Source of the DNA: Paludisphaera borealis
GTDB taxonomy: Bacteria; Planctomycetota; Planctomycetia; Isosphaerales; Isosphaeraceae
Reading direction: 5' to 3'
Length of the DNA: 64,000 bases
NCBI RefSeq assembly: GCF_001956985.1
Contig: NZ_CP019082.1
Span: 5,270,001 to 5,334,000, forward strand
Shown: positions 1-64,000 of the stretch, piece by piece
How positions within the stretch are numbered: the stretch's first letter is position 1
How the letters are laid out: the number at the start of each line of letters is the position of its first letter
The notes under the pieces: model-generated
Databases searched by the model: none
Told to the model about the DNA's origin: nothing
The model's input: the letters and a program-made list of their open reading frames with translations, nothing else
Program-made: the position numbers and the translations under genes

Positions 1-7
1 AAGGCTG

Positions 8-931
8 TTGGAACCCATTTCACAGTCCTCACTTCAGGACTTTGAGGTCGGTTCAGGCTCCGCTCACTCCCAGGCCCCAAGACGATCAAAATGGACCTGG
101 GAGGTTCCCTTTACGGGATCGAGCGCCGTGGCTCGGAAGAAGACTCCGAAAGTACGTGTCAGCCTGAAGGCGTCGCTCTCGCGCCGATTGCGAGAGATCC
201 GTCAGGAACTGTTCGGCGACCATGGCGGCCCTGAGCTCGCCCGTCGACTCAGCCTGCCGGCTCGTACGTGGTACAACTACGAGACGGGGGTCACGGTCCC
301 CGCCGAGGTCTTGCTCGCGTTCATCGAGCAGACCGGAGCCAACCCGATGTATCTGATCTCGGGCGACGGTCCCCGATACAGCCCGGCCTCCGACGACCGC
401 ATGCTCTCCGACCTGTCGCCCGTCGAGCTGATCCGGCGCGGGCTGGAGAAGCTTGAGCGGGCGTCGCAGAAGGCGATCGTCGTCGCTCCCGAGAACTTGC
501 CCGCGCGGTTGACCTCGGAATTCGAGGCCGTGAAACTGTTCCCGCTCGACGCCCTGGCCAAGCCGGAACTGGACGCGTCGCGGATCGAGGGCCACGTTCT
601 GGCGTACCGCCACTGGTTGGCGAATCCCGCGCAGACCGTCGGCGTTCGGATGATCGACGATTCGATGAATCCAATCCTGCCGTCGGGCTCGATCGTGGCG
701 ATCGACCGCAGCATCACCAATCCGATGGAACTCCGAGGCCGGATCGTCGCCGCGTGTCCCGACGGCGTGCCGATGATCCGGTGGCTGGACGTCAGCGGAC
801 GTCATCTGATCCTCCGGCCTAATCAGGCGGGGCGCGAGTTCCCGTTGGTCCCCGTCGAGATGGGGGAGGCCAGCCCCAACTTCCTGATCGGCCAGGTCGT
901 CTGGTCGTGGAGCCGGTTCTCCGAGTCCTGA
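8..931 (+). CDS. XRE helix-turn-helix / S24 (LexA-like) repressor homologue
   Basis: Probable cytoplasmic DNA-binding repressor. Residues ~55-120 form an XRE/Cro-type helix-turn-helix (ELARRLSLPARTWYNYETG). Residues ~180-305 resemble the S24 peptidase fold of LexA and phage CI: the nucleophile loop DDSMNPILPSGSIVAID keeps its serine (~219). Where E. coli LexA has EVTVKRL with the general-base lysine, this protein reads VPMIRWL, an arginine at ~258, so autocleavage is doubtful. The frame is open to the left edge of the window. The TTG at 8 has no visible ribosome-binding site, and an in-frame GTG at 128 would keep both domains, so the start is uncertain. The next gene lies 55 nt downstream on the same strand. 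No phage genes surround it. The fold is fairly sure; target and inducer are unknown. Confidence 0.75.
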   Translation: MEPISQSSLQDFEVGSGSAHSQAPRRSKWTWEVPFTGSSAVARKKTPKVRVSLKASLSRRLREIRQELFGDHGGPELARRLSLPARTWYNYETGVTVPAEVLLAFIEQTGANPMYLISGDGPRYSPASDDRMLSDLSPVELIRRGLEKLERASQKAIVVAPENLPARLTSEFEAVKLFPLDALAKPELDASRIEGHVLAYRHWLANPAQTVGVRMIDDSMNPILPSGSIVAIDRSITNPMELRGRIVAACPDGVPMIRWLDVSGRHLILRPNQAGREFPLVPVEMGEASPNFLIGQVVWSWSRFSES

Positions 932-986
932 GCCGATCGCCGATGGGTCGTCGTTCCGATCCACCCCGTGGGAGTGTCCTCGAATC

Positions 987-2408
987 ATGCCCCCCCCACG
1001 CGCCTCGGCGTTCCGGCCGGATCAGCTTTGGCGATCGGCGCGCGAGCCGATGTTCTGGCTCGATTCGGACCTTCGCATCATCTGGGTGAACCACGCCTGG
1101 GAGGGTCTGACCGGTCACAAAGCCGAGTCCATCCTGGGAACGGTCTGCTCGTCGTACGGGCCCTCCGAGGCGGGCGACGCGGCCGACCTCGCCGCCAGCT
1201 TCACCCCACCGTCCGAGGTCCTGGCCGGCCGCGCCGCGACGAGTTCGACCCTGATCCTCCGCGCCAGCGGCGAACGGCTTTGGCGGGGGGTCGCGTTCTG
1301 GCCGTTCCGGGGGCCGGACGGCGCGCTGCTGGGACTGCTCGGCCAGGTGCGCGAGGCCGACGACCCATCGGCCGTGGTCACGTCGCAGTCGCATCGGCTC
1401 CGCGTCCGGCTGCTCGAACTGCGGCAGGCGCTTTACAAACGCTTCGGATTCGACACCCTGATCGGCGCGGGACCGGCCCACCATCGCCTGCTCGAACAGG
1501 TGCGAGTCGCCTCGTCGTCTCGCGCGCCGACCCTGATCGTCGGCGAGCCGGGAACCGGAAAGCGGCACGTCGCCCGCGTGATCCATCAGCTCGGCGCCGC
1601 GTCGGGCTCGCCGCTGTCGACCTTCGACTGCCAGGCGCTGCCGGCCGACGTCCTGGAGCGCGAGCTGTTCGCCACGGCGGAGCCGGCCGCCGACCACCCT
1701 CGCGGCGCCGAGGCCGCCGCGCCTTCCCGACTGGCGGCGGACGACGGCTCGACCCTCCTCGTCGGCGACGTCCTGGCCTTGCCGCGCGACGTCCAATTGC
1801 GGCTTGTCGAGGCGCTCGACGGCCGGGTCCGCCTGCTGTGCTTCACTTCGGGCGATCCGGAGGCCGCCGTCCGTTCTGAACGGCTCCGCTCCGAGTTCTA
1901 CTACGCCGCCTCGGTCCTGACTATCCGGCTCCTTCCCTTGCGCGAGCGCCGGGGCGAGATTCTGCTGCTCGCGCAACATTTCCTCGAACGCGCCAATCAG
2001 CGTGGAGGGCCGCAACGGTCGGGCTTCACTCCCGCCGCGGAGTCGGCGCTCTCGGCCTACGACTGGCCTGGAAACCTTCGCGAATTGGGCCGCGTCATCG
2101 ACCACGCGCACGCCTCCGGGACCGATGCGAACGACCATCACGTCCCGGCCGTTCCCATCGACGCCGACGACCTGCCCGCCGGCGTCCGAGGCGACCTCGG
2201 CGCCGCGTACCTGCCCCCTCGCGCCGCCCCTCCCAAACCCCTCGACGAAATCCTTACGGACGTCGAGCGGCGTCTGATCGAAAACGCGATGGCCAAGGCC
2301 CGTCGCAACAAGTCGCGCGCGGCCGAGATCCTCGGCGTCTCACGACCTCGGCTCTACCGTCGGATCAAGGAACTGAACCTCCCCGACGAGCCCGAGCCCG
2401 ACGCGTGA
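987..2408 (+). CDS. PAS / AAA+ / Fis-HTH regulator, degenerate sigma-54 activator-like
   Basis: Resembles an NtrC-class enhancer-binding protein. Residues ~12-125 are PAS-like (EPMFWLDSDLRIIWVNHAW), ~170-370 are an AAA+ domain with an intact Walker A (GEPGTGKRH, ~186), and the C-terminus ~425-463 is a Fis-type HTH (KSRAAEILGVSRPRLYRRI). The GAFTGA loop that contacts sigma-54 is missing: ELFATAEPAADHPRG stands where ELFGHEKGAFTGA is expected. The Walker B region reads GSTLLVGDV instead of GGTLFLDEI. It therefore probably cannot hydrolyse ATP normally or remodel sigma-54 holoenzyme, and may act as a plain DNA-binding or sensory regulator. The intact paralogue at 58449-59855 is a useful contrast. 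Start ATG 987. It follows the S24-like gene on the same strand and may be co-transcribed with it. Confidence 0.8.
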   Translation: MPPPRASAFRPDQLWRSAREPMFWLDSDLRIIWVNHAWEGLTGHKAESILGTVCSSYGPSEAGDAADLAASFTPPSEVLAGRAATSSTLILRASGERLWRGVAFWPFRGPDGALLGLLGQVREADDPSAVVTSQSHRLRVRLLELRQALYKRFGFDTLIGAGPAHHRLLEQVRVASSSRAPTLIVGEPGTGKRHVARVIHQLGAASGSPLSTFDCQALPADVLERELFATAEPAADHPRGAEAAAPSRLAADDGSTLLVGDVLALPRDVQLRLVEALDGRVRLLCFTSGDPEAAVRSERLRSEFYYAASVLTIRLLPLRERRGEILLLAQHFLERANQRGGPQRSGFTPAAESALSAYDWPGNLRELGRVIDHAHASGTDANDHHVPAVPIDADDLPAGVRGDLGAAYLPPRAAPPKPLDEILTDVERRLIENAMAKARRNKSRAAEILGVSRPRLYRRIKELNLPDEPEPDA

Positions 2409-2513
2409 GCGCCCGCCCCGAGTGTCCCCTCCACACCCGTCCATCAGCCCATGTCTCCCCAGCGAAGCCCGCGCTGGAGTTTTTTCATGGCTTCGTCCGG
2501 ATTTAGATGTGCT

Positions 2514-2528
2514 TATTAAGGCTTAATA
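2514..2528. promoter_or_regulatory. Perfect 7-bp inverted repeat in AT-rich upstream region
   Basis: TATTAAG-G-CTTAATA is a perfect inverted repeat inside a markedly AT-rich stretch (about 2490-2760) upstream of the carbonic anhydrase reading frame. It could be an operator or part of a promoter. No protein partner can be named and the site occurs once. Confidence 0.25.
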
Positions 2529-2768
2529 TCGCAGCCTTTCCAACGAGATCGGCGGACTTTCCCATTTATTAGGAAGATCCGTCGAGTAGCTGAATTCTCT
2601 AATATGTCCAGGTTGTAAACGCGTTTTAATTTTCGCCAGCGGCCGCCGCTTGGCTCTGGGGGATTTACAGGTATTGCGTCGTGGCTATGATGCGCGAGGT
2701 TGATGTTTTTTAATCAACTTTGGTCATCGAGATCTCGCATCTATGCTGCCATGGAGCGATTCATCCCC

Positions 2769-4058
2769 ATGCGACGACAACATTTGACAAGAGTCGTGAA
2801 CCGAGCGAGCGCCACGCGGTTTTTCCTCGGGGTCGAGTGGTTGGAGCCGCGTCTGGCCCTCAGCGGCGTTCACGGCGCCGCCTGGAAACCGGTCCAGACG
2901 ATCTCGGGGCAGATCACCAACGACGCCAACGGGCGCGGTCTGGGGAGCGTGCTCGTCCAGTTGATCGGCTCGAACGACCAGGTCGTGGCCCAGACCCGCA
3001 CGGGGCCGCGGGGCAACTATCAGTTCCGGGTCAGGAACGATGGGACGTACGTCGTCCACGTGGTAGCCCCAAGGGCGTTCACCCAGACCTCGCCGACGTT
3101 CACGTTCAGCGCGCCGACGGGGTCGTACGCCACCAACCCGGTGACCGGCAAGCCGTACAACGGGACGAACTGGAGCTACCACACGGGCAACAACAATCCG
3201 GCGAACGGGCCGGTGGGGCCGGCGTCGTGGTCGACGGTCGCGCCGGCCGGCGCCCTGCCGTTCGAGTCGCCGATCAACATCACCGGCGCCCCGATCAATC
3301 TCGGCAAATACCTGACGATCAACTATTCCGACGCGACGCCTTCGGCGATCATCAACAACGGAGCCCAGATTCAGGTCCAGTTCAGCTCGACGGCCAGCAA
3401 TTCCATCGACCTCGACGGCCAGTCGTTCCACCTCGTGCAGTTCCACTACCACGACACCGCGGAAAACCAGGTCAACGGCTAAACGTACCCGATGGAAGAG
3501 CACTTCGTGAACGTCAGCGCGGCGGGCGCCGAGACGGTCGTCGCCGTCTTCATCCAGCTCGGGGCGCATAATTCGGCGCTCCAGCCGATCCTCGACGCCG
3601 CCACGGCCGACCTGACGAGCCCGAACACCACGACGCCGGGCACGAGCCCGATCGATTTCGCCGGCCTGCTCCCCACCAGCCTGGAAGGTTGGTTCTACGA
3701 AGGCTCGCTGACGACGCCGCCGCTTTCGCAGACCGTCAACTGGCTCGTGCTCTCGACGCCGATCACGCTCGATTATCAGCAGCTCGCGCAGTACGAGAAG
3801 GTCGCCGGCGGCTCCGGATTCCTCCTCAACAACCGTCCGATCCAGCCGACCGACGGCCGCCAGGTGAACCAGTTCAACATCAACCTGGACTTCCAGGGGC
3901 AGTCGATCGGCGGAAACGATTTCTCGTTCACTCGCGGAGTGGCTTCGGCCGGTTCCAACGTCTCCACGGCCGCTCCGGCCCTGTCCACGTCGGTAGCTGC
4001 CGCGACTCCGCTTGTCGCCCAGATGTCCGCTTTCAGCGGATCGATGCGGACGAGCTGA
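2769..4058 (+). pseudogene. Exported alpha-carbonic anhydrase with LEPR box, interrupted by in-frame TAA
   Basis: Reversible CO2 hydration enzyme of the alpha class, exported. The N-terminus has a planctomycete LEPR-type box (VEWLEPRLALSG), then a carboxypeptidase-regulatory/SdrD-B-like beta domain (ISGQITNDANGRGLGS), then the anhydrase domain (NWSYHTG...). Zinc ligands are all visible: QFHYH supplies two histidines before the stop and MEEHFVN the third after it. SLTTPPLSQTVNW and NNRPIQP are family signatures. The reading frame is broken only by TAA at 3480-3482; the same frame continues with TYPMEEHFVN. One T-to-A change would restore AAA (Lys), as in family members with NGKTYPME. It may be a real nonsense mutation, a sequencing error, or read through. 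Alternative starts are 2700 and 2751; 2769 has GGAG about 12 nt upstream. Confidence 0.8.
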
Positions 4059-4222
4059 ACCGGTTGGAAGGCGCGATAATTCCTCGGCGGCCGTTACAGG
4101 GCGTTCACGAACCCCCGGCGACCGCCGCCGAGGAAGTCGCGCCTCGCGCTGGTCTTTCCGGTTCGACTTCCCGGCCGCGGCGATTTCTGGTAGGGATTTC
4201 ACGCCCGCGCCCGAACGAGTCG

Positions 4223-4254
4223 GTTCGTCCCCTCGCTGGGGCGTGGATTGAAAC
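4223..4254 (+). repeat. Solitary type I-C-like CRISPR repeat unit
   Basis: A 32-nt unit with a short C4/G4 stem around TCGCT (CCCC at 4229-4232, GGGG at 4238-4241) and the conserved 3' end GTGGATTGAAAC, which matches the architecture of type I-C CRISPR repeats. The minus-strand translation gives VSIHAPARG, a peptide typical of mistranslated I-C repeats. Only one copy is seen here: no second repeat lies within a spacer length and no cas gene is in the window. It ends 28 nt before the lpxB start. It may be an orphan array remnant, a repeat captured by an off-target integration, or a chance match. Confidence 0.5.
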
Positions 4255-4282
4255 CAATGAGCACGGAAGCGAGTAACCACGG

Positions 4283-5533
4283 ATGCGCATCTTCATCTCG
4301 GCCGGAGAGCCCAGCGGCGACCTGCACGCCGCCAACCTGATCCACGCCCTCCGCGAGCGCGCGCCCGACGCCGAGTTCGTCGGCTACGGCGGTCCCAAGA
4401 TGACCGAGGCCGGGGCGACCTTGCTCTATCCGCTCGTCAACCTGGCGGTCATGTGGTTCCTGAGCGTGTTCCTCAACATCGTCACGTTCATCCGGCTCGT
4501 CGTCCGGGCCGACCGCTATTTCCGCGACGAGCGCCCGGACGCCGTCGTGCTCGTCGACTACCCGGGCCTGCACTGGTGGATCGCCAAGCGGGCGCGGGCC
4601 AGGGGGGTTCCGGTCTTCTACTTCGTCCCTCCCCAGCTCTGGGCGTGGGCCGGATGGCGGGTCAAGAAGGTCCGCGAGAACGTCGACCTCGTGTTATGCA
4701 GCCTGCCGTTCGAGCCGGCCTGGTATCACGACCGCGACGTTCCCCAGGCGGTCTACGTCGGCCATCCGTACTTCGACGAACTCCAGGATCGCGAGCTTGA
4801 CGAGGACTTCCTGAAGGATCAGGAGGCCGACGGCCGTCCGGTGCTGGCGATCCTGCCCGGCTCGCGGACCCTGGAGCTGAAGCGCAACCTGCCGATCCTG
4901 GCGAGCGCCGCGGCGAAGCTCGCCGAAGCCCGTCCCGACGTGCGGTTCGTGGTGGCCTGCCTCCACGATCGGCACAAGACGTTCGCCGAGGAGATCATCG
5001 GTCAGACGTTGGCGAAGGACGGTCGACCCGGCCCGAAGCTCGAAGTGATGGCCGGCCGCACCCCCGAATTGATCCGGCTCGCCGACGTCGCCTGGTCAGT
5101 CTCGGGCTCCGTGAGTCTTGAGCTGATGATGGAAGCGCTGCCGACCGTCATCGTGTACAAGATCCGGCCGTTCGACCTCTGGGTCGCGCGTTGGTTCATC
5201 AAGTCCAAGTACATCACGCTGGTCAACTTGCTGGCCGACGCCGAGCTGATGCCCGAGTACCTGACCGCCGTCGACGTTTCGGCCGATCTCGCTCGCTGGG
5301 GGCGAACCTGGCTCGACGACCCGAAGGCCCGCGCCCGGGCGACGGCCGACCTCGCCGCGTTGCGACACACCGCCGCCCAACCCGGTGCCGCCTGCCGCGC
5401 CGCCGACCACATCCTCGCCTGGCTCAGCGACCGCCGCGTCGCCGTCGCCGGGCCGTCCGCCACCGCCTATCGCGGCCCACACGACCGGGTCGTCGACCTG
5501 GAGTCGATCGAGGATTCGGCCGAACGGGCGTGA
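4283..5533 (+). CDS. lpxB: Lipid-A-disaccharide synthase LpxB
   Basis: Glycosyltransferase (GT19) joining UDP-2,3-diacylglucosamine and lipid X to form lipid A disaccharide phosphate at the inner membrane. The N-terminal signature SAGEPSGDLHAANL is at residues 6-19, followed by GYGGPKM, the hydrophobic interfacial segment VMWFLSVFLNIVTFIRLV, PPQLWAWAGWRV, GHPYFDEL, LPGSRTLELKRNLPI and SVSGSVSLELMMEALPTVIVYK. The length (416 aa) is near the family norm of about 380, with a C-terminal extension. lpxD and lpxI lie about 20 kb away rather than beside it. The next gene begins 35 nt downstream on the same strand. The start ATG 4283 is set by the N-terminal signature. Confidence 0.96.
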   Translation: MRIFISAGEPSGDLHAANLIHALRERAPDAEFVGYGGPKMTEAGATLLYPLVNLAVMWFLSVFLNIVTFIRLVVRADRYFRDERPDAVVLVDYPGLHWWIAKRARARGVPVFYFVPPQLWAWAGWRVKKVRENVDLVLCSLPFEPAWYHDRDVPQAVYVGHPYFDELQDRELDEDFLKDQEADGRPVLAILPGSRTLELKRNLPILASAAAKLAEARPDVRFVVACLHDRHKTFAEEIIGQTLAKDGRPGPKLEVMAGRTPELIRLADVAWSVSGSVSLELMMEALPTVIVYKIRPFDLWVARWFIKSKYITLVNLLADAELMPEYLTAVDVSADLARWGRTWLDDPKARARATADLAALRHTAAQPGAACRAADHILAWLSDRRVAVAGPSATAYRGPHDRVVDLESIEDSAERA

Positions 5534-5568
5534 AGTCGATCGGACGGATCGAGGAAGGAGCCCGACCA

Positions 5569-6954
5569 ATGGCCCGACCCTGGCGGCTGTTCTGGCTGCT
5601 GGTCCTCAGCCTCCACGCCGTGGCCGCCTCCGCGTGGTGGTGGCTCACGCCCGGGGGCTTCCCGTTCTCGCACCCGCGCTTCTGGAGCAACAGCGTCGCC
5701 CCGATCGTGGTCCTGGCCGTCGTCGTCGCGGCCGTCATGGCGGCCCGGCGCGAGCGACTTGAACGGCTCCGCGCGAGCCTCGCCGCGTTTCCGGCCGCGT
5801 GGTGCGCCTCGGCCCTCGTGGGCCGGTTCGTCTTCCCGATCACCCTCGGCCGTTTGTTCGTCGTGCCGCTAATCGGGGCCGCCCTGATGGCCGGGGCTCT
5901 GGTCATGACCTTCCGGCGCAAGGCGCCGGCGGCGGTCTGGCCGGTCTGGGGCGTCGCGCTCGTCGCCGCCTTGGTCGGCGCCGTCTTGCCGCTCTCGCAA
6001 CGTCCCCCCGCGCCGGACACCCGGCCGCTCAACCTCGCGATGCCCGAGACGGTTTCCGGGACCGTCGCACCTTCTCCAAACGGCCGGCTGGGAGAACGGT
6101 TGTTCGTCCACGTCGGCGACGGGTCGGCGACCGTGAAGGCCGGGGGGCTGACGCTGTCCGTCCAGCCGCTCCTGCGGTTCCTCGCCCGATCGCCCGACGG
6201 CTGCCTGACGATCCTCGCTCCTCCCGCGATTCGCGAGGGCCCCGACCTGCGACTGACTTCGGCCGCCCAGGACGAGAACGGGCTGTCGCTGACTTACCGC
6301 GCCGATTACGACGCAACGCTTCAGGTCGGGCCGGACGCCGGGGCCGGTCCGATCGTCCTGGAGTCGACGGCCCGCTTGCCGTGCCCGATCGAGTCGCACC
6401 TGAACTCGTTCTGCGACGTTGAGGTCTCCGGACACAAGCGGCTTTCGCTGTCGTTCTCTCCTTGTCCGAATCAACGCATCGAAGTGCGTCCCGCCGATTA
6501 TCCCGTCGGCCGCCCGCTGCGGTTCGCGTACATGGACGCCGCTGGAGGTTTTCACGTCGTCGAGGGGACGAGCGGCGAGAAAGGGCCGTTCCGCGAGCTG
6601 GCCGGCGGCCGGCTGACCCGTTCGGAGCCGCTGGCGATTACGCTTCACGACGGCGATGCGGCCGTCGCGCGGATCACGCTGGACGATTGGTCGGCCCAGG
6701 CTGGGACGGTCCTCTCGCCGACCGCCGGCTGGGGCGCGCCGGTCAACGCGATCGAGTTCAGCCTGGAGGGCGACGCGCCCGGTTCGAGGGCCGCGATCTA
6801 CATCACGCTGGCCGGCACATCGGTCGGTCGCGGCTGGGACTGCGTCGGCCATGCCGCGGGGACGTATCGGAACCGGCTGAGGATCGAGACCCTGGGCGTT
6901 CGGCCTGCTGCTGAAGCGGCCCGGAATCCCGACTTGAAAGCGCCGCTTCCTTGA
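5569..6954 (+). CDS. Multipass membrane protein with large extracytoplasmic domain, unknown function
   Basis: No family recognised. The first ~150 residues hold four or five hydrophobic segments (LFWLLVLSLHAVAASAWWW; VAPIVVLAVVVAAVMAA; ITLGRLFVVPLIGAALMAGALVM; VWPVWGVALVAALVGAVLPL). About 300 residues follow without a membrane segment and look like beta-rich extracytoplasmic sequence. The start ATG at 5569 is chosen because GAGGAAGGAG (5551-5560) sits 8 nt upstream, although the frame stays open far into lpxB. It probably shares a transcript with lpxB (35-nt gap). A link to the envelope is a contextual inference only. Confidence 0.7.
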   Translation: MARPWRLFWLLVLSLHAVAASAWWWLTPGGFPFSHPRFWSNSVAPIVVLAVVVAAVMAARRERLERLRASLAAFPAAWCASALVGRFVFPITLGRLFVVPLIGAALMAGALVMTFRRKAPAAVWPVWGVALVAALVGAVLPLSQRPPAPDTRPLNLAMPETVSGTVAPSPNGRLGERLFVHVGDGSATVKAGGLTLSVQPLLRFLARSPDGCLTILAPPAIREGPDLRLTSAAQDENGLSLTYRADYDATLQVGPDAGAGPIVLESTARLPCPIESHLNSFCDVEVSGHKRLSLSFSPCPNQRIEVRPADYPVGRPLRFAYMDAAGGFHVVEGTSGEKGPFRELAGGRLTRSEPLAITLHDGDAAVARITLDDWSAQAGTVLSPTAGWGAPVNAIEFSLEGDAPGSRAAIYITLAGTSVGRGWDCVGHAAGTYRNRLRIETLGVRPAAEAARNPDLKAPLP

Positions 6955-7036
6955 CACGACGGCGTCGGCGTTCGATCATGGAGGCTCGACGTGGACCCAA
7001 CCGCGCCTCGTCCATCCCGCCACGAAAGCCGCCCGC

Positions 7037-7504
7037 GTGGAAACATCCCGACCCTACCCCTGGACGCGAAGGTTCGCCTGCAAGTTGTTGCCGGCGGTCG
7101 TGCTCGCGCTCAGCCTTGGGCAAGGGCGGAGCGTGGATGCGATGCAGGTTTCCTCAGCTCCCCCCTTCGACGCGGAAGAGCACAGCGAGCACTGCAACTG
7201 CGGCAGCAGGTGCAAGAAGGCGTCGTGCTGCTGCGGGCCGAAGGCTGCGAAGCCTCGTCCCGCTTCACCGTCGCCGGCGCGAGCGGATGCGGGGCCGTGC
7301 CTGAATTCCGCCCCGTGCGGTGATCCGATCCTGCCGAACGCGCCTCCGGCCGGCCCTAGCGCCAAGGCCGCCGCGCTTGCCCTGTGCGGGCCGCTCACGC
7401 CCGTCGTCGCGGAACGGCTCTTTCCTTCCTTCACGCGCTGCATGCTCCCTCCTCGGCGGTCTTCCCGCCTTGACGATCCCCCGGAACGCCCGGCCGTCGC
7501 CTGA
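7037..7504 (+). CDS. Secreted cysteine-rich small protein
   Basis: A 155-aa protein with an N-terminal signal-like segment ([18 protein letters not shown]) and a dense cysteine cluster ([18 protein letters not shown], residues ~54-71) followed by a low-complexity Pro/Ala region with scattered cysteines. The cluster could bind metal or an Fe-S/heme-type cofactor, or be extensively disulfide-bonded. No family can be named. It is the first gene of a same-strand run with DUF1559, a redoxin, a cytochrome-c'-like protein and DUF4198, which fits a role in envelope redox or metal handling. The start at 7037 is supported only by the signal segment that follows it. Confidence 0.6.
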
Positions 7505-7677
7505 TTCCAGTTCATCGCCCTCGATGTCAACGGACTCCGTCCGCGCGCTCAAAACGCAGGCCGGGGCCAGGCAACGTCCGTCACGTGAATATCCACGGTC
7601 GTCGTGAACCGCGCCCTTTCGGGCCGTCGGCTTCGCGCCGGTCCGCGTTCCGAGTTTTTCTATTCAGGGATCAAGAC

Positions 7678-8733
7678 ATGCATCGCCGTCGCGGATTCAC
7701 GCTCATCGAGCTGCTGGTGGTCATTGCGATCATCGCCGTGCTCATCGCCTTGCTGCTGCCCGCCGTTCAGGCCGCCCGCGAAGCGGCCCGGCGCGCCCAG
7801 TGCACCAACAACCTGAAGCAGATCGGGATCGCGCTGCACAATTACCACTCGGCCTTGAACACCTTCCCGGTCGGCTTCCTCTACCCGCGTCCCACGCAAG
7901 TTTATCCGGGGGTTCCGGCGTTGCATTATCGCTGGTCGGTGCTCGCCCAGCTCACGCCGTATCTCGAACAGTCGAACGTCTACAACGCCCTCAATATGAA
8001 CTGGCCGATCGCCGCCGGTCCGAGCAGCGTTCTTGGCACTTCGCCGTGGACGCCGTTTCCGGCCAACACGACGGTGATGGCGTCCAAGGTGAACTTCTTC
8101 CTCTGCCCCAGCGACTCGGCCGAGCCGCCGACCACGCTGCCGGGCGGCGTCACGTCGGGAATGAGCAACTACCACTTCTGCACCGGCGACGGGTCGCCCG
8201 CGACCGTGAATCCGGGCGACGCGGGGGTGACGGTGCAAGCCAACGGCGCGTTCGTGCTTGGATCGGCCCAGTCGATGGCCTCGCTCACGGACGGATCGAG
8301 CAACACGGCCGCGGCTTCCGAGCAGCTCATCGGCCCGGCCGGCGGAGGGGCCAGCACGCAAACCGGCGCGACGCCGATGCCGCAGGACGTCCGGCGCGCG
8401 GCGGCGATCGGCTCGACGCCGCTCTCGGACGCGGGCTGTGCGAGTCCCTCGGGCTGGCGGCTCGACAAGGGCTACGGCTGGTGGGACGGCGACTATCGCA
8501 CGACGCTTTACAACCACTATCTCACGCCGAACTCCAAATCGTTCGACTGCTGGCAGTCGAGCCCGCCGCACAACCCGGCCTGGAAGGCCGCCCGCGGCAA
8601 CCACCCGGGCGGCGTGAACCTGCTCTGCTGCGACGGACACGTCCAGTTCGTCAAGGACGCTGTCAACCTGACGGCGTGGCGGGGGCTCAGCACCCGCAGC
8701 GGCGGCGAGGTGATCTCCGCTGACGCCTATTGA
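7678..8733 (+). CDS. DUF1559 protein with prepilin-type N-terminal methylation motif
   Basis: Planctomycete-expanded DUF1559 (SBP_bac_10-like) protein. [19 protein letters not shown] is a type IV prepilin cleavage/methylation site followed by a hydrophobic helix; [33 protein letters not shown] is the DUF1559 signature. The C-terminus carries [20 protein letters not shown], matching the H-x-G-G family motif. The family is thought to form pseudopilin-like envelope structures; function is not established. The start at 7678 is fixed by the prepilin motif with AGGGA about 9 nt upstream. A few nucleotides separate its TGA from the ribosome-binding site of the following redoxin gene, indicating an operon. 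Confidence 0.93.
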
Positions 8734-8747
8734 GCGGAGGCACGACT

Positions 8748-9407
8748 ATGAACCGTATCGCCGTCGCGACGTTCTGCGCTCTCATCGCAGTAGTGGGCGG
8801 AGTATTCGCACTGGCGCGGCTCCGCTCCGAATCGGGCGGGGCTGTCGCTTCCACGTTGATGATCATTGAAGGCTCGACGAAACACCTCGTCACGAAGGAG
8901 ATGGCCGACGCCAGCAAGGCGATGGTTGAGCGCACGGCCCCACACTTCGAGGCGGTGGCCGTCGATGGCCGTACCTACAACCTCGGCGAACTGCGTCGTC
9001 GCGGGCCGGTCGTCCTGACTTTCGCCAAGTTCGGCTGCCCGTGCAGCGAGGCGGCCCAGCCGTTTTTCAATCGATTGCACGCCGCCTACCCCGAAGCCGG
9101 GTTTTTCGGGGTGATCGACGTCGAGGCGGAAAAGGCGACGCGGTGGGCGGAGAGATTCCGGATCGACTATCCGCTCTTGCTCGACCCGGCCTTACAGATC
9201 GTGCGAGCCTACGAGATCGAGAATTCCGCCTATGTGGTGGTGGTCGACGCCGACGGGCGCATCCTAAATCATTGGCCCGGCTACTCGTCGGGAATGCTCC
9301 AGGAACTGGGGGCGACGCTCGCGAGGTTGTCCGACACGGCTGAACGGCCGATCGACGTCGTGGACGCGCCCGATCAAGAGTATTCGGGATGTCCGTTCGA
9401 CCTGTAG
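8748..9407 (+). CDS. Membrane-anchored redoxin (AhpC/TSA-like, CPC motif)
   Basis: Thioredoxin-fold protein, probably facing the periplasm. The N-terminal hydrophobic segment (IAVATFCALIAVVGGVFALA) is a signal anchor. APHFEAVAVDGRTYNLGELRRRGPVVLTFAKFG leads into CPCSEAAQPF, a C-x-C version of the redoxin active site, then a peroxiredoxin-like core (YPLLLDPALQIVRAYEI, DADGRILNHWPGY). A third cysteine lies near the C-terminus (YSGCPFDL) and might serve as a resolving residue. ATG 8748 is preferred over the TTG at 8730 because GGAGG (8735-8739) is correctly spaced. It lies in the 7.0-10.9 kb same-strand cluster and may reduce or oxidise the cysteine-rich or cytochrome partners; that is inference. 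Confidence 0.8.
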   Translation: MNRIAVATFCALIAVVGGVFALARLRSESGGAVASTLMIIEGSTKHLVTKEMADASKAMVERTAPHFEAVAVDGRTYNLGELRRRGPVVLTFAKFGCPCSEAAQPFFNRLHAAYPEAGFFGVIDVEAEKATRWAERFRIDYPLLLDPALQIVRAYEIENSAYVVVVDADGRILNHWPGYSSGMLQELGATLARLSDTAERPIDVVDAPDQEYSGCPFDL

Positions 9408-9532
9408 TCCAAGAGGAAGCCCCACGCGGTGCCAGGGCTGCGTCTGGCGGAGATCACGGAGTATCTACAAAAGTGCCCAAGAGACGGGCGGAACGGCCTG
9501 TCGAGAGTATCCCAATTCACTGGAGATTTGAT

Positions 9533-9946
9533 ATGAAGCGACTGGCATGCGTGGTGAGCGTGATCGCCTTTTCGGCGGTTTCGGTCTGGGCCGGCGGTGA
9601 CGACGACAAGAAGCCGGCGACGATCAAAGAGGTCATGAAGAAGCTGCACAAGGGCGCTGACGCGCCCCTGAACAAATTGAAGACGGCCTTCAAGGCGGAC
9701 TCGCCCGACTGGAAGTCGATTCAGGATCTCAGCAAGGGCTTCGTGACCCTGGGCGCGGACTTGCCGAAGAACGACGCGCCCAAGGGCGACAAGGCGGACT
9801 TCAAGAAGTTGGCCGAAGCCTACTACGAAAACGCCAAGGCGCTGGACGCCGGTGCCAAGAAGAAGGACAAACCGGCGGCCGAGGCGGCGTTCAAGAAGGT
9901 CTCGACCTCGTGCATGGCCTGCCACAAGGACCACAAGCCCGACTGA
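9533..9946 (+). CDS. Cytochrome c'-like secreted monoheme protein
   Basis: A 137-aa exported protein: signal peptide (MKRLACVVSVIAFSAVSVWA), then a lysine/alanine-rich helical domain and a C-terminal CMACH heme-binding motif (~residues 127-131) followed by KDHKPD. A C-terminal CxxCH on a four-helix-type sequence is the pattern of cytochrome c' (Cytochrom_C_2). Start ATG 9533 has GGAG at 9522-9525. It follows the redoxin gene by 125 nt and precedes a strong hairpin. An electron-transfer role in the periplasm is the natural reading, perhaps with the CPC redoxin. Confidence 0.82.
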   Translation: MKRLACVVSVIAFSAVSVWAGGDDDKKPATIKEVMKKLHKGADAPLNKLKTAFKADSPDWKSIQDLSKGFVTLGADLPKNDAPKGDKADFKKLAEAYYENAKALDAGAKKKDKPAAEAAFKKVSTSCMACHKDHKPD

Positions 9947-9960
9947 CGGCCGCATGAGGC

Positions 9961-9989
9961 CCGTGGCCCGGCGGTATGCTGGGCCACGG
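9961..9989 (+). terminator. Hairpin after cytochrome gene
   Basis: CCGTGGCCC (9961-9969) and GGGCCACGG (9981-9989) form a perfect 9-bp stem 14 nt after the cytochrome stop codon. There is no U tract, so it may be an attenuator or an RNA-stabilising hairpin rather than a full terminator. Confidence 0.45.
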
Positions 9990-10069
9990 ACTTCGCTGGA
10001 TCGAACAACCCATCCGCGACTGTGACCACATCACGACGGCTTTCCACGACTCACCTAACGGAAACCACC

Positions 10070-10876
10070 ATGACGAAACGCCTGATTCTGCTTCTGGCCT
10101 TCACGACGCCCGCATCGGCTCTTGCTCATGATACATGGGTGCAGACCAATACGAACATCGTCCGCGCCGGGGACGTGGTCCACGTCGACCTGATGCTCGG
10201 CAACCACGGCAACGAGCATCGCGATTTCAAGTTGGCCGGCAAGCTGTCGCTGGAAGGCGCCAGTCTGGACGTGGTCGGGCCGGACGGGACACGGTACGAC
10301 TTGAAGGATCGGCTGATCGACACCGGGTACACGCCGCAGGAAGGCTACTGGACGACCCGGTTCGAGCCCGCCCAGCCGGGGCTTTATCTCATCGGCCACC
10401 GATCCGACCGGGTGATGAGCTACGCGCCGGAGCGGTCGATCAAGGGCGCGAAAACGTTCTTCGTCGCCTCGACGAGCCTGGACAAGCCGTCGGCTGACAA
10501 TCCCGGCTTCGACAAGCCGCTCGGGCACGACCTGGAGCTGGTGCCCGTCGTCAACCCCGTCACGCCGATGGGGCCCGGCACTCCGATTCAGGTCCGGCTG
10601 CTCTACAAGGGCCGCCCGCTGGCCGGCGAGCGGGTGTCGTTCATCCCCCGTGGCGCGACGCTCAAATCCGGCCTCGACGATCGTTACGAGCGGCTCACCG
10701 ACGAGAAGGGCGAAGCGTCGTTCGAGCCGACCGAGGCGAACAGCTACCTGATCGCGGCCCACAAAACCGAGCCCAAGCAGGGGGGCGTCCTCGACGGCAA
10801 GCCGTACCAGTTCACGAAATACGGCGCGACGCTGACCGTCTTCGTGCCGCGAATCTGCCCCTGCTGCGGCGGCTGA
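10070..10876 (+). CDS. DUF4198 periplasmic protein (NikM/CbiK-like carrier)
   Basis: Signal peptide (LILLLAFTTPASALAHD) followed at once by HDTWVQTN, the histidine-containing mature N-terminus typical of DUF4198 proteins. The middle contains beta-strand segments and an Ig-like module (GTPIQVRLLYKGRPLAGERVSFIPRG). The C-terminus is ICPCCGG, a CPCC motif that could bind metal. DUF4198 proteins are associated with uptake of transition metals such as Ni/Co in some bacteria; in planctomycetes the substrate is not established. It is the last gene of the 7.0-10.9 kb cluster. Start ATG 10070 is fixed by the signal peptide. Confidence 0.82.
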   Translation: MTKRLILLLAFTTPASALAHDTWVQTNTNIVRAGDVVHVDLMLGNHGNEHRDFKLAGKLSLEGASLDVVGPDGTRYDLKDRLIDTGYTPQEGYWTTRFEPAQPGLYLIGHRSDRVMSYAPERSIKGAKTFFVASTSLDKPSADNPGFDKPLGHDLELVPVVNPVTPMGPGTPIQVRLLYKGRPLAGERVSFIPRGATLKSGLDDRYERLTDEKGEASFEPTEANSYLIAAHKTEPKQGGVLDGKPYQFTKYGATLTVFVPRICPCCGG

Positions 10877-10893
10877 TTCGTACCCGCCTCGGC

Positions 10894-11361
10894 TCAGAGG
10901 CCGCGTCGGCTCACGGTGTCGATCTCGGATTCCTCGAACGAATGCTTGGAGGGGGCGAAGTGGTTGGCCGTTCTGCCGTTCTGCATCGTTGCGCGCACGG
11001 CCAGGATGGTGCCGCAAATCACGCCTGTCATTCCCACGCAACCGGCCGAGACCCAGATGGCCACGTCGGCGGCTTCCGAATTGTTTGAATCCGTCGTGGC
11101 GGCCAGGGCGATCCCCAGGGCGCAGATCGGGACCCAGACGCCGATCCCCGTGCCCGCGCCCTTGGGCGAGTACTCGGGTGTGGATTCGCCCGGCAACGGT
11201 CGGCCCATCTCCAGCGCCTTCAGCCGCTCGGCATGCTGGAATTCCCGGTCTTTCGCGGCGTGGCGCATGCTCAGCACGACCGGCAGAGCGACGACGATCA
11301 TGAGAATCGCCACGGCGGCGAGCGCGGCAAGCACGCTCAGACTGAACGCATCGTGAGACAT
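10894..11361 (-). CDS. Small membrane protein, three predicted TM segments
   Basis: A 155-aa protein with hydrophobic segments at residues ~8-30, ~73-88 and ~98-120 (FSLSVLAALAAVAILMIVVA; GVWVPICALGIALAATT; IWVSAGCVGMTGVICGTILA). Between the first two is a charged segment (KDREFQHAERLKALEMGRPLP) of a kind common in small planctomycete and proteobacterial membrane proteins. Function unknown. Start ATG 11361 has AAGGAA upstream on the minus strand. It is convergent with DUF4198 (17-nt gap). Confidence 0.7.
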   Translation of the reverse strand: MSHDAFSLSVLAALAAVAILMIVVALPVVLSMRHAAKDREFQHAERLKALEMGRPLPGESTPEYSPKGAGTGIGVWVPICALGIALAATTDSNNSEAADVAIWVSAGCVGMTGVICGTILAVRATMQNGRTANHFAPSKHSFEESEIDTVSRRGL

Positions 11362-11436
11362 GTATCATTCCTTCTGAAAGTCCCGGACCCGGATGGTGTT
11401 CGTCGCCGAGCCGGGAATATTGTGGCGACCGTCGCG

Positions 11437-11922
11437 TCAGTCTTTCTTGTCGTGACAAGCCAGGTCGATGACGACCGTCGCCGCCAGGATCAGGAGGTCG
11501 TCCTCGCCCTCGGCGACGTCCACGCCGTAGGTGTCGGTCCAGGTGAACCATTGCTTCGAAACGGTCGCTGCAACCCGTCCGCCCCGCACGAACGTGTACT
11601 CGTGATCGGTGAAGCCGCCGGACGCTTCCAGGTCGTCGGGGCCGGGCACGTCCACGCTGAATGTGCAATGGAAGAACGTAAACAACGACTTCTTGACGAC
11701 CGCCCGAAGCTCGCGCTCGCTGAAGATCTCGTACGTCGGCCCCCAGGCCATCAACTTCTGCCGGATGAAGGCCAGCTCATTGCCCTGCATATCCTGAAAC
11801 GAAAGCTGGTCGCCGAGGCTGAAGACCGTGCCCTTCACGAAATACACGTCCTCGCCGGACTCGTTCTGGATGGTGAAGTCGTCGCCCCAACTGAAGAACT
11901 TCTGCCGCATCACGTACCGCAT
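11437..11922 (-). CDS. LURP-one-related (YxjI/DUF567) family protein
   Basis: A 161-aa soluble protein of the LURP-one/Tubby-like fold: MRYVMRQKFFSWGDDFTIQNESG, YFVKGTVFSLGDQLSFQDMQGNELAFIRQKL and YEIFSERELRAVVKKS follow the repeating strand-turn pattern of the family. The family may bind membranes or phospholipids; its bacterial role is unsettled. Start ATG 11922 has GGGAGA upstream; the frame stays open further upstream but that part lacks the fold. It lies 125 nt downstream of the small protein at 12048-12494 on the same strand. Confidence 0.82.
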   Translation of the reverse strand: MRYVMRQKFFSWGDDFTIQNESGEDVYFVKGTVFSLGDQLSFQDMQGNELAFIRQKLMAWGPTYEIFSERELRAVVKKSLFTFFHCTFSVDVPGPDDLEASGGFTDHEYTFVRGGRVAATVSKQWFTWTDTYGVDVAEGEDDLLILAATVVIDLACHDKKD

Positions 11923-12047
11923 GGGCGTCTCCCGTTTCGTAGAGTCGGCCAGCCGCGCGCCGCTCCCTCCTGGACTCCGACGTCTTGGTCGGATAGTTGA
12001 GGCTTCGGCCGAGCCAGCCAGCCAAGTCGGCCAAATCTTGCTCTTAT

Positions 12048-12494
12048 TCAATAGGGGGACATCTCAAGAGTCACCGGATCGGTCGTGAATTGAAGTGGGA
12101 GATCGGGAGGCGGGAGGAGTCGCTCGGCGGGGATGTCCGGCTCGACGGGAGGCATAAGGTTCCAGGGGCTGCGCGTGGCGTTCAGGCATAGATCCTTCAA
12201 GAGTCGATAGGACGCCGCGAGATTCCTGTTCCGCTTTCTTTGCATCGACCACCAATCCCGTTGTTCCTTCCATTCCGACGAGCGGCCCGACTCGCCCTGA
12301 CCAACCTTCTCGGCGGCGAAGGCCTCGCCTGCATCGGCGACCGAGGCCCGGAAGACGTGATCGGCCTCCAGGCCGGCGTACATCGCGGCAAGCCTCTTGA
12401 AGCGCGCCGACCTCCTTCTCATGACCTCGCTACCGCAGAGGACGGCGACCACCGCGATCGCGATCATCGCGGTTTTCAGGTTGTATGATTTCAT
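12048..12494 (-). CDS. Small single-TM protein, unknown function
   Basis: A 148-aa protein with an N-terminal hydrophobic helix (LKTAMIAIAVVAVLCGSEVM), then a charged helical region rich in Arg/Glu (~25-100) and a proline-rich tail. The LKTxMIAIAVVAV start resembles other short planctomycete membrane proteins, but no family can be named. Codon use is typical of the genome. It probably shares a transcript with the LURP-one gene downstream. Confidence 0.6.
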   Translation of the reverse strand: MKSYNLKTAMIAIAVVAVLCGSEVMRRRSARFKRLAAMYAGLEADHVFRASVADAGEAFAAEKVGQGESGRSSEWKEQRDWWSMQRKRNRNLAASYRLLKDLCLNATRSPWNLMPPVEPDIPAERLLPPPDLPLQFTTDPVTLEMSPY

Positions 12495-12556
12495 GCGAAT
12501 CCGCGTCTCCTACTCAAGGCCGTCGACTCCCGCCGTCGCGGCCTCCGGTTTTCATC

Positions 12557-13120
12557 TCAGGAACGCGCCGCGCTCTCGAGATGCATCCGGAGGTACGACC
12601 GGGGCTCGACGTCGGTCAGGGTGAGGAGCTTGGCGAGTTCGAGGACGGCGCGCTGGGCGCGGGGGAGGTCGGCGGCGTCGGCGGCGATGGCTTCGATCTC
12701 GGCGAAGTCGCCGAGATTCTCGGCGCGGTCGAGGGCGATTTCGAGGTCGTGGTCTTCGAACCGGAGGTGGAAGCTCTCGCGCTGTTTGCGGATCGTGGCG
12801 ACGCGTTTGAAGCCCAGGGTCTCGAACAGCCGGACGAGACCGCCGAGCGGCTCGGGGCCGGCGGCGAAGGGGATCTCGATCTCCTCGCGGGTCTTGGTCG
12901 GGCCGGCGTGCTTCGGCCCCTTGTAGGTGATCCGGTTGTCGTCGCCGACGCGGCGGATGCGGAAAGCCTCGTTGGTGACGGCGAAGTCGCGCGACGGGTG
13001 GTTCATGTAAGAGTCTTCTTGCTCGACGCTCCCCTTCGCCTCGGCCCCGAGTTCAGCGAGCCTGCGGACGAGCCGGTCGTGATCCACGCGGCGGTACTTG
13101 ACCTCGACTTCAAAGCTCAT
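12557..13120 (-). CDS. Class IV adenylate cyclase-like CYTH domain protein
   Basis: CYTH (CyaB/thiamine triphosphatase) fold, a metal-dependent tunnel enzyme acting on triphosphates. The defining FEVEVKYR sits at residues 3-10, with RIRRVGDDNRITYKGPK (~54-70) and TREEIEIPF (~77-85) giving the charged tunnel strands, and FHLRFEDHDLEIALDR and DFAEIEAI completing it. The length (187 aa) is usual for CyaB-type class IV cyclases. Whether it makes cAMP or hydrolyses a polyphosphate or ThTP cannot be decided from sequence. It is divergent from the SPFH gene with a 237-nt spacer. Confidence 0.88.
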   Translation of the reverse strand: MSFEVEVKYRRVDHDRLVRRLAELGAEAKGSVEQEDSYMNHPSRDFAVTNEAFRIRRVGDDNRITYKGPKHAGPTKTREEIEIPFAAGPEPLGGLVRLFETLGFKRVATIRKQRESFHLRFEDHDLEIALDRAENLGDFAEIEAIAADAADLPRAQRAVLELAKLLTLTDVEPRSYLRMHLESAARS

Positions 13121-13357
13121 GGAAGCAACCTTTCGGGCGCGTCGGGCGCGGAATGCACTGGGTGCGGATTCCGCGAGGTTTTAAACCGAGATCCTTGAAT
13201 ATTTCAAGCCGAATGCGAATATACGTCAAATACGGCGGAGCGTGAACGTCTCCGCCGCGCCCGATGTTCGTCGGGCGTCTTGCACGAGGCGTTGGCGCTT
13301 CACGGTCGTCCCGTCGTCAAGCGAGCCTCGCGCGATCGTTCGCCCTGGAGTCGCAAC

Positions 13358-15628
13358 GTGGGCTCGCCACTCTTCGTGTTTGTGGCATCGCACTTCGTTC
13401 CTTCCTTCAACCTCCCGAACGCCGCTCTGTTCGCGGACTTCTCGGACGTCCCCGCCGGCCTGTTCTGGCTCGTGGGGTTGATTCTGGCCCTCGCCGTCTT
13501 CTGCGAGCTGCTGGGCCTGCGGTACATCGCCAACAATCGGGTCGGCGTGGTCGAGAAGCTCTGGGCCGGCAAGGGCTCGGTTCAAGAGGGCCGGATGATG
13601 GCCCTGAACGGCGAGGCCGGCTTTCAGGCCGAGCTGCTCCGCGGCGGCGTCCACATCGGACTCTGGCGCTGGCAGTATCGGATTCACAAGCTGCCTCTCG
13701 TCATGGTGCCGCAAGGTAAGATCGGCTACGTCTACGCCCGGGACGGCGTGCCGCTGGCGCCGGTGCAGACGCTGGGCCAGGTCGTCGACTGCAACAACTT
13801 CCAGGACGCCCGCGCCTTCCTCGTCGGCCCGGCCGCCGCCGCTGATCCCGAGCAAGAGCCCGCGCTCGGCCAGCGTGGTCGGCAGCGGTCGATCCTCCGC
13901 GAAGGCGTTTACGCCGTCAACCTGGCCCTCTTCTACGTGATCACCGAGGACATGGTCTACCGTCTCGAAGTCGGCGGCCAGCACGAATTCAAGACGCTCG
14001 TGAGCTGGCAGCGCCAGTTGGCCGAAGAGTTTGGGTTCGACCCGGTGGTGATCGGTGGATCGATCGAGGCTCCCGACCCGCTCAACCCCGAGCGTCGCGT
14101 GCTGGTCGACAGCATGGGCATCGTCACCGTGCATGACGGCCCCTCGCTGTCGACGGGCGAGATCATCGCGCCAGCGGTCGGCAGCGAGCGCAACGACAAG
14201 GACCACCACAACAATTACCAGGACCCTGAGGCGTTCCTCCGGGCCGGCGGCCGTCGCGGTCGCCAGTATGCGACGTTGATCGACGGCACGTACTTCATCA
14301 ATCGATGGTTCGCGACCGTCGAATCGATCCCCAAGACGATCGTGCCGATCGGTTACGTCGGGGTGATCGTCAGCTATTACGGGCGGACCGGCAACGACCT
14401 CTCGGGGCAGACGTTCCGCCACGGCGAGCGCGTCTCGGAAGGCGAGCGCGGCGTTCAGGAAAAACCGCTGGGGCCGGGCAAGTACGCCTTCAATACGTAT
14501 GCGGGCAACATCATCCTGGTGCCCACGACGAACTTCGTGCTCCACTGGGTCACCGGCCGGACCGAGAGCCATCGCTACGACGAGAGCCTGAAGTCGATCG
14601 ACCTGGTGACGCGCGACGCCTACGAGCCCATGCTGCCGCTCTCGGTGGTCGTCCACATCGACTACCAGAAGGCGCCCAGCGTGATCCAGCGGTTCGGCGA
14701 CGTCAAGAAGCTGATCACCCAGACGCTCGACCCGATGCTGAGCGCTTACTTCCGCGACGTGGCCCACAAGCGGACCATGCTCGACCTGCTCCAGGAGCGC
14801 GACTCGATCCAGCACGAGGCCCAGGACGAGCTGAGCCGGAAGTTCCACAACTTCGACATCGAATGCGTCGACGTGCTGATCGGCAAGCCCGACACGGCCG
14901 AGGCCGGCGGCAAGATCGAGAACCTTCTGGAACAGCTCCGCTTGCGTCAGCTCTCGCTCGAACAGATGGAGACGTACGGCAAGCAGGTGGTCGCGGCCGA
15001 GAAGCTCAAAGCGCTTAAGGAGGCGCAGGCGACGGCCGAGATGCAGACCACGCTGACCAACTCGCTGATCCAGGTGCGGATCGTCGAGAACGAGGCCGAG
15101 GCCCAGCTCGCCAAAGCCCGCAAGGAAGCCGAGCAAGTCGTCGTCCGGGCCGAGGCCGACAGCCGTCGGAAGATCCTCGCCGGCCGGGGCGAAGGCGCCC
15201 GGCTGCTCCAGGAAGGTCTGTCCGAAGCGTCGGTCTTGCTTCGCAAGATCCAGTCGTTCACCGACCCCCGGCTCTACGCCCTGTCGGTCGTCGCACAGAA
15301 TCTGGCCTCCAGCACGCAGCCGCTGGTTCCCGAGCGCGTGTTCATGGCGCCGGGGAGCGGCGGCACGGCCGACGGCGGCTCGGCCGTCGGGACCGGCCTC
15401 ATGGGCATGCTCATGAGCCTGCTCGTCGCCGAGAAATCGGGCTTCGACCTCGCCAGTTCGCCGAACGGGAGCGGCCTCCAAGACTTCACCGACGCGATCG
15501 CCAAGCAGGCGATGGAGAACATCCAGGCGGCCATGGCGACCGGCGGCGTCGACGGCGTCCCGAGCATCGAACCCGCCCCGTCCGTCGACCCGATCCGCGC
15601 CAACGGCATGGTCGTCGAGACGACCTGA
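13358..15628 (+). CDS. Large SPFH/band 7 (flotillin-like) membrane protein
   Basis: A membrane scaffold-type protein of ~756 aa. One N-terminal TM helix (~28-48, LFWLVGLILALAVFCELLGL) is followed by SPFH-type sequence (RYIANNRVGVVEKLWAGKG; PLSVVVHIDYQKAPSVIQRFG) and a long Ala/Glu/Lys coiled coil (~520-620, ATAEMQTTLTNSLIQVRIVE), ending in a Gly/Ser-rich tail. It is longer than typical flotillins because a ~250-residue segment separates the first SPFH strands from the canonical core. GTG 13358 is chosen because GGAG (13347-13350) is 7 nt upstream; the frame is open to a TTG at 13280 without such a site. Family members organise membrane domains or protease complexes; the partner is unknown. 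It ends at a strong terminator. Confidence 0.85.
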   Translation: MGSPLFVFVASHFVPSFNLPNAALFADFSDVPAGLFWLVGLILALAVFCELLGLRYIANNRVGVVEKLWAGKGSVQEGRMMALNGEAGFQAELLRGGVHIGLWRWQYRIHKLPLVMVPQGKIGYVYARDGVPLAPVQTLGQVVDCNNFQDARAFLVGPAAAADPEQEPALGQRGRQRSILREGVYAVNLALFYVITEDMVYRLEVGGQHEFKTLVSWQRQLAEEFGFDPVVIGGSIEAPDPLNPERRVLVDSMGIVTVHDGPSLSTGEIIAPAVGSERNDKDHHNNYQDPEAFLRAGGRRGRQYATLIDGTYFINRWFATVESIPKTIVPIGYVGVIVSYYGRTGNDLSGQTFRHGERVSEGERGVQEKPLGPGKYAFNTYAGNIILVPTTNFVLHWVTGRTESHRYDESLKSIDLVTRDAYEPMLPLSVVVHIDYQKAPSVIQRFGDVKKLITQTLDPMLSAYFRDVAHKRTMLDLLQERDSIQHEAQDELSRKFHNFDIECVDVLIGKPDTAEAGGKIENLLEQLRLRQLSLEQMETYGKQVVAAEKLKALKEAQATAEMQTTLTNSLIQVRIVENEAEAQLAKARKEAEQVVVRAEADSRRKILAGRGEGARLLQEGLSEASVLLRKIQSFTDPRLYALSVVAQNLASSTQPLVPERVFMAPGSGGTADGGSAVGTGLMGMLMSLLVAEKSGFDLASSPNGSGLQDFTDAIAKQAMENIQAAMATGGVDGVPSIEPAPSVDPIRANGMVVETT

Positions 15629-15665
15629 GGCCGCCGGCACGGGATCGTTCAACCCCACGGAAGCG

Positions 15666-15695
15666 AACGCCCGCCCTCGCCAGGCGGGCGTTTTC
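15666..15695 (+). terminator. Rho-independent terminator after SPFH gene
   Basis: AACGCCCGCC (15666-15675), loop CTCGCCA, GGCGGGCGTT (15683-15692): a perfect 10-bp GC stem running into TTTTCG, 38 nt after the SPFH stop. Confidence 0.8.
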
Positions 15696-15828
15696 GTCGA
15701 CGACGCGCGCGTCGGACGTCTCATCATCGCATGGAGAGATGGCACGAGATGCGGGCCGGTAGTACTATTGAAACGGCAAGACGAGAGAGATCGTACTTCG
15801 AATCCAAATAATTAAAGCGAACGAAGAT

Positions 15829-16773
15829 ATGCCGATTCATTTGTTGCCGACTCGTCGTGATTTCCTCTCGGGCCTCGCTCTCGGCGGCGTCTCGACGGTC
15901 CTCGGCTGCGGGAACGCCGAGCAACCCGTCGCGGTCGGCGAGCCGACGCCCAGTGCGTTGCCGTCGGGGTACATCGCGCTCCTGTCCGACACGCACATCA
16001 ACGCGGACCCGGTCGTCGCGGAAAACGGCGGGCCCAAGAACAACATGACCAAGAACCTGCGGGTCGCCATCCTCGACATCCTCAAGCAGCCCGAAATGCC
16101 GAGGGCCGTGGTCGTGCTCGGCGACCTCGCCCACAAAGACGGGCAGCCCGGCGATTACCAGCAGTTCCTGTCGTTGATCCGTCCGCTCCGCGAGTTCGGC
16201 GTGCCCTTTCACCTGGCGATGGGGAACCACGACGACCGGGCCCAGTTCCTCCAAGTGCTCAAGCCCGAAGACCCCGGGCTGGGCCTGGTCGACGATCGCT
16301 ACATCGGAGTCGTGAACGTCGCCGGAATCCGGCTGGTGATCCTCGATTCGCTCGACAAGCCGAAGCAGGTGACCGGCAATCTCCGCGAGCCCCAGCGCGC
16401 GTGGCTGGCGAAGACGCTCGACGCCGAGCCGCAGTCGTCGACGGTCGTCCTGGTTCACCACAACCCCAAAAACGCGTCGGAAAACGCCTGGCAGTGCCTC
16501 TGGGACACCGAGGAACTCCTGGCGATCCTCCGCCCTCGCAAGCAGGTCAAGGCCCTGGTCTTCGGTCATTCGCACAGGTGGGATCTCCGACGCGACGGCG
16601 ACCTGCATTTCGTCAACCTGCCGGCCGTCGGCTACCCGTTCGCCGCCGACCAGCCACTGGGCTGGTGCCGGTTCGAGCCCACGGTCGACGGCGCGACGAT
16701 CGAGCTGCACCGCGTCGACGGCGGTCTCGACAAGGATCTCGAACCCGTCGATCTGAAGTGGCGCGCGACCTGA
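15829..16773 (+). CDS. Exported calcineurin-like metallophosphoesterase
   Basis: Metallophosphoesterase with the complete motif set: SDTHIN, GDLAH, GNHDD, VHHNP and GHSHRWD, supplying the two-metal ligands. The N-terminus TRRDFLSGLALGG is a twin-arginine signal, followed by VLGCG, which fits a lipobox, so it is probably a Tat-exported lipoprotein. At 314 aa it is close to the purple-acid/CpdA-like subfamily size. The substrate (phosphodiester, nucleotide or phospholipid) cannot be told. Start ATG 15829 lies in an AT-rich stretch that may hold its promoter. Confidence 0.92.
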   Translation: MPIHLLPTRRDFLSGLALGGVSTVLGCGNAEQPVAVGEPTPSALPSGYIALLSDTHINADPVVAENGGPKNNMTKNLRVAILDILKQPEMPRAVVVLGDLAHKDGQPGDYQQFLSLIRPLREFGVPFHLAMGNHDDRAQFLQVLKPEDPGLGLVDDRYIGVVNVAGIRLVILDSLDKPKQVTGNLREPQRAWLAKTLDAEPQSSTVVLVHHNPKNASENAWQCLWDTEELLAILRPRKQVKALVFGHSHRWDLRRDGDLHFVNLPAVGYPFAADQPLGWCRFEPTVDGATIELHRVDGGLDKDLEPVDLKWRAT

Positions 16774-17010
16774 TCGACGCGGCCGTTCCGCGCCTCGGGG
16801 CCGCCGTCGGGGGCCCGTCGCGAATCGGAAAATCGCCTCGGCGAACGCCGCAAGCCGGTACGTTCAAGGGGCCTTCGCCAAGGTCGTCGGTAAGCGATTG
16901 ACGGACTAGGGGCCGTCGATACAATCAGGTGGTCGTTCCCGACCGTCGCCTCCGAGGCATCGCGACGTCGGGCCTGATTCAGCCTTCTGAACCTAGCAAC
17001 GAGGTGCATA

Positions 17011-17208
17011 GTGATCGTCATCCCCAGGGAAGAGGGCGAAGGCGTCATGATCGGCGACGACGTCATCGTCACGGTCGTGGAGATTCGGGGCGACAGGGTC
17101 AGGCTGGCCATCGAGTACCCCGAAGACATGACCCTCCAGCGGGGTGAAGCGCGCCCTCGGGTGCGCACGTATCGCGACGTCCTGCTCGAGCCCTCGTCCC
17201 GCTTCTGA
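17011..17208 (+). CDS. csrA: CsrA-family RNA-binding translational regulator
   Basis: A 65-aa CsrA homologue: MIVIPREEGEGVMIGDDV then VTVVEIRGDRVRLAIEYPEDM aligns with the five-strand CsrA core. The RNA-contact arginine near residue 44 is kept (LQRGEARP), and R6 is kept with IPRE in place of the usual LSRK. The C-terminal helix is longer than in E. coli CsrA. Start is GTG 17011 with GAGG upstream. CsrA binds GGA motifs in mRNA leaders. No flagellar or fliW gene is nearby, so its targets cannot be inferred from context. Confidence 0.88.
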   Translation: MIVIPREEGEGVMIGDDVIVTVVEIRGDRVRLAIEYPEDMTLQRGEARPRVRTYRDVLLEPSSRF

Positions 17209-17460
17209 CGATCGGGGCCGCGGCGATCGGAACCCGTTCGCTTCGCCGCGGCGACCATTCCCGACTCCCCCATCCCCCGCACGCCGCCGAGACTCGCGCG
17301 GCGTCGTCCTCCCCTCGCTCGCCTCCCATCTCGCGATTGGCCTTCCCTCGAACCCGGGGGTCTGATTAGAATCCACTTGATCGTTCACCAAGTCGGCGTG
17401 AACGCACCCCGCCGCGGCATCGGGAACGAAGTCGGTTCCCCTCTTTCTCCGAGGCTGAGA

Positions 17461-17685
17461 ATGACGGATCGCGAGTTGGAGCTTTTCGCGACCGAGGAGT
17501 TGATCGACGAACTCCTCCGCCGCACCACGTTTCAAGGCGTCATCGTCCACTCCCAGGAAGAAGCCAAGAACCAGGATTGGGACGGCGAGCGGACGTTCAG
17601 CGTCCGGTTCAACGGCAACCTCGAAACCCAGGAAGCCGGCCGGCTGCTCGAAGTCGTCAGCCGCCGCCTGGCCGACCCCGTCTGA
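17461..17685 (+). CDS. Small conserved hypothetical protein
   Basis: A 74-aa acidic protein without signal peptide or membrane segment (MTDRELELFATEELIDELLRR; FSVRFNGNLETQEAGRLLEVV). Start ATG 17461 has GAGG about 8 nt upstream. GC-rich third positions support coding. Function unknown; it lies between csrA and another small gene on the same strand. Confidence 0.65.
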   Translation: MTDRELELFATEELIDELLRRTTFQGVIVHSQEEAKNQDWDGERTFSVRFNGNLETQEAGRLLEVVSRRLADPV

Positions 17686-17786
17686 ATCCCGCTCCGAGCG
17701 AAGCGAATCGGACTCGACACGTTGGAATTTCCCGGCATCATAGGGGCCGGGAACCCACGAAGTCGCCTCGCGCCAGGAGAGACGGC

Positions 17787-18014
17787 ATGTCCACGGATGA
17801 AGAGCGCAAACGGGCCTACAAGGCCTTCAAGAAGCGCCTTAAACTCGCACGACTCGACGACCACTCGGGCCTCAGCCCCGGCTCCAAGACCTCCCATATC
17901 GGCGGCATCACCCCCCCCGCCGGCCACCCCGTGGGGATCTGGGACGAGCTGGTCGCCGAAGGCAAGCTGAAGCCCGAGGGGCACGGAATCTACAAGCTGG
18001 CCAACGAGATCTAA
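17787..18014 (+). CDS. Small hypothetical protein
   Basis: A 75-aa basic N-terminal, soluble protein (DEERKRAYKAFKKRLKLARLDD; ITPPAGHPVGIWDELVAEGKL). AGGAGA (17774-17779) precedes ATG 17787 at good spacing. The second half resembles short planctomycete proteins that end in a winged-helix-like segment, but no family can be named. Confidence 0.65.
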   Translation: MSTDEERKRAYKAFKKRLKLARLDDHSGLSPGSKTSHIGGITPPAGHPVGIWDELVAEGKLKPEGHGIYKLANEI

Positions 18015-18056
18015 GGCGGCCTGCCGTTGGATTGCAGGCGGGACGGAGTCGAACTC

Positions 18057-18079
18057 CCTTCTCCCCTTGCGGGAGAAGG
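18057..18079. repeat. GGGAGAAGG palindrome, copy 1
   Basis: CCTTCTCCC (18057-18065) and GGGAGAAGG (18071-18079) form a perfect 9-bp stem with a 5-nt loop. A related copy lies at 54891-54910. Both are in spacers between same-strand genes and could be a small dispersed REP-like element or a terminator. Confidence 0.4.
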
Positions 18080-18193
18080 CATGCTCGCGACAGCCTGCTT
18101 TGATGGCTGTCCGCGCCCGCCGGTGCGCCGCTCTGAGGCCTCGCCCGCGCGCCGACGTTGACCTTGTCGCCGGTTCCGGCCTAGAATTCGGGC

Positions 18194-20329
18194 ATGTCAT
18201 CAACACACGCAGACTCCGATCGTTCCGGCTCGCACGCGCACCCGGCCAACCGGCTGGCGGGCGAGACCAGCCCTTACTTGCTCCAACACGCGCAGAACCC
18301 GGTCGACTGGTTTCCGTGGGGGCCTGAGGCCCTCGAACGGGCCCGGGCCGAGAACCGGCCGATCTTCCTGTCGATCGGCTACTCGGCGTGCCACTGGTGC
18401 CACGTCATGGAGCGCGAGAGCTTCGAGAATCCGGATATCGCCCGGATCATGAACGCCCACTTCGTGAATATCAAGGTCGACCGCGAAGAACGCCCCGACC
18501 TCGACCAGATCTACATGAACGCGGTCCAGGCGATGACCGGGCGAGGCGGCTGGCCGATGTCGGTCTTCCTCACGCCCGACCTCAAGCCGTTCTACGGCGG
18601 CACCTATTTCCCCCCCACCGACTCGCGGGGGATGCCGGGGTTCCCCCGGGTCTTGCTGAGCGTGAATCGCGCCTGGGAAGAGCGGCAGGACGAGATCAAG
18701 CAGTCGGCCGCCGAGATGACCGACCGGCTGCACGAGATGGCGGCCGTCGCCCGGGGTGGGTCGGCCGACTCGCTGGTCGTCGACCACCTCGACCGCGCAT
18801 CGAGGGCGCTCGTCAAGACCTTCGACGCCCTCAACGGCGGCTTCGGCCACGCGCCCAAGTTCCCCCACCCGATGGACCTCCGCGTCCTGCTCCGACAGGC
18901 CGAGCGGACCGGCGACGCTCAGGCCCGGCACGCGGCCGTGCACACGCTCCACAAGATGGCTCGCGGCGGCATCTACGACCACCTGGGAGGCGGCTTCGCC
19001 CGCTACTCGACCGACGACCGCTGGCTCGCCCCCCACTTCGAGAAGATGCTCTACGACAACGCGCTCCTGACCTCGACGTACCTGGAGGCGCTCCAACTCA
19101 CCGGCGAGCCCTACTTCGGCCAGGTCGCCCGCGAGACCTTGGACTACGTCCTCGGCCGCATGACCGCCCCCGAGGGGGGCTTCTACTCGACCGAGGACGC
19201 CGACAGCGAAGGCGAGGAGGGGAAGTTCTACGTCTGGTCGCTGGGCGAAATCCTCGACCTGCTGGGCGAAGAGCGTGGCAAGACGTTTGCTTATGTTTAT
19301 GACGTCTCGCCGCCCGGCAACTGGGAAGGCCGCAACATCCTCAACCTGCCCCGGACGATCACCCAGGCGGCGCAGGTGCTGGGGCGCGACGAGACGGAGC
19401 TGAACGCCGAACTGGCCGCGTCGCGCACGGTCTTGCTCGCGGCCCGCGAGAAGCGGATTCCGCCGGCCAAGGACACGAAGGTCCTCGTCTCCTGGAACGG
19501 CCTGATGATCGCGGCCCTCGCCCCGGCCGGCCGGTTGCTCAAGGAGCCTCGGTATCTCGACGCCGCGCGCCGCGCGGCCGGCTTCATCCTCGACCGGATG
19601 CGAGCCGACGACGGCCGGCTGCTGCACACCTACAAGGACGGCCGGGCGACCCTCAACGCCTACCTCGACGACTACGCCTGCCTGATCGACGGCCTGACCC
19701 GGCTCTACGAGGCGACCGGCGAACCGCGGTGGATCGAGGCCGCCCTCGACCTGGCGCGGGTCATGATCGACGAGTTCGTCGATCCCGAGCACGGCGGCTT
19801 CTTTTTCACCGGCAAGAGCCATGAAGTCCTGATCACGCGTCAGAAGGACCTGTTCGACAACGCGACCCCCTCGGGCAACGGCATGGCCGCGTCCGCCCTC
19901 GTCCGTCTGGCCGCGCTCACCGGCCGAGACGACCTCGACCGGACCGGGCGCGAGGCGATCGCGGCGGTCGAGACCGTATTCGAGAACGCCCCCACGGCGG
20001 CCGGGCAGAGCCTGCTCGCCCTTGACTTCGCGGTCGCGCCGGGCTGCGAACTGGCCGTGGTCGCGGGCTCGGCCCCGCGCGAGTTCGACCAGGTTCTCGA
20101 AGCCGTCCACGCCCGGTTCCTGCCGCGCGCGGTCGTCGCCCCGGCGGCCCCGGGAGCCGTCGAATCGCTCGCCTGCGTGGTCCCCCTGTTGGAGAATCGT
20201 CCTCCGATCGGCGACCGTGCGACGCTCTATTACTGCGAGGATCGCGCCTGCCGCCAGCCGGTCGCCGGACTCGACGAGGCGGCGAAACTTCTGGCTGGGC
20301 TCGACGCCGGCGCGGAACCGTCGTCCTAA
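18194..20329 (+). CDS. DUF255 thioredoxin domain protein (YyaL/SPATA20 family)
   Basis: A 711-aa cytosolic protein with an N-terminal thioredoxin-like domain (Thioredox_DsbH): [21 protein letters not shown] is the family N-terminus, and CHWC at residues 66-69 is the active-site-like motif in [11 protein letters not shown]. An (alpha/alpha)6-barrel-like region follows ([47 protein letters not shown]-type segment) as in N-acylglucosamine 2-epimerase folds. The length matches the family (about 680-720). Biochemical role unknown. Start ATG 18194 precedes the conserved NRLAGETS. Confidence 0.93.
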
Positions 20330-20351
20330 GGACGCCGGGCCTGCGGGCCTT

Positions 20352-20386
20352 GATCGCGGAGGGCGAGCTTGCCGGCTTCCGCGATC
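20352..20386 (+). terminator. Possible terminator hairpin
   Basis: GATCGCGGA (20352-20360) pairs with TCCGCGATC (20378-20386) across a 17-nt loop, 23 nt after the DUF255 gene. No U tract follows, so termination is uncertain. Confidence 0.3.
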
Positions 20387-20476
20387 GTCGAATAGACTGA
20401 AGGCAAGAGACGATCGCCGTCTTCCAATCGAAGGCGGATCGAGCAAGGTCGGAACGACATCTTGGGAGGCTCGCCG

Positions 20477-21955
20477 ATGCCGAGACGGATCTATTTTGGC
20501 CTGGCCGTGGTCGCCGCGTTGAGCGCCTTCTGCTGGCAGGCGACGCAGGGCGCCAAACCCAAGGACGAGATGCTCGAGCTGTACGGGTTGTTCGTCGACG
20601 CCGTCGAGAAGGTCGAAGCCAACTACGTGCGTCCCGTCACGCGCCGCGAGCTGCTGGAGAGCGCCCTCGAAGGGATGCTCCAGAACCTCGACCAGCATTC
20701 CTCGTTCATCAACACGAGCGAATGGAAGCAGTTCCGCAAGCAGATCGAGGGCAAGTTCGGCGGCATCGGCATCCAGGTCGGCCTCGACAACGACGCCGGC
20801 CGGCTGCGGGTGATCTCGCCGATGGTCGGCACCCCGGCCTATGAGGCGGGGGTGATGGCCGGCGACCTGATCATGGACATCGACGGCCATTCGACCGAGG
20901 GGATGAGCCCCGACAAGGCCGTCGAAGTGCTCACCGGCCGTCCCGGCACCGAGGTCACGCTCGACGTCCTGCACGAGGGGAGCGAGCAGCCCGAACCGAT
21001 CAAGCTCACCCGCGCGATCATCGAAGTCCCCAGCGTCCTGGGCGACCACCGCGAGAAGAACGGCCGGTGGGACTATATGATCGACAAGGACAAGAAGATC
21101 GGCTATATCCGGATCTCGTCGTTCATCCAGAACACCGCCGAAGAACTCCGTAAGGCGCTCGACGAGTTGAAGGACCAGGACGCCAAGGCCCTGATCCTCG
21201 ACCTTCGCGACAACCCCGGCGGCCTGCTGAGCGCCGCGGTCGAGGTGTCCGACACGTTCCTCGACAAGGGGGACATCGTCAGCACCAAGGGACGGAACAC
21301 GATCCCCAAGACCTACACCGCCCAGAAAGACAGCACGTATGAAGACCTGCCGATGGTCGTGCTGGTCAACCAGAACTCGGCGTCGGCTTCCGAGATCGTC
21401 TCCGCGGCGCTCCAGGACCACAAGCGGGCGACGATCGTCGGCCAGCGGAGCTACGGCAAGGGGTCGGTGCAGAACATCCTCGAACTCGAAGACGGCGACA
21501 GCGTCCTCAAGCTGACCGTCGCCAGCTACTTCCGGCCGTCCGGCGAGAACATCCACCGGTTTCGCGACTCCAAGACGACCGACAAGTGGGGCGTCTCGCC
21601 CGACCCGGGCATGGAGGTCAAGCTCAAGCCGACCGAGTACATCGAATGGTTCCGGGGCCGTCGCACCCGCGACCTCCCCGAGCTGGCCAAGCTCAACCCG
21701 AAGAAGCACGTCGAGGCCAAGTCCGACGCCGAGAAGGCCCAGGACAACAAGGACAAGGCCGAGTCCAAGGACGTCGAGAAGAAAGACAAGCCCCCCGCCG
21801 ATCCGACCAAGCCCGCGCCCCCGCTGAAGGTCGTCGCGCCCGCCGCCGACAGCCATAAGTTCGTGGACAAGGTCGTCGACAAGGCCCTTGAAGTCCTCAA
21901 GGCCAAGCTCGCCGCGCCCGCTCCGGCCGAAGAGGCCAAGGCGAAGGCGGCCTGA
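20477..21955 (+). CDS. S41 carboxyl-terminal processing protease (CtpA/Prc-like)
   Basis: Periplasmic serine protease with an N-terminal signal-type segment (IYFGLAVVAALSAFCWQATQG), a PDZ domain (~95-170, GIGIQVGLDNDAGRL; GVMAGDLIMDIDG) and the S41 catalytic domain. The Ser/Lys dyad is visible: SASASEIV (~302) and SYGKGSVQ (~328). DLRDNPGG is the usual oxyanion region. The C-terminal ~100 residues are Lys/Glu/Pro-rich and end in an Ala-rich helix, longer than in E. coli-type CtpA. ATG 20477 has GGGAGG just upstream; the TTG at 20462 is rejected. It processes or degrades exported proteins from their C-termini. Confidence 0.94.
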   Translation: MPRRIYFGLAVVAALSAFCWQATQGAKPKDEMLELYGLFVDAVEKVEANYVRPVTRRELLESALEGMLQNLDQHSSFINTSEWKQFRKQIEGKFGGIGIQVGLDNDAGRLRVISPMVGTPAYEAGVMAGDLIMDIDGHSTEGMSPDKAVEVLTGRPGTEVTLDVLHEGSEQPEPIKLTRAIIEVPSVLGDHREKNGRWDYMIDKDKKIGYIRISSFIQNTAEELRKALDELKDQDAKALILDLRDNPGGLLSAAVEVSDTFLDKGDIVSTKGRNTIPKTYTAQKDSTYEDLPMVVLVNQNSASASEIVSAALQDHKRATIVGQRSYGKGSVQNILELEDGDSVLKLTVASYFRPSGENIHRFRDSKTTDKWGVSPDPGMEVKLKPTEYIEWFRGRRTRDLPELAKLNPKKHVEAKSDAEKAQDNKDKAESKDVEKKDKPPADPTKPAPPLKVVAPAADSHKFVDKVVDKALEVLKAKLAAPAPAEEAKAKAA

Positions 21956-21999
21956 CCCCGGAGCCTCGGCCCGGTTCTCACAACCCGTTCCATCCCCGT

Positions 22000-22027
22000 C
22001 GTGGCGAGGTCGCGTGACCTCGCCACG
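22000..22027 (+). terminator. Strong hairpin between S41 protease gene and tsaD
   Basis: CGTGGCGAGGTC (22000-22011), loop GCGT, GACCTCGCCACG (22016-22027): a perfect 12-bp stem, followed by GCTGTTTCC. It probably separates the protease transcript from tsaD. Confidence 0.55.
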
Positions 22028-22072
22028 GCTGTTTCCGGAGGCCGCCGGCCTCGCCTCTCTCCGGTATCGATC

Positions 22073-23140
22073 ATGCCCCCCGACCGCCTGCTCCTGCTCG
22101 CCATCGAGACCACCTGCGACGAGACCGGGGCCGCGATCCTCGAAGGCCCGAAGCCGCCGGCCGAGGGCGTGCCCCGCATCCTCTCCAGCGTGGTGTCGTC
22201 GCAGATCGGGCTCCATAAGCGGTTCGGCGGGGTGGTGCCCGAGATCGCCTCGCGGGCTCATGTGACCCAGGTCTTGCCGATGATCGACGAGGCCCTGCGA
22301 CGCGCCGGCGTCGGGCTCGCCGACCTCGGCGCGGTCGCCGTCGCGACCCGCCCGGGGCTCGTGGGGGCGCTCGTCGTCGGCCTCACGGCGGCCAAGGCGC
22401 TCGCCCTGGCCCTGGACGTCCCGCTGATCGCCGTTGATCATCTTGAGGGGCACCTGTACGCCTGCCAGCTCGCCTTCCCCGACCGCCAGGTCTTCCCGTG
22501 CGTCGGGCTGGTGGTCTCCGGGGGGCATACGAGCCTCTACCACTGCCGGGGACCGCTGGACTGCGAGCTGCTGGGGGGCACGGTCGACGACGCGGCCGGC
22601 GAGGCCTTCGACAAGGTCGCCAGCCTACTAGGCCTGGGCTACCCCGGCGGCCCCGAGGTCGAACGTGCCGCAAAGGCCGGCAATCCAAGGGCTTACGCCT
22701 TCCCTCGCTCGTTCCTCCACGACGACCGGCTGGCCTTCAGCTTCTCTGGACTCAAAACGGCCGTCCTTTATGCGATCCGGGGGCCGAACCAGGAGCGGGG
22801 CCCCGTCCAGCCGTCGCCGGCCGCGATCCCCGACCTGGCGGCGAGCTTTCAGGAGGCCGTGGTCGACGTCCTCGTCGCCAAGACCCGCCAGGCCCTCAAG
22901 CAGACCGGCCTGAAGCGCCTGGGGGTCGGCGGCGGAGTGGCGGCCAACGCCCGGTTCCGCCAGCGGCTCGCCGAGATGGCCGACAGGATCGGTGTTCAGA
23001 CGTTTATTCCGCCGGCGTCGCTCTGCACCGACAACGCCGCGATGGCTGGGATCGCCCTGATCAAGCTCGCCGCCGGCCAGACGTCGGACCTGGACGTCGA
23101 CGTCGCCGCTGGCCTGGTCCGACCGGGCAAGAAGACCTGA
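22073..23140 (+). CDS. tsaD: tRNA threonylcarbamoyladenosine modification protein TsaD
   Basis: Transfers threonylcarbamoyl to A37 of ANN-reading tRNAs, working with TsaB/TsaE in bacteria. IETTCDETGAAILEG opens the ASKHA fold. HLEGH (~123-127) provides the iron-site histidines, with GLVVSGGHTSL, TVDDAAGEAFDKVASLLGLGYPGG, FSFSGLKTAV and GGGVAANARFR completing the signature. The size (355 aa) is normal. ATG 22073 is chosen because the family N-terminus begins there and the strong hairpin lies upstream. No tsaB, tsaE or tsaC is adjacent. Confidence 0.97.
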   Translation: MPPDRLLLLAIETTCDETGAAILEGPKPPAEGVPRILSSVVSSQIGLHKRFGGVVPEIASRAHVTQVLPMIDEALRRAGVGLADLGAVAVATRPGLVGALVVGLTAAKALALALDVPLIAVDHLEGHLYACQLAFPDRQVFPCVGLVVSGGHTSLYHCRGPLDCELLGGTVDDAAGEAFDKVASLLGLGYPGGPEVERAAKAGNPRAYAFPRSFLHDDRLAFSFSGLKTAVLYAIRGPNQERGPVQPSPAAIPDLAASFQEAVVDVLVAKTRQALKQTGLKRLGVGGGVAANARFRQRLAEMADRIGVQTFIPPASLCTDNAAMAGIALIKLAAGQTSDLDVDVAAGLVRPGKKT

Positions 23141-23154
23141 TCCACCGACTTATC

Positions 23155-23331
23155 TCAAGACGGCGGCCGACGGCGGGGTTCGGACGGGCGCAGCGACTCG
23201 TGCGTGCCTTGGTAGGCCCGTTGCTGCTCGTCGAGGGTGTGCCGCCGGTCGAGCGCCTGGGTCTGCGTCGACGGGATGGTGGAGTGCGGCCCCTGGTAAA
23301 AGCCACTCGGACGCGGGCGCGTGGGGTGCAT
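23155..23331 (-). CDS. Possible small protein convergent to tsaD
   Basis: A 58-aa minus-strand frame (MHPTRPRPSGFYQGPHSTI; DRRHTLDEQQRAYQGTHESL) with nearly all codons ending in G or C and lower GC at the second position, as in real genes of this genome. It fills the otherwise empty space after tsaD. A longer version starts with TTG at 23376. No family known; coding status is uncertain. Confidence 0.4.
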   Translation of the reverse strand: MHPTRPRPSGFYQGPHSTIPSTQTQALDRRHTLDEQQRAYQGTHESLRPSEPRRRPPS

Positions 23332-23531
23332 GGGCTCGATTCCTGGTGAAAAACGGGAAGGGAGGGGGTCACTCAACGAAGATCAATCTTCCCCGGACCC
23401 GGTTTTGGGCCCACAATATCTGTGAGGCTTGCCCAGATTGCTAAAAGGCTGGGGGGCCGGGTGCGGTCCAGGGGGGGCGAATCGTCGTGTCTTCCCCGAA
23501 TTCAACTGTGCTGCAAACCAAGTGGACGCCG

Positions 23532-24248
23532 ATGAGCAAGCAACCGAAATGGGACCTTATCGAGGGGATCGTCCTCGACGCCGTGGGGACTTTAATCAAA
23601 CCGACGCCCGCCGTGGCCGACGCCTACACTGAGGCGGCCTTGCGCCAGGGGGTGGTGTTGGATCGCGAGGACGTCCGACGGCGGTTCCAGCGGACCTTCC
23701 GCGACGACGCGATTCGAGCGGATCGGGGAATCCACTCGACCGACGAGGGGATCGAGCGGCGGCGTTGGCGCGAAATCGTCGCCCAGGTCTTGCCCGAGGT
23801 TCCCGATCCCGAGCGGGCTTTCGACGAACTTTGGGACCATTTCGGCCGTCCTGAATCGTGGCGCTGTTTTCCCGACGCCGTGCCCGCCCTGCGGGCGTTT
23901 CACGAAGCCGGGATGGAGGTCTGCATCGGCTCCAATTTCGACGGCCGACTCCGCCAGGTGGTCGCCGGCCTCCCCGAGCTGGCGGCGATGGTCGACGGCC
24001 TGGTCGTGTCGTCGGAAGTCGGTTTCCGTAAGCCACATGGGTCGTTTTTTGAGGCGGTGTGCGAGCGTCTGGGACTCCCTCCCGAGCGGATCTTGTCGGT
24101 CGGCGACGACCTCGAAAACGACGTCTACGGCGCGATCCGGGCGGGCCTTTCGGCCGTCTATCTCGACCGGGGGCACGAGGTTCCCGAAGACGTGATGCAT
24201 GTTTCGACCCTGACGCTGGTGGTTGAGCTTCGCGCGGCGGAAGCTTGA
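23532..24248 (+). CDS. HAD-superfamily hydrolase
   Basis: Phosphatase of the HAD fold with a C1-type helical cap. Motif I is VLDAVGTL: the nucleophile Asp is present but the usual second acidic residue (DxD) is Val, as in several HDHD3/DUMP-type members. Motif II IGSNFDGR, motif III lysine in GFRKPHG and motif IV VGDDLENDVYGA are intact. ATG 23532 gives a compact 238-aa protein; a GTG at 23487 would add 15 residues and has a G-rich upstream stretch. Substrate unknown. It ends 262 nt before lpxD, same strand. Confidence 0.88.
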   Translation: MSKQPKWDLIEGIVLDAVGTLIKPTPAVADAYTEAALRQGVVLDREDVRRRFQRTFRDDAIRADRGIHSTDEGIERRRWREIVAQVLPEVPDPERAFDELWDHFGRPESWRCFPDAVPALRAFHEAGMEVCIGSNFDGRLRQVVAGLPELAAMVDGLVVSSEVGFRKPHGSFFEAVCERLGLPPERILSVGDDLENDVYGAIRAGLSAVYLDRGHEVPEDVMHVSTLTLVVELRAAEA

Positions 24249-24510
24249 AGTTCGGGGGCCCGGTTTGACGATGGACGGGAGTGGAGGCGATTCCGCGATG
24301 CCGTCCGGAGGGGATGGCGCTCGGCTGGGGCTCGACTCGGCTTGCCTGTCACGCCGAGTTGGATTAGATTCCCGACTGGCCAGGAAGGCCGGTGACGGAT
24401 CGCGAGTCCAAACTGAACCGAATCAAGACCGGACTGGACTAGAGACTGACCTCAGCGCATTCGTCACCTCGGTTCTGGTCTGCTCCTTTCAGGGAAGAAA
24501 GGAATCGCCA

Positions 24511-25635
24511 GTGGTCGCAACGGTCGAACAGCTCGCGGCCTTGGTCAGCGGTCGTCTCGTCGGCGATGGGAAGGTCTCGATCCACTCGGCACGACCGGTG
24601 AGCGAGGCGGGACCCGGCGACATCACGTTTATCGAGAACGACCGCTATGCCAAGCTGCTTCGGACGTCGCCGGCTTCGGCCGCGATCGTCGGTCCCCATT
24701 TCCGTGTCAAACGTCCGACGGTCAAGGACGACTTGCCGGTCATCGAAGTCGATGACCCGATCGCGGCGTTCATCATGGTCCGCACGCACCTCTCCGGGGA
24801 ACAAAAGCCTCGGTGGACGGGCGTGCACCCACAGGCCTGGGTGGCTCCGACCGCCACGATCGGCCGGGACGTCGCCATCTATCCGTTCGCGTACGTGGGG
24901 GATCAGGCGGTCGTCGCCGACGGCTCGACGATCCACCCCGGCGCGGTGATCGGCGATCGCTGTCGGATCGGCCGGGACTGCATGATCCACCCCAACGCGG
25001 TCCTCTACGCCGACGTGACGCTCGAAGACCGGGTGGAAGTCCACGCCGGCACCGTGCTCGGCGGCGACGGCTTCGGCTATCGTCAGGCGAACGGTCGGCA
25101 CGTGAAAATCCCCCATACCGGCAAGCTTGAAATCGGCAATGACGTCGAAATCGGCGCCAACTGCACAATCGATCGCGCTACGTTCGAGGCGACCCGGATC
25201 GGCGAGGGGACGAAGATCGACAACCTCGTGATGATCGGCCACAACAACCAGATCGGCCGGCATAACCTGCTGTGCGGTCAGGTCGGCATCGCCGGAAGCT
25301 GCACGACCGGCGACTACGTGGTGATGGCCGGTCAGGCTGGGATCAAGGACAAGACCCAGATCGGCGACGGCGCGATCGTCGGCGCTCAGGCCGGCGTGCA
25401 TCGGAACATCCCCAGCGGCCAGCAGGTGCTCGGGTCGCCGGCCATCCCGGTCCGCGAACAGCGCCGATTGTTCCAGATGATCGCCCGGCTGCCCGAGATG
25501 CATCGTCAGCTCCGAGAACTTTCCGCCCAGATCGAGGCGATCTCGGCTGTTGTTCCGCTGAGCCCGAATCACGACGGAACCGTGGGGGACGTCGACCATG
25601 ACCATGACCACGACGTCGACCCCACCGGATTCTGA
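24511..25635 (+). CDS. lpxD: UDP-3-O-acylglucosamine N-acyltransferase LpxD
   Basis: Third step of lipid A synthesis, acyl-ACP dependent. The N-terminal uridine-binding domain (ATVEQLAALVSGRLVGDG; DITFIENDRYAKLL) is followed by a left-handed parallel beta-helix of hexapeptide repeats (~115-300) and a helical C-terminus. The catalytic histidine is in MIGHNNQIG. Start is GTG 24511, with AGGAA 7-9 nt upstream; upstream sequence in the same frame has no family resemblance. The C-terminal tail contains HDHDHD, unusual for LpxD and possibly metal-binding. It is directly followed by lpxI (39-nt gap), a shared transcript. Confidence 0.96.
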   Translation: MVATVEQLAALVSGRLVGDGKVSIHSARPVSEAGPGDITFIENDRYAKLLRTSPASAAIVGPHFRVKRPTVKDDLPVIEVDDPIAAFIMVRTHLSGEQKPRWTGVHPQAWVAPTATIGRDVAIYPFAYVGDQAVVADGSTIHPGAVIGDRCRIGRDCMIHPNAVLYADVTLEDRVEVHAGTVLGGDGFGYRQANGRHVKIPHTGKLEIGNDVEIGANCTIDRATFEATRIGEGTKIDNLVMIGHNNQIGRHNLLCGQVGIAGSCTTGDYVVMAGQAGIKDKTQIGDGAIVGAQAGVHRNIPSGQQVLGSPAIPVREQRRLFQMIARLPEMHRQLRELSAQIEAISAVVPLSPNHDGTVGDVDHDHDHDVDPTGF

Positions 25636-25674
25636 TCGCATTTCAATCCCTTCTTGGAACGAGGAAGACAGGAC

Positions 25675-26586
25675 GTGTCGCCGCTCCAGCAAACGATCGC
25701 CGACAGGAGGAGAAGCACCCGGCCGGGGAGCCTCGCGCCCAGCACGCCGACGATCGGCCTGCTGGCCGGCAGCGGCCGGTTTCCGATCCTCTTCGCCGAG
25801 GCCGCGCGACGGCAGGGGCTGGCCGTGGCCTGCGTCGGCATCCAGTACGAGGCGTCCGACGAGCTGAGGGAGCTGTGCACGTCCTTCGACATCGTCAGCG
25901 TCGCTCGGATGGGGCGGATGATCCGCACCTTCCGCCGCCGCGGCGCGAAGCAAATCGTGATGGCGGGCAAGGTTACGAAGAACGTTATCTACACCCCCTG
26001 GCGCGTCGTCCAGCTCTGGCCCGACCTCCGGACGATCCAGTGGTGGCACCGCCGCAGCCGGGCCGACAACCGCGACGACTCGCTCTTGCTGTCCGTGATC
26101 GCCGAGTTCGAGCGAGACGGGATGACGTTCGCCTCGGCCCTCGACTATTGCCCGGAGCTGCTCGTGAAAGACGGAATCCTCACCCGCCGCGGCCCGTCGG
26201 ACGCGGAGCGCAAGGACATCGAGTTCGGCTGGCTCATGGCCAAGGAGATGGGCCGGCTCGACGTCGGTCAGTCGGTCGCGGTCAAGGAGAAGGCCACCCT
26301 GGCGATCGAGGCCATCGAGGGGACCGACCGCTGCATCGAACGCGCAGGGCAGCTTTGCCGGGCCGGCGGCTGGACGCTTGTCAAGGTCGCCAAGCCGCAG
26401 CAAGACATGCGGTTCGACGTCCCTACAATCGGCACGACGACCATCGAAAACCTCCACAAAGCCGGCGCTCGGGTCCTGGCCATTGAGGCCGGCCGGACGA
26501 TCGTCATCGACCAGCCCGAAGTCGTCGCCCTCGCCGAACGCTACGGCATCGCGATCATCGCCGTCGAGGACGGCTTCGCCGCCTGA
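25675..26586 (+). CDS. lpxI: UDP-2,3-diacylglucosamine pyrophosphatase LpxI
   Basis: Hydrolyses UDP-2,3-diacylglucosamine to lipid X, the fourth Raetz step, using the LpxI (DUF1009) fold instead of LpxH. Signatures are IGLLAGSGRFPILFAEAARRQG, KQIVMAGKVTKN, RADNRDDSLLLSVIAEFE and KVAKPQQDMRFDVPTIGTTTI. Length ~303 aa, slightly longer than the Caulobacter protein because of an N-terminal extension. GTG 25675 is preferred (AGGAAGACAGGAC upstream); a TTG at 25654 is possible. With lpxD and the distant lpxB it supports a functional lipid A pathway. Confidence 0.95.
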   Translation: MSPLQQTIADRRRSTRPGSLAPSTPTIGLLAGSGRFPILFAEAARRQGLAVACVGIQYEASDELRELCTSFDIVSVARMGRMIRTFRRRGAKQIVMAGKVTKNVIYTPWRVVQLWPDLRTIQWWHRRSRADNRDDSLLLSVIAEFERDGMTFASALDYCPELLVKDGILTRRGPSDAERKDIEFGWLMAKEMGRLDVGQSVAVKEKATLAIEAIEGTDRCIERAGQLCRAGGWTLVKVAKPQQDMRFDVPTIGTTTIENLHKAGARVLAIEAGRTIVIDQPEVVALAERYGIAIIAVEDGFAA

Positions 26587-27236
26587 TCGCGATTGGCTTC
26601 GTTCGCCCTGAAACGACCGCGCCGACGCGCCCGAACGGCCCTAGCCGATTGGGTCCATTCGTCTGCTTTTCGCCCTTTCCCCCGACCCGGCGACGCCCCT
26701 TCGGGTGACCCGACGCCGACTGCGAAATTGGGTTCGATCGCGGGTCGCCGTTGGATGTCATGGTCAACCTAAGTCGTTTGGCATATGGCAATTGCCCGCG
26801 ACTTCCTGTTTGGCTTCGTTCGGCTCGAAAGACCCGCTTTCGACACCGCCGATCGTCCATGGTTCACCGGTTCGCCCCCTGGTCTCGGCGACTTCGGTTC
26901 GCCGCTGTCCTCGTCGCGACGGGGCGATTCCGCCCTCTCGGAAATTGGGTCCGTTCGCGCGTTTTTTCGTCCGCGGCATCCCGCCTCCGGACTCCGAGCG
27001 AGCGTTCTGGTCTGCAACCGAATTTCCAAGGAGCATGTCGGGGAATCGCAGGGATTCCCTTGTTAACTTACGACGAGTCGCCGTTTTTGAACGTCGAGTT
27101 CGCCACCGGGTGTCGGGTTGCGAACGCGCTGAGCGCCCGACACCTATTCCGAGCCCCTGGAATACAAAAATGCAAGCCGTCATGACCCCGTGGGGGGGCC
27201 CGGCTTCATGAAAATGCGATGCAGATCCGGGTCCGG
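26587..27236. other. Gene-poor spacer with repeated ATTGGGT motifs and hairpins
   Basis: No convincing gene: short frames overlap in all phases and their codon use is unlike the neighbours. The motif ATTGGGTYCRWTCG occurs three times (about 26649, 26728 and 26944). GGGAATC (27041-27047) pairs with GATTCCC (27053-27059), and GGTGTCGGG (27109-27117) with CCCGACACC (27136-27144). It may be decayed sequence, a dispersed non-coding repeat, or an RNA gene. Confidence 0.4.
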
Positions 27237-27318
27237 ATACGAGCCCAAAGCGTCAGCGAGTGAATTTCCGGTCGGCCATTCGAATCGATGCACTCGCTGG
27301 CGCTTCGGGCTCGTATTC
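27237..27318. repeat. Palindromic dispersed element, copy A
   Basis: Left arm ATACGAGCCCAAAGCGTCAG continues to GCGAGTG (27237-27263); right arm CACTCGCTGGCGC... reaches TCGTAT (27291-27316). The arms pair along about 26 nt with two mismatches around a ~27-nt centre. Related copies B (32151-32251) and C (42294-42372) share the same arms. The arms translate as SPKRQRV-like or YKPEAPA-like peptides in spurious frames. Confidence 0.7.
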
Positions 27319-27429
27319 GGGGATGCTCTCGCGGGTTTGTTCTCAGGGCAATCGGTCATGCCGCCGAGGCGGTGCCCATCCTGTTGAAAATATCGAAGCG
27401 GTGGCGGTCCGGAAGACGGCGGCCGGCGA

Positions 27430-27972
27430 TCAGGGGTGTGCGAAAGCCTCGTGTTTCTCGTGTTCGAGGGCTTCGTGGTGGAGTACGGCCCTGGCGTGCT
27501 CGATCTTCGTGGCATCGCCGCGGGCGAGGACGAGGTACTTGCCGCTCTTGACATGGTCGCGGTACTCCAGGGCGCGGTCATGGGGAACCCCCCAGCCGAC
27601 GAGGGCGCCGACCAGCGCGCCCAGGGAGGCACCGGCGAGCGAGCCTTCCGCGCCGCCGGCCAGCGCCGCGGCGATCGGCCCGGCCACCACCACCGGCCCC
27701 AGGCCCGGCAGGATCAAAAACGCCATGCCGACGCAAAGACCGAAGAGGCCGCCGACCACGGCCCCGAACTCGGCGCCCGTCGTGGCGTAGTCGCTCATCG
27801 TCATGGGCTCGGCCGACTCCTCCTCGTTCACCCGGAAGTCGCGGCCGACGATCGACAGGTCGCGCATCTCGAACCCGTCCGCGTGAAGGCGACTCATCGC
27901 GCGCTCCACGGACTCGTGGTCGGGGTAGACCGCAACGACGTTAAAGGTAATCGGTTGATCGACCTGGCTCAT
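27430..27972 (-). CDS. Stress-type membrane protein with glycine-rich core (general stress protein 17M/DUF1269-like)
   Basis: N-terminal ~60 residues (FNVVAVYPDHESVERAMSRL; MRDLSIVGRDF) match the alpha/beta module of GspM/YflT-type proteins. A central Gly/Ala-rich hydrophobic region (~67-130) contains two or three membrane-spanning or membrane-embedded helices. The C-terminus repeats an alpha/beta module (DHVKSGKYLVLARGD; ALEHEKHEAFAHP). Such proteins are often induced by stress or cold; mechanism unknown. Start ATG 27972 has GGGAG upstream. Confidence 0.75.
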   Translation of the reverse strand: MSQVDQPITFNVVAVYPDHESVERAMSRLHADGFEMRDLSIVGRDFRVNEEESAEPMTMSDYATTGAEFGAVVGGLFGLCVGMAFLILPGLGPVVVAGPIAAALAGGAEGSLAGASLGALVGALVGWGVPHDRALEYRDHVKSGKYLVLARGDATKIEHARAVLHHEALEHEKHEAFAHP

Positions 27973-28161
27973 GATGGGAACTCCCTGAAATTCTCTTAAT
28001 CATCCCTTCCAAGTATGAGGCATGAAAGAGACGAGAGTCCAGAATCACCGACGGAAACCGCATGCGAGCCTGCGTGTTTCGTTTGTCACGATATGGCGAC
28101 GCACGTGACTGGCGAGAGGTGAATTCGCCGCATAGTCGGCAAGGGGTTACGAGCCGGGGGG

Positions 28162-28995
28162 TTACAGGATGGCCTGGACGACTTCGCCGCGGCTGGCGGG
28201 GTGGGGGCGGCCGAGGTTGTCGAAGATCTCGAGGTGGGGGTCGATCCCGAGTTGGTGGAGGATCGTCGCGTGCAGGTCTTCGGGGGTGACGCGGCCTTCC
28301 TTGGGGTAGGCGGCGTATCGGTCGGACGCGCCGTAGACCTGGCCGCCGCGGACGCCGCCGCCGGCCATCGCCACGGAGAAAACCGCTCCCCAGTGGCTCC
28401 GACCGCCGCCGATGAGCTGTGGCGTGCGGCCGAACTCGGCCATGCAGACGACCAGGGTCTCGTCGAGCATCCCCCGGCCGTTCAGGTCGGCGATCAGCGC
28501 GGCGAGGGCGCGGTCGGTCGGCGGCACGAGGACGTCTTTCAGCCGGTTGGTCTCGTCGGCGTGAGTGTCCCATACGGGGAACGTCGGCGGTTCGTCGACG
28601 CCGCGATACCAGTTCACCTGGACCAACCGCACACCCGCTTCAACCAGCCGGCGGGCGAACAGGCACCCCTGGCCGATCGGCGTCCGGCCGTAGCGGTCGT
28701 GGACCGCGTCCGGTTCTTCTTCCAGGCGGAACGCTGTCCGCGCCTCGGACGAGCGGAGCAAGTCGAACGCCTGCCGGGTCTGTGAGTCGAGGGCCGAGGA
28801 GGTCGCGTCGTGGTCGAGGAACGCCAGGCGGCGGGCGATTTGCTCGCCGAGGGCTCGCCGGGACTCGACGCGCTCGATGGCCAGGCCGTCGGGTAGGTTG
28901 ATCTCACCGACGCGGTAGCCGCTCGGCGTGATCTCGGCGTTGAGGAACCAGGGGTCGGCCGACCGGCCGAGGAACCCGGCGTCCTGCCCCAACCA
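28162..28995 (-). pseudogene. DUF1501 protein, C-terminal fragment (split by IS110)
   Basis: The C-terminal two thirds of a Tat-exported DUF1501 (sulfatase-like fold) protein: WLGQDAGFLGRSADPWFLNAE, CLFARRLVEAGVRLVQVNW, VWDTHADETNRLKD, CMAEFGRTP and RSHWGAVFSVAMAGGG are family motifs. Its natural upstream partner is at 30448-30996. The IS end now supplies a substitute ATG at 29025, so a truncated product could be made, but it would lack the export signal and N-terminal fold. Confidence 0.88.
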
Positions 28996-29028
28996 CTGGG
29001 TTCTTCTGAAAATCTTCCGGGCCATGTG

Positions 29029-30177
29029 TCAGGCTGCAGGGGCTGGTAGTTGGCGTTCGCGGTAGTCGGCCCCGTTCTTGAGCAGGTGCCAGATCACCAC
29101 CAGGATCTTGTGCGCCACGGCGATCAGAGCCTTCTTTTTCCCGAGTCGTGGGACCCATCGACGGTAGCAGATGCTGAAGGCGGTGTTCTTGGCGTGGCTG
29201 GCCGACCACGCCGACTGCACCAGGAGCGAACGCAGCCACGGACTCCCCTTGGTCGTCTTGCCGCTGCGGCGTTTGCCGGCGCTTTGGTCGTTGCCCGGGC
29301 ACAGCCCCGCCCAGGAGCAGAGGTGGCCCGCGGTCGGGAACGACTCCACGTCCGGCCCGATCTCCCCCACGATCACCTCCGCCGCCCGATCCCCCACTCC
29401 GGGGATCCCCTGGAGCCGGCCCGCCGCCTCGTCGAACGGCCTCATGGCCTCGTCGATCCGCTCGTCCAGCCGCTCGATCAGGCGTTCCAACGCGTCGATC
29501 TGATCCGTCAGCAGCCGGAGCACGAAGCGGTGGTGGTCGGTGACCCGGCCCAACAGCGCCCGCCTCAGCTCGGGGATCTTGCCCCGGAGCCGCTGCTTGG
29601 CCAGATCGGCCAGCTTCTCCGGGTCGTCCTGGCCGTCGATGATCGCCCGGATCATGGCGCGCCCCGAGGCCCCCAGGACGTCGCTGGCCACCGACCCCAG
29701 CTTGACGTTGGCGTCCTCCAGCGTCTTCTGGAGGCGATTGGCCACCGCGGCGCGGTCGCGGACCAACTCGGTGCGCTGCCGGGTCAGGTCGCGAAGCTCG
29801 CGGATCTCCGGCTTGGGGATGAAGCTGGGCGACAGCAGGCCGTGCTGGAGCAACTGGGCGATCCACTCGGCGTCCTTGACGTCGGTCTTGCGGCCGGGGA
29901 CCTGCTTGAGCCGCCCGGCGTTGACCAGCATCACGTCGAATCGCCCTTCCAGGATGTGGAAGATCGGCTTCCAGTAGACGCCCGTGCTCTCCATGGCGAC
30001 CTCGCGGACGCCGTGGGCGTCGAGCCAGTCGGCCAGGGCCAGCAGGTCGGCGGTCATCGTGCCGAAGGTGTGGACCACCGAGGCGACCGAGCCGTCGGGG
30101 TTGATGTGGCGGACGCAGGCGACGACGGTCTTCTTGTGGACGTCGAGCCCGGCGCAGCGATCGTGAACGATGTCCAT
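29029..30177 (-). CDS. IS110-family transposase (DEDD recombinase)
   Basis: A 382-aa recombinase. N-terminal RuvC-like DEDD domain: Asp12 in AGLDVHKKTVVACV, Glu63 in AMESTGVYWKP, Asp99 and Asp102 in KTDVKDAEWIAQLL. A long coiled coil (~150-245) leads to the C-terminal Tnp_2 (transposase_20) domain (LQGIPGVGDRAAEVIVGEIG; WAGLCPGNDQSAGKRRSG) carrying the serine expected of the composite active site. ATG 30177 has GGAGG upstream. All catalytic residues are present, so the element may be active. Its frame is continuous with the upstream DUF1501 fragment, so a fused product is possible. Confidence 0.95.
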   Translation of the reverse strand: MDIVHDRCAGLDVHKKTVVACVRHINPDGSVASVVHTFGTMTADLLALADWLDAHGVREVAMESTGVYWKPIFHILEGRFDVMLVNAGRLKQVPGRKTDVKDAEWIAQLLQHGLLSPSFIPKPEIRELRDLTRQRTELVRDRAAVANRLQKTLEDANVKLGSVASDVLGASGRAMIRAIIDGQDDPEKLADLAKQRLRGKIPELRRALLGRVTDHHRFVLRLLTDQIDALERLIERLDERIDEAMRPFDEAAGRLQGIPGVGDRAAEVIVGEIGPDVESFPTAGHLCSWAGLCPGNDQSAGKRRSGKTTKGSPWLRSLLVQSAWSASHAKNTAFSICYRRWVPRLGKKKALIAVAHKILVVIWHLLKNGADYRERQLPAPAA

Positions 30178-30447
30178 GACGTCCCCTCCAACTCGAGTGG
30201 TCGGAAACGAAGCAGTCCGAGCCGGTGGGACGACCTCGGGGCGTAAAGCAGTTTCTTCTACGTGCTCCCCCGCTTCCGGGGGGCGACAGGACGGGGTTCG
30301 ACGTGAAGTCGAGCCGAGGCCGGGACCAAGTTCCTTCGCGGGTTCGCGACACCAAAGCCAATGACGGCCTCTCGCCCAGGGCCGGACATCCGCAGCATAA
30401 CCCAACCCGACCCCATTTTCATGGGACGGGTTGAGCCAAAGGCTCAT
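30178..30447 (-). ncRNA. Candidate bridge RNA region of the IS110 element
   Basis: A 270-nt leader between the element end and its transposase. Several hairpins are visible: TGAGCC-AAA-GGCTCA (30432-30446, at the element end), a longer arm pairing CCCGaCCCCAT with ATGGGaCGGG (30406-30430), TCGAC/GTCGA (30298-30312) and CCCCC/GGGGG (30267-30282). In IS621-type IS110 elements such a leader encodes the bridge RNA that specifies target and donor. Guide loops could not be assigned by eye. Confidence 0.45.
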
Positions 30448-30996
30448 GACCGTTCCTCCGGTGTTGAAGATCCGCTGGGGGAGCGTCACGGTCGCGGGCA
30501 GTCCGCCTCTCGGCGTGCTGAGCTTGTTAACGATCGCCCCCAGCACCGGCGCATCGTTGGGCGGGCCCGGCGAGACCCCCTCGACGTTCGGCGGCGTGTG
30601 TGGGCGGCCGGTCAGCATGTAGTAGCCGCTGGACGAATGGCCGGTGTCCCGCGTCGAGACGGCCCGGAGCACGCAAAGCTTGTCGGCCACCTCGGCCAGC
30701 TTCGGCATCAGCTCGCCCACGAGCAGGCCCGGGACGGTCGTGGCGATCGGCTTGAACGCCCCGCGAACCGCCTCGGGGGCGTCGGGCTTGGGGTCCCACG
30801 TCGAATGCTGCGCCGGGCCGCCGTTGAGGAAGACGACGATGCACGATCGCGCCCGTCCCGGCGTCGTCCCGCCGCTGGCCAGTAGCTCGGGCAAGCCGAG
30901 CCCCGCGCCGAGCGCCCCGAGACTGCCGATCCGGAGGATGTCGCGCCGTCGCAAGCCCTCACACAACCGGCCGCCGGTCGCTGTCAGGTTGAGCAT
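30448..30996 (-). pseudogene. DUF1501 protein, N-terminal fragment (split by IS110)
   Basis: The first ~183 residues of a DUF1501 protein: LRRRDILRIGSLGALGAGL is a twin-arginine-type signal; CIVVFLNGGPAQHSTWDPKP, LPKLAEVADKL-like segment and SSGYYMLTGRPH are family motifs. Instead of stopping at the insertion, the frame runs on through the element's leader into the transposase. Planctomycetes carry many DUF1501 paralogues, often beside DUF1549/DUF1553 genes; none is adjacent here. Confidence 0.88.
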
Positions 30997-31099
30997 CGCG
31001 ACGACTCCAACGTCTTACTTGATGGATAATTGTTGAACGCCCACGAGACTCTACTCGACGGCCGCGCGGCGAGCAAGCGTCGAATGGCCTCGATCCGTG

Positions 31100-32029
31100 C
31101 TACACGGGCCGTTCGAAGGCGTCGGGGGCGAGCGTCGGGCCGGGGGCGCCGGTGATCGGCGGGGGCGTCGGCGCGGGGGATGGTTGGGGACGGGGGGAGA
31201 TCGGGAGAGAGGTCGGGGGCTGGGACGACGCGCCGGGGCCGGAAATGGTCCAGGAAGCGGGGCCGAGCGGGCTGACGGCCTTGGGGGAAGCGGGACGGCC
31301 GGCGTCGACGGCGCGGAAGACGACCTCGGCGGCGATTTCGAGGCCGAGGCTGTGCGAGTCGAGGACGATGTCGTAGTTGTGCGGGTCGCTGGAACTCATC
31401 CGGTGCATCGTGCGATCGAACGTGGCGCGGCGGGCGTCGAGGTCCTTGGCGGCTCGCCGCGCGGTTCGCACCGAGACCCCCATCCGCTCGGCCAGGCGGA
31501 GCGACCGGGCGCGGAGCGGGGCGATGATCCGCACCGACAGCGTCGTCTCGCGAGGGAGCAGAAACCCCGCGCCGCGGCCGACGAGCACCGATTGCCCGGC
31601 GCGGCCGATGGCTTCGATCAGCTTGGCTAGATGGTCGAGGTACGCTTCCTGGGGCGCGTAGTGCTCCTCGCGGAGCGGCAGCAGCCAGTCCTGGATGACG
31701 CTCGGCGCCAGCTCGTCGAAGGTGCGGACGTCGTCGATCGGCAGTTCCATGCGGTGGGCGATGGCTTCGAGCAGCTCATGGTCGAAGACCTTCCAGCCCA
31801 GTCGCTGGCCGAGCAGCCGGGCGATCGCGCCGCCGCCTGCGCCGGCCTCGCGGCTGATGCAGATGTTCTGGAATCGGGCCGACGACCCGGTCGAGAGCGG
31901 CAGCTCGCGCTCGTCGTCGCCCCAGCCGAACAGCCAGCGCACGACGGACTTGGGCCATTCCCGGAGGCCGCCCCAGTTCCGCTCCTCCGCTTCCGAAGTC
32001 GAGATCGAGAACGGTTCCCACGCGCCCAT
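31100..32029 (-). CDS. Cytidylate kinase-like family protein
   Basis: A P-loop kinase-like protein: ICISREAGAGGGAIARLLGQRLGWKVFDHELLEAIA (split over the P-loop and following helix) is the cytidylate-kinase-like signature, with SVLVGRGAGFLL and the basic lid RLAERMGVSVRTARRAAKDLD, then NYDIVLDSHSLGLE. N-terminal ~50 residues are a family-atypical leader and the C-terminal ~60 are Pro/Ser-rich and probably disordered. ATG 32029 (GAGGAAG upstream) is chosen because the frame beyond it runs through repeat copy B. Substrate unknown. Confidence 0.85.
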   Translation of the reverse strand: MGAWEPFSISTSEAEERNWGGLREWPKSVVRWLFGWGDDERELPLSTGSSARFQNICISREAGAGGGAIARLLGQRLGWKVFDHELLEAIAHRMELPIDDVRTFDELAPSVIQDWLLPLREEHYAPQEAYLDHLAKLIEAIGRAGQSVLVGRGAGFLLPRETTLSVRIIAPLRARSLRLAERMGVSVRTARRAAKDLDARRATFDRTMHRMSSSDPHNYDIVLDSHSLGLEIAAEVVFRAVDAGRPASPKAVSPLGPASWTISGPGASSQPPTSLPISPRPQPSPAPTPPPITGAPGPTLAPDAFERPV

Positions 32030-32511
32030 GCATCTTCCTCCTCGGGGGGACGGTTCTCTTGCCACTCTAGAGGCTCGGCGGGCCTTTGAAAAGTCGTCGG
32101 CCCATTCGATCGCCGGGTTTGGGCGTTCGCGGTGCGCGTCGCTTGGACCCGAATACAAGCCCGAAGCGCCAGCGAGGGGATCGCTGGCGCGCGTCACGGT
32201 CGACCTCGGCGACGTGAACCCTTCTCTCGCTGGCGCTTCGGGCTTGTATTTCGAGGGCCGGCGACGACTTTCGCTGTGTAAAGTTTACATCGCTTCCGGC
32301 TTGGGGTCGAGAATCCACGAAGATTGTCGATTTTCGCTCAAGTTCGGGACTTGCTTGGAGTTCGGCCGTCGGCGCGGGGCGAGTTTCGGCGATGGCACAC
32401 GCTTTGCCCTATGAGCCGTTTCGACTGAGAAGGCCGAGTGACGCGGCCGTCTCCCGATGGGAACCTGGCTTACCAATCCGAATCATGGACCTGGATGAGG
32501 ACGACTCCACG
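32030..32511. other. Divergent spacer carrying repeat copy B
   Basis: A 482-nt spacer between divergent genes. Besides the palindromic element it shows an AT-richer stretch (about 32250-32360) that may contain promoters for the rightward gene. No supportable gene was seen. Confidence 0.5.
32151..32251. repeat. Palindromic dispersed element, copy B
   Basis: Left arm GAATACAAGCCCGAAGCGCC plus AGCGAG (32151-32176) and right arm CTCGCTGGCGC... to GTATTT (32226-32251) pair at 25 of 26 positions around a 49-nt centre. Same arms as copies A and C. It lies in the spacer between the divergent kinase-like gene and the small gene at 32512. Confidence 0.8.
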
Positions 32512-32739
32512 ATGAGAAATCGGCGACACACACTCTTGTGGATGAAGGATTTGCTCGAACACATGTCGCAGTGCCACGACCAGCTTCAATGGGCGGGCGA
32601 CGGCCCGACCGAGGCCTTCCTGACCGAATCGCTGCTCGGCGACCTGGTCGAGTGCCAGAAGCTCTGCGCGGAGCTTCAGGGCGTGCCCGATCGCTCGCGG
32701 TCGGCTCACGAGAACGTCCGCGGCCTGGTCATGTCCTGA
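32512..32739 (+). CDS. Small conserved hypothetical protein
   Basis: A 75-aa helical, soluble protein (RHTLLWMKDLLEHMSQCHDQL; LLGDLVECQKLCAELQG) resembling other short planctomycete proteins. GAGG precedes ATG 32512; ATG 32485 is an alternative. Function unknown. It precedes the NagB-like gene by 110 nt. Confidence 0.6.
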   Translation: MRNRRHTLLWMKDLLEHMSQCHDQLQWAGDGPTEAFLTESLLGDLVECQKLCAELQGVPDRSRSAHENVRGLVMS

Positions 32740-32849
32740 GAACGCTGGCGGACGGGGATCGGTTCGGCTATGTTTCAGCTTCGGCGGCTCGGCCTCGAAT
32801 CGGAGGCCGCCCCGAATCGACCGATCCCCTGATCCATCAGGTTCCGCCC

Positions 32850-33644
32850 ATGACGCCTCCCGATCCGCAGCCGATCGCCCGTTTCACCATCGATGCGCTT
32901 CAGGTCCTCGTTTATGAGGACCGGGGGCAGGCCGGCAAGGCGGCGGCCCAGGCCGTCGGCCTGGCGATCCACAACCGCCAGAAAGCCGCCGGCAAGGCTA
33001 ACGTCGTCTTCGCCGCGGCACCGAGCCAGAACGAGTTCCTCGCGGGGCTCGTGGCCAGCACGCAAGTCGACTGGTCGCGGGTCGTCGGCTTCCACATGGA
33101 CGAGTACTTGGGGCTCCCCGCCGACCACCCCGCGTCGTTCCGCCGCTACCTTCAGGAACATCTGTTCCGGCTCGTCGACCTCGACGCCGACCGGCTCCGC
33201 CTGATCCCCGGCGAGCGCGCCGAGCGACCGCTCCGAACCTGCCTCGAATATGAAGACCGGCTGCTCGCCGAGCCCACCGACGTCGTTTGCGCGGGGATCG
33301 GCGAGAACGGCCACCTGGCGTTCAACGACCCGCCCGTGGCCGACTTCCACGACCCTCTCGTGATCAAGGTCGTGCGGCTCGATCAGGCCTGCCGGGTCCA
33401 GCAGGTCAACGACGGCTGCTTCGATCACATCGACGAGGTGCCGACGCACGCCTACACGCTGACCGTCCCCGCCTTGCTCAGCGCGCCGGTGGTCTCCGTG
33501 GTGGTGCTCGGCCCTCGCAAGGCGAACGCGGTGCTCGAAACCCTTCGCGGACCGATCGGCGAGGCCTGCCCCGCGACGGCCCTGCGCGGGCATCCCGGCG
33601 CGCGGCTCTACCTCGATCGCGAGGCGGCCCGGCTGGTCCTCTGA
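32850..33644 (+). CDS. nagB: Glucosamine-6-phosphate deaminase/isomerase-like protein
   Basis: NagB/6-phosphogluconolactonase fold, cytoplasmic amino-sugar metabolism: converts GlcN6P to Fru6P plus ammonia in canonical members. VVGFHMDEYLGLPADHPASF and GIGENGHLAFNDPP are the active-site loops, with VSVVVLGPRKANAV and PATALRGHPGARLYLD closing the phosphate site. Compared with E. coli NagB (GVGNDGHIAFNEP), Asp141 is Asn and Glu148 is Asp, so ring-opening chemistry may be altered; similar GENGHxAFNDPP sequences exist in other bacteria. 264 aa is normal. ATG 32850 chosen just before the conserved core. Confidence 0.85.
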   Translation: MTPPDPQPIARFTIDALQVLVYEDRGQAGKAAAQAVGLAIHNRQKAAGKANVVFAAAPSQNEFLAGLVASTQVDWSRVVGFHMDEYLGLPADHPASFRRYLQEHLFRLVDLDADRLRLIPGERAERPLRTCLEYEDRLLAEPTDVVCAGIGENGHLAFNDPPVADFHDPLVIKVVRLDQACRVQQVNDGCFDHIDEVPTHAYTLTVPALLSAPVVSVVVLGPRKANAVLETLRGPIGEACPATALRGHPGARLYLDREAARLVL

Positions 33645-33685
33645 TTCCGCCTGGTTAGCGGGTAGACTGGGGACGTGACCGGACT

Positions 33686-33714
33686 CGACCGCAACGGGTC
33701 GGGCCGATTTTTTT
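33686..33714 (+). terminator. Weak U-tailed hairpin upstream of FAH-family gene
   Basis: CGACC (33686-33690) and GGTCG (33697-33701) form a 5-bp stem, followed by GGCCGA and seven T residues (33708-33714). It probably ends the nagB-like transcript just before the next start. Confidence 0.35.
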
Positions 33715-33739
33715 GATACGGCAACCAAGGAGCAACGAC

Positions 33740-34612
33740 GTGCGCTGGGTGACAGTCGCTACCGAGCAGGGCCCGCGAGCCTGCGGTGTTTGGCAGGGTC
33801 GATACGTGGACGTGAACGCGGCCGATTCCCGGCTGCCGTCGACCGTTCGAGGGCTGCTGGCCCTGGACGCCGACGGTCAGCGCGAGGCGAAGGCCGCGGT
33901 CGAGCAGGGGAAGACGTCGTATGATCCGGCTACGTCTCGGCTGCTGGCGCCGGTTCCCGATCCGCAAAAGATCATCTGCATCGGCCTGAACTACCGCGAT
34001 CACGCCGAAGAGAGCGGCATGCCCGTTCCTCCCGAGCCGGTCCTGTTCAGCAAGTACCCCTCGGCTCTGATCGGCCACCTGGCCCCGATCGTCTTGCCGT
34101 CGGTCAGCAACGAGGTCGACTACGAGGCCGAGCTGGTCGTGGTCGTGGGTCGCGGCGGCCGGTTCATCCCGGTCGAGCATGCGATGAAGCACGTCGGCGG
34201 TTACGCGGTGGGGCACGACGTCTCGGCCCGCGACTGGCAGCTCAACAAGCCGGGCAAGCAGTGGATGGCCGGCAAGACGTTCGACACGTTCGCGCCGATC
34301 GGCCCCGAGCTGGTGACGGCCGACGAGGTCGCCGACCCGCACAAGCTGGGCATCCGGCTCCGGCTCAACGGCGAGACGATGCAGAACTCGAACACCAACC
34401 AACTGATCTTCCCCATCGATCAATTGATCGCCTACCTCTCGGGGATCGTCACCCTCGAACCGGGCGACCTGATCTTCACCGGCACGCCGCCGGGCGTCGG
34501 CATGGCGCGGAAGCCGCAGGTCTGGCTCAAGCCGGGCGACGTGGTCGAAGTCGAGATCGACGGCCTGGGAGTGCTCCGCAACCCGGTCGTCGCCGAGAAG
34601 AAGGCCGGCTGA
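33740..34612 (+). CDS. Fumarylacetoacetate hydrolase family protein
   Basis: A 290-aa FAH-fold enzyme, typically a 2-hydroxyhepta-diene-dioate isomerase, acylpyruvase or oxaloacetate decarboxylase. IGLNYRDHAEESGMPVPPEP, LPSVSNEVDYEAELVVVVGR (metal-binding Glu pair), GHDVSARDWQ, GKTFDTFAPIGPEL and IFTGTPPGVGMARKP are all in place. Start GTG 33740 follows AAGGAG at ideal distance. Neighbours give no pathway, so the substrate is open. Confidence 0.93.
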   Translation: MRWVTVATEQGPRACGVWQGRYVDVNAADSRLPSTVRGLLALDADGQREAKAAVEQGKTSYDPATSRLLAPVPDPQKIICIGLNYRDHAEESGMPVPPEPVLFSKYPSALIGHLAPIVLPSVSNEVDYEAELVVVVGRGGRFIPVEHAMKHVGGYAVGHDVSARDWQLNKPGKQWMAGKTFDTFAPIGPELVTADEVADPHKLGIRLRLNGETMQNSNTNQLIFPIDQLIAYLSGIVTLEPGDLIFTGTPPGVGMARKPQVWLKPGDVVEVEIDGLGVLRNPVVAEKKAG

Positions 34613-34654
34613 GCGAGCCGAGCCTGACCGATCCCATACGCCCGCCGGCCTTGC

Positions 34655-35539
34655 TCAGCGTCGCAGTCGCTGGGAGAGGTCGCGGGCGTCGGCGTAGTCG
34701 GGGGCGAGTTGGAGCGCCTGTTCGGCCGACTTGAGGGCGTCGCCGGGCTGGCTGGCGGCTTCGAGGGCCAGGGCGAGGTTGAAGTGGACGTCGGGGCGGT
34801 TGGGGAGGCGGACGGCGGCGGCGCGGAGGTCGACGATGGCCGGCGTGATGTGCCGCAACGCCAGGTGCGCGCGGCCTCGTAAGAGCAGGGCCTCGGCATC
34901 GCCCGGCGCCAGCTCGATCGTCTGGTCGAGTCGAGCCAGGGCCTGGTCGGCCTCGTTCCGCGCGATCTGGAGCGCGGCGATCCGACGGCTCGCCTCGCCG
35001 AGCAGCGGGTCGTTCTCCAGCGAGCGGAAGTAGGCGGCCTGCGCCTCGCCGGTCCTCCCCAGCGATTCGAACACCGCGCCCAGCGCCAGGTGGGCCGTCG
35101 CCTCGTGCGGCTCGATCTCGATGGCCGTCTCGAATCGCTTGAGCGCGCTCTGAGGGTTGCCGCGCAAGACCTCGACGCGCCCCATGCCGATCAGCGCGCC
35201 GACGTAGTCGGGATCGAGTTGCAACGCCCGGCTGTAGCAGGCCTCGGCCTCGTCGACGCGGTTTTGCTGTTCGAACACCCGGCCGAGCCGCTGGTGACCT
35301 TCGGGCGAACGAGGCGAGATCGCCACCAGCCGAGTCAATTCGACCTTCGCCAGCTCGAGGTCGCCGCGATCGACGGCCTCCTGCGCGCGCTCGCTGAAGG
35401 CCTGCGCCTGGGCGGCCTGCTCAGGAGTGGGGACGTCCTTCAAGCTCGGCCGGCGCGTGTTGGTCCAACCGCACCCGGAGATCACCGGCAGCAGACCCAG
35501 CAAGCCACTTAATAAGACGATCAACGCCCCGCGCCGCAT
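34655..35539 (-). CDS. TPR-repeat lipoprotein
   Basis: Signal peptide with lipobox (LIVLLSGLLGLLPVISGCGW) predicts a lipidated exported protein. From ~45 onward about seven tetratricopeptide repeats follow (AYFRSLENDPLLGEASRR; AEACYSRALQLDPDYVGALIGMGR; FETAIEIEPHEATAHLALGA). TPR lipoproteins act as scaffolds in envelope complexes; no partner is evident. ATG 35539 has AGGGGACG upstream; upstream in-frame sequence lacks a signal peptide. It is last in a minus-strand block with the kinase at 35750-36547. Confidence 0.9.
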   Translation of the reverse strand: MRRGALIVLLSGLLGLLPVISGCGWTNTRRPSLKDVPTPEQAAQAQAFSERAQEAVDRGDLELAKVELTRLVAISPRSPEGHQRLGRVFEQQNRVDEAEACYSRALQLDPDYVGALIGMGRVEVLRGNPQSALKRFETAIEIEPHEATAHLALGAVFESLGRTGEAQAAYFRSLENDPLLGEASRRIAALQIARNEADQALARLDQTIELAPGDAEALLLRGRAHLALRHITPAIVDLRAAAVRLPNRPDVHFNLALALEAASQPGDALKSAEQALQLAPDYADARDLSQRLRR

Positions 35540-35749
35540 GGCGATTCGTCCCCTCCCTGGGGTGGGTTGATCGATCCGGCCTGACACCCGCCGCGTCGCC
35601 TCGATATGCGCGGCGCGGAGTCCCACGCGAACTCGGAAGCTACGGTCTATCCAACCCCTGGTCAATGGGGATCGGTCGTTGCCCCGGGCATTCTGAAGGG
35701 CGGGGCCGTCGCCGGGCCAAGACGCGTCCGAGCGACGGAACGCCGGGTC

Positions 35750-36547
35750 TCATGCGGGCGAGAGTGCGTTCGTGGGTGCCGGCGGCTGTTTGGGGAAGAC
35801 GACGGTCATCGACGTGCCACGGTCGACCTCCGACTTGACGACGATCCGGCCGTGAAGCTGCGCGGTCAGCTCGCGGCAGATCGAGAGCCCCAATCCGTTG
35901 CCCTCGGTCTTGGAATGCTCGTCGCGGGGGAGCCGGAAGAACGGCTCGAAGATCCGCTCGTGCGACTCGGCGGGGACGCCCGGGCCGTCGTCGGCGACGG
36001 TCAGGCTCCATGAATCGCCGTCGGTCCGGGCCGAGACGGCGATGGTCCCGCCCGGCGGGGTGTACTTGATCGCGTTGGAGACGAGGTTGCCGAAAACCTG
36101 CTGGCAACGCGAGGCGTCGGTGACCACCTTGGCGTCGGGATGGACGGTGACGGCCTTCCATCCCTGGCCGCGACTGCGCGCGACCGGCCCGAACTGGCGA
36201 TCGAGTTCGCCCACGATCGCGCCGATCGAGAACGTCCCCAGGCTGGGCGTCCGCGCCCCCCGGACCACCTCCGCGTAATCGAGGTAGCTGCGCGTGAGGA
36301 GGAGCAGTTCGTCGCAAAGTCCCATCATCGTCGTGACGTGGCCCATTTGCTCGGGAGAGATCGCATCGGGGCCGTCGGCGATCAAGAGGTCGAAGCCGGT
36401 GCGCAACGAAGCCAGCGGCCGGCAAAGCTCGTGGCTCAGGCTGCACAACAGCGTGTGCAACTCCTTGCGGTCGAACCGCATGTCGAGCGGCGCGGCCGAG
36501 GACGTTGAAGCGTGCGAGGGGGGGGGCTGGTCGAGATGCGCATCCAT
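35750..36547 (-). CDS. Sensorless histidine kinase
   Basis: A 265-aa cytosolic kinase consisting almost only of HisKA and HATPase_c. The H-box is SLSHELCRPLASL (~His39); N box VFGNLVSNAIKYTPPGG; G1 VADDGPGVP; F IFEPFFRL; G2 EGNGLGLSICREL. No TM, PAS or HAMP domain, so input must come from a partner. It lies in the same-strand block with an ANTAR response regulator and a BON-like protein, which makes phosphotransfer to that regulator plausible. An ATG at residue 23 is an alternative start. Confidence 0.9.
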   Translation of the reverse strand: MDAHLDQPPPSHASTSSAAPLDMRFDRKELHTLLCSLSHELCRPLASLRTGFDLLIADGPDAISPEQMGHVTTMMGLCDELLLLTRSYLDYAEVVRGARTPSLGTFSIGAIVGELDRQFGPVARSRGQGWKAVTVHPDAKVVTDASRCQQVFGNLVSNAIKYTPPGGTIAVSARTDGDSWSLTVADDGPGVPAESHERIFEPFFRLPRDEHSKTEGNGLGLSICRELTAQLHGRIVVKSEVDRGTSMTVVFPKQPPAPTNALSPA

Positions 36548-36658
36548 GGCAGACTCGTCGTCAGGAAGAACCGAGCCGGGCGCTCGAGGAGGGGTACGAT
36601 CGCAGTCGAGGATTCACCTCGACGATCGCGGAGTTGGACTCCCCGGATCGTGCGCGAT

Positions 36659-36919
36659 TCAAAACACGACGATCTGGTTGGCCAGCAGCGGGTGTCCGTC
36701 GGTGAGGTCGAGGACGGCCTGATGAGCAAGCTGCTTCGCATGGTAGGTGCGCGAGCGTCCTTCCAGGACGATCTGATCGTCGGAATAGACGACGCGCAGG
36801 TCGCGAATGCGTCCGTTGGAGGCGCGGTTGACATGCCCTTCGATGTACTGGGCGAGCTCCTGGTGCGTTCTGCCGAACTCGAACCGTGAATGCTCCGCGC
36901 TCAGGATTTGCATCGGCAT
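36659..36919 (-). CDS. Small BON-like domain protein
   Basis: An 86-aa protein with the alpha-beta pattern of a BON domain (HQELAQYIEGHVNRASNGRIRDLRVV; IVLEGRSRTYHAKQLAHQAV), without signal peptide. ATG 36919 is chosen for AGGAGACGGGC directly upstream. It sits between the response regulator and the kinase, so it may be a small adaptor in that circuit; this is inference from position. Confidence 0.65.
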   Translation of the reverse strand: MPMQILSAEHSRFEFGRTHQELAQYIEGHVNRASNGRIRDLRVVYSDDQIVLEGRSRTYHAKQLAHQAVLDLTDGHPLLANQIVVF

Positions 36920-37203
36920 GCCCGTCTCCTCATTTGATGATGCCAGCGAGCCGAAGAAAGCAGAGGCGACCGCGCGAACCACGATCTTTTTCAGCGACTG
37001 ACGAGCAGATGGGAAGGGCGAGGCGAGCCGAGTCAAAGTCGAACGAAGGCCGGTCGTCCGTTCCCGAACCGAGGCGTATGCTCCGTCGTCCGATGAGAGA
37101 TGGTCAGCGAAGACTCAGACGAAAAGGATGCCGGGTTGGTAATCCTCCAAACCTCAAGCATCCTCGAAATCCCAGCCTAACGCGGACCACGCCCCGCGTC
37201 AAC

Positions 37204-37857
37204 TTATTCGCCCGACGGCGGCTCCATCGGCCTGCGGACCGGCCGGGACGCGGGGCCGACGGGCTGGCTCGGCGAATCCAACAGCTCGTCGGTCTGGATG
37301 ATCGACTCGGCGAGCTTAGCCATCGGAATCCGCCGGTCCTGGCTCTGCCGTTGCAATAAACGGAACGCCTCGTTCTCACTCAACTCTTTGCGAGACATGA
37401 GGATGCCTTTGGCTCGCTCGATCAACTTGCGCTCGCGCAATGTGATCTTCAAGTGATCGACGTTTTCTTGCAGAACCTGGATCTCGCGGGCCCGGGCGAT
37501 TGCGATCTCGACGGCCGCTTGCAGGCTCGGGGTGGTCATCGGCTTGAGCAGGTACGAGATCACGCCGTCCTCGACGGCCTGGTCGATCAGGTTGGGATGT
37601 CCATGCGCCGTCATGATGATCACCGGCGTGCCGGGGTCGTCGGCGATCTGCCGCGCGGCCGCCAGGCCGTCGAGGACGGGCATCTCAATATCCAGGAACA
37701 CGGCGTCGGGCAGCGCGCGGCGGCAGATCTCGACGGCGCGCTGGCCGTCGTTGACCACCGCGATCACGTCGTACCCCAACGACTCCAGTTGATTCTGCAA
37801 ACCCGTGGCGACCGCTTTCTCGTCGTCCGCGATCACGAATCGGTAAGGCCTAGTCAT
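37204..37857 (-). CDS. Response regulator with ANTAR RNA-binding output domain
   Basis: A receiver domain (residues 5-120) with FVIADDEKAV, phosphoacceptor Asp in VFLDIEMPVLDG, the switch Thr in IIMTAHG and Lys in YLLKPMTT. A linking helix is followed by ANTAR (~140-195: LRERKLIERAKGILMSRKELS; EAFRLLQRQSQDRRIPMAKL). ANTAR regulators bind tandem hairpins in nascent RNA and prevent termination. The C-terminal ~25 residues are Pro-rich. It is upstream of the BON-like protein and the sensorless kinase on the same strand. Confidence 0.95.
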   Translation of the reverse strand: MTRPYRFVIADDEKAVATGLQNQLESLGYDVIAVVNDGQRAVEICRRALPDAVFLDIEMPVLDGLAAARQIADDPGTPVIIMTAHGHPNLIDQAVEDGVISYLLKPMTTPSLQAAVEIAIARAREIQVLQENVDHLKITLRERKLIERAKGILMSRKELSENEAFRLLQRQSQDRRIPMAKLAESIIQTDELLDSPSQPVGPASRPVRRPMEPPSGE

Positions 37858-38115
37858 CGCCGTTCCTTCCTTCCCTCGGTCATCGAACGGAAAGTTCTCA
37901 GGGCAAGCGTCTCTAGCGAGTCACTTCAAATCTCGGGCCGTGCGCGAAAATCTTGGACGCTCTTTTTCACAACGGTTAGCGCCGGGTTGAGCGCGCGACC
38001 CGCGATCGACGCGACGTTGACTTTGGAATCCGGCTTTCCCACAATATTTCCCACGCATGGAGCGTCCGCCGAGGAGTGGATCGAGGGTGTTGGGACGACG
38101 TGGAGTTGGGACGAC

Positions 38116-38601
38116 GTGACGCGACATCGTGTGACACTGCTTGGATTCGCGGATCTCGTCGTTGGCGACGAGTGGGAAAGCGCCCGGCGAACCGTCACGG
38201 AAACCGACGTGGTCCTCTTCGCCGGGCTCTCGGGCGACTTCAACCCGTTGCACGTCGATCACGACTGGTCGAAGAACGGTCCGTTCGGCAAACCCGTCGC
38301 CCACGGCCTGCTTGGACTCGCCCTCGCGGCCGGGTTGGCCAGCAACGCCCCGCGCGTGGACACAATCGCGTTTTTGGCGATTCTCGAATGGAAATTCTTG
38401 TTGCCGATCGCGTTCGGCGACACGCTCCGGGTGATCTCGACGATCGAGGCGATCCAGCCGCAGGCGCGGGGGCGTCGAGGCCTGGTGACCTGGCATCGAC
38501 GGTTGCTGAATCAAGACGATCAACTCGTTCAAGAAGGTCGAACTCAAACGCTCGTGAGGGCGCGGTCGGTCTCCGACGGTGATTCCACGCCGCAAGAGTG
38601 A
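38116..38601 (+). CDS. MaoC-like hotdog dehydratase
   Basis: (R)-specific enoyl-CoA hydratase-type hotdog protein: LVVGDEWESARRTVTETDVVLFAGLSGDFNPLH contains the D-x5-H catalytic pair (FAGLSGDFNPLHVD), then FGKPVAHGLLGLALAAGL and WKFLLPIAFGDTLRV. The GTG at 38116 or 38131 is the likely start; neither has a good ribosome-binding site, and the frame stays open far upstream without similarity. It is divergent from the response regulator; a shared ~260-nt AT-richer spacer may hold both promoters. Confidence 0.85.
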   Translation: MTRHRVTLLGFADLVVGDEWESARRTVTETDVVLFAGLSGDFNPLHVDHDWSKNGPFGKPVAHGLLGLALAAGLASNAPRVDTIAFLAILEWKFLLPIAFGDTLRVISTIEAIQPQARGRRGLVTWHRRLLNQDDQLVQEGRTQTLVRARSVSDGDSTPQE

Positions 38602-38759
38602 TCGGTCGAACGTCGCGCGGCGTTTCTTCCGTTCCTCGCGAAATTCACCCTATTCCGTCATACGTCTTCCTACCGTCGTAATCAAGCTTTCCGATCTCCT
38701 TGCGAGTCGGTTTTCCCGCGCCGGGGGTGGGCGGGTCGCGTTTTATCGACTGGCGGCCG

Positions 38760-40226
38760 TCAGCCGATGTAGCCGAGCCCGCGCAGCCGCTCGCGGACCA
38801 GCTCGTCGTCGTCGGGGGCGTCGGCCGCGTCGGTCGGCGGCTGGGAGCCGCGTCCCGCCACGAGCGACTTCCCATGCGCGTCGGGCAGGGGGGCGTAGCC
38901 GCCGAGTTCGAGGAGCGTCGGGGCGATATCCAGCAGGTGGGCGTCGTGGATCTCGCCGATGGGGGCGAGTTGCGGACTCGCCAGGACGAACGCGCCGTGC
39001 TGGGCGTGGTTGCAGTCGTCCGGGCCGGCGTCGTTCTCGCGGGCGTGGATCGTCGGATAGCCCACGCCACCGATCGACCGCCACGACAGGCCGCCGAAGT
39101 GGACGATCAAATCGGGCGCGACGTTGCGGACGTCGCGGTAGACTTCCTCGGGCTTGAAGACGAGCGTCCCCAGCGGCTTGCCCTCGGCGTCGGTGGTCGC
39201 CTCGAACCGGGCTTTGACTTCGTCGCGGAACCGCTCGTAGTCGGCCGGCTCGATGGTCCCCTCGGGCTCGCGCCCCTTGACGTTCAGGAAGACGCGGGCG
39301 TGGTAGCCTCCCTCACTCCAGACCTTCGTCTTGCTCCAGTCGACGTCGAGCTTCGCCATCGGCGTGACTTGCTCGGGGTACGAATGAAGCGCGAGCAGAC
39401 CTTCGCGGACCAGCCATTCGTTGACGCGGAAGCCGCCGTCCAGCCGCTTCGCGCCGTGGTCGGAGACGACCAGGACGACCGTGTCCTCGGAGAGCAAGTC
39501 GAGGACGCTCGCGAGCTGCTCGTCGAGGTGCAGGTAGTAGTCGCGGACGACGTCGGCGAACGGGCTGTTGGGCTCGTGGAGGACGTGCTCGGGGTCGTGA
39601 TGCCGCCAGAAGGCGTGTTGGATGCGGTCGAGGCCGATCTCGACGAACTGGAAGTAGTCCCACGGCTCGTTTTCGAGGAAGTGCCGCGCAACGGTGAACT
39701 GCTTGCGGCTCATGTCGAGGAGGTCGTCGCGGATGCGGGCCTTGTCGGTGTTCCGAAAATCCTTGACGTCGACCGGATAGCGGCCGACCAGCCGTTCGAT
39801 GGTCGCGGCGACTTCAGGCGGATAGGTGTAGTTCCCCTCGCTCGTGTCGGGCGTGAGGAGGCAGCCGACCGAGATGCCGTTCACCTCGCGCGCGGGGTAG
39901 CCGGGGGGGACGCTGATGAGGATCGACTTGCCCCCCTCGCGCGCCACCTGGTCCCAGACGGCTGGCGCGGTGATCGATCGCGAGTCGACGATCTCGAGAT
40001 TCTTGTACGAGTGGTCGACGCGGTTGCGGAACCCGTAGACGCCCAGCGAGCCGGGGTCCTGGCCGGTCGCCATGCACATCCAGGCGGGGACGGTGATGGG
40101 GGGGACGACGCTCTTCAGCCGGCCGTGGCAGCCGATCTCCATGAGGCTCCGAATCGTGGACAGGCGGTCGTCCCCCAGGAGCAGTTCCGGCGTGGCGCCG
40201 TCGAGGCCGATCACGAGGATTTTCAT
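38760..40226 (-). CDS. Alkaline-phosphatase superfamily phosphodiesterase/nucleotide pyrophosphatase (second of pair)
   Basis: A 488-aa cytosolic-looking enzyme of the type I phosphodiesterase/nucleotide pyrophosphatase family: MKILVIGLDGATPELLLGDD carries a metal Asp, ITVPAWMCMATGQDPG the nucleophile Thr/Ser region, FVEIGLDRIQHAFWRHHDPEH, VVSDHGAKRLDGGF and HGAFVLASP the remaining metal ligands. Such families include predicted AP-superfamily phosphomutases. Its ATG overlaps the stop of the upstream homologue by four nucleotides (ATGA), so the two are translationally coupled and perhaps form one complex. Confidence 0.9.
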   Translation of the reverse strand: MKILVIGLDGATPELLLGDDRLSTIRSLMEIGCHGRLKSVVPPITVPAWMCMATGQDPGSLGVYGFRNRVDHSYKNLEIVDSRSITAPAVWDQVAREGGKSILISVPPGYPAREVNGISVGCLLTPDTSEGNYTYPPEVAATIERLVGRYPVDVKDFRNTDKARIRDDLLDMSRKQFTVARHFLENEPWDYFQFVEIGLDRIQHAFWRHHDPEHVLHEPNSPFADVVRDYYLHLDEQLASVLDLLSEDTVVLVVSDHGAKRLDGGFRVNEWLVREGLLALHSYPEQVTPMAKLDVDWSKTKVWSEGGYHARVFLNVKGREPEGTIEPADYERFRDEVKARFEATTDAEGKPLGTLVFKPEEVYRDVRNVAPDLIVHFGGLSWRSIGGVGYPTIHARENDAGPDDCNHAQHGAFVLASPQLAPIGEIHDAHLLDIAPTLLELGGYAPLPDAHGKSLVAGRGSQPPTDAADAPDDDELVRERLRGLGYIG

Positions 40227-42130
40227 GTTCCGAGCGAACTCCCTTCCATGAGCGGGCCCCGGGCGACTCCCAGAGCGTCCAGAATCGTCGGAGCGAGATC
40301 GGCCAACCGGGCGGAATCGCGGCGGAACGGCCGGTTCATGAACAGGACCCCGGGCGCGAGCGCGGGGTCGATGCAATGGTCGCCGGACCATTTCTTGGTG
40401 TTGTCCTCGTGGAGCGAGCCGGCCGCGACGCCCCCCATCGACGACGACCACGACACCCGATGCCCCGCCGCGTAGTTGACGATCACATCGGGCGCCTCGG
40501 CGACGAACGGTCCCGAATACACCTGCTCACGGGGCAGGGCGGAACGCACCGCGACCCGGCCGCGATCGTCGTCGCGGACGCCCGTCAGCTTTTCGGCGAT
40601 CGTCCGCTTGAGCGCGTCGGCGTCGTCGGGACGCACGATCCCTTTTCCTTCGCGGCCCTGGAGGTTCAGGTACAGCCCGCTCAGGCCCATCGCGTAGGCC
40701 TGCGTCCGGCTCCAGTCGATCCCCCGCAAGAAGTCGCCGGCCTCGTGACCGGGCGCGAGGCCCGGCTGAAGCGCCAGGAGCCCCTGTTCGAGGAGCCACG
40801 AGTTGAGGTGGAACTGGCGCTGAAAGCTGCTGAAGCCGTGATCGCTGAGGACGATCAGCAGCGTGCGGTCGTCGCAATGGTCGAGCACCTGGCCGACGAC
40901 CTCGTCGCCGCGTCGGTAATGGTCTTGGATCCCGCGTTCGAGGCCCGGAACCGGCGGCCGGCCGCGATTGGCCGGGTGCTCGGGCTCGCGGAAACGCCAG
41001 AGCATGTGTTGAACCCGATCGGGCGTGTCGAACAGGCAGTAGAAGAGGCCCGAGTCGAACCGCGCCAGCTCGTGTTCCATCATCGCCCGGCGCTCGCGCC
41101 AGGCGTCCTCGCACTGGGCCAGGAACGCCTCTTCCGAGATCCGCTCGTTGATCAGGCCGTTGTGATCCTCGACCATCCCGGTCGTGTAGAACTTGCCGAT
41201 TTCGCCGGCGAGCTGGCGGGCGTACTCGGGGGGCGAGCTGATCGGGAACAGCGGGGCGGCGGGGTCGAAGTTGACCGGCGAGGCGTAGAGGATGATCGTG
41301 GGCTGAAACTGGATCAAATGGAACCGGACGATCCCATGGACCGACTGGAGCGGACCGACCTTGAACTTGACCTTGAGCCAGCCGCTCCACTGGCCTTCGC
41401 GGACCTGGATTTCGCGCGGTTCGCCGTTCGACCGGATCGTCAGGCCGTCCGGTTCGGGACCACGGACGAGCTGGATTTCGAGATGGCAGTCGGCGCGGGA
41501 GCGGGGATTGCGCGGGCCGATCAAGTGGGTGGCGACCGGGCCTCGGCCGTCGTCGACGATCGCGACGACGTTCTCGCTCTCGCGGGGGGCGGCGGCGGGG
41601 TCGGTCGTGTAATAGGTCGAGGTGCCGAAGCCGCCGCGGAGGTCGGGGACGCCCATGCCGGCGAGCAGGGTTCCGCGAAGCCGGTCGGGCGGGTACGTGC
41701 AGGGACATCGGAGGATCGTCGAGGGGATTCCGGCCGCCGAGAGCAAATCCCAGACGGTCGTCCCCCGGCGCTGGTTGACGGCCTTGGGGGGGAGCAGGGC
41801 GTTCTTCTGCTCGTAATGGTTCAGGCCGCTGTCGAGGGTGTAGCGGGCCGGGTCGCGGCGGAGGAAGTCGAAGACGCCGTGGCCGCCGGGATTGACGCCG
41901 GTGGCGAACGTCGACCAGGCCACGGGGGTCTGCGCGGGGCTCGTGGTGGCGATCCGCGCGACGCCCTCGCCGGAGGCGCTGCCGAGCCTCGCCAGGTTGG
42001 GCAGTTCGCCCGCCGCCAGCATCGCCTCGACGATGCTCGGTTCGAGGCCGTCGAGACCGATGACGACGACCTTACGGAGATTATGGTTTTTCAACAGATT
42101 CGGCCCGGCCGTGCGTCCGTGGTAAGTCAT
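40223..42130 (-). CDS. Alkaline-phosphatase superfamily phosphodiesterase/nucleotide pyrophosphatase (first of pair)
   Basis: A 635-aa homologue of the downstream protein with an inserted ~150-residue beta domain (about 200-340). VVVIGLDGLEPSIVEAM holds the first metal Asp; ATTSPAQTPVAWSTFATG the nucleophile loop; YCLFDTPDRVQHMLWRF and VLSDHGFSSFQRQFHLN further ligands. No signal peptide, so a cytoplasmic location is likely. The last bases overlap the start of the second gene (ATGA). Upstream lies repeat copy C. Substrate unknown. Confidence 0.9.
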   Translation of the reverse strand: MTYHGRTAGPNLLKNHNLRKVVVIGLDGLEPSIVEAMLAAGELPNLARLGSASGEGVARIATTSPAQTPVAWSTFATGVNPGGHGVFDFLRRDPARYTLDSGLNHYEQKNALLPPKAVNQRRGTTVWDLLSAAGIPSTILRCPCTYPPDRLRGTLLAGMGVPDLRGGFGTSTYYTTDPAAAPRESENVVAIVDDGRGPVATHLIGPRNPRSRADCHLEIQLVRGPEPDGLTIRSNGEPREIQVREGQWSGWLKVKFKVGPLQSVHGIVRFHLIQFQPTIILYASPVNFDPAAPLFPISSPPEYARQLAGEIGKFYTTGMVEDHNGLINERISEEAFLAQCEDAWRERRAMMEHELARFDSGLFYCLFDTPDRVQHMLWRFREPEHPANRGRPPVPGLERGIQDHYRRGDEVVGQVLDHCDDRTLLIVLSDHGFSSFQRQFHLNSWLLEQGLLALQPGLAPGHEAGDFLRGIDWSRTQAYAMGLSGLYLNLQGREGKGIVRPDDADALKRTIAEKLTGVRDDDRGRVAVRSALPREQVYSGPFVAEAPDVIVNYAAGHRVSWSSSMGGVAAGSLHEDNTKKWSGDHCIDPALAPGVLFMNRPFRRDSARLADLAPTILDALGVARGPLMEGSSLGT

Positions 42131-42293
42131 GCCCGGGCTGTTTTCGACGATCGCCGTTACATTTTCCCAGGCTTTCCAGGGTCAAGCGCCCTGAGCCTAC
42201 CAGCCGTCCCGTTGCTCGGCAAGCTCGGATGCGAGGGCCGGGCGTCTCATGCGGCGCAGCCAGGATCGCCGCCCCTCGGCGGTCGGCCGCCCG

Positions 42294-42372
42294 AAATACA
42301 AGCCCGAAGCGCCAGCGAGTGAATCTACGGTGGGCATACGCCGATTCACTCGCCGGCGCTTCGGGCGTGTAC
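42294..42372. repeat. Palindromic dispersed element, copy C
   Basis: Left arm AAATACAAGCCCGAAGCGCC plus AGCGAGTGAATC (42294-42325) and right arm GATTCACTCGCCGGCGC... to GTGTAC (42343-42372) pair along ~30 nt with few mismatches and a 17-nt centre. Same arms as copies A and B. It lies in the 296-nt spacer between the phosphodiesterase pair and lemA. Confidence 0.8.
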
Positions 42373-42426
42373 CATCCTCCCGCCGTCGACGGCGCGCGAA
42401 AGGCGACGGTTTCAGGCGATTCCGTG

Positions 42427-43029
42427 TTAGAACGACACGCCGGGGACGGCGCGTTCCTTGTCGCTTTCCAGCTCGAAGAGTTGCGAGGGGGCGAAGCCCA
42501 TCGCGTTGGCGACGAGGTTGGTGGGGAAGACCTCGCGGGCGGTGTTGTATTGCATGACGGCGTTGTTGAAGACCTGGCGGGTCGCGGCGATCTGGTTCTC
42601 GGTTCCGCTCAGCTCTTGCTGGAGCGCCAGCATGTTCTGGTTGGCCTTGAGGTCTGGGTAGGCTTCGGCGACAGCGAACAGGCGGCCGAGCACGCCGTTG
42701 AGCTGGGTTTCGGCGGCGGCCAGCCCGGCCATCGACGACGGGTCGCCGGGGTTGGCGGCGGCGGTCCGGCTGGCGGCGAGGGCCGAGTTCCGCGCCTGCA
42801 CGACCGCTTCGAGCGTCTGTCGCTCGTGGGTCAGGTAGCCCTTGGCGGTCTCGATCAGATTCGGGATCAGGTCGTACCGCCGCTTGAGCTGGACGTCGAT
42901 CTGGCTGAAAGCCGTCTTGTAGCGGTTGCGGAGCGAGACCAGGCTGTTGTACGCGCCGGCGACCCAGCCCAGGGCCAGCACGACGACGACGGCCACGACG
43001 ATCAGAATGCCCGTGATTCCCGAAAACAT
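42427..43029 (-). CDS. lemA: LemA family protein
   Basis: A 200-aa LemA homologue: an N-terminal TM helix (ILIVVAVVVVLALGWVAGAYN), then YNSLVSLRNRYKTAFSQIDVQLKRRYDLIPNLIETAKGY-type sequence, AVVQARNSALAA, YPDLKANQNMLALQQELSGTEN and FNNAVMQYNTAREVFPTNLVA. It forms a membrane-anchored long-helix bundle of unknown biochemical role, often near M48 proteases or TPM domains; here the M48 gene is 12 kb away. ATG 43029 has AAGGAA upstream. Confidence 0.96.
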   Translation of the reverse strand: MFSGITGILIVVAVVVVLALGWVAGAYNSLVSLRNRYKTAFSQIDVQLKRRYDLIPNLIETAKGYLTHERQTLEAVVQARNSALAASRTAAANPGDPSSMAGLAAAETQLNGVLGRLFAVAEAYPDLKANQNMLALQQELSGTENQIAATRQVFNNAVMQYNTAREVFPTNLVANAMGFAPSQLFELESDKERAVPGVSF

Positions 43030-43279
43030 GGATGCAGTTCCTTGTTCGTGGTGGATTCGCGACCGCGACGTCCTCCGATCTTGCGACCCGGCCAACCCGC
43101 GTTCAAGTCGGAAGTCCGCTCAATTGCGCGAATTGTGGGGGAGCCGGCCGAGTTTGCGGCGCGATTTCGGGTCGTCGTCAGGCTCGCGTTCCCAGGAACC
43201 CGGCTCTTGATTAGAATCCCCCGCTCCGAGGTCAGGACGACCTTCGGCAACGTCGTCAGTAGGAAGGGAATCCGAACGA

Positions 43280-44500
43280 ATGCACCGTCTGTCGCGGAGG
43301 CAGTGGGCGGCGGTTGCGACGTCCGCTCTCGTCTCCGGCTTTTCCGGTTGCGCCTCGATGCGTCGCAACGCCCCCTCGCCCGATCTGCGTCCGTGCTCGG
43401 ACGATTTCGTGTACACGAGGGACGGCTGGCGGCTGGGAGTGCGCCATTACCGGCCGAAGCGACCCGACCCGGGCAAGCTGCCGGTGATCCTCTGCCACGG
43501 CCTCGGCCTGAACGCCACCTTCTGGACGATTACCGACGATCATCTCCCCTCGCAACTCGCGGCAAAGGGCTACGAGGTTTACGTCTTCGACCTCCGGGGC
43601 TCGGGCGAGAACGCCCGGCTGGGCGTTTGCGATCGGCTCAACCGGTTCTTGCGCGAGACGCCGCTCCGAGAGCGCGGGGAGTCGTTCTGGTCGGTCGATG
43701 ATCTAGTTCGCAACGACGTGCCGGCGGTCCTCGAATACGTCGAGCGCGACTCGGGCCGGCGGTCGGTCAACTGGGTCGGCCACAGCCTCGGGGGGATGCT
43801 CATGTTCCCCTATCTTCAGCTCACCTCCGAGCCCGACCGGATCGCCAACTTCGTCGGCATGGGCAGCACGATCATCCAGGCGACGATTCCTCAGAAAGAC
43901 ATGATCCGCGCCAACGCCGGGATTCGAGGACTCTTGACCGTCGCCAGCGCCGGCCGGCTCGGCAGGCCGCTGACCTACTTCCGGATGCCGGGCATGGACC
44001 TGATCGACCGCTTCTATTACACGGCCGAGAACGTCGACCCCCGGACCGTCTCGCGGTTCTACGGCTACACGCTCGAAGACCCCGGCCCCGGCGCGCTCCG
44101 GCAGTTCGCGCCCTATCTTCGCAACGGCCACCTGCTCTCGGCCGACGAACGCATCGACTACGCGGAGCACCTCCCCGAGGTGCTCACGCCGACCCTGATG
44201 ATCGCCGGAAGCAGCGACCTGATCTCGGACGTCCCGTCGACGCGGATGACCTTCAACGCGCTGGGGAGTCCGGACAAGTCGCTGCTGATCTTCGGCAAGG
44301 AGCAGGGGAGCCAGGGCGAGTACGGCCACTGCGACCTCGTCTGGAGCAAGCACGCGCCCGTCGAGGTTTTTCCGGCCGTGATCAAGTGGCTCGACGCCCG
44401 CCAGCCCGGCCCGCCGCCGAGCGCGCAGAGCCCGTCGCCCAGCCCGCAGGCGTCGACCCGCTCGACGCTCCCCGCGTGGGTGTCACCGACTCCCCAGTAG
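43280..44500 (+). CDS. Alpha/beta-hydrolase lipoprotein
   Basis: A 406-aa exported hydrolase. The N-terminus (WAAVATSALVSGFSGCASM) has a lipobox (FSGC). The alpha/beta fold shows LCHGLGLN (oxyanion turn), VFDLRGSGENA, nucleophile elbow GHSLGG, the acid in AGSSDLISDVPS, and a histidine in YGHCDLVW. The sequence resembles lysosomal-acid-lipase-like members (partial alpha/beta-hydrolase lipase region). The C-terminal ~30 residues are Pro/Ser-rich. It converges with the NUDIX gene; their ends overlap by 18 nt. Confidence 0.9.
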   Translation: MHRLSRRQWAAVATSALVSGFSGCASMRRNAPSPDLRPCSDDFVYTRDGWRLGVRHYRPKRPDPGKLPVILCHGLGLNATFWTITDDHLPSQLAAKGYEVYVFDLRGSGENARLGVCDRLNRFLRETPLRERGESFWSVDDLVRNDVPAVLEYVERDSGRRSVNWVGHSLGGMLMFPYLQLTSEPDRIANFVGMGSTIIQATIPQKDMIRANAGIRGLLTVASAGRLGRPLTYFRMPGMDLIDRFYYTAENVDPRTVSRFYGYTLEDPGPGALRQFAPYLRNGHLLSADERIDYAEHLPEVLTPTLMIAGSSDLISDVPSTRMTFNALGSPDKSLLIFGKEQGSQGEYGHCDLVWSKHAPVEVFPAVIKWLDARQPGPPPSAQSPSPSPQASTRSTLPAWVSPTPQ

Positions 44501-45109
44501 ATCGTCGATGCAGAACCGCGACCAGGTCTCGAACTCCTCGCGGGCCGACGCCAGATCGGCGACCGGGACGAACCGGGAATCGGCCAGCCCGGCCTCGCGT
44601 GGGGCGACGAGCGGATTCTCCAGATCGTAGATGTGGACGACTCCCAGGTGGACCGAGCCGACGGGCGTCGAGTCGTCGTTGATGAGGCCGGCGAGCTTCA
44701 TCGTCCCCCGGCTGCGGATGTCGACTTCCTCATCCAGCTCGCGGCGCATGGCCGTGTCGTAGGCTTCGCGCCCGCAGCGGCCCTCCGCGTCGGCCTCGTC
44801 GACGTGCCCGCCGACCCCCAGCGACCGCAGCCGGTGCAGCCGCGCCTCGCCCTGCGACTTGCCCCTCGTGTAACTGAACACCGCGTCGCCGGCGCGGAGG
44901 ACGACGTACGGGATGATCTGCTTCCAGCTCGGATCGTCCTCGACCTCCGACCGTGGCCGATACGACATCAGCTCGGGCGTCAGCAAGACCGACAGATACC
45001 GCTCGGCGTCGGCGTGAAACCCCTGAAACCTTCCCAGCCGGTCCAGCTCAGAAGCGGGAACCACCAGCACGCGCTCACTTGAAGTCGAACTCACGACGAG
45101 GCCTCGCAC
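44483..45109 (-). CDS. NUDIX-type phosphoesterase
   Basis: A 208-aa protein with a NUDIX box, GVGGHVDEADAEG followed by AMRRELDEEVDI, matching the G-x5-E-x7-RE-x2-EE pattern with an enlarged spacing inside the helix. The N-terminal half (VLVVPASELDRLGRFQGFHA; WKQIIPYVVLRAGDAVFSYTR) is typical of a group of predicted phosphoesterases. Substrate unknown. GTG 45109 or 45094 may be the start. The 3' end overlaps the convergent hydrolase gene. Confidence 0.82.
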   Translation of the reverse strand: MRGLVVSSTSSERVLVVPASELDRLGRFQGFHADAERYLSVLLTPELMSYRPRSEVEDDPSWKQIIPYVVLRAGDAVFSYTRGKSQGEARLHRLRSLGVGGHVDEADAEGRCGREAYDTAMRRELDEEVDIRSRGTMKLAGLINDDSTPVGSVHLGVVHIYDLENPLVAPREAGLADSRFVPVADLASAREEFETWSRFCIDDLLGSR

Positions 45110-45319
45110 GGGAACAAAGAACCAAGAACGAGGCTATTCTACCACGTCTCGGCCCCCCTCGCCGAACACACCGGACGCCGCTCCGGGCAAGCGAGGATTT
45201 TTGACGTTTTTTTATCGTTCGGCTCTCACCGCCTTGGTACTTTCATGTATCGATTGCTGACGAGCGTGGTTGGCTCGCCGGAGACATGAGAACAACATCG
45301 AGCGGTGAGGAGCACGGCC

Positions 45320-47383
45320 ATGCGACGTCGAACGTCCCTGCATCGTGGTGCCGGAAGACTGACCCGAGTTCGATCCACCTCCTGCCAGACGACTCTCCTC
45401 GCGGCCGCGCTGGTCGCAACGCTCGCCGCTATCGGCGGTTCGCCGGCCTGCCTGGCCGGACCAGCGCCCGACGTCGCCTTGTGGGTCGGCGAACAGGTGA
45501 TCGTTCGGCCCGGCGCCGTCCTGCTGGTTGACGGCAAGCCCATCGACGATGAAGTCCCCGCCAAGAATCCGGCTCGCGGAAAGGCCGCGTGTGGGTTTCG
45601 GATCTACAAAGTCGAGAAGGTCGACGGATCGTCTTTCTTGCTGACGGCTGAGGACTCGGGCGCGAAACAGTCGGTCGAGATCGGCGACGTCGTCCGGCTC
45701 GCACGGATGATCGAGGACATCACCGACCTGATCGACGCCAGCCCGGGGGACGCAGAGAATTACCTGTGGCGAGGGTTCGTCCAACTCAAGCGAGCCGAAC
45801 TTGAGAAGGCGATCGCCGACTTCGACGAGGCGATCCGTCTCGATCCCGGAAATGCCGTTCCCTATCTCGGCCGCGGCAATGCCTGGGCTGAGAAGAACGA
45901 ATACGACAAGGCGATCGCCGATTACGGCGAGGCGATCCGCATCGATCCGGGTTGCGCAGCCGCCTATGCCAACCAGGGCGACGCCTGGTCGGATAAGCAC
46001 GAGTTCGAGAAGGCGGTCGGCGACTACACCGAGGCCATCCGCCTTGATCCCGAGCGAGCGAAAAACTACACGCTCCGCGGCGACGCCTGGGCTTCGATGG
46101 GTGAGTGGGACAAGGCGATTGCGGATTGCAGCGAGGCGATCCGCCTCGATCCCGCGGACCCGGACAATTACAGCGCCCGAGGCGACGCCCGGGCTGACAA
46201 GCAGGACTTCGAGTCGGCGATCGTCGACTATAACGAGGCGATCCGCCTCGATCCCACAAACGCCGGTCTCCATAGATCACGCGGCAGCGCCTGGTCCGAA
46301 TTGAAGGATTTTGACAAGGCGATCACCGACTACGGCGAGGCGATCCGGCTCAATCCATTGGCGGCGGTCTTCTATAGTTTGCGCGCGATGGCCTGGTCTG
46401 CAAAGCGAGACGATGACAGAGCGATCGCCGACTACACCGACGCGATCCGCCTCGATCCGGCGGATGCGATCGCCTACAGCTTGCGCGGCCTGGCCTGGGA
46501 ATCGAAGAAAGAGTACGACAAGGCGATCGCCGATTTCAGCGAAGCGATTCGCCTCGATCCCGCGGACGTCGGCAACTACAGTTCTCGCGGCAGGGTCTGG
46601 TCCAGAAAGAAAGAGTCCGACAAGGCGATCGCCGACTACACCGATGCGATTCGACTTGATCCTGCGGTCGCCGAAAACTACAGGTCCCGCGGCATGGATT
46701 GGTCCGAGAAGGGCGACCTCGACAGAGCGATCGCCGATTTCAGCGAAGCGATTCGCCTCGATCCCGCGGACGCCTACGCCTACCACTTTCGCGGCAGCAC
46801 CTGGTCCAGCAAGAAGGAGTACGACAAGGCGATCGCCGACTACACCGAGGCGATCCGACTCGCTCCGAAGGACGGATTCAACTTCAATGCACGCGGCTGG
46901 ACTTGGTCTCGAAAAAAGGAGTACGACAAGGCGATCGCCGACTTCACCGACGCGATCCGCCTCGATCCGACGGATGGATTCAACTTCGATGCGCGCGGCA
47001 GGGCTTGGGCCGATAAGAAGGAGTACGACGAGGCGATCGCCGACTACACCGAGGCGATCCGACTCGATCCCGAGCATTCGCCCGCTTACAACGGCCGCGC
47101 CTGGATCTGGGCGACCGCGCTCGACGACAAGGCACGCGACGGCAAACGTGCTGTCGAATCGGCGATGCGCGCCTGTGAGATCAACGAATGGAACCGGCCC
47201 GACGACCTGGAAGCGCTCGCCGCCGGTTACGCCGAGACGGGCGACTTCGCCTCGGCGGTGAAGTGGGAAGAGAAGGCGATCGAGCTCCTGGGCGAAGACC
47301 GCGAGGCCAGGAAGCCCGAGTTTCGCAATCGCCTGGACCTGTACCGCGACAAGAAGCCCTATCGCCAGAAGCCGTCGCCGTGA
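45320..47383 (+). CDS. Exported 13-repeat TPR protein
   Basis: A 687-aa protein: signal-type segment (TTLLAAALVATLAAIGGSPACLA), an ~85-residue N-terminal domain (LWVGEQVIVRPGAVLLVDGK), then thirteen 34-residue tetratricopeptide repeats of consensus YDKAIADYTEAIRLDP and two degenerate ones. At DNA level this is a 102-bp tandem array with strong similarity between units, which suggests recent expansion and recombination. ATG 45320 has GAGGAG upstream; the GTG at 45305 overlaps that site and is rejected. It is probably a periplasmic protein-interaction scaffold. Confidence 0.9.
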   Translation: MRRRTSLHRGAGRLTRVRSTSCQTTLLAAALVATLAAIGGSPACLAGPAPDVALWVGEQVIVRPGAVLLVDGKPIDDEVPAKNPARGKAACGFRIYKVEKVDGSSFLLTAEDSGAKQSVEIGDVVRLARMIEDITDLIDASPGDAENYLWRGFVQLKRAELEKAIADFDEAIRLDPGNAVPYLGRGNAWAEKNEYDKAIADYGEAIRIDPGCAAAYANQGDAWSDKHEFEKAVGDYTEAIRLDPERAKNYTLRGDAWASMGEWDKAIADCSEAIRLDPADPDNYSARGDARADKQDFESAIVDYNEAIRLDPTNAGLHRSRGSAWSELKDFDKAITDYGEAIRLNPLAAVFYSLRAMAWSAKRDDDRAIADYTDAIRLDPADAIAYSLRGLAWESKKEYDKAIADFSEAIRLDPADVGNYSSRGRVWSRKKESDKAIADYTDAIRLDPAVAENYRSRGMDWSEKGDLDRAIADFSEAIRLDPADAYAYHFRGSTWSSKKEYDKAIADYTEAIRLAPKDGFNFNARGWTWSRKKEYDKAIADFTDAIRLDPTDGFNFDARGRAWADKKEYDEAIADYTEAIRLDPEHSPAYNGRAWIWATALDDKARDGKRAVESAMRACEINEWNRPDDLEALAAGYAETGDFASAVKWEEKAIELLGEDREARKPEFRNRLDLYRDKKPYRQKPSP

Positions 47384-47437
47384 GGGAAGCGCCGCGTCGA
47401 GCGGCACCTCCTCCGGGGCGGCTTTGAGCCGTTCCGA

Positions 47438-49900
47438 TCAATGCCGGAACAGGAACTCCTTGGAGTTGATGAGGACCCAGCCGAGGTCTTCGGTGGCGGA
47501 GCGGAGATCCTTGGCGGCTTTCAGGTGTTTGACGGCGGCTTCGAGTTCGGCGGCGTTGGGGGCGCGGCCGAGGGCGACGAGGTAAAGCTCCTGGGTGATC
47601 GCCTCGGGGGGCTTGCCGCTCTTGGCGAGCAGGGCGATCCGGCCGTTGTCGTCGTGGAGCTTGCCGTTGACGGTCGCGCCGCCGATGAGCTGGAGGGCCT
47701 GCGACAGGTTCGAGTCGCTCTCGCGCTCGCATTCGCAGGCCAGCTCGCGGGCCGGTCGGCCGAACGTCTTGAGGAACGGGTTGTCCATCTTGCCGTCGGG
47801 AATCTGCGTGGCGCGGGCGCCCTTGGGAAGGCCGTCGAAGGTCGTCGTCGTGCCGGTCACGACCGAGATGGCGTCGAGCAAGACCTCGGCGGGCAACAGC
47901 TTGGTCGTGGCGTGCGAGAAGTAGATCGCGTCGTCGGCGTTGAGCTTGTTGGTCGTCGCCGAGAACTGGTAGGTCCGGCTCAGGAGGATCGTCCGGATCA
48001 GCGACTTGAGGTTGTAGCCGCCGGCGACGAAGCCCTTGGTCAGGCCGTTGAGCAGGTCGTCGTTCGAAGCGGGGTTCGAGTCGCGGAAGTCGTCGACGGG
48101 TTCGACGATCCCCCGGCCCATCAGGTGATACCAGATCCGGTTGACGAGGCTCTTGGCGAAGAACGGGTTGTCGGCGGCCGTCAGCCAGGAGGCGAGCCGG
48201 GCGCGGCGGTCGGTCTTGGCGTCGTCGAGCACTGGGCCGCCGAGGGCCTTCGGGGGCATCACCTTACCGGTCCGGGGCTGGCGGACGTCGCCCGCGCCGG
48301 TGGAGAAGACGACCTCTTCCTCGGGCAGCCCGCCGGGCTTGCGGCCGACCTGCGAGAAGAAGGCGGCGAAGCCGTAGTAGTCGTCCTGCGTCCACTTCTC
48401 GAACGGGTGGTTGTGGCACTTGGCGCACTGGATGCGGACGCCCAGGAAGAGCTGGGCGGTCGTCTCGACCGAGCTTTCGGGGTCGCGGCTGATCCGGTAG
48501 TAGTTGGTCGCGGGGTTCGAGTAGGTCGAGCCGTCGGCCGCCAGCAGCATGCGGACGAACTCGTCCATCGGCATCCCGCGTTCGAGGGCCGACCGAATCC
48601 AGCGGTGGAAGACGTAGGCCCCCTTGGGCTGGATCAACCGGCCGTTGGAGCGGAGCACGTCGGCGAACTTGAGCGCCCAGAAGTCGTAGAACTCGGGGCG
48701 TTCGAGCAGGCGGTCGACGACCTTGGCCCGGCGGTCTGCCGATTTATCGCTCAGGAACGCCGAGGTCTCCTCGGGCGTGGGAAGCGCCCCGACGACGTCG
48801 AGGTAGGCGCGGCGGATGAACTCGGCGTCGGTGCAGCTTTCGGACGGAGCGATGCGGATGCGGTTGAGCTTCTCGTAGACCGCGCGGTCGACGACGCTGT
48901 CTTGCGGGACCTGGGCGACCTGGAAGCCCGGGACCTCGATCAGATGCGTGAGCCGGATGATGGCGACCAGGCTCAGGTAGTGGGCGATCACGGCGACCTC
49001 GCCGCGGTTCTTGAAGACGACGTGGGCGTCGGCGTCGACCTCGGCGATGTCGGGGCTGGACGAGTCGTAGTAGCAGATCGGCGTCACGTCGCGCTGGGAG
49101 CCGTCGGACAGGGTCAGCAGGACGGCGAGCTGCTGGGACTTCGCCGGGGCGTTGAGGACCCGGTCGCTGGGGACGATCTCAAGCTTGACGGGCTGGACGC
49201 CGCCCGGGTCGTCGTGCGCGCCCTCGGCGATCCAGTCGCGGAGGAACTCGAAGCTCTTGGACGTCCGCTTCAACCGCAGGCCCCCTTCGTGGGGGACTTC
49301 GCCGAGCGGCTTGCGGAGGGTGACGCTGGTGTCGGCGGCGAAGGTGTTGATCCGCCGGCCGCCGGACTCGCGGGTCAGGGTGGTGAAATCCTGGTCGGGC
49401 AGGTAGCCGCGGAGGCTGAGCTTGAAGCCCCCCTTGCCGGTCGGCGTGCCGTGGCAGGCGCCCGTGTTGCAACCCGCCTGGCTGAGCACGGGCATCACGT
49501 CGCGGCGGAAGCTCACCGGCGCGGGCTTGTCGAGCCCCTGCACCTGGACTGTCGTCGAGACCTCGACGCTCCCCCGCCGGGCGGTGATCACCGCCTTGCC
49601 GTTGCCGTGCGGAACCACCCGTCCGGTGTGGGACACGACGGCCACCGCCGGATCGGCGCTGGTCCATTCGAGGGCGTGGGTGAGGTCGCGGACGCCGTCG
49701 GGATACGTGCCGGTCACGATCAACTGGCGAGTGGCGCGGCGGCCGACGAGCGTGGCGTCGGCCGGGCTGATCGCCAGTGAAGCGGGCGTTCCGACGAGGG
49801 CGTCCTTGTCGTCGCCTCGGACGTCGATCGAGAAGGCCGCGAGGATTCCAGCGGCCGCGAGGAGTGTTCCCAGGACTTTCCGATCTCGGGTTCCAGGCAT
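47438..49900 (-). CDS. Exported DUF1549/DUF1553 protein with BIG_2 domain and cytochrome-like motifs
   Basis: An 820-aa planctomycete surface or periplasmic protein. Signal segment (LGTLLAAAGILAAFSIDVRG), an Ig-like BIG_2 domain (~40-125), a cytochrome-like region with AGCNTGACHG, a second BIG-like region, DUF1549 (VDRAVYEKLNRIRI; CTDAEFIRRAYLDVVGALPT; QCAKCHNHPFEKW) and DUF1553 (NPFFAKSLVNRIWYHLMGRG; LIRTILLSRTYQFS; LNSKEFLFRH-like end). Members are usually paired with DUF1501 proteins; no intact partner is adjacent. ATG 49900 has AAGGA at good spacing. Confidence 0.93.
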   Translation of the reverse strand: MPGTRDRKVLGTLLAAAGILAAFSIDVRGDDKDALVGTPASLAISPADATLVGRRATRQLIVTGTYPDGVRDLTHALEWTSADPAVAVVSHTGRVVPHGNGKAVITARRGSVEVSTTVQVQGLDKPAPVSFRRDVMPVLSQAGCNTGACHGTPTGKGGFKLSLRGYLPDQDFTTLTRESGGRRINTFAADTSVTLRKPLGEVPHEGGLRLKRTSKSFEFLRDWIAEGAHDDPGGVQPVKLEIVPSDRVLNAPAKSQQLAVLLTLSDGSQRDVTPICYYDSSSPDIAEVDADAHVVFKNRGEVAVIAHYLSLVAIIRLTHLIEVPGFQVAQVPQDSVVDRAVYEKLNRIRIAPSESCTDAEFIRRAYLDVVGALPTPEETSAFLSDKSADRRAKVVDRLLERPEFYDFWALKFADVLRSNGRLIQPKGAYVFHRWIRSALERGMPMDEFVRMLLAADGSTYSNPATNYYRISRDPESSVETTAQLFLGVRIQCAKCHNHPFEKWTQDDYYGFAAFFSQVGRKPGGLPEEEVVFSTGAGDVRQPRTGKVMPPKALGGPVLDDAKTDRRARLASWLTAADNPFFAKSLVNRIWYHLMGRGIVEPVDDFRDSNPASNDDLLNGLTKGFVAGGYNLKSLIRTILLSRTYQFSATTNKLNADDAIYFSHATTKLLPAEVLLDAISVVTGTTTTFDGLPKGARATQIPDGKMDNPFLKTFGRPARELACECERESDSNLSQALQLIGGATVNGKLHDDNGRIALLAKSGKPPEAITQELYLVALGRAPNAAELEAAVKHLKAAKDLRSATEDLGWVLINSKEFLFRH

Positions 49901-50407
49901 GGCGATCAATCCTTCTGATCGGAGCTACGGCGAGCGAGGGCCGTATTCGGGCGGAGAAACCGGTGGACGTCGGGGTCGCAAGCAGTCAGTGGGGCAGCGC
50001 ATCCGACAGCAACGTCGGACACGACTACGGCAATTGTTTAACAACGTACCAACAGCGGCAAGAAATTTCAAGGAAAGTGCAACAATTTTCTCCGATCGTA
50101 GCGACTCGGCAAGACGGGTGGGCTTGCGTTGATCGGCGGAAGCGCTAAAATGAGGTGTTGGCTGCGGCTTGAGGCACGCTTGCCATGCGCCGACGCCTGT
50201 CGAAGAAGCCGACCCTGGGCCGTTCGCCCAAAAGGTCGGGCCGTCCGAATTCTCCAGAACCGTGTGATAGACTAAAGTCGAGAGTCGGCTGGCGAGCCTG
50301 CGCGAGGGCTCAAGCTCCGCGGGTCGAGGAGATGCGCGGTTGGTTTGGACGAGGAGGTCGGCCCCAAAGGGATGGGGCTGGCGGCGTTGTCAAGGAGGAT
50401 GGACGTG
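49901..50407. other. Divergent intergenic region
   Basis: A 507-nt spacer between divergent genes, AT-richer around 50030-50100. TTGTTTAACAA (50034-50044) is an 11-nt palindrome that might be an operator. No supportable gene was found; the short frames overlapping it lack typical codon use. Confidence 0.4.
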
Positions 50408-50890
50408 ATGGTCGTTCGCAATTGGAGCGGCGCGGCGCGGTTCGGCTTGCCCGGCTTGATCTTGGGAGTCGCCGTCTCCTGGGTCGGCGGGGCGCGAGGT
50501 CCGGAAGCGGCGGCCCAGACTGGGGCGGGGGGAGACTCATCGATACCAGCGATCCAGCCGCAGCGACCTCACGATCCGACCCGCGCGCCGCAACCGCAAG
50601 GGCAGGCGCGTCCGCTGGCTTCGGGCGAAGCCGGCGGCACGATGGCGTTCGTGACCTCGCCGGGAGGGACCGCGCAGTGGCTGTACCTGATCGACACCAA
50701 GACGCGGGCGTTCGCCGTCTACCGGGTCGATCCCACCAACACCAAGGGCGTGGTCAAGCTCGAAGCCGCTCGGCAGTATCAGTACGACCTGAAGCTGGAG
50801 CACTATAACAATCAACCGCCGGAGCCCAGCGCCATCGAAGCGACGGTGAAGGCCCTTTCGCAGACCGGACGATCATCGGGGGACCGCTAG
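50408..50890 (+). CDS. Small exported/anchored hypothetical protein
   Basis: A 160-aa protein with an N-terminal hydrophobic segment (FGLPGLILGVAVSWVGGA), a Pro/Gln-rich linker and a compact C-terminal domain (GGTMAFVTSPGGTAQWLYLI; TRAFAVYRVDPTNTKGVVKL). The C-terminal domain recurs in planctomycete proteins but has no assigned role. ATG 50408 is 10 nt after AAGGAGG; ATG 50399 is too close to that site. Confidence 0.65.
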   Translation: MVVRNWSGAARFGLPGLILGVAVSWVGGARGPEAAAQTGAGGDSSIPAIQPQRPHDPTRAPQPQGQARPLASGEAGGTMAFVTSPGGTAQWLYLIDTKTRAFAVYRVDPTNTKGVVKLEAARQYQYDLKLEHYNNQPPEPSAIEATVKALSQTGRSSGDR

Positions 50891-50986
50891 CCGCGCGCAC
50901 AGGGTTGGTCGCGGTCTCCAGCTCACTTGGAATCGACCCAACCACGGCCGAGTCTCGGCCGATCTCGACCGCGAGGACCATGTCCA

Positions 50987-52528
50987 ATGGCACAATTTTA
51001 CACGCTTGAAGAAGCCGCCCGCGTCTTGGGGATGAGTCCCGACGAGTTGACGGAGAAAGCTCAACAGCGCGACATCCGGGCGTTCCTCGACGGCGGGACC
51101 TGGCGGTTCCGGGTCGTCGACGTCGACGAGTTGGCCCGGCGCCGCGGTCTGGGGAGCGACGCCGAGCTGCGGCTCTCGGACCTCGAAGTTCCGGCCGTCT
51201 CCAGTGGCGCCGACCTGGAAGACCTCGACCTCTCCGAGTTCCAGCTCGGCGTGGCCAGGCCCGACCTCGGCGCCGAGACCATGCACTTCGCGATCCCCGG
51301 CGACAAGCCGACCGCCGAGTCCGGCTCGGACCACGACCTGATGTTCGACGACCTCTCGCTCCCCCCCAACCCGGTGACCGGCTCGAGCTCGGTGATCATC
51401 GGCATGCAGTCGTCCGGCAAGCGGCCGAGCGATTCCGACGTCCGGCTGGTCCCGGAACAGTTCAAGGGGGCCAGCGACTCCGACGTCCGGCTCGCCTCGC
51501 CCGACCCGGACCGCAGGCTCCTGAGCGACTCGGACGTGACCCTCATCAAGGACGACACTTCCGAGCACAACTTCCTCACCTCGGGCTCGGGCGACACCGC
51601 CGTGCGGCCCAGCCCGGTGGTCGGCTCGTCGGCGGAAGTCCCCGCCGGCAGCGCCGACGACAGCGACTTCGAACTCAATCCGTCGAGCGACCTGGTCGAC
51701 GTCCTCTCGCCCGAGTCGGGCAGCGACTTCGAGCTGAGCGCCCTTGACCAGAGCGACGAGTTCGAGGCCACCCCGATGCGTCCGAGCGACTCGGACGTCA
51801 CGGCCGCCGACCCCAACCTCTCGGGCATCAACCTGTCGCGGCCCAGCGACTCGGGGATCAACCTCCAGGGCGTCGGCAACTTCAACCTCGGCGGCGATTC
51901 CATCGAACTCGCCCCCCTGAGCGGCGACGAGGTCCCCACCTCGAAGTCCAAGCCCGCCCCCAAGGCGGCGCCGGGCAAGGCAAAGCCATCGCTGGCCGCC
52001 ACGCCTCCTCCGGTGATCGGCAGGGGCGAGAAGGACATCTTCGACGACACCGACTTCGAGGTCGACGCGGCGCTCGACGACGAGTCGGACGACAGGACCA
52101 TGCAGCTTCCGACCGGCGGCAGCGACTTCGACATCGAAGACAGCGACAGCGGCTCGGAGGTCTTCGCGATCGACGAGGAAGACGTCGATCAGAACGCCGC
52201 GACCGCGATGGCGCCCTCGGCCTTCGCCGATGACGACGATGATGAAGACGACGACGGCTTCGACGATGCCGTCTCCAGCGAGATGGCCACCTCGTGGTCT
52301 TCGGACGACTCGCCCAGCGGCGCCTCGTCGACTCCCGCCATGGTGATCTCCCGCGAGGCCGCCGTCGATTGGGACGGCCTTTCCGTCGGGCTCCTGGCCG
52401 CCGCCAGCCTGTTCATCTTCTTCGCGGCCTTCATCGCGCAAGACCTGGTCCGCAACCTTTACGACTTCAACGAGGGGGGCGTCGCCTCGGGCCTCGTCCG
52501 GTCGATCTCCGGCATGCTCTTCAGTTGA
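50987..52528 (+). CDS. Excisionase-type HTH protein with acidic repeat region and C-terminal TM anchor
   Basis: A 513-aa protein of unusual layout. Residues 1-52 are an excisionase/MerR-like winged HTH (YTLEEAARVLGMSPDELTEKA; RDIRAFLDGGTWRFRVVDVDEL). About 400 residues of acidic, Ser/Asp-rich, probably disordered sequence follow, with recurring SDSDVRL, SDSDVTL and SDSGINL motifs and a run of Asp (~415-425). One TM helix (~470-490, VGLLAAASLFIFFAAFIAQDL) and a short tail end it. It could tether DNA or a partner to the membrane; the HTH may instead be a protein-binding module. ATG 50987 begins the HTH. Function unknown. Confidence 0.8.
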   Translation: MAQFYTLEEAARVLGMSPDELTEKAQQRDIRAFLDGGTWRFRVVDVDELARRRGLGSDAELRLSDLEVPAVSSGADLEDLDLSEFQLGVARPDLGAETMHFAIPGDKPTAESGSDHDLMFDDLSLPPNPVTGSSSVIIGMQSSGKRPSDSDVRLVPEQFKGASDSDVRLASPDPDRRLLSDSDVTLIKDDTSEHNFLTSGSGDTAVRPSPVVGSSAEVPAGSADDSDFELNPSSDLVDVLSPESGSDFELSALDQSDEFEATPMRPSDSDVTAADPNLSGINLSRPSDSGINLQGVGNFNLGGDSIELAPLSGDEVPTSKSKPAPKAAPGKAKPSLAATPPPVIGRGEKDIFDDTDFEVDAALDDESDDRTMQLPTGGSDFDIEDSDSGSEVFAIDEEDVDQNAATAMAPSAFADDDDDEDDDGFDDAVSSEMATSWSSDDSPSGASSTPAMVISREAAVDWDGLSVGLLAAASLFIFFAAFIAQDLVRNLYDFNEGGVASGLVRSISGMLFS

Positions 52529-52602
52529 GCCGACCTGGGCTTGCCCCCGGCGGCCGAATCCGGTAATACGACGTCGCGATCACCTTCGCGCGACTACCAC
52601 GA

Positions 52603-52641
52603 CGACCCGCTTTCCGCCCTGTTCCGGGCGAAAGCGGGTCG
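52603..52641 (+). terminator. Long hairpin after HTH-TM gene
   Basis: CGACCCGCTTTC-CGCCC (52603-52619) pairs with GGGCG-AAAGCGGGTCG (52626-52641): about 16 bp with one bulge, 75 nt after the stop. No clear U tract; probably a terminator. Confidence 0.55.
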
Positions 52642-52695
52642 CTTCACGTTCCTCGGCCGTCGCCCCGCGATCGTTTCCGAAAGGACTCGGGACGG

Positions 52696-53235
52696 ATGAT
52701 CCGTGCGCTCCGCCTCGTCGCAACGCCGATCCTCGCACTCGTTCTGGCCTCGGCGCTGCCCGGCTGCCAGTTCGGGGCCCGTCGCCAGCTTGACGAGTGC
52801 CGTCGCCTCAGCCAGACCCTGCGCTCCCAGAACGACCAGCTCAAGGACCAGATGCTGGCCTACCGCAACCAGAACCAGGATTTCTCCGAGCGCGCCGTGG
52901 ACGACGCCCGCCGACTCTCTCAGCAGGACGAGGCCATCGAGCGGCTGGAACGCAGCGTGCAAGCCTACCAGGGCGAGCGCGACGAGCTTCAAGCCGCCTT
53001 CAGCGAGCTTCGCGACAGTCTCCCCGCCACCATCCGCGCCGCCTCGTCGCCGTCCGGTACTCGCGTCCAGGCCGCCCGCGATCCCGACGACGCACCCAAG
53101 CCGCGCGAGTTCAGGGTTCCGTCGCGAGCCCGCGCCGAGACCGATGACGACGACGAGTCGGAGCGGCGGACGGGCTGGGCGCCGGCAGTCGACGAGCCCG
53201 CGTCCGACCCGGGCCCGACGCACGCCGCCCCTTGA
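52696..53235 (+). CDS. Coiled-coil lipoprotein
   Basis: A 179-aa exported protein: signal with lipobox (LALVLASALPGCQF), then a coiled coil (~30-110, CRRLSQTLRSQNDQLKDQML; QDEAIERLERSVQAYQGE) and an acidic/Pro-rich tail. Similar short coiled-coil lipoproteins occur beside FHA or HTH proteins in planctomycetes, but no function is assigned. It may be cotranscribed with nothing, given the hairpin upstream. ATG 52696. Confidence 0.75.
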   Translation: MIRALRLVATPILALVLASALPGCQFGARRQLDECRRLSQTLRSQNDQLKDQMLAYRNQNQDFSERAVDDARRLSQQDEAIERLERSVQAYQGERDELQAAFSELRDSLPATIRAASSPSGTRVQAARDPDDAPKPREFRVPSRARAETDDDDESERRTGWAPAVDEPASDPGPTHAAP

Positions 53236-53318
53236 CTTGCGGTCGCCGCGGCTCGGATAATTGATAGCTTGTTGAGCGTTGCGACGATAGTTCAACGATT
53301 CACTGGGAGCTTCCATCC

Positions 53319-54023
53319 ATGCGGAATACTCTGGCCGCCTCACTCGGCGCCGTGCTCGTCTTCACCCTGAGCGCCGCCCATGCGGCGGGGATCGAGGGCG
53401 AATACCTTGAGGCCCGCACGGCCGACGTTTTCACGGGGCCCTGCATCTCGAACGCCGAGGTCTTCACGACCGGCGATCAAGCCGTCATGGCCTGGAAAGT
53501 CACCAAGGGGACTTGGAAGGGGACCGACCTGAAGGGGCTCTGCGTGGCCGCCGCCGTTCGCGGGACCACGACCTTCTCTCAAGATCGGCCCGACCAGGCC
53601 CAGGCCGTCGTGATCGTCGACGACAAGGCGACCCCCGCCCAGCGCGAGGCGCTCGTCGCCATGTCCCACGAGCTCGGCGGCGCCCGCCTGAGCCGGGTCG
53701 CGGAGGTCAAGACCGCCCGCATGACCCTTAAACTGGAAGCACATGCGACCACCGAGGCCGACGCCGCTCACTCGGCCCACGGCATGCCGCAATCGCCCCG
53801 CGCCTCGTTCTGGGCCGCGAACCTGGCGCAGATCGTGACCCGCCCGCTCGACGACGGCGACCATTTCTGTGGCAACGAGGTCGTCGCCTACTCGCCGCTC
53901 TCCAGCTCGGTCAAGGTGTCCCCGGCTTACACGCTCGGCCACCAGTTCAAGGGCGAAGGGCTCGACAGCCGCTGGGACGATCCCAACTGCCGCAGCAGCT
54001 TCGTGGGTCGGTTCGCGCTCTGA
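53319..54023 (+). CDS. DUF1326 family secreted protein
   Basis: Signal peptide (LAASLGAVLVFTLSAAHAAG) followed by the DUF1326 signature IEGEYLEARTADVFTGPCISNAEV and AVMAWKVTKGTWKGTDLKGL. Cysteines are at GPC, LC, FC and NC, perhaps paired or metal-binding. Role unknown. It starts 83 nt after the coiled-coil lipoprotein on the same strand and is followed by a hairpin. Confidence 0.85.
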   Translation: MRNTLAASLGAVLVFTLSAAHAAGIEGEYLEARTADVFTGPCISNAEVFTTGDQAVMAWKVTKGTWKGTDLKGLCVAAAVRGTTTFSQDRPDQAQAVVIVDDKATPAQREALVAMSHELGGARLSRVAEVKTARMTLKLEAHATTEADAAHSAHGMPQSPRASFWAANLAQIVTRPLDDGDHFCGNEVVAYSPLSSSVKVSPAYTLGHQFKGEGLDSRWDDPNCRSSFVGRFAL

Positions 54024-54073
54024 GCGGGTTTCCTTCCGCGACGACGACTCTTTCCATAATCAGAATGTGCGAA

Positions 54074-54096
54074 GGAGAGCCGCCGGACGGCTCTCC
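54074..54096 (+). terminator. Hairpin after DUF1326 gene
   Basis: GGAGAGCCG (54074-54082), loop CCGGA, CGGCTCTCC (54088-54096): a perfect 9-bp stem 50 nt after the DUF1326 stop, followed by GTTG. Confidence 0.5.
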
Positions 54097-54166
54097 GTTG
54101 AACACGGTCCGCTGTCGTCTCCGCGCAACCGGCGGAGCGGCGGCGGCGGACGAGAGGCCATCCTTC

Positions 54167-54850
54167 ATGCGATTCCTGGGATCTTGCAGCTTCGTTCTGC
54201 TCCTCCTCGCCCCGGCCCTCGTCTCGGCCGACGACTACAAGGTGGAACCGATCAAGGACGCCCCGCCGGCCGGCGTCGCGCCCGAGATCGCATCCGGCTT
54301 GAACGGTCAGGGCTACCGGGTCACCGACGATCAGGGGAAGCCGTTCGCGGAGATCTGGCTGCGCAAGGCGATCCCGGCGAAGGCCAAGCCCGCGGGCGCC
54401 AACGGCGCGATCCAGTTCCCGTTCCTGGCCGAAGGCGAATTGCTCGGCGTCCTCCATCTCGTCGGCGAGGCGCACGACTACCGCGACCAGACGATCGACA
54501 AGGGCGTCTACACCATGCGATACGGGCTTCAGCCGGTCAACGGCGACCATCTCGGTGTCAGCCCGTTCCGCGATTACACGCTGCTGCTGCCGGCCGCCAA
54601 GGACAAGGCCGTGGCGAGCCTGCCGCGCAAGCAGCTTGAAGCTCAGAGCTCGGAGGCGGCCGGCACGAGCCACCCGGCGGTTTTCTTCATGCTCTCGGTG
54701 CCGGCCAACGCCCCGGTCTCGATGATCCACGACGAGGCGAAGAACACCTGGCGGGTCGCGCTGCCCCTGAGTCTCACCGCGCCGGGCGAGTCGCATCCGA
54801 TCCCGCACCCCGTCTCGTTCATCCTTTCGGGGGTTTCCGAGGGGGCCTGA
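54167..54850 (+). CDS. Secreted hypothetical protein
   Basis: A 227-aa protein with a signal peptide (FLGSCSFVLLLLAPALVSADD) and a beta-rich mature part (GQGYRVTDDQGKPFAEIWLRK; FPFLAEGELLGVLHLVGEAHDYRDQ; YTMRYGLQPVNGDHLG). This pattern recurs in planctomycete secreted proteins without an assigned function. ATG 54167 precedes the signal peptide with only a weak GAGAGG upstream. Confidence 0.7.
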   Translation: MRFLGSCSFVLLLLAPALVSADDYKVEPIKDAPPAGVAPEIASGLNGQGYRVTDDQGKPFAEIWLRKAIPAKAKPAGANGAIQFPFLAEGELLGVLHLVGEAHDYRDQTIDKGVYTMRYGLQPVNGDHLGVSPFRDYTLLLPAAKDKAVASLPRKQLEAQSSEAAGTSHPAVFFMLSVPANAPVSMIHDEAKNTWRVALPLSLTAPGESHPIPHPVSFILSGVSEGA

Positions 54851-54890
54851 AAGCCCCTGATTAGAGATGATCGCATCGGTGAATGTTTTC

Positions 54891-54910
54891 CCTCTCCCGG
54901 CGGGAGAAGG
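54891..54910. repeat. GGGAGAAGG palindrome, copy 2
   Basis: CCTCTCCC (54891-54898) pairs with GGGAGAAGG (54902-54910) with one bulged A. Related to the copy at 18057-18079, and likewise between same-strand genes. Confidence 0.35.
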
Positions 54911-54987
54911 GATACTTGCGTCGGCTTGTCCTGACGCCGACTGCTAAACGCCCCATCACCCCTTCATCCTTCCGCCGTAGCCCCCTC

Positions 54988-56475
54988 ATGATACCGATTC
55001 CGCTCCTGGTCGCTCTCTTCCTGGCCTTCGCGGTGGATGGGCCGTCCGCGCCGCCGCCGGAGGGCGCCGACCTGATCGAGGCGGTTCTGTGGGTCGTCGC
55101 GGGGGGGCTGCTGATCTCCGGCCTGTCGTTCGCGGTCGGGCTCGGGACCGCGTGGCGGGTGAGGCGACGAGGCTACGCGACCTCGCGCATGCGGCGCGAT
55201 CTCGTGATCGGCTCGCGGCTCCTGAACGTCGGGACGATGGCGGTCTACGGCTGGATGATCTTCGATCGCGGTTGGCCGGGCGTCGTGCTCGACGCGTGGG
55301 GATGGCGCGGGTCGATCCTCGTCGACGATCTGCTGATCGTCGCGCCGTTCCTGCTGATGCAGCTTTGCTACTGGTGGGGGACGTACTACGGCGAGCGGGC
55401 GATTCAGGGCCTGTCGATCGCTCGGAGCGGCCGAGCCACGGCCCGGCATCTGTACCTGAAAGAGCGGCAGTCGCTGGCGTTGATCCTGCCGATCGTCTCC
55501 CTATTCGTGATCCGCAACGACGTGATCGGCCGGCTCTGGCCCCGTTGGGAAACGAATTCCTGGTCCGAGCCGGTGGATCTGGCGGTGCTGGGCGTGGGGA
55601 TTCTGCTGATCTCGCCGCTATTCGTCCGCCTGGCCTGGCCGACCCGGTCGCTGCCCGACGGCCCGCTCCGGCGCAGGCTTGAGACGATCGCCCGGCGGTC
55701 GGGGTTTCGATTCACCGACATCCTGGTCTGGGACACCGACCATTTGATGGTGAACGCTTGCGTGACCGGCGTCTTGCCCCAGTTTCGCTACGTCTTGCTT
55801 TCCGACGCCCTGATCGACGCCCTCAGCCCGCTGGAGATCGCCGCGGTCTTCGGGCACGAGGCGGGGCACGTCGCGCATCGCCACTTGCCGTTCTTTCTCT
55901 TCTTTTTCGTCGGTTGCCTGACGTTCTTGACGCTGACGTCTCCCGTGCTCAACGGTCTGGAATCGTGGATCGCGACGGTCCCCGGGCTCGACCTGGCCTC
56001 GCTGCCGACGCTGCGCGGGGTGGTCGAGGGGGTGCTGGCGTTGGCCTGCGTCGGGGTCGTCTTCTGGCTGGTATTCGGCGAGATCTCTCGACGGTTTGAG
56101 CGTCAGGCCGACGTCTTCGGCTGCAAGGCCGTCTCGTGCGGACTGACCGACTGCCCGCCGCATTTCGATTTTGAAGACGACGAGCCCGAAGCGCCCGGTC
56201 CGCCGATCCAAGCTCTGTGCCCCGCCGGCATCCAGATCTTTTCCGAGGCGCTGGCGTCGGTCGCCCATCAGAACGGCATCGACGCGACGGCTCGGTCGTG
56301 GCGGCACGGCAGCATCGCCAGCCGGATCGCCTTCCTCCAGAAGCTGATCGACGCCCCCGAACGCGAGGTCCTGTTCCAGAACCGCATCCGCCGGTTCCGA
56401 TTCGGCCTCTCCGCCCTGCTCGTCGCCTCTCTCGCGGCCGCCGGCGCGGCCCACTGGCTCGGCCTGCTGGGCTGA
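54988..56475 (+). CDS. M48 family membrane metallopeptidase
   Basis: A 495-aa integral membrane zinc protease of the HtpX/Ste24 type. Several TM segments flank the active site: HEAGH in VFGHEAGHVAHRH supplies the two His ligands and Glu, and the downstream ligand lies in FERQADVFGCKAV. The N-terminal half has about five TM helices; a large TM pair follows the HExxH. A cysteine-bearing loop (CGLTDCPPHFDFEDDE) is inserted after the ERQAD motif. ATG 54988 begins the first TM segment. It probably degrades misfolded membrane proteins. Confidence 0.93.
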   Translation: MIPIPLLVALFLAFAVDGPSAPPPEGADLIEAVLWVVAGGLLISGLSFAVGLGTAWRVRRRGYATSRMRRDLVIGSRLLNVGTMAVYGWMIFDRGWPGVVLDAWGWRGSILVDDLLIVAPFLLMQLCYWWGTYYGERAIQGLSIARSGRATARHLYLKERQSLALILPIVSLFVIRNDVIGRLWPRWETNSWSEPVDLAVLGVGILLISPLFVRLAWPTRSLPDGPLRRRLETIARRSGFRFTDILVWDTDHLMVNACVTGVLPQFRYVLLSDALIDALSPLEIAAVFGHEAGHVAHRHLPFFLFFFVGCLTFLTLTSPVLNGLESWIATVPGLDLASLPTLRGVVEGVLALACVGVVFWLVFGEISRRFERQADVFGCKAVSCGLTDCPPHFDFEDDEPEAPGPPIQALCPAGIQIFSEALASVAHQNGIDATARSWRHGSIASRIAFLQKLIDAPEREVLFQNRIRRFRFGLSALLVASLAAAGAAHWLGLLG

Positions 56476-56643
56476 TAAGGAAATCGGCCCGGGGGCGCCG
56501 GGTGTTCGACTCCGAAGCCAGATAGTCCGTTTGAGCGATCTCGCGACTTCTGGTATAAGGTCTCGACCCGACCCGAGGATCGACGACGCGGGACGGCCCC
56601 TACTGAACACTTGAAGCCTACCCGAACGACAAGGAGGTCGTCC

Positions 56644-58335
56644 ATGGTCCGGTGGCCAATCCGCATCAAGCTCATGGTCGGCCTGGGCGTGGTCGTCGGC
56701 ATGATGCTGATCCTGATGGGCGGCTCGATCTTCGGCCTCCACTCGTTCCACGTCAGCAACCTGACGCTGACCGACCAGCTTCGCGAGCTGGGGGCTTCGA
56801 AGGACTTGATCGAGTGCATTCTCCGGCTCCATCCCCCGGACGACAGCGCCGAGGATGCCGACTCGCTGCTCGTCACGGCGCGGCGGGCGCAGGCCGGGCT
56901 CCTGGAGTACTTCCACGAGCTGAAGCAAAACACGATGCGGGGCAACCGGGCCAACAGCGGTTTCGACGAACTGGGGCTCGCCTTTCGGCTCGACGACGAC
57001 CTTACGGCGATCATCAACGAGCTGAGTCGCTCCGATCCCCCCGAGGCCCCAATCCTGCCGGGTACGACGTACTTCGTCACCCAGCATCCCGAACTGTTGC
57101 GACAGCTCGATCCGGCGACGGATCTCAAGTCGTCCAACCTCGCCCAGAATCCCGAAACCCAGGCAAAGCTGGAACCGGCGACGGACGTCAAGTCGAGGAT
57201 CGATCGCCTGAAGTACACGGTGATGCGGCTCCCCAAGGAGCTGCACGACGACTTCTACGACGTGCTCGTGATGTCGAAGACGCAGTATCAGATCAGTCGA
57301 GTGATCGTCTGGACTTCGGCCCTGGCGGTCTTGCCGATGCTTTGCGGCCTGACGGCGCTGTTTCACCGCTGGGTGCTCTACCCGGTGCGGCTGCTCCAGC
57401 GCGGGGTGCGCCGCGTGGCGCGGGGCTCGTTCGATTACAAGATCGACCTCCACTCGGGCGATGAGATGCAAGACCTGGCCGGGGCCTTCAACGAGATGAC
57501 GGCCCGGATCAGCATGACCTACGCCGACCTCGAACAGCAGGTCCAGGAGCGGAGCCGGCAACTGGTCCGCTCCGAGCGGCTGGCGGGAGTCGGCTTCCTG
57601 GCGGCGGGCGTGGCCCACGAGATCAACAACCCGCTGGCCTCGATCGCCTTCTGCTCCGAGGCCCTCGAAAGCCGCCTCGAAGCGCTGACGCAAGGGTCCG
57701 ACGACCCCGATCACCGCGCTGTATCGAAATATCTGAAGATGATCCAGGAAGAAGCGTTCCGGTGTAAGAACATCACCGAGAAGCTGCTCGACTTCGCCCG
57801 CTGCAACGACATCAAGCGCGAGCGCACCGATTTGCCGAGCCTGGTCCAGGGGGTCGTCGACATGATCCGCCACATCGGCAAATACCGGGGCAAGACGATC
57901 GTGTTCCAGCCCAAGGAAGCGATCGTGGCCCATGTGGACGGCCAGGAGATCAAGCAGGTGATCCTGAACCTGGTGGTCAACGCGCTCGAATCGATGGACG
58001 CCGGAGGGGTGCTGCGGATCGACGCTCGCTACGATCACGGGATGGCCGAGGTGATCTTCAACGACAACGGCTGCGGCATCGCGGCCGACGTGCTGGAGAA
58101 CATCTTCGAGCCGTTCTTCACGCGCCGCCGCGACGGCAAGGGGACGGGCTTGGGCCTGTCGATCACGCACCGGATCGTCAACCAGCATCACGGCGAGATC
58201 ACCGCGACGAGCCCGGGCGAGGGGAGGGGCTCGACGTTCCGGGTCCGCCTGCCGATCCACCCGTCCGAGATCGGCGACGGTCCAGGCGGTCGCGAGCCCG
58301 CCGTCGCGGGAGCGTCGCGCGGGCACGCCGCATAA
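56644..58335 (+). CDS. Membrane-bound sensor histidine kinase (NtrB/ZraS-like)
   Basis: A 563-aa sensor: TM1 (~11-32, KLMVGLGVVVGMMLILMGG), an extracytoplasmic domain of ~190 residues with no known fold, TM2 (~223-240), HAMP (FHRWVLYPVRLLQRGVRR), HisKA with GVAHEINNPLASIAF as H-box, and HATPase_c (LNLVVNALES, FNDNGCGIA, GKGTGLGLSI). The extracytoplasmic domain contains a near-duplicate motif (LDPATDLKS / LEPATDVKS). ATG 56644 follows AAGGAGG. It is followed 113 nt later by its probable partner regulator. Confidence 0.95.
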   Translation: MVRWPIRIKLMVGLGVVVGMMLILMGGSIFGLHSFHVSNLTLTDQLRELGASKDLIECILRLHPPDDSAEDADSLLVTARRAQAGLLEYFHELKQNTMRGNRANSGFDELGLAFRLDDDLTAIINELSRSDPPEAPILPGTTYFVTQHPELLRQLDPATDLKSSNLAQNPETQAKLEPATDVKSRIDRLKYTVMRLPKELHDDFYDVLVMSKTQYQISRVIVWTSALAVLPMLCGLTALFHRWVLYPVRLLQRGVRRVARGSFDYKIDLHSGDEMQDLAGAFNEMTARISMTYADLEQQVQERSRQLVRSERLAGVGFLAAGVAHEINNPLASIAFCSEALESRLEALTQGSDDPDHRAVSKYLKMIQEEAFRCKNITEKLLDFARCNDIKRERTDLPSLVQGVVDMIRHIGKYRGKTIVFQPKEAIVAHVDGQEIKQVILNLVVNALESMDAGGVLRIDARYDHGMAEVIFNDNGCGIAADVLENIFEPFFTRRRDGKGTGLGLSITHRIVNQHHGEITATSPGEGRGSTFRVRLPIHPSEIGDGPGGREPAVAGASRGHAA

Positions 58336-58448
58336 CCGCTGCGCATACGAATACACATGATGACGAACCGCGGCGAAACGCCGACGAGGCCCGCGGGTCG
58401 TCTCGGTAGCCGGACCCACGGATGGCCAGGAAGGTTCAGGAGGAAGCT

Positions 58449-59855
<1,407 letters not shown>

Positions 59856-60042
59856 ACGTGATGCCATTCGCATGAAGCGGTGGTCGATCGACGGGCTCGG
59901 TTTCCGCCTGGGAGGTTCACTTCCAGGCGGCCGTCGGCTACCATGCGGGATGGGCGTGCGTCGTCTCGACGCGCCGGCGCTCCCGCCGCGTCCCGTCGAG
60001 GGGCGGCGACGGCCTCTCTTCGATTACGAAGGCGGTGGACCG

Positions 60043-61557
60043 ATGGGCTGTCAACTTCCGCGACGACGTTTCTTGCATTCGGCCTCGGCCCTGGGATTGG
60101 GCGCCGGGCTCGGCTCATGGGAGCTGCTGAGAGGGATCACCCCGGCGGCCGACGAGGCCAAGGTCGGGCCGGAGATGGTCCGCCTGCGGCCCGAGATCGA
60201 GCCGGTCGTCCGCTGGATCGAGGAGACGCCCCGGGAGAAGGTCTTCGAGAAGGCCGTGGCCGAGCTCAAGGCGGGCCTGTCGTACCGGGCGCTTCTGGGG
60301 GGCCTGTTCCTGGCCGGCGTCCGCAACGTCCAGCCGCGGCCGGTCGGATTCAAGTTCCACGCGGTGTTGGTCATCAACTCGGCGCATCTGCTCGGCCAGT
60401 CGGCGCCGTTCTCGGAGCGGCTGTTGCCGTTGTTCTGGGCGCTCGACAACTTCAAGGCGTCGCAGGCCAAGGACGTGCAGGAAGGCGATTGGGCGCTCGG
60501 GCCGGTCGACGAATCGCGCGTGCCGAAGCCGCACCGGGCGAAGGACGATTTCATCAAGGCGATGGACGCCTGGGACGTCGGCGCGGCGGACGTCGCTGTC
60601 GCGGGCCTGTGCCGCGGTTCGGGCGCCGCCGAGACGATGGAGCCGTTCTGGCGGATGGGCGTCCGCGACCAGCGCGACATCGGCCACAAGGCCATCTTCA
60701 CCTCCCAGAGCTGGCGGACCTTGCAGGCGATCGGCTGGGAGAACGCCGAGCCGGTGCTGCGCTGCCTGGCCTACGGCCTGCTGGACGCCCAAGGCGACCG
60801 CCCCGGCCCCGTCGGGCCGTACGCCGCCAATCTGGAGAACGCCCGCAAGATCCGCGAAGACTGGCAGCTCGGGAAGGCGGACCCCGGCGCGACCCGCTCG
60901 CTGCTCGAAACGCTCCGCCAGGCGTCGCCCGAAGCGGCGTCGGTCGAGGCCGTCAAGCTGCTGGAGCAAGGAGTCGCCCCCGGCTCACTCTGGGACGCCG
61001 TCGTCCTGCATTCGAGCGAGCTGATCATGCGCAACCCCGGCATCATCGCCATCCACGCGACGACGTCGGCGAACTCGCTGCACTACATCTTCGGAGCCAG
61101 CGGCGACGATACGACCCGCAAGCTGGCGCTGCTCCAGGCGGTCGGCTGGCAGCCGATGTACCGTGAGCGGATCAAGTCGCCCAAGCCGGTCACGATCGAC
61201 GAGCTGCACGACGCCGAGGAAACGGTCTCGACCGACGGCGATCCGGTCGGTGCGATCTTCCGGACGATCGACGGCGACCGGGGGGCGGCCGCCGCCAAGA
61301 CCATGGCGTACCTGGGGCAAGGCGGATCGGCCAAGTCGATCTTCGACGCCGCCAGCCGGATGATTTTCCACAAGGGGACCGACAGCCACGACTACAAGTA
61401 CGGCGCGGCGATTTGGGAGGAGTGCCTGGCCGCGTCCGATCCCAAGTGGCGGTCGCGCCTGGCCGCCGCCGCCATGTACAACCTGCCCGGCACCGGCAAG
61501 CCCGACAGCCCGCTCATGATCCGAGCCCGCGAGGCCGTGGCGAACGTCATGGGCTGA
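60043..61557 (+). CDS. Tat-exported conserved hypothetical protein
   Basis: A 504-aa protein with a twin-arginine signal (RRRFLHSASALGLGAGLGS) and a helical mature part (AELKAGLSYRALLGGLFLAGV; FHAVLVINSAHLLGQSAPFS; DIGHKAIFTSQSWRTLQAIG; HSSELIMRNPGIIAIHATTS). Conserved His residues in these segments could bind metal, but no enzyme class can be assigned. ATG 60043 starts the Tat signal; longer versions of the frame lack one. It converges with rnhA (5-nt gap). Confidence 0.8.
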   Translation: MGCQLPRRRFLHSASALGLGAGLGSWELLRGITPAADEAKVGPEMVRLRPEIEPVVRWIEETPREKVFEKAVAELKAGLSYRALLGGLFLAGVRNVQPRPVGFKFHAVLVINSAHLLGQSAPFSERLLPLFWALDNFKASQAKDVQEGDWALGPVDESRVPKPHRAKDDFIKAMDAWDVGAADVAVAGLCRGSGAAETMEPFWRMGVRDQRDIGHKAIFTSQSWRTLQAIGWENAEPVLRCLAYGLLDAQGDRPGPVGPYAANLENARKIREDWQLGKADPGATRSLLETLRQASPEAASVEAVKLLEQGVAPGSLWDAVVLHSSELIMRNPGIIAIHATTSANSLHYIFGASGDDTTRKLALLQAVGWQPMYRERIKSPKPVTIDELHDAEETVSTDGDPVGAIFRTIDGDRGAAAAKTMAYLGQGGSAKSIFDAASRMIFHKGTDSHDYKYGAAIWEECLAASDPKWRSRLAAAAMYNLPGTGKPDSPLMIRAREAVANVMG

Positions 61558-61562
61558 GGCCG

Positions 61563-62045
61563 TCAGCGGTTTCGCTTGAGGGCCTTGTACGCCTCGACGG
61601 CCATGCGGTCGCAGGCTTCGTTTTCGGCATGTCCGCGGTGGCCCAACACATGGGTCACCCGGACGTCGTGCTGGGTCAGCAGCTCGTCGAGCCGCTTCCA
61701 GAGATCGACGTTCATGACCGGCTTGAGCGTGTTGCCTTCCTTGCGCTGCCAGCCGCGGCGCTTCCAGTTGGGCATCCACTCCTTGATGCCCTTGGCGACA
61801 TATTGACTGTCGGTGACGACCTCGACCTGGCACCGGCGCTTGAGCGAGGCGAGGCCCTCGATGACGCCGGCCAGCTCCATGCGGTTGTTGGTCGTCTCGG
61901 GCTCGGCGCCGGAGGCGTCGCGCACCTGCCCGCTGGCGGGGTGCTGGAGGATGTACGCCCAGCCCCCCGGCCCGGGGTTGCCGCTGCACGCGCCATCAGT
62001 GAAAAGCTTGACGAGGTCGGCGGGAGCCGAGGCATCCGGTTCCAT
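61563..62045 (-). CDS. rnhA: Ribonuclease HI
   Basis: Cleaves RNA in RNA-DNA hybrids. The four carboxylates are visible: Asp in FTDGACSGNPGPGGWA, Glu in NNRMELAGV, Asp in VTDSQYVAKGI, Asp in NEACDRMAVEA; the histidine loop is VLGHRGHAENE. 160 aa is standard. It lies 143 nt downstream of lexA on the same strand. Confidence 0.97.
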   Translation of the reverse strand: MEPDASAPADLVKLFTDGACSGNPGPGGWAYILQHPASGQVRDASGAEPETTNNRMELAGVIEGLASLKRRCQVEVVTDSQYVAKGIKEWMPNWKRRGWQRKEGNTLKPVMNVDLWKRLDELLTQHDVRVTHVLGHRGHAENEACDRMAVEAYKALKRNR

Positions 62046-62187
62046 AATAAGGCGGCTTTCGATCCTTGATTACCCATTCGAAAAGGGAGCCGGGTCTCTC
62101 GGACGGTGAGAAACCCGCGCTCGACTCTCAATAATCGGGACAATCCCGGACGCCGTCAAGTCAAGCCGCACTGTGCCGTACCGGCGC

Positions 62188-62793
62188 TCAGTACTTGCGG
62201 ACGACGCCGACCAGGACGCCGAGGATGTCGACATGGTCGCGATAGATCGGCTTGAGCGCGCGATTGGCGGGTTCGAGCCGGACCCGGGTGCGGTCGCGGT
62301 AGATCTTCTTGAGCGTGGCCTCGCCGTCCTCGTCGCGGACCGCCACGATCTGGCCGTCGCGGGCCTGGTCCTGCTTCTTGATGATGACGAAATCGCCGTC
62401 GGCGATGTGCTCCTCGATCATCGAGTCGCCGGTGACGCGGAGGGCGAACTTGGCACCGTCCTCGACCCAGTCGGAGAACGTCAGCTCCTCGTTCTGCTCG
62501 ATCGCCTCGATCGGCTGGCCGGCGGCGATGCGGCCCACCAGCTTCACGCCGGTCGGGTGGCCCGTGGCCGATTCTTCGAGGAGCTGGATCGCGCGCGACA
62601 TGTTCGGCTCGCGATGGATCAGCCCCTTCTTCTGGAGCGCCTTGAGGTGGCACATCACGCCGTTAGGGCTCTTGATCTGGAAATGAACCCCGATCTCCCG
62701 AACCGTCGGGCCGTATCCTCGTCCGTGAATCTTGCTGCGAATGAAGTTGTAGATCTCGCGCTGGCGAAGCGTGAGCGCGTCGAGGTCGGCCAT
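62188..62793 (-). CDS. lexA: LexA repressor
   Basis: SOS repressor and autoprotease (EC 3.4.21.88). The winged HTH (LTLRQREIYNFIRSKIHGRG; PTVREIGVHFQIKSPNGVMC) is followed by the cleavage site Ala-Gly in GRIAAGQP, nucleophile Ser in VTGDSMIEEHIADGD and general base Lys in GEATLKKIYR. It should be inactivated by RecA-stimulated self-cleavage on DNA damage. Unlike the S24-like protein at 8-931, all catalytic residues are present. The promoter spacer (62794-63074) contains no site that matches a known LexA box with confidence. Confidence 0.97.
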   Translation of the reverse strand: MADLDALTLRQREIYNFIRSKIHGRGYGPTVREIGVHFQIKSPNGVMCHLKALQKKGLIHREPNMSRAIQLLEESATGHPTGVKLVGRIAAGQPIEAIEQNEELTFSDWVEDGAKFALRVTGDSMIEEHIADGDFVIIKKQDQARDGQIVAVRDEDGEATLKKIYRDRTRVRLEPANRALKPIYRDHVDILGVLVGVVRKY

Positions 62794-63074
62794 GATTCAT
62801 CTCCAGTAGTGTCGAACGCCGGGATCGGATCGCATCCGCGCGCCCGATGGAAATAAGCGCAGCACACGGACGATCACTTACTGACCCTTTGGCTGCTAAT
62901 GTACACAGGTAATCTAGCGCACGCGAGAACATTTTTTTCGGGTCGTCTGAGACATTCTTCAAGATCACCTGGCCATGTTCCACAAGGTGAGTATCCCCCT
63001 TGTGTTAAGGAGGGGAGGCTGGTTACTCTCTGGGCGGTTTTTTCGCCACATGGAGCCTTTGGAAAGGACCGGTC

Positions 63075-63866
63075 ATGTCGACTCAGACGCGCGTGCTCGC
63101 GATTCACGCCCACCCCGACGACGTGGAATTTCAGTGCGCGGGGACGCTCGCGCTTTTGAAGCGGGCTGGCTTCGCGGTGACGATCGCGACGATGACGCCG
63201 GGCGATTGCGGCAGCGCCGAGCTGGATTGCGAGGCGATCGCCGAGGTCCGTCGCGGCGAGGCGAAGGCGGCCGCCGATCTGATCGGCGCCGATTACCTGT
63301 GCCTCGAATTCCGGGATCTGGTCATCTTCAACGACGACGATTCAAGACGGCGGGTGACCGAGGCGCTGCGGCGGGTGCGGCCGAACATCATCCTGACGGC
63401 GCCGCCGGTCGACTATCATTGCGACCACGAGGCCACGAGCATTCTGGTGCGCGACGCCTGTTTCTCGGCTTCGTGCCCGAACTACGCGACCCGCCAGTGG
63501 GAGCCCGCGCCGGCCATCGACTGGATTCCGCACCTGTATTTCGTCGACTCGCTCGAAGGGGCGGATCGCGACGGCAGGCCGGCCCCGGCCGATTTCCACG
63601 TCGACGTGACGGACGTCTTCGAGGTCAAGAAGGCGATGCTCGCCTGCCACGCCAGCCAGCGCGACTGGCTCTTGCGGCAGCACGGGATGGACGAATACCT
63701 GACGAGCCAGGAGCAATGGGGGGCGAAGCGGGGGGCGGAGATCGGCGTCGCCAAGGCCGAGGGGTTCCGCCAGTACAACGGCCATCCGTACCCGCACGAC
63801 AACCGCCTGCTCGCGTTGCTCGGGCAGGACGGCCGGGGCGGCCGGTCCGCCTCGAAGCCGTCGTGA
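63075..63866 (+). CDS. PIG-L/LmbE family zinc deacetylase
   Basis: N-deacetylase-type zinc hydrolase: [17 protein letters not shown] gives the first His-Asp-Asp ligand set and HCDHEATS the second histidine pair; PPVDYHCDH is typical. Members deacetylate GlcNAc-containing metabolites such as bacillithiol or mycothiol precursors or cell-surface sugars. 263 aa is normal. ATG 63075 follows GGAAAGGA at good spacing. Divergent from lexA. Confidence 0.92.
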
Positions 63867-63881
63867 GCCCGGACGGCGGCC

Positions 63882-64000
63882 TCAGGTGCTCGTATAGTCG
63901 ATCAACTGCGCGATCATGCTCTTCAGGTCGCGGCGATGGACGATGCGGTCGATGAAGCCGTGCTGGAGGTGGAATTCGCTGGTCTGAAACCCCTGGGGGA
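63882..64000 (-). CDS. accD: Acetyl-CoA carboxylase carboxyltransferase beta subunit, C-terminal fragment (runs off window)
   Basis: Only the last ~38 codons are in the window: [20 protein letters not shown] followed by [15 protein letters not shown] matches the AccD C-terminus (E. coli-type LPEGFQRSEFLLEHGAID and VHRREMR). It catalyses carboxyl transfer to acetyl-CoA, the first step of fatty acid synthesis. Gene continues past base 64000. Confidence 0.8.

Follow-up and report, generated by a model that had tools for sequence, protein, structure and literature searches.

A membrane-tethered winged-helix protein conserved across planctomycetes and its frequent pairing with an OmpA-family gene

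The stretch of Paludisphaera borealis DNA analysed here (64,000 nucleotides, positions 5,270,001 to 5,334,000 of contig NZ_CP019082.1; referred to as the window) carries a gene whose product joins a small helix-turn-helix (HTH) domain to a long acidic region and a membrane segment, which raises the question of what such a protein might do at the membrane. From its N-terminus to its C-terminus the protein comprises three parts, namely an HTH head, some 395 acidic disordered residues (referred to as the tether) and a single transmembrane (TM) helix close to the C-terminus:

50987-52528, forward strand: HTH-protein gene, a 513-aa ORF with its ATG at 50987 and its stop at 52528
50996-51145, forward strand: MerR/BldC-type winged HTH head, residues 4-53 (Pfam HTH_17, AlphaFold2, fold matches)
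51167-52351, forward strand: acidic, predicted-disordered tether, residues 61-455 (composition, pLDDT mostly below 50)
52376-52474, forward strand: C-terminal TM helix, helix 464-496 in the model (hydropathy, AlphaFold2, alignment)

A sequence-only reading had proposed this combination of HTH head, acidic disordered tether and one C-terminal TM helix, and Pfam, composition, hydropathy and AlphaFold2 modelling all bear it out. The AlphaFold2 model of the full protein is confident only in the head and in the C-terminal helices (464-496 and 502-512), with pLDDT mostly below 50 across residues 60-457, and it carries no information on docking of the tether repeats described below. According to hydropathy, the TM region is the sole hydrophobic segment, starting from residue 465, and in the alignment a conserved DLVRNLY sequence and then a short tail come after it. 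Only ca. 30 residues lie C-terminal to the TM helix in the window's protein (up to 140 in that of locus L200). Because the TM segment is the only one and the N-terminus has no hydrophobic segment, the head would be expected in the cytoplasm; the charges flanking the TM helix, read from the sequence, do not settle the topology.

The possibility that this reading frame is an artefact of GC-rich overlapping frames (an ORF of 522 aa lies on the opposite strand) was rejected, since the frame is conserved and its pN/pS ratios are well below 1. Specifically, comparison with four relatives yielded ratios of 0.11-0.26 for the head, 0.37-0.42 for the tether and 0.35-0.65 for the TM helix and tail, from which it follows that the frame is coding and constrained. 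The HTH gene is under purifying selection, which is strongest in the head.

When the head alone was used as a query, it was found in 43 of the 45 Isosphaerales genomes and as a single copy in 42 of them; the one genome with a different copy number (G303) shows 10% contamination, and both genomes without a match are drafts, of 780 and 410 contigs. A profile of 33 sequences found the head, counted on its own whatever the layout of the protein and with weaker matches (about 1e-9 to 1e-14) included, in 214 of 294 genomes of the phylum and in 161 of 210 genera (E≤1e-9). One match was present in 197 of these 214 genomes, and more in the other 17 (as many as six in G107). Of 80 further loci, 76 (38/40 and 38/40) encode the head, a tether of net negative charge and, after it, one or more hydrophobic segments; homologues lacking the HTH or the TM segment, which by the sequence-only reading would have refuted it, were thus largely absent among these loci. 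The four misses concern two HTH_17 proteins without a TM segment (L143 and L151), which we take for members of other families, a contig end (L179) and a run of N (L192). Several lineages (e.g. L141, L145, L156) have two hydrophobic segments. Moreover, a strict scan of 84,980 species yielded at least 19 confirmed loci, all of them planctomycete among the matches listed. As judged by these sequence comparisons, the membrane-tethered HTH protein is conserved across planctomycetes and is not a local oddity. A literature search of open-licence papers returned no title or abstract describing it, and the words 'helix' and 'excisionase' are absent from the main text of an essentiality study of Planctopirus limnophila (PMC10632474).

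The head belongs by fold and by Pfam family with the HTH_17/MerR-like winged HTH proteins BldC, Xis and RacA. Pfam HTH_17 (PF12728) matches residues 4-53 with an E-value of 1.2e-7 and 32.3 bits (gathering cut-off 27), and at E≤1 Pfam listed HTH_17 for the window's protein and did not list HTH_25. The AlphaFold2 head is a beta-alpha-alpha-beta-beta-alpha winged HTH with a block pLDDT of about 90, and its closest solved fold is that of BldC (Z 7.7, rmsd 2.2 over 53 residues), further matches being CarH, Xis, MerR proteins, CbpM (Z 6.6) and RacA (Z 6.3); these Z values, all below 8, indicate a common fold only. Foldseek with the head gave no match at E 0.001, and a sequence search of solved structures returned weak or repeat-protein matches only, which were uninformative.

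In BldC, bases are read by Arg30 and Lys26, and the wing is docked by His46, Arg47 and Arg48 (PMC5859096). With the alignment register of the heads to these positions set by hand, the Lys26 position is acidic in all 27 distinct Isosphaerales heads, none of which has R or K at the Arg30 position, while the His46 position is S or T and the Arg47 position W throughout (27/27 each); an R is still found at the Arg48 position in 20 of the 27. The K26, R30, H46 and R47 contacts of BldC have thus been lost in Isosphaerales, in a head that, unlike BldC, is fused to an acidic tether and a TM helix. Among 67 heads from outside Isosphaerales, the Lys26 position is acidic in 50, and R or K occupies the Arg30 position in 45 and the Arg48 position in 55. 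The net charge of the head runs from –2 to +1 in Isosphaerales and from –7 to +3 (median –1) elsewhere. The window's head itself carries –1. With the same measure applied to 13 other matches in this genome, 11 of them HTH_17 domains above the cut-off, a charge of +4 to +7 was obtained for 8 of the 11, the remaining three being fragments or probably misread. Among the 13 matches, L124, L129, L131 and L135 (+1 to +2) are fragments or were probably read out of frame, and L134, which is below the cut-off, carries –3. Because acidic or uncharged residues occupy the base-reading positions and there is no net positive charge, DNA binding by the Isosphaerales head is doubtful. Outside Isosphaerales, the R or K retained at the Arg30 and Arg48 positions in most heads means that DNA binding may persist.

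The tether (residues 61-455) contains 87 D/E versus 22 K/R, and all 136 distinct tethers are net acidic, although in some (e.g. L197) barely so. In the window's protein it holds the following motifs:

51428-51448, forward strand: SDSDVRL repeat 1, residue 148, aligned across Isosphaerales
51473-51493, forward strand: SDSDVRL repeat 2, residue 163, with no variation at S165 or D166 across 32 aligned homologues
51524-51544, forward strand: SDSDVTL repeat 3, residue 180, aligned across Isosphaerales
51785-51799, forward strand: SDSDV repeat 4, residue 267, aligned across Isosphaerales
51845-51865, forward strand: SDSGINL motif, residue 287, with no variation at D288 or S289 across 32 aligned homologues

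The four SDSDV copies (at residues 148, 163, 180 and 267, followed by RL, RL, TL and TA, respectively) make up a count that was reached by none of 20,000 composition-preserving shuffles, and they are accompanied by the related motifs SDFEL (226 and 246), SDSGI (287), TDFEV (355) and SDFDI (379). An SDSD[V/I]xxL-like DNA pattern occurs at 5 sites in the whole genome, 3 inside the HTH gene and 2 elsewhere, the latter as a DNA pattern only. Repeat positions align throughout Isosphaerales, where SDSDV, DSGxxL and [ST]DFE are present in 31 of 31 tethers. Outside this order, SDSDV was found in 17 and DSGxxL in 20 of 105 tethers (shuffled means 0.9 and 0.5), two of which (L026 and L028) are shortened by a misplaced start, and an [VIL]FD[DE] motif occurs in 21 of the 31 Isosphaerales tethers and in 34 of the 105 others (shuffled means 1.5 and 3.3). 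Since the motifs are universal and positionally aligned in Isosphaerales versus present in 17-20 of 105 tethers elsewhere, they are, on this comparative evidence, a real and selected feature at the level of the lineage. The SDSDV repeats singled out in the sequence-only reading are kept within Isosphaerales but do not define the family. In the Isosphaerales alignment, conservation amounts to 0.88 in the head versus 0.64-0.75 in the tether.

The HTH gene is flanked on the same strand by two genes that recur beside it in relatives:

50345-50890, forward strand: upstream small conserved protein (cluster c2) that has a hydrophobic segment at its N-terminus; the start codon is uncertain
52696-53235, forward strand: downstream partner lipoprotein, assigned by clustering, with a lipobox (LPGC) and a likely coiled coil seen by eye

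Pfam found no OmpA match in the window's partner lipoprotein, but this protein clusters with OmpA-domain lipoproteins encoded at the same place in relatives; the two OmpA matches in the window's genome, one of them below the cut-off, both lie away from the HTH gene. Within Isosphaerales, the coiled-coil lipoprotein cluster (c1) follows the HTH gene in 23 of the 33 loci drawn, some genomes being drawn twice, and among eight c1 members tested from Isosphaerales and beyond, OmpA was matched above the cut-off in five, below it in one and not at all in two. Across the phylum, an OmpA-family gene lies directly downstream of the HTH gene in 45 of 100 loci. More specifically, 21 of 62 loci (in 18 of 31 families) have such a gene next to the HTH gene, downstream and on its strand, and domain position places one there in 24 of 38 further loci that extend far enough; a stricter frame-distance rule gives 20 of 38, passing over four in which the OmpA frame either overlaps that of the HTH gene or is more distant from it. 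OmpA was confirmed by Pfam in all 10 downstream neighbours tested, and in several lineages the neighbour gene also has a lipobox. Because the 12 genomes checked hold only one to four OmpA genes each, chance adjacency of the two genes is very unlikely; in two of them (G045 and G066) the sole OmpA gene is the neighbour of the HTH gene. Upstream of the HTH gene, no OmpA match was found within 6 kb in the 62 loci, where the only other OmpA matches, both from f2, are located ca. 6.6 and 8.1 kb upstream in one locus each. In L051 and L052, an OmpA match lies divergently, 395 bases away.

The pairing is not universal, as no OmpA gene lies downstream in 41 of the 62 loci, including all 11 f2 loci and every f3, f4, f6, f26, f59, f61 and f66 locus, or in 14 of the 38 further ones. 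The followers then comprise a phosphatidylserine decarboxylase gene (L160, by Pfam), a TPR/peptidase gene (L136) and other genes. A phosphatidylserine decarboxylase-type gene, recognised by eye, likewise follows in L119, L121, L158 and L167, and several HTH proteins of this group have two hydrophobic segments. Two large genes resembling ResB and CcsA of cytochrome c biogenesis, also seen by eye, come after the HTH gene in L092, L095 and L096 (families f3 and f4). The upstream c2 protein, for which Pfam gave no family at E≤0.1, often precedes the HTH gene in Isosphaerales and is found beside it in L092 and L096 as well (families f4 and f3). Elsewhere in the window, positions 54883-59855 downstream of the HTH gene encode an M48 peptidase, a HAMP histidine kinase and a response regulator (the last by eye), a block that recurs in many Isosphaerales loci, and positions 45305-47383 encode a protein with many TPR repeats, the units of which look very similar by eye.

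The same surroundings bear on the label 'excisionase-type' that the protein had been given. An excisionase or mobile-element role is unlikely, given that 42 of 45 Isosphaerales genomes have a single copy, that the neighbours are conserved and that Pfam scans of eight of them returned no integrase. The label holds for the fold only, as the match to NCBIfam 'excise' (TIGR01764) reaches 23.8 bits and falls under its cut-off of 28.8, and as a name it is misleading for a gene that is nearly always single-copy in Isosphaerales and sits in a conserved neighbourhood.

If the head does bind DNA, the protein could be a membrane-tethered transcription regulator, its head sitting on promoters and its membrane part sensing the envelope, perhaps via the neighbouring lipoprotein. 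ToxR/CadC-type regulators have such a cytoplasmic DNA-binding head and TM segment, together with a sensory outer domain. Head and TM segment are present here too, HTH_17 scores above its Pfam cut-off, the fold matches are mostly DNA binders, and 45 of the 67 heads outside Isosphaerales keep R or K at the R30 position of BldC. However, the Isosphaerales heads are without equivalents of K26 and R30 and their wings without those of H46 and R47, the net charge of the head is –2 to +1 in Isosphaerales and has a median of –1 elsewhere, and the ca. 30 residues after the TM helix in the window's protein (against up to 140 in L200) leave no obvious sensor domain, so that we consider such a regulator rather unlikely. 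A low-specificity DNA-binding head might instead hold the condensed nucleoid at the membrane, by analogy with RacA, which acts with DivIVA in Bacillus to hold the chromosome there. RacA is indeed among the top fold matches of the head, and a membrane anchor with a long flexible tether would suit this role, but a neutral head next to so strongly acidic a tether would repel DNA, and the base-reading residues are lost in Isosphaerales; a chromosome anchor is accordingly an unlikely reading. The sequence-only proposal that the protein positions factors at the membrane thus stays plausible, and gains from the gene pair with the OmpA lipoprotein, yet its chromosomal version is less well supported, with acidic or uncharged base-reading positions and a head of no net positive charge in Isosphaerales.

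It is also conceivable, albeit quite improbable, that the activity lies in the tether repeats, with SDSDV, SDFEL and DSGINL docking or being phosphorylated to recruit several copies of a client while the head dimerises or localises the protein. The conserved motif positions in all 31 Isosphaerales tethers and the invariance of S165, D166, D288 and S289 in 32 sequences would fit such a role, whereas the scarcity of SDSDV outside Isosphaerales (17/105) and the higher conservation of the head than of the tether argue against it.

The reading that we tentatively favour, while rating it somewhat below an even chance, is that the HTH protein is a membrane-anchored scaffold through which a client in the cytoplasm would be connected to the envelope. 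The closest known protein in layout is RodZ, which has a cytoplasmic HTH (HTH_25), a linker, a single TM segment and a periplasmic part, is linked to cell-wall formation and interacts with MreB; the HTH family differs (HTH_17 here), and no membership is claimed. In many lineages the adjoining gene for a putatively wall-binding lipoprotein suggests that the protein is such a scaffold and not a gene regulator of the usual kind. The C-terminal helix would anchor the protein in the inner membrane with the head in the cytoplasm, and the acidic tether would extend the reach of the head and present several short motifs to the client. With its DNA-reading residues lost in Isosphaerales, the head itself would most likely bind protein, in the manner of CbpM, which is not known to have a long acidic tether or TM segment. 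CbpM shares the MerR-like fold but is without the DNA-contact residues, binds the J-domain of CbpA and dimerises via a parallel coiled coil (PMC4063869). At the other end, the short outer tail would probably partner the protein encoded by the adjacent gene, which in many lineages is an OmpA-domain lipoprotein expected to bind peptidoglycan, and together the two would connect the client in the cytoplasm with the cell wall or the outer membrane. The likeness to the Pal/OmpA lipoproteins of Tol-Pal resides in this neighbour, with its OmpA domain in many lineages and lipobox in several; TolA and TolR show no evident relation to the HTH protein. DNA binding that may persist outside Isosphaerales would count against the scaffold as a general reading, as do the loci with no OmpA gene downstream and the absence of an OmpA match from the window's own partner lipoprotein. 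A planctomycete-wide linker, in which the head binds a cytoplasmic organiser and the tail partners the main or sole OmpA lipoprotein in a RodZ- or Tol-Pal-like joining, is a bolder version that we regard as rather improbable.

Many conserved planctomycete genes are without a known role (PMC10632474), and planctomycetes divide without FtsZ (PMC12283558). Here, a widespread and mostly single-copy planctomycete gene has a layout and a neighbour that point to a link between cytoplasm and cell wall, and the HTH and lipoprotein genes offer a concrete, testable pair for envelope organisation in these bacteria. On the bolder reading of a planctomycete-wide linker, a MerR-fold head would have been turned into a protein-binding module in bacteria that divide without FtsZ.
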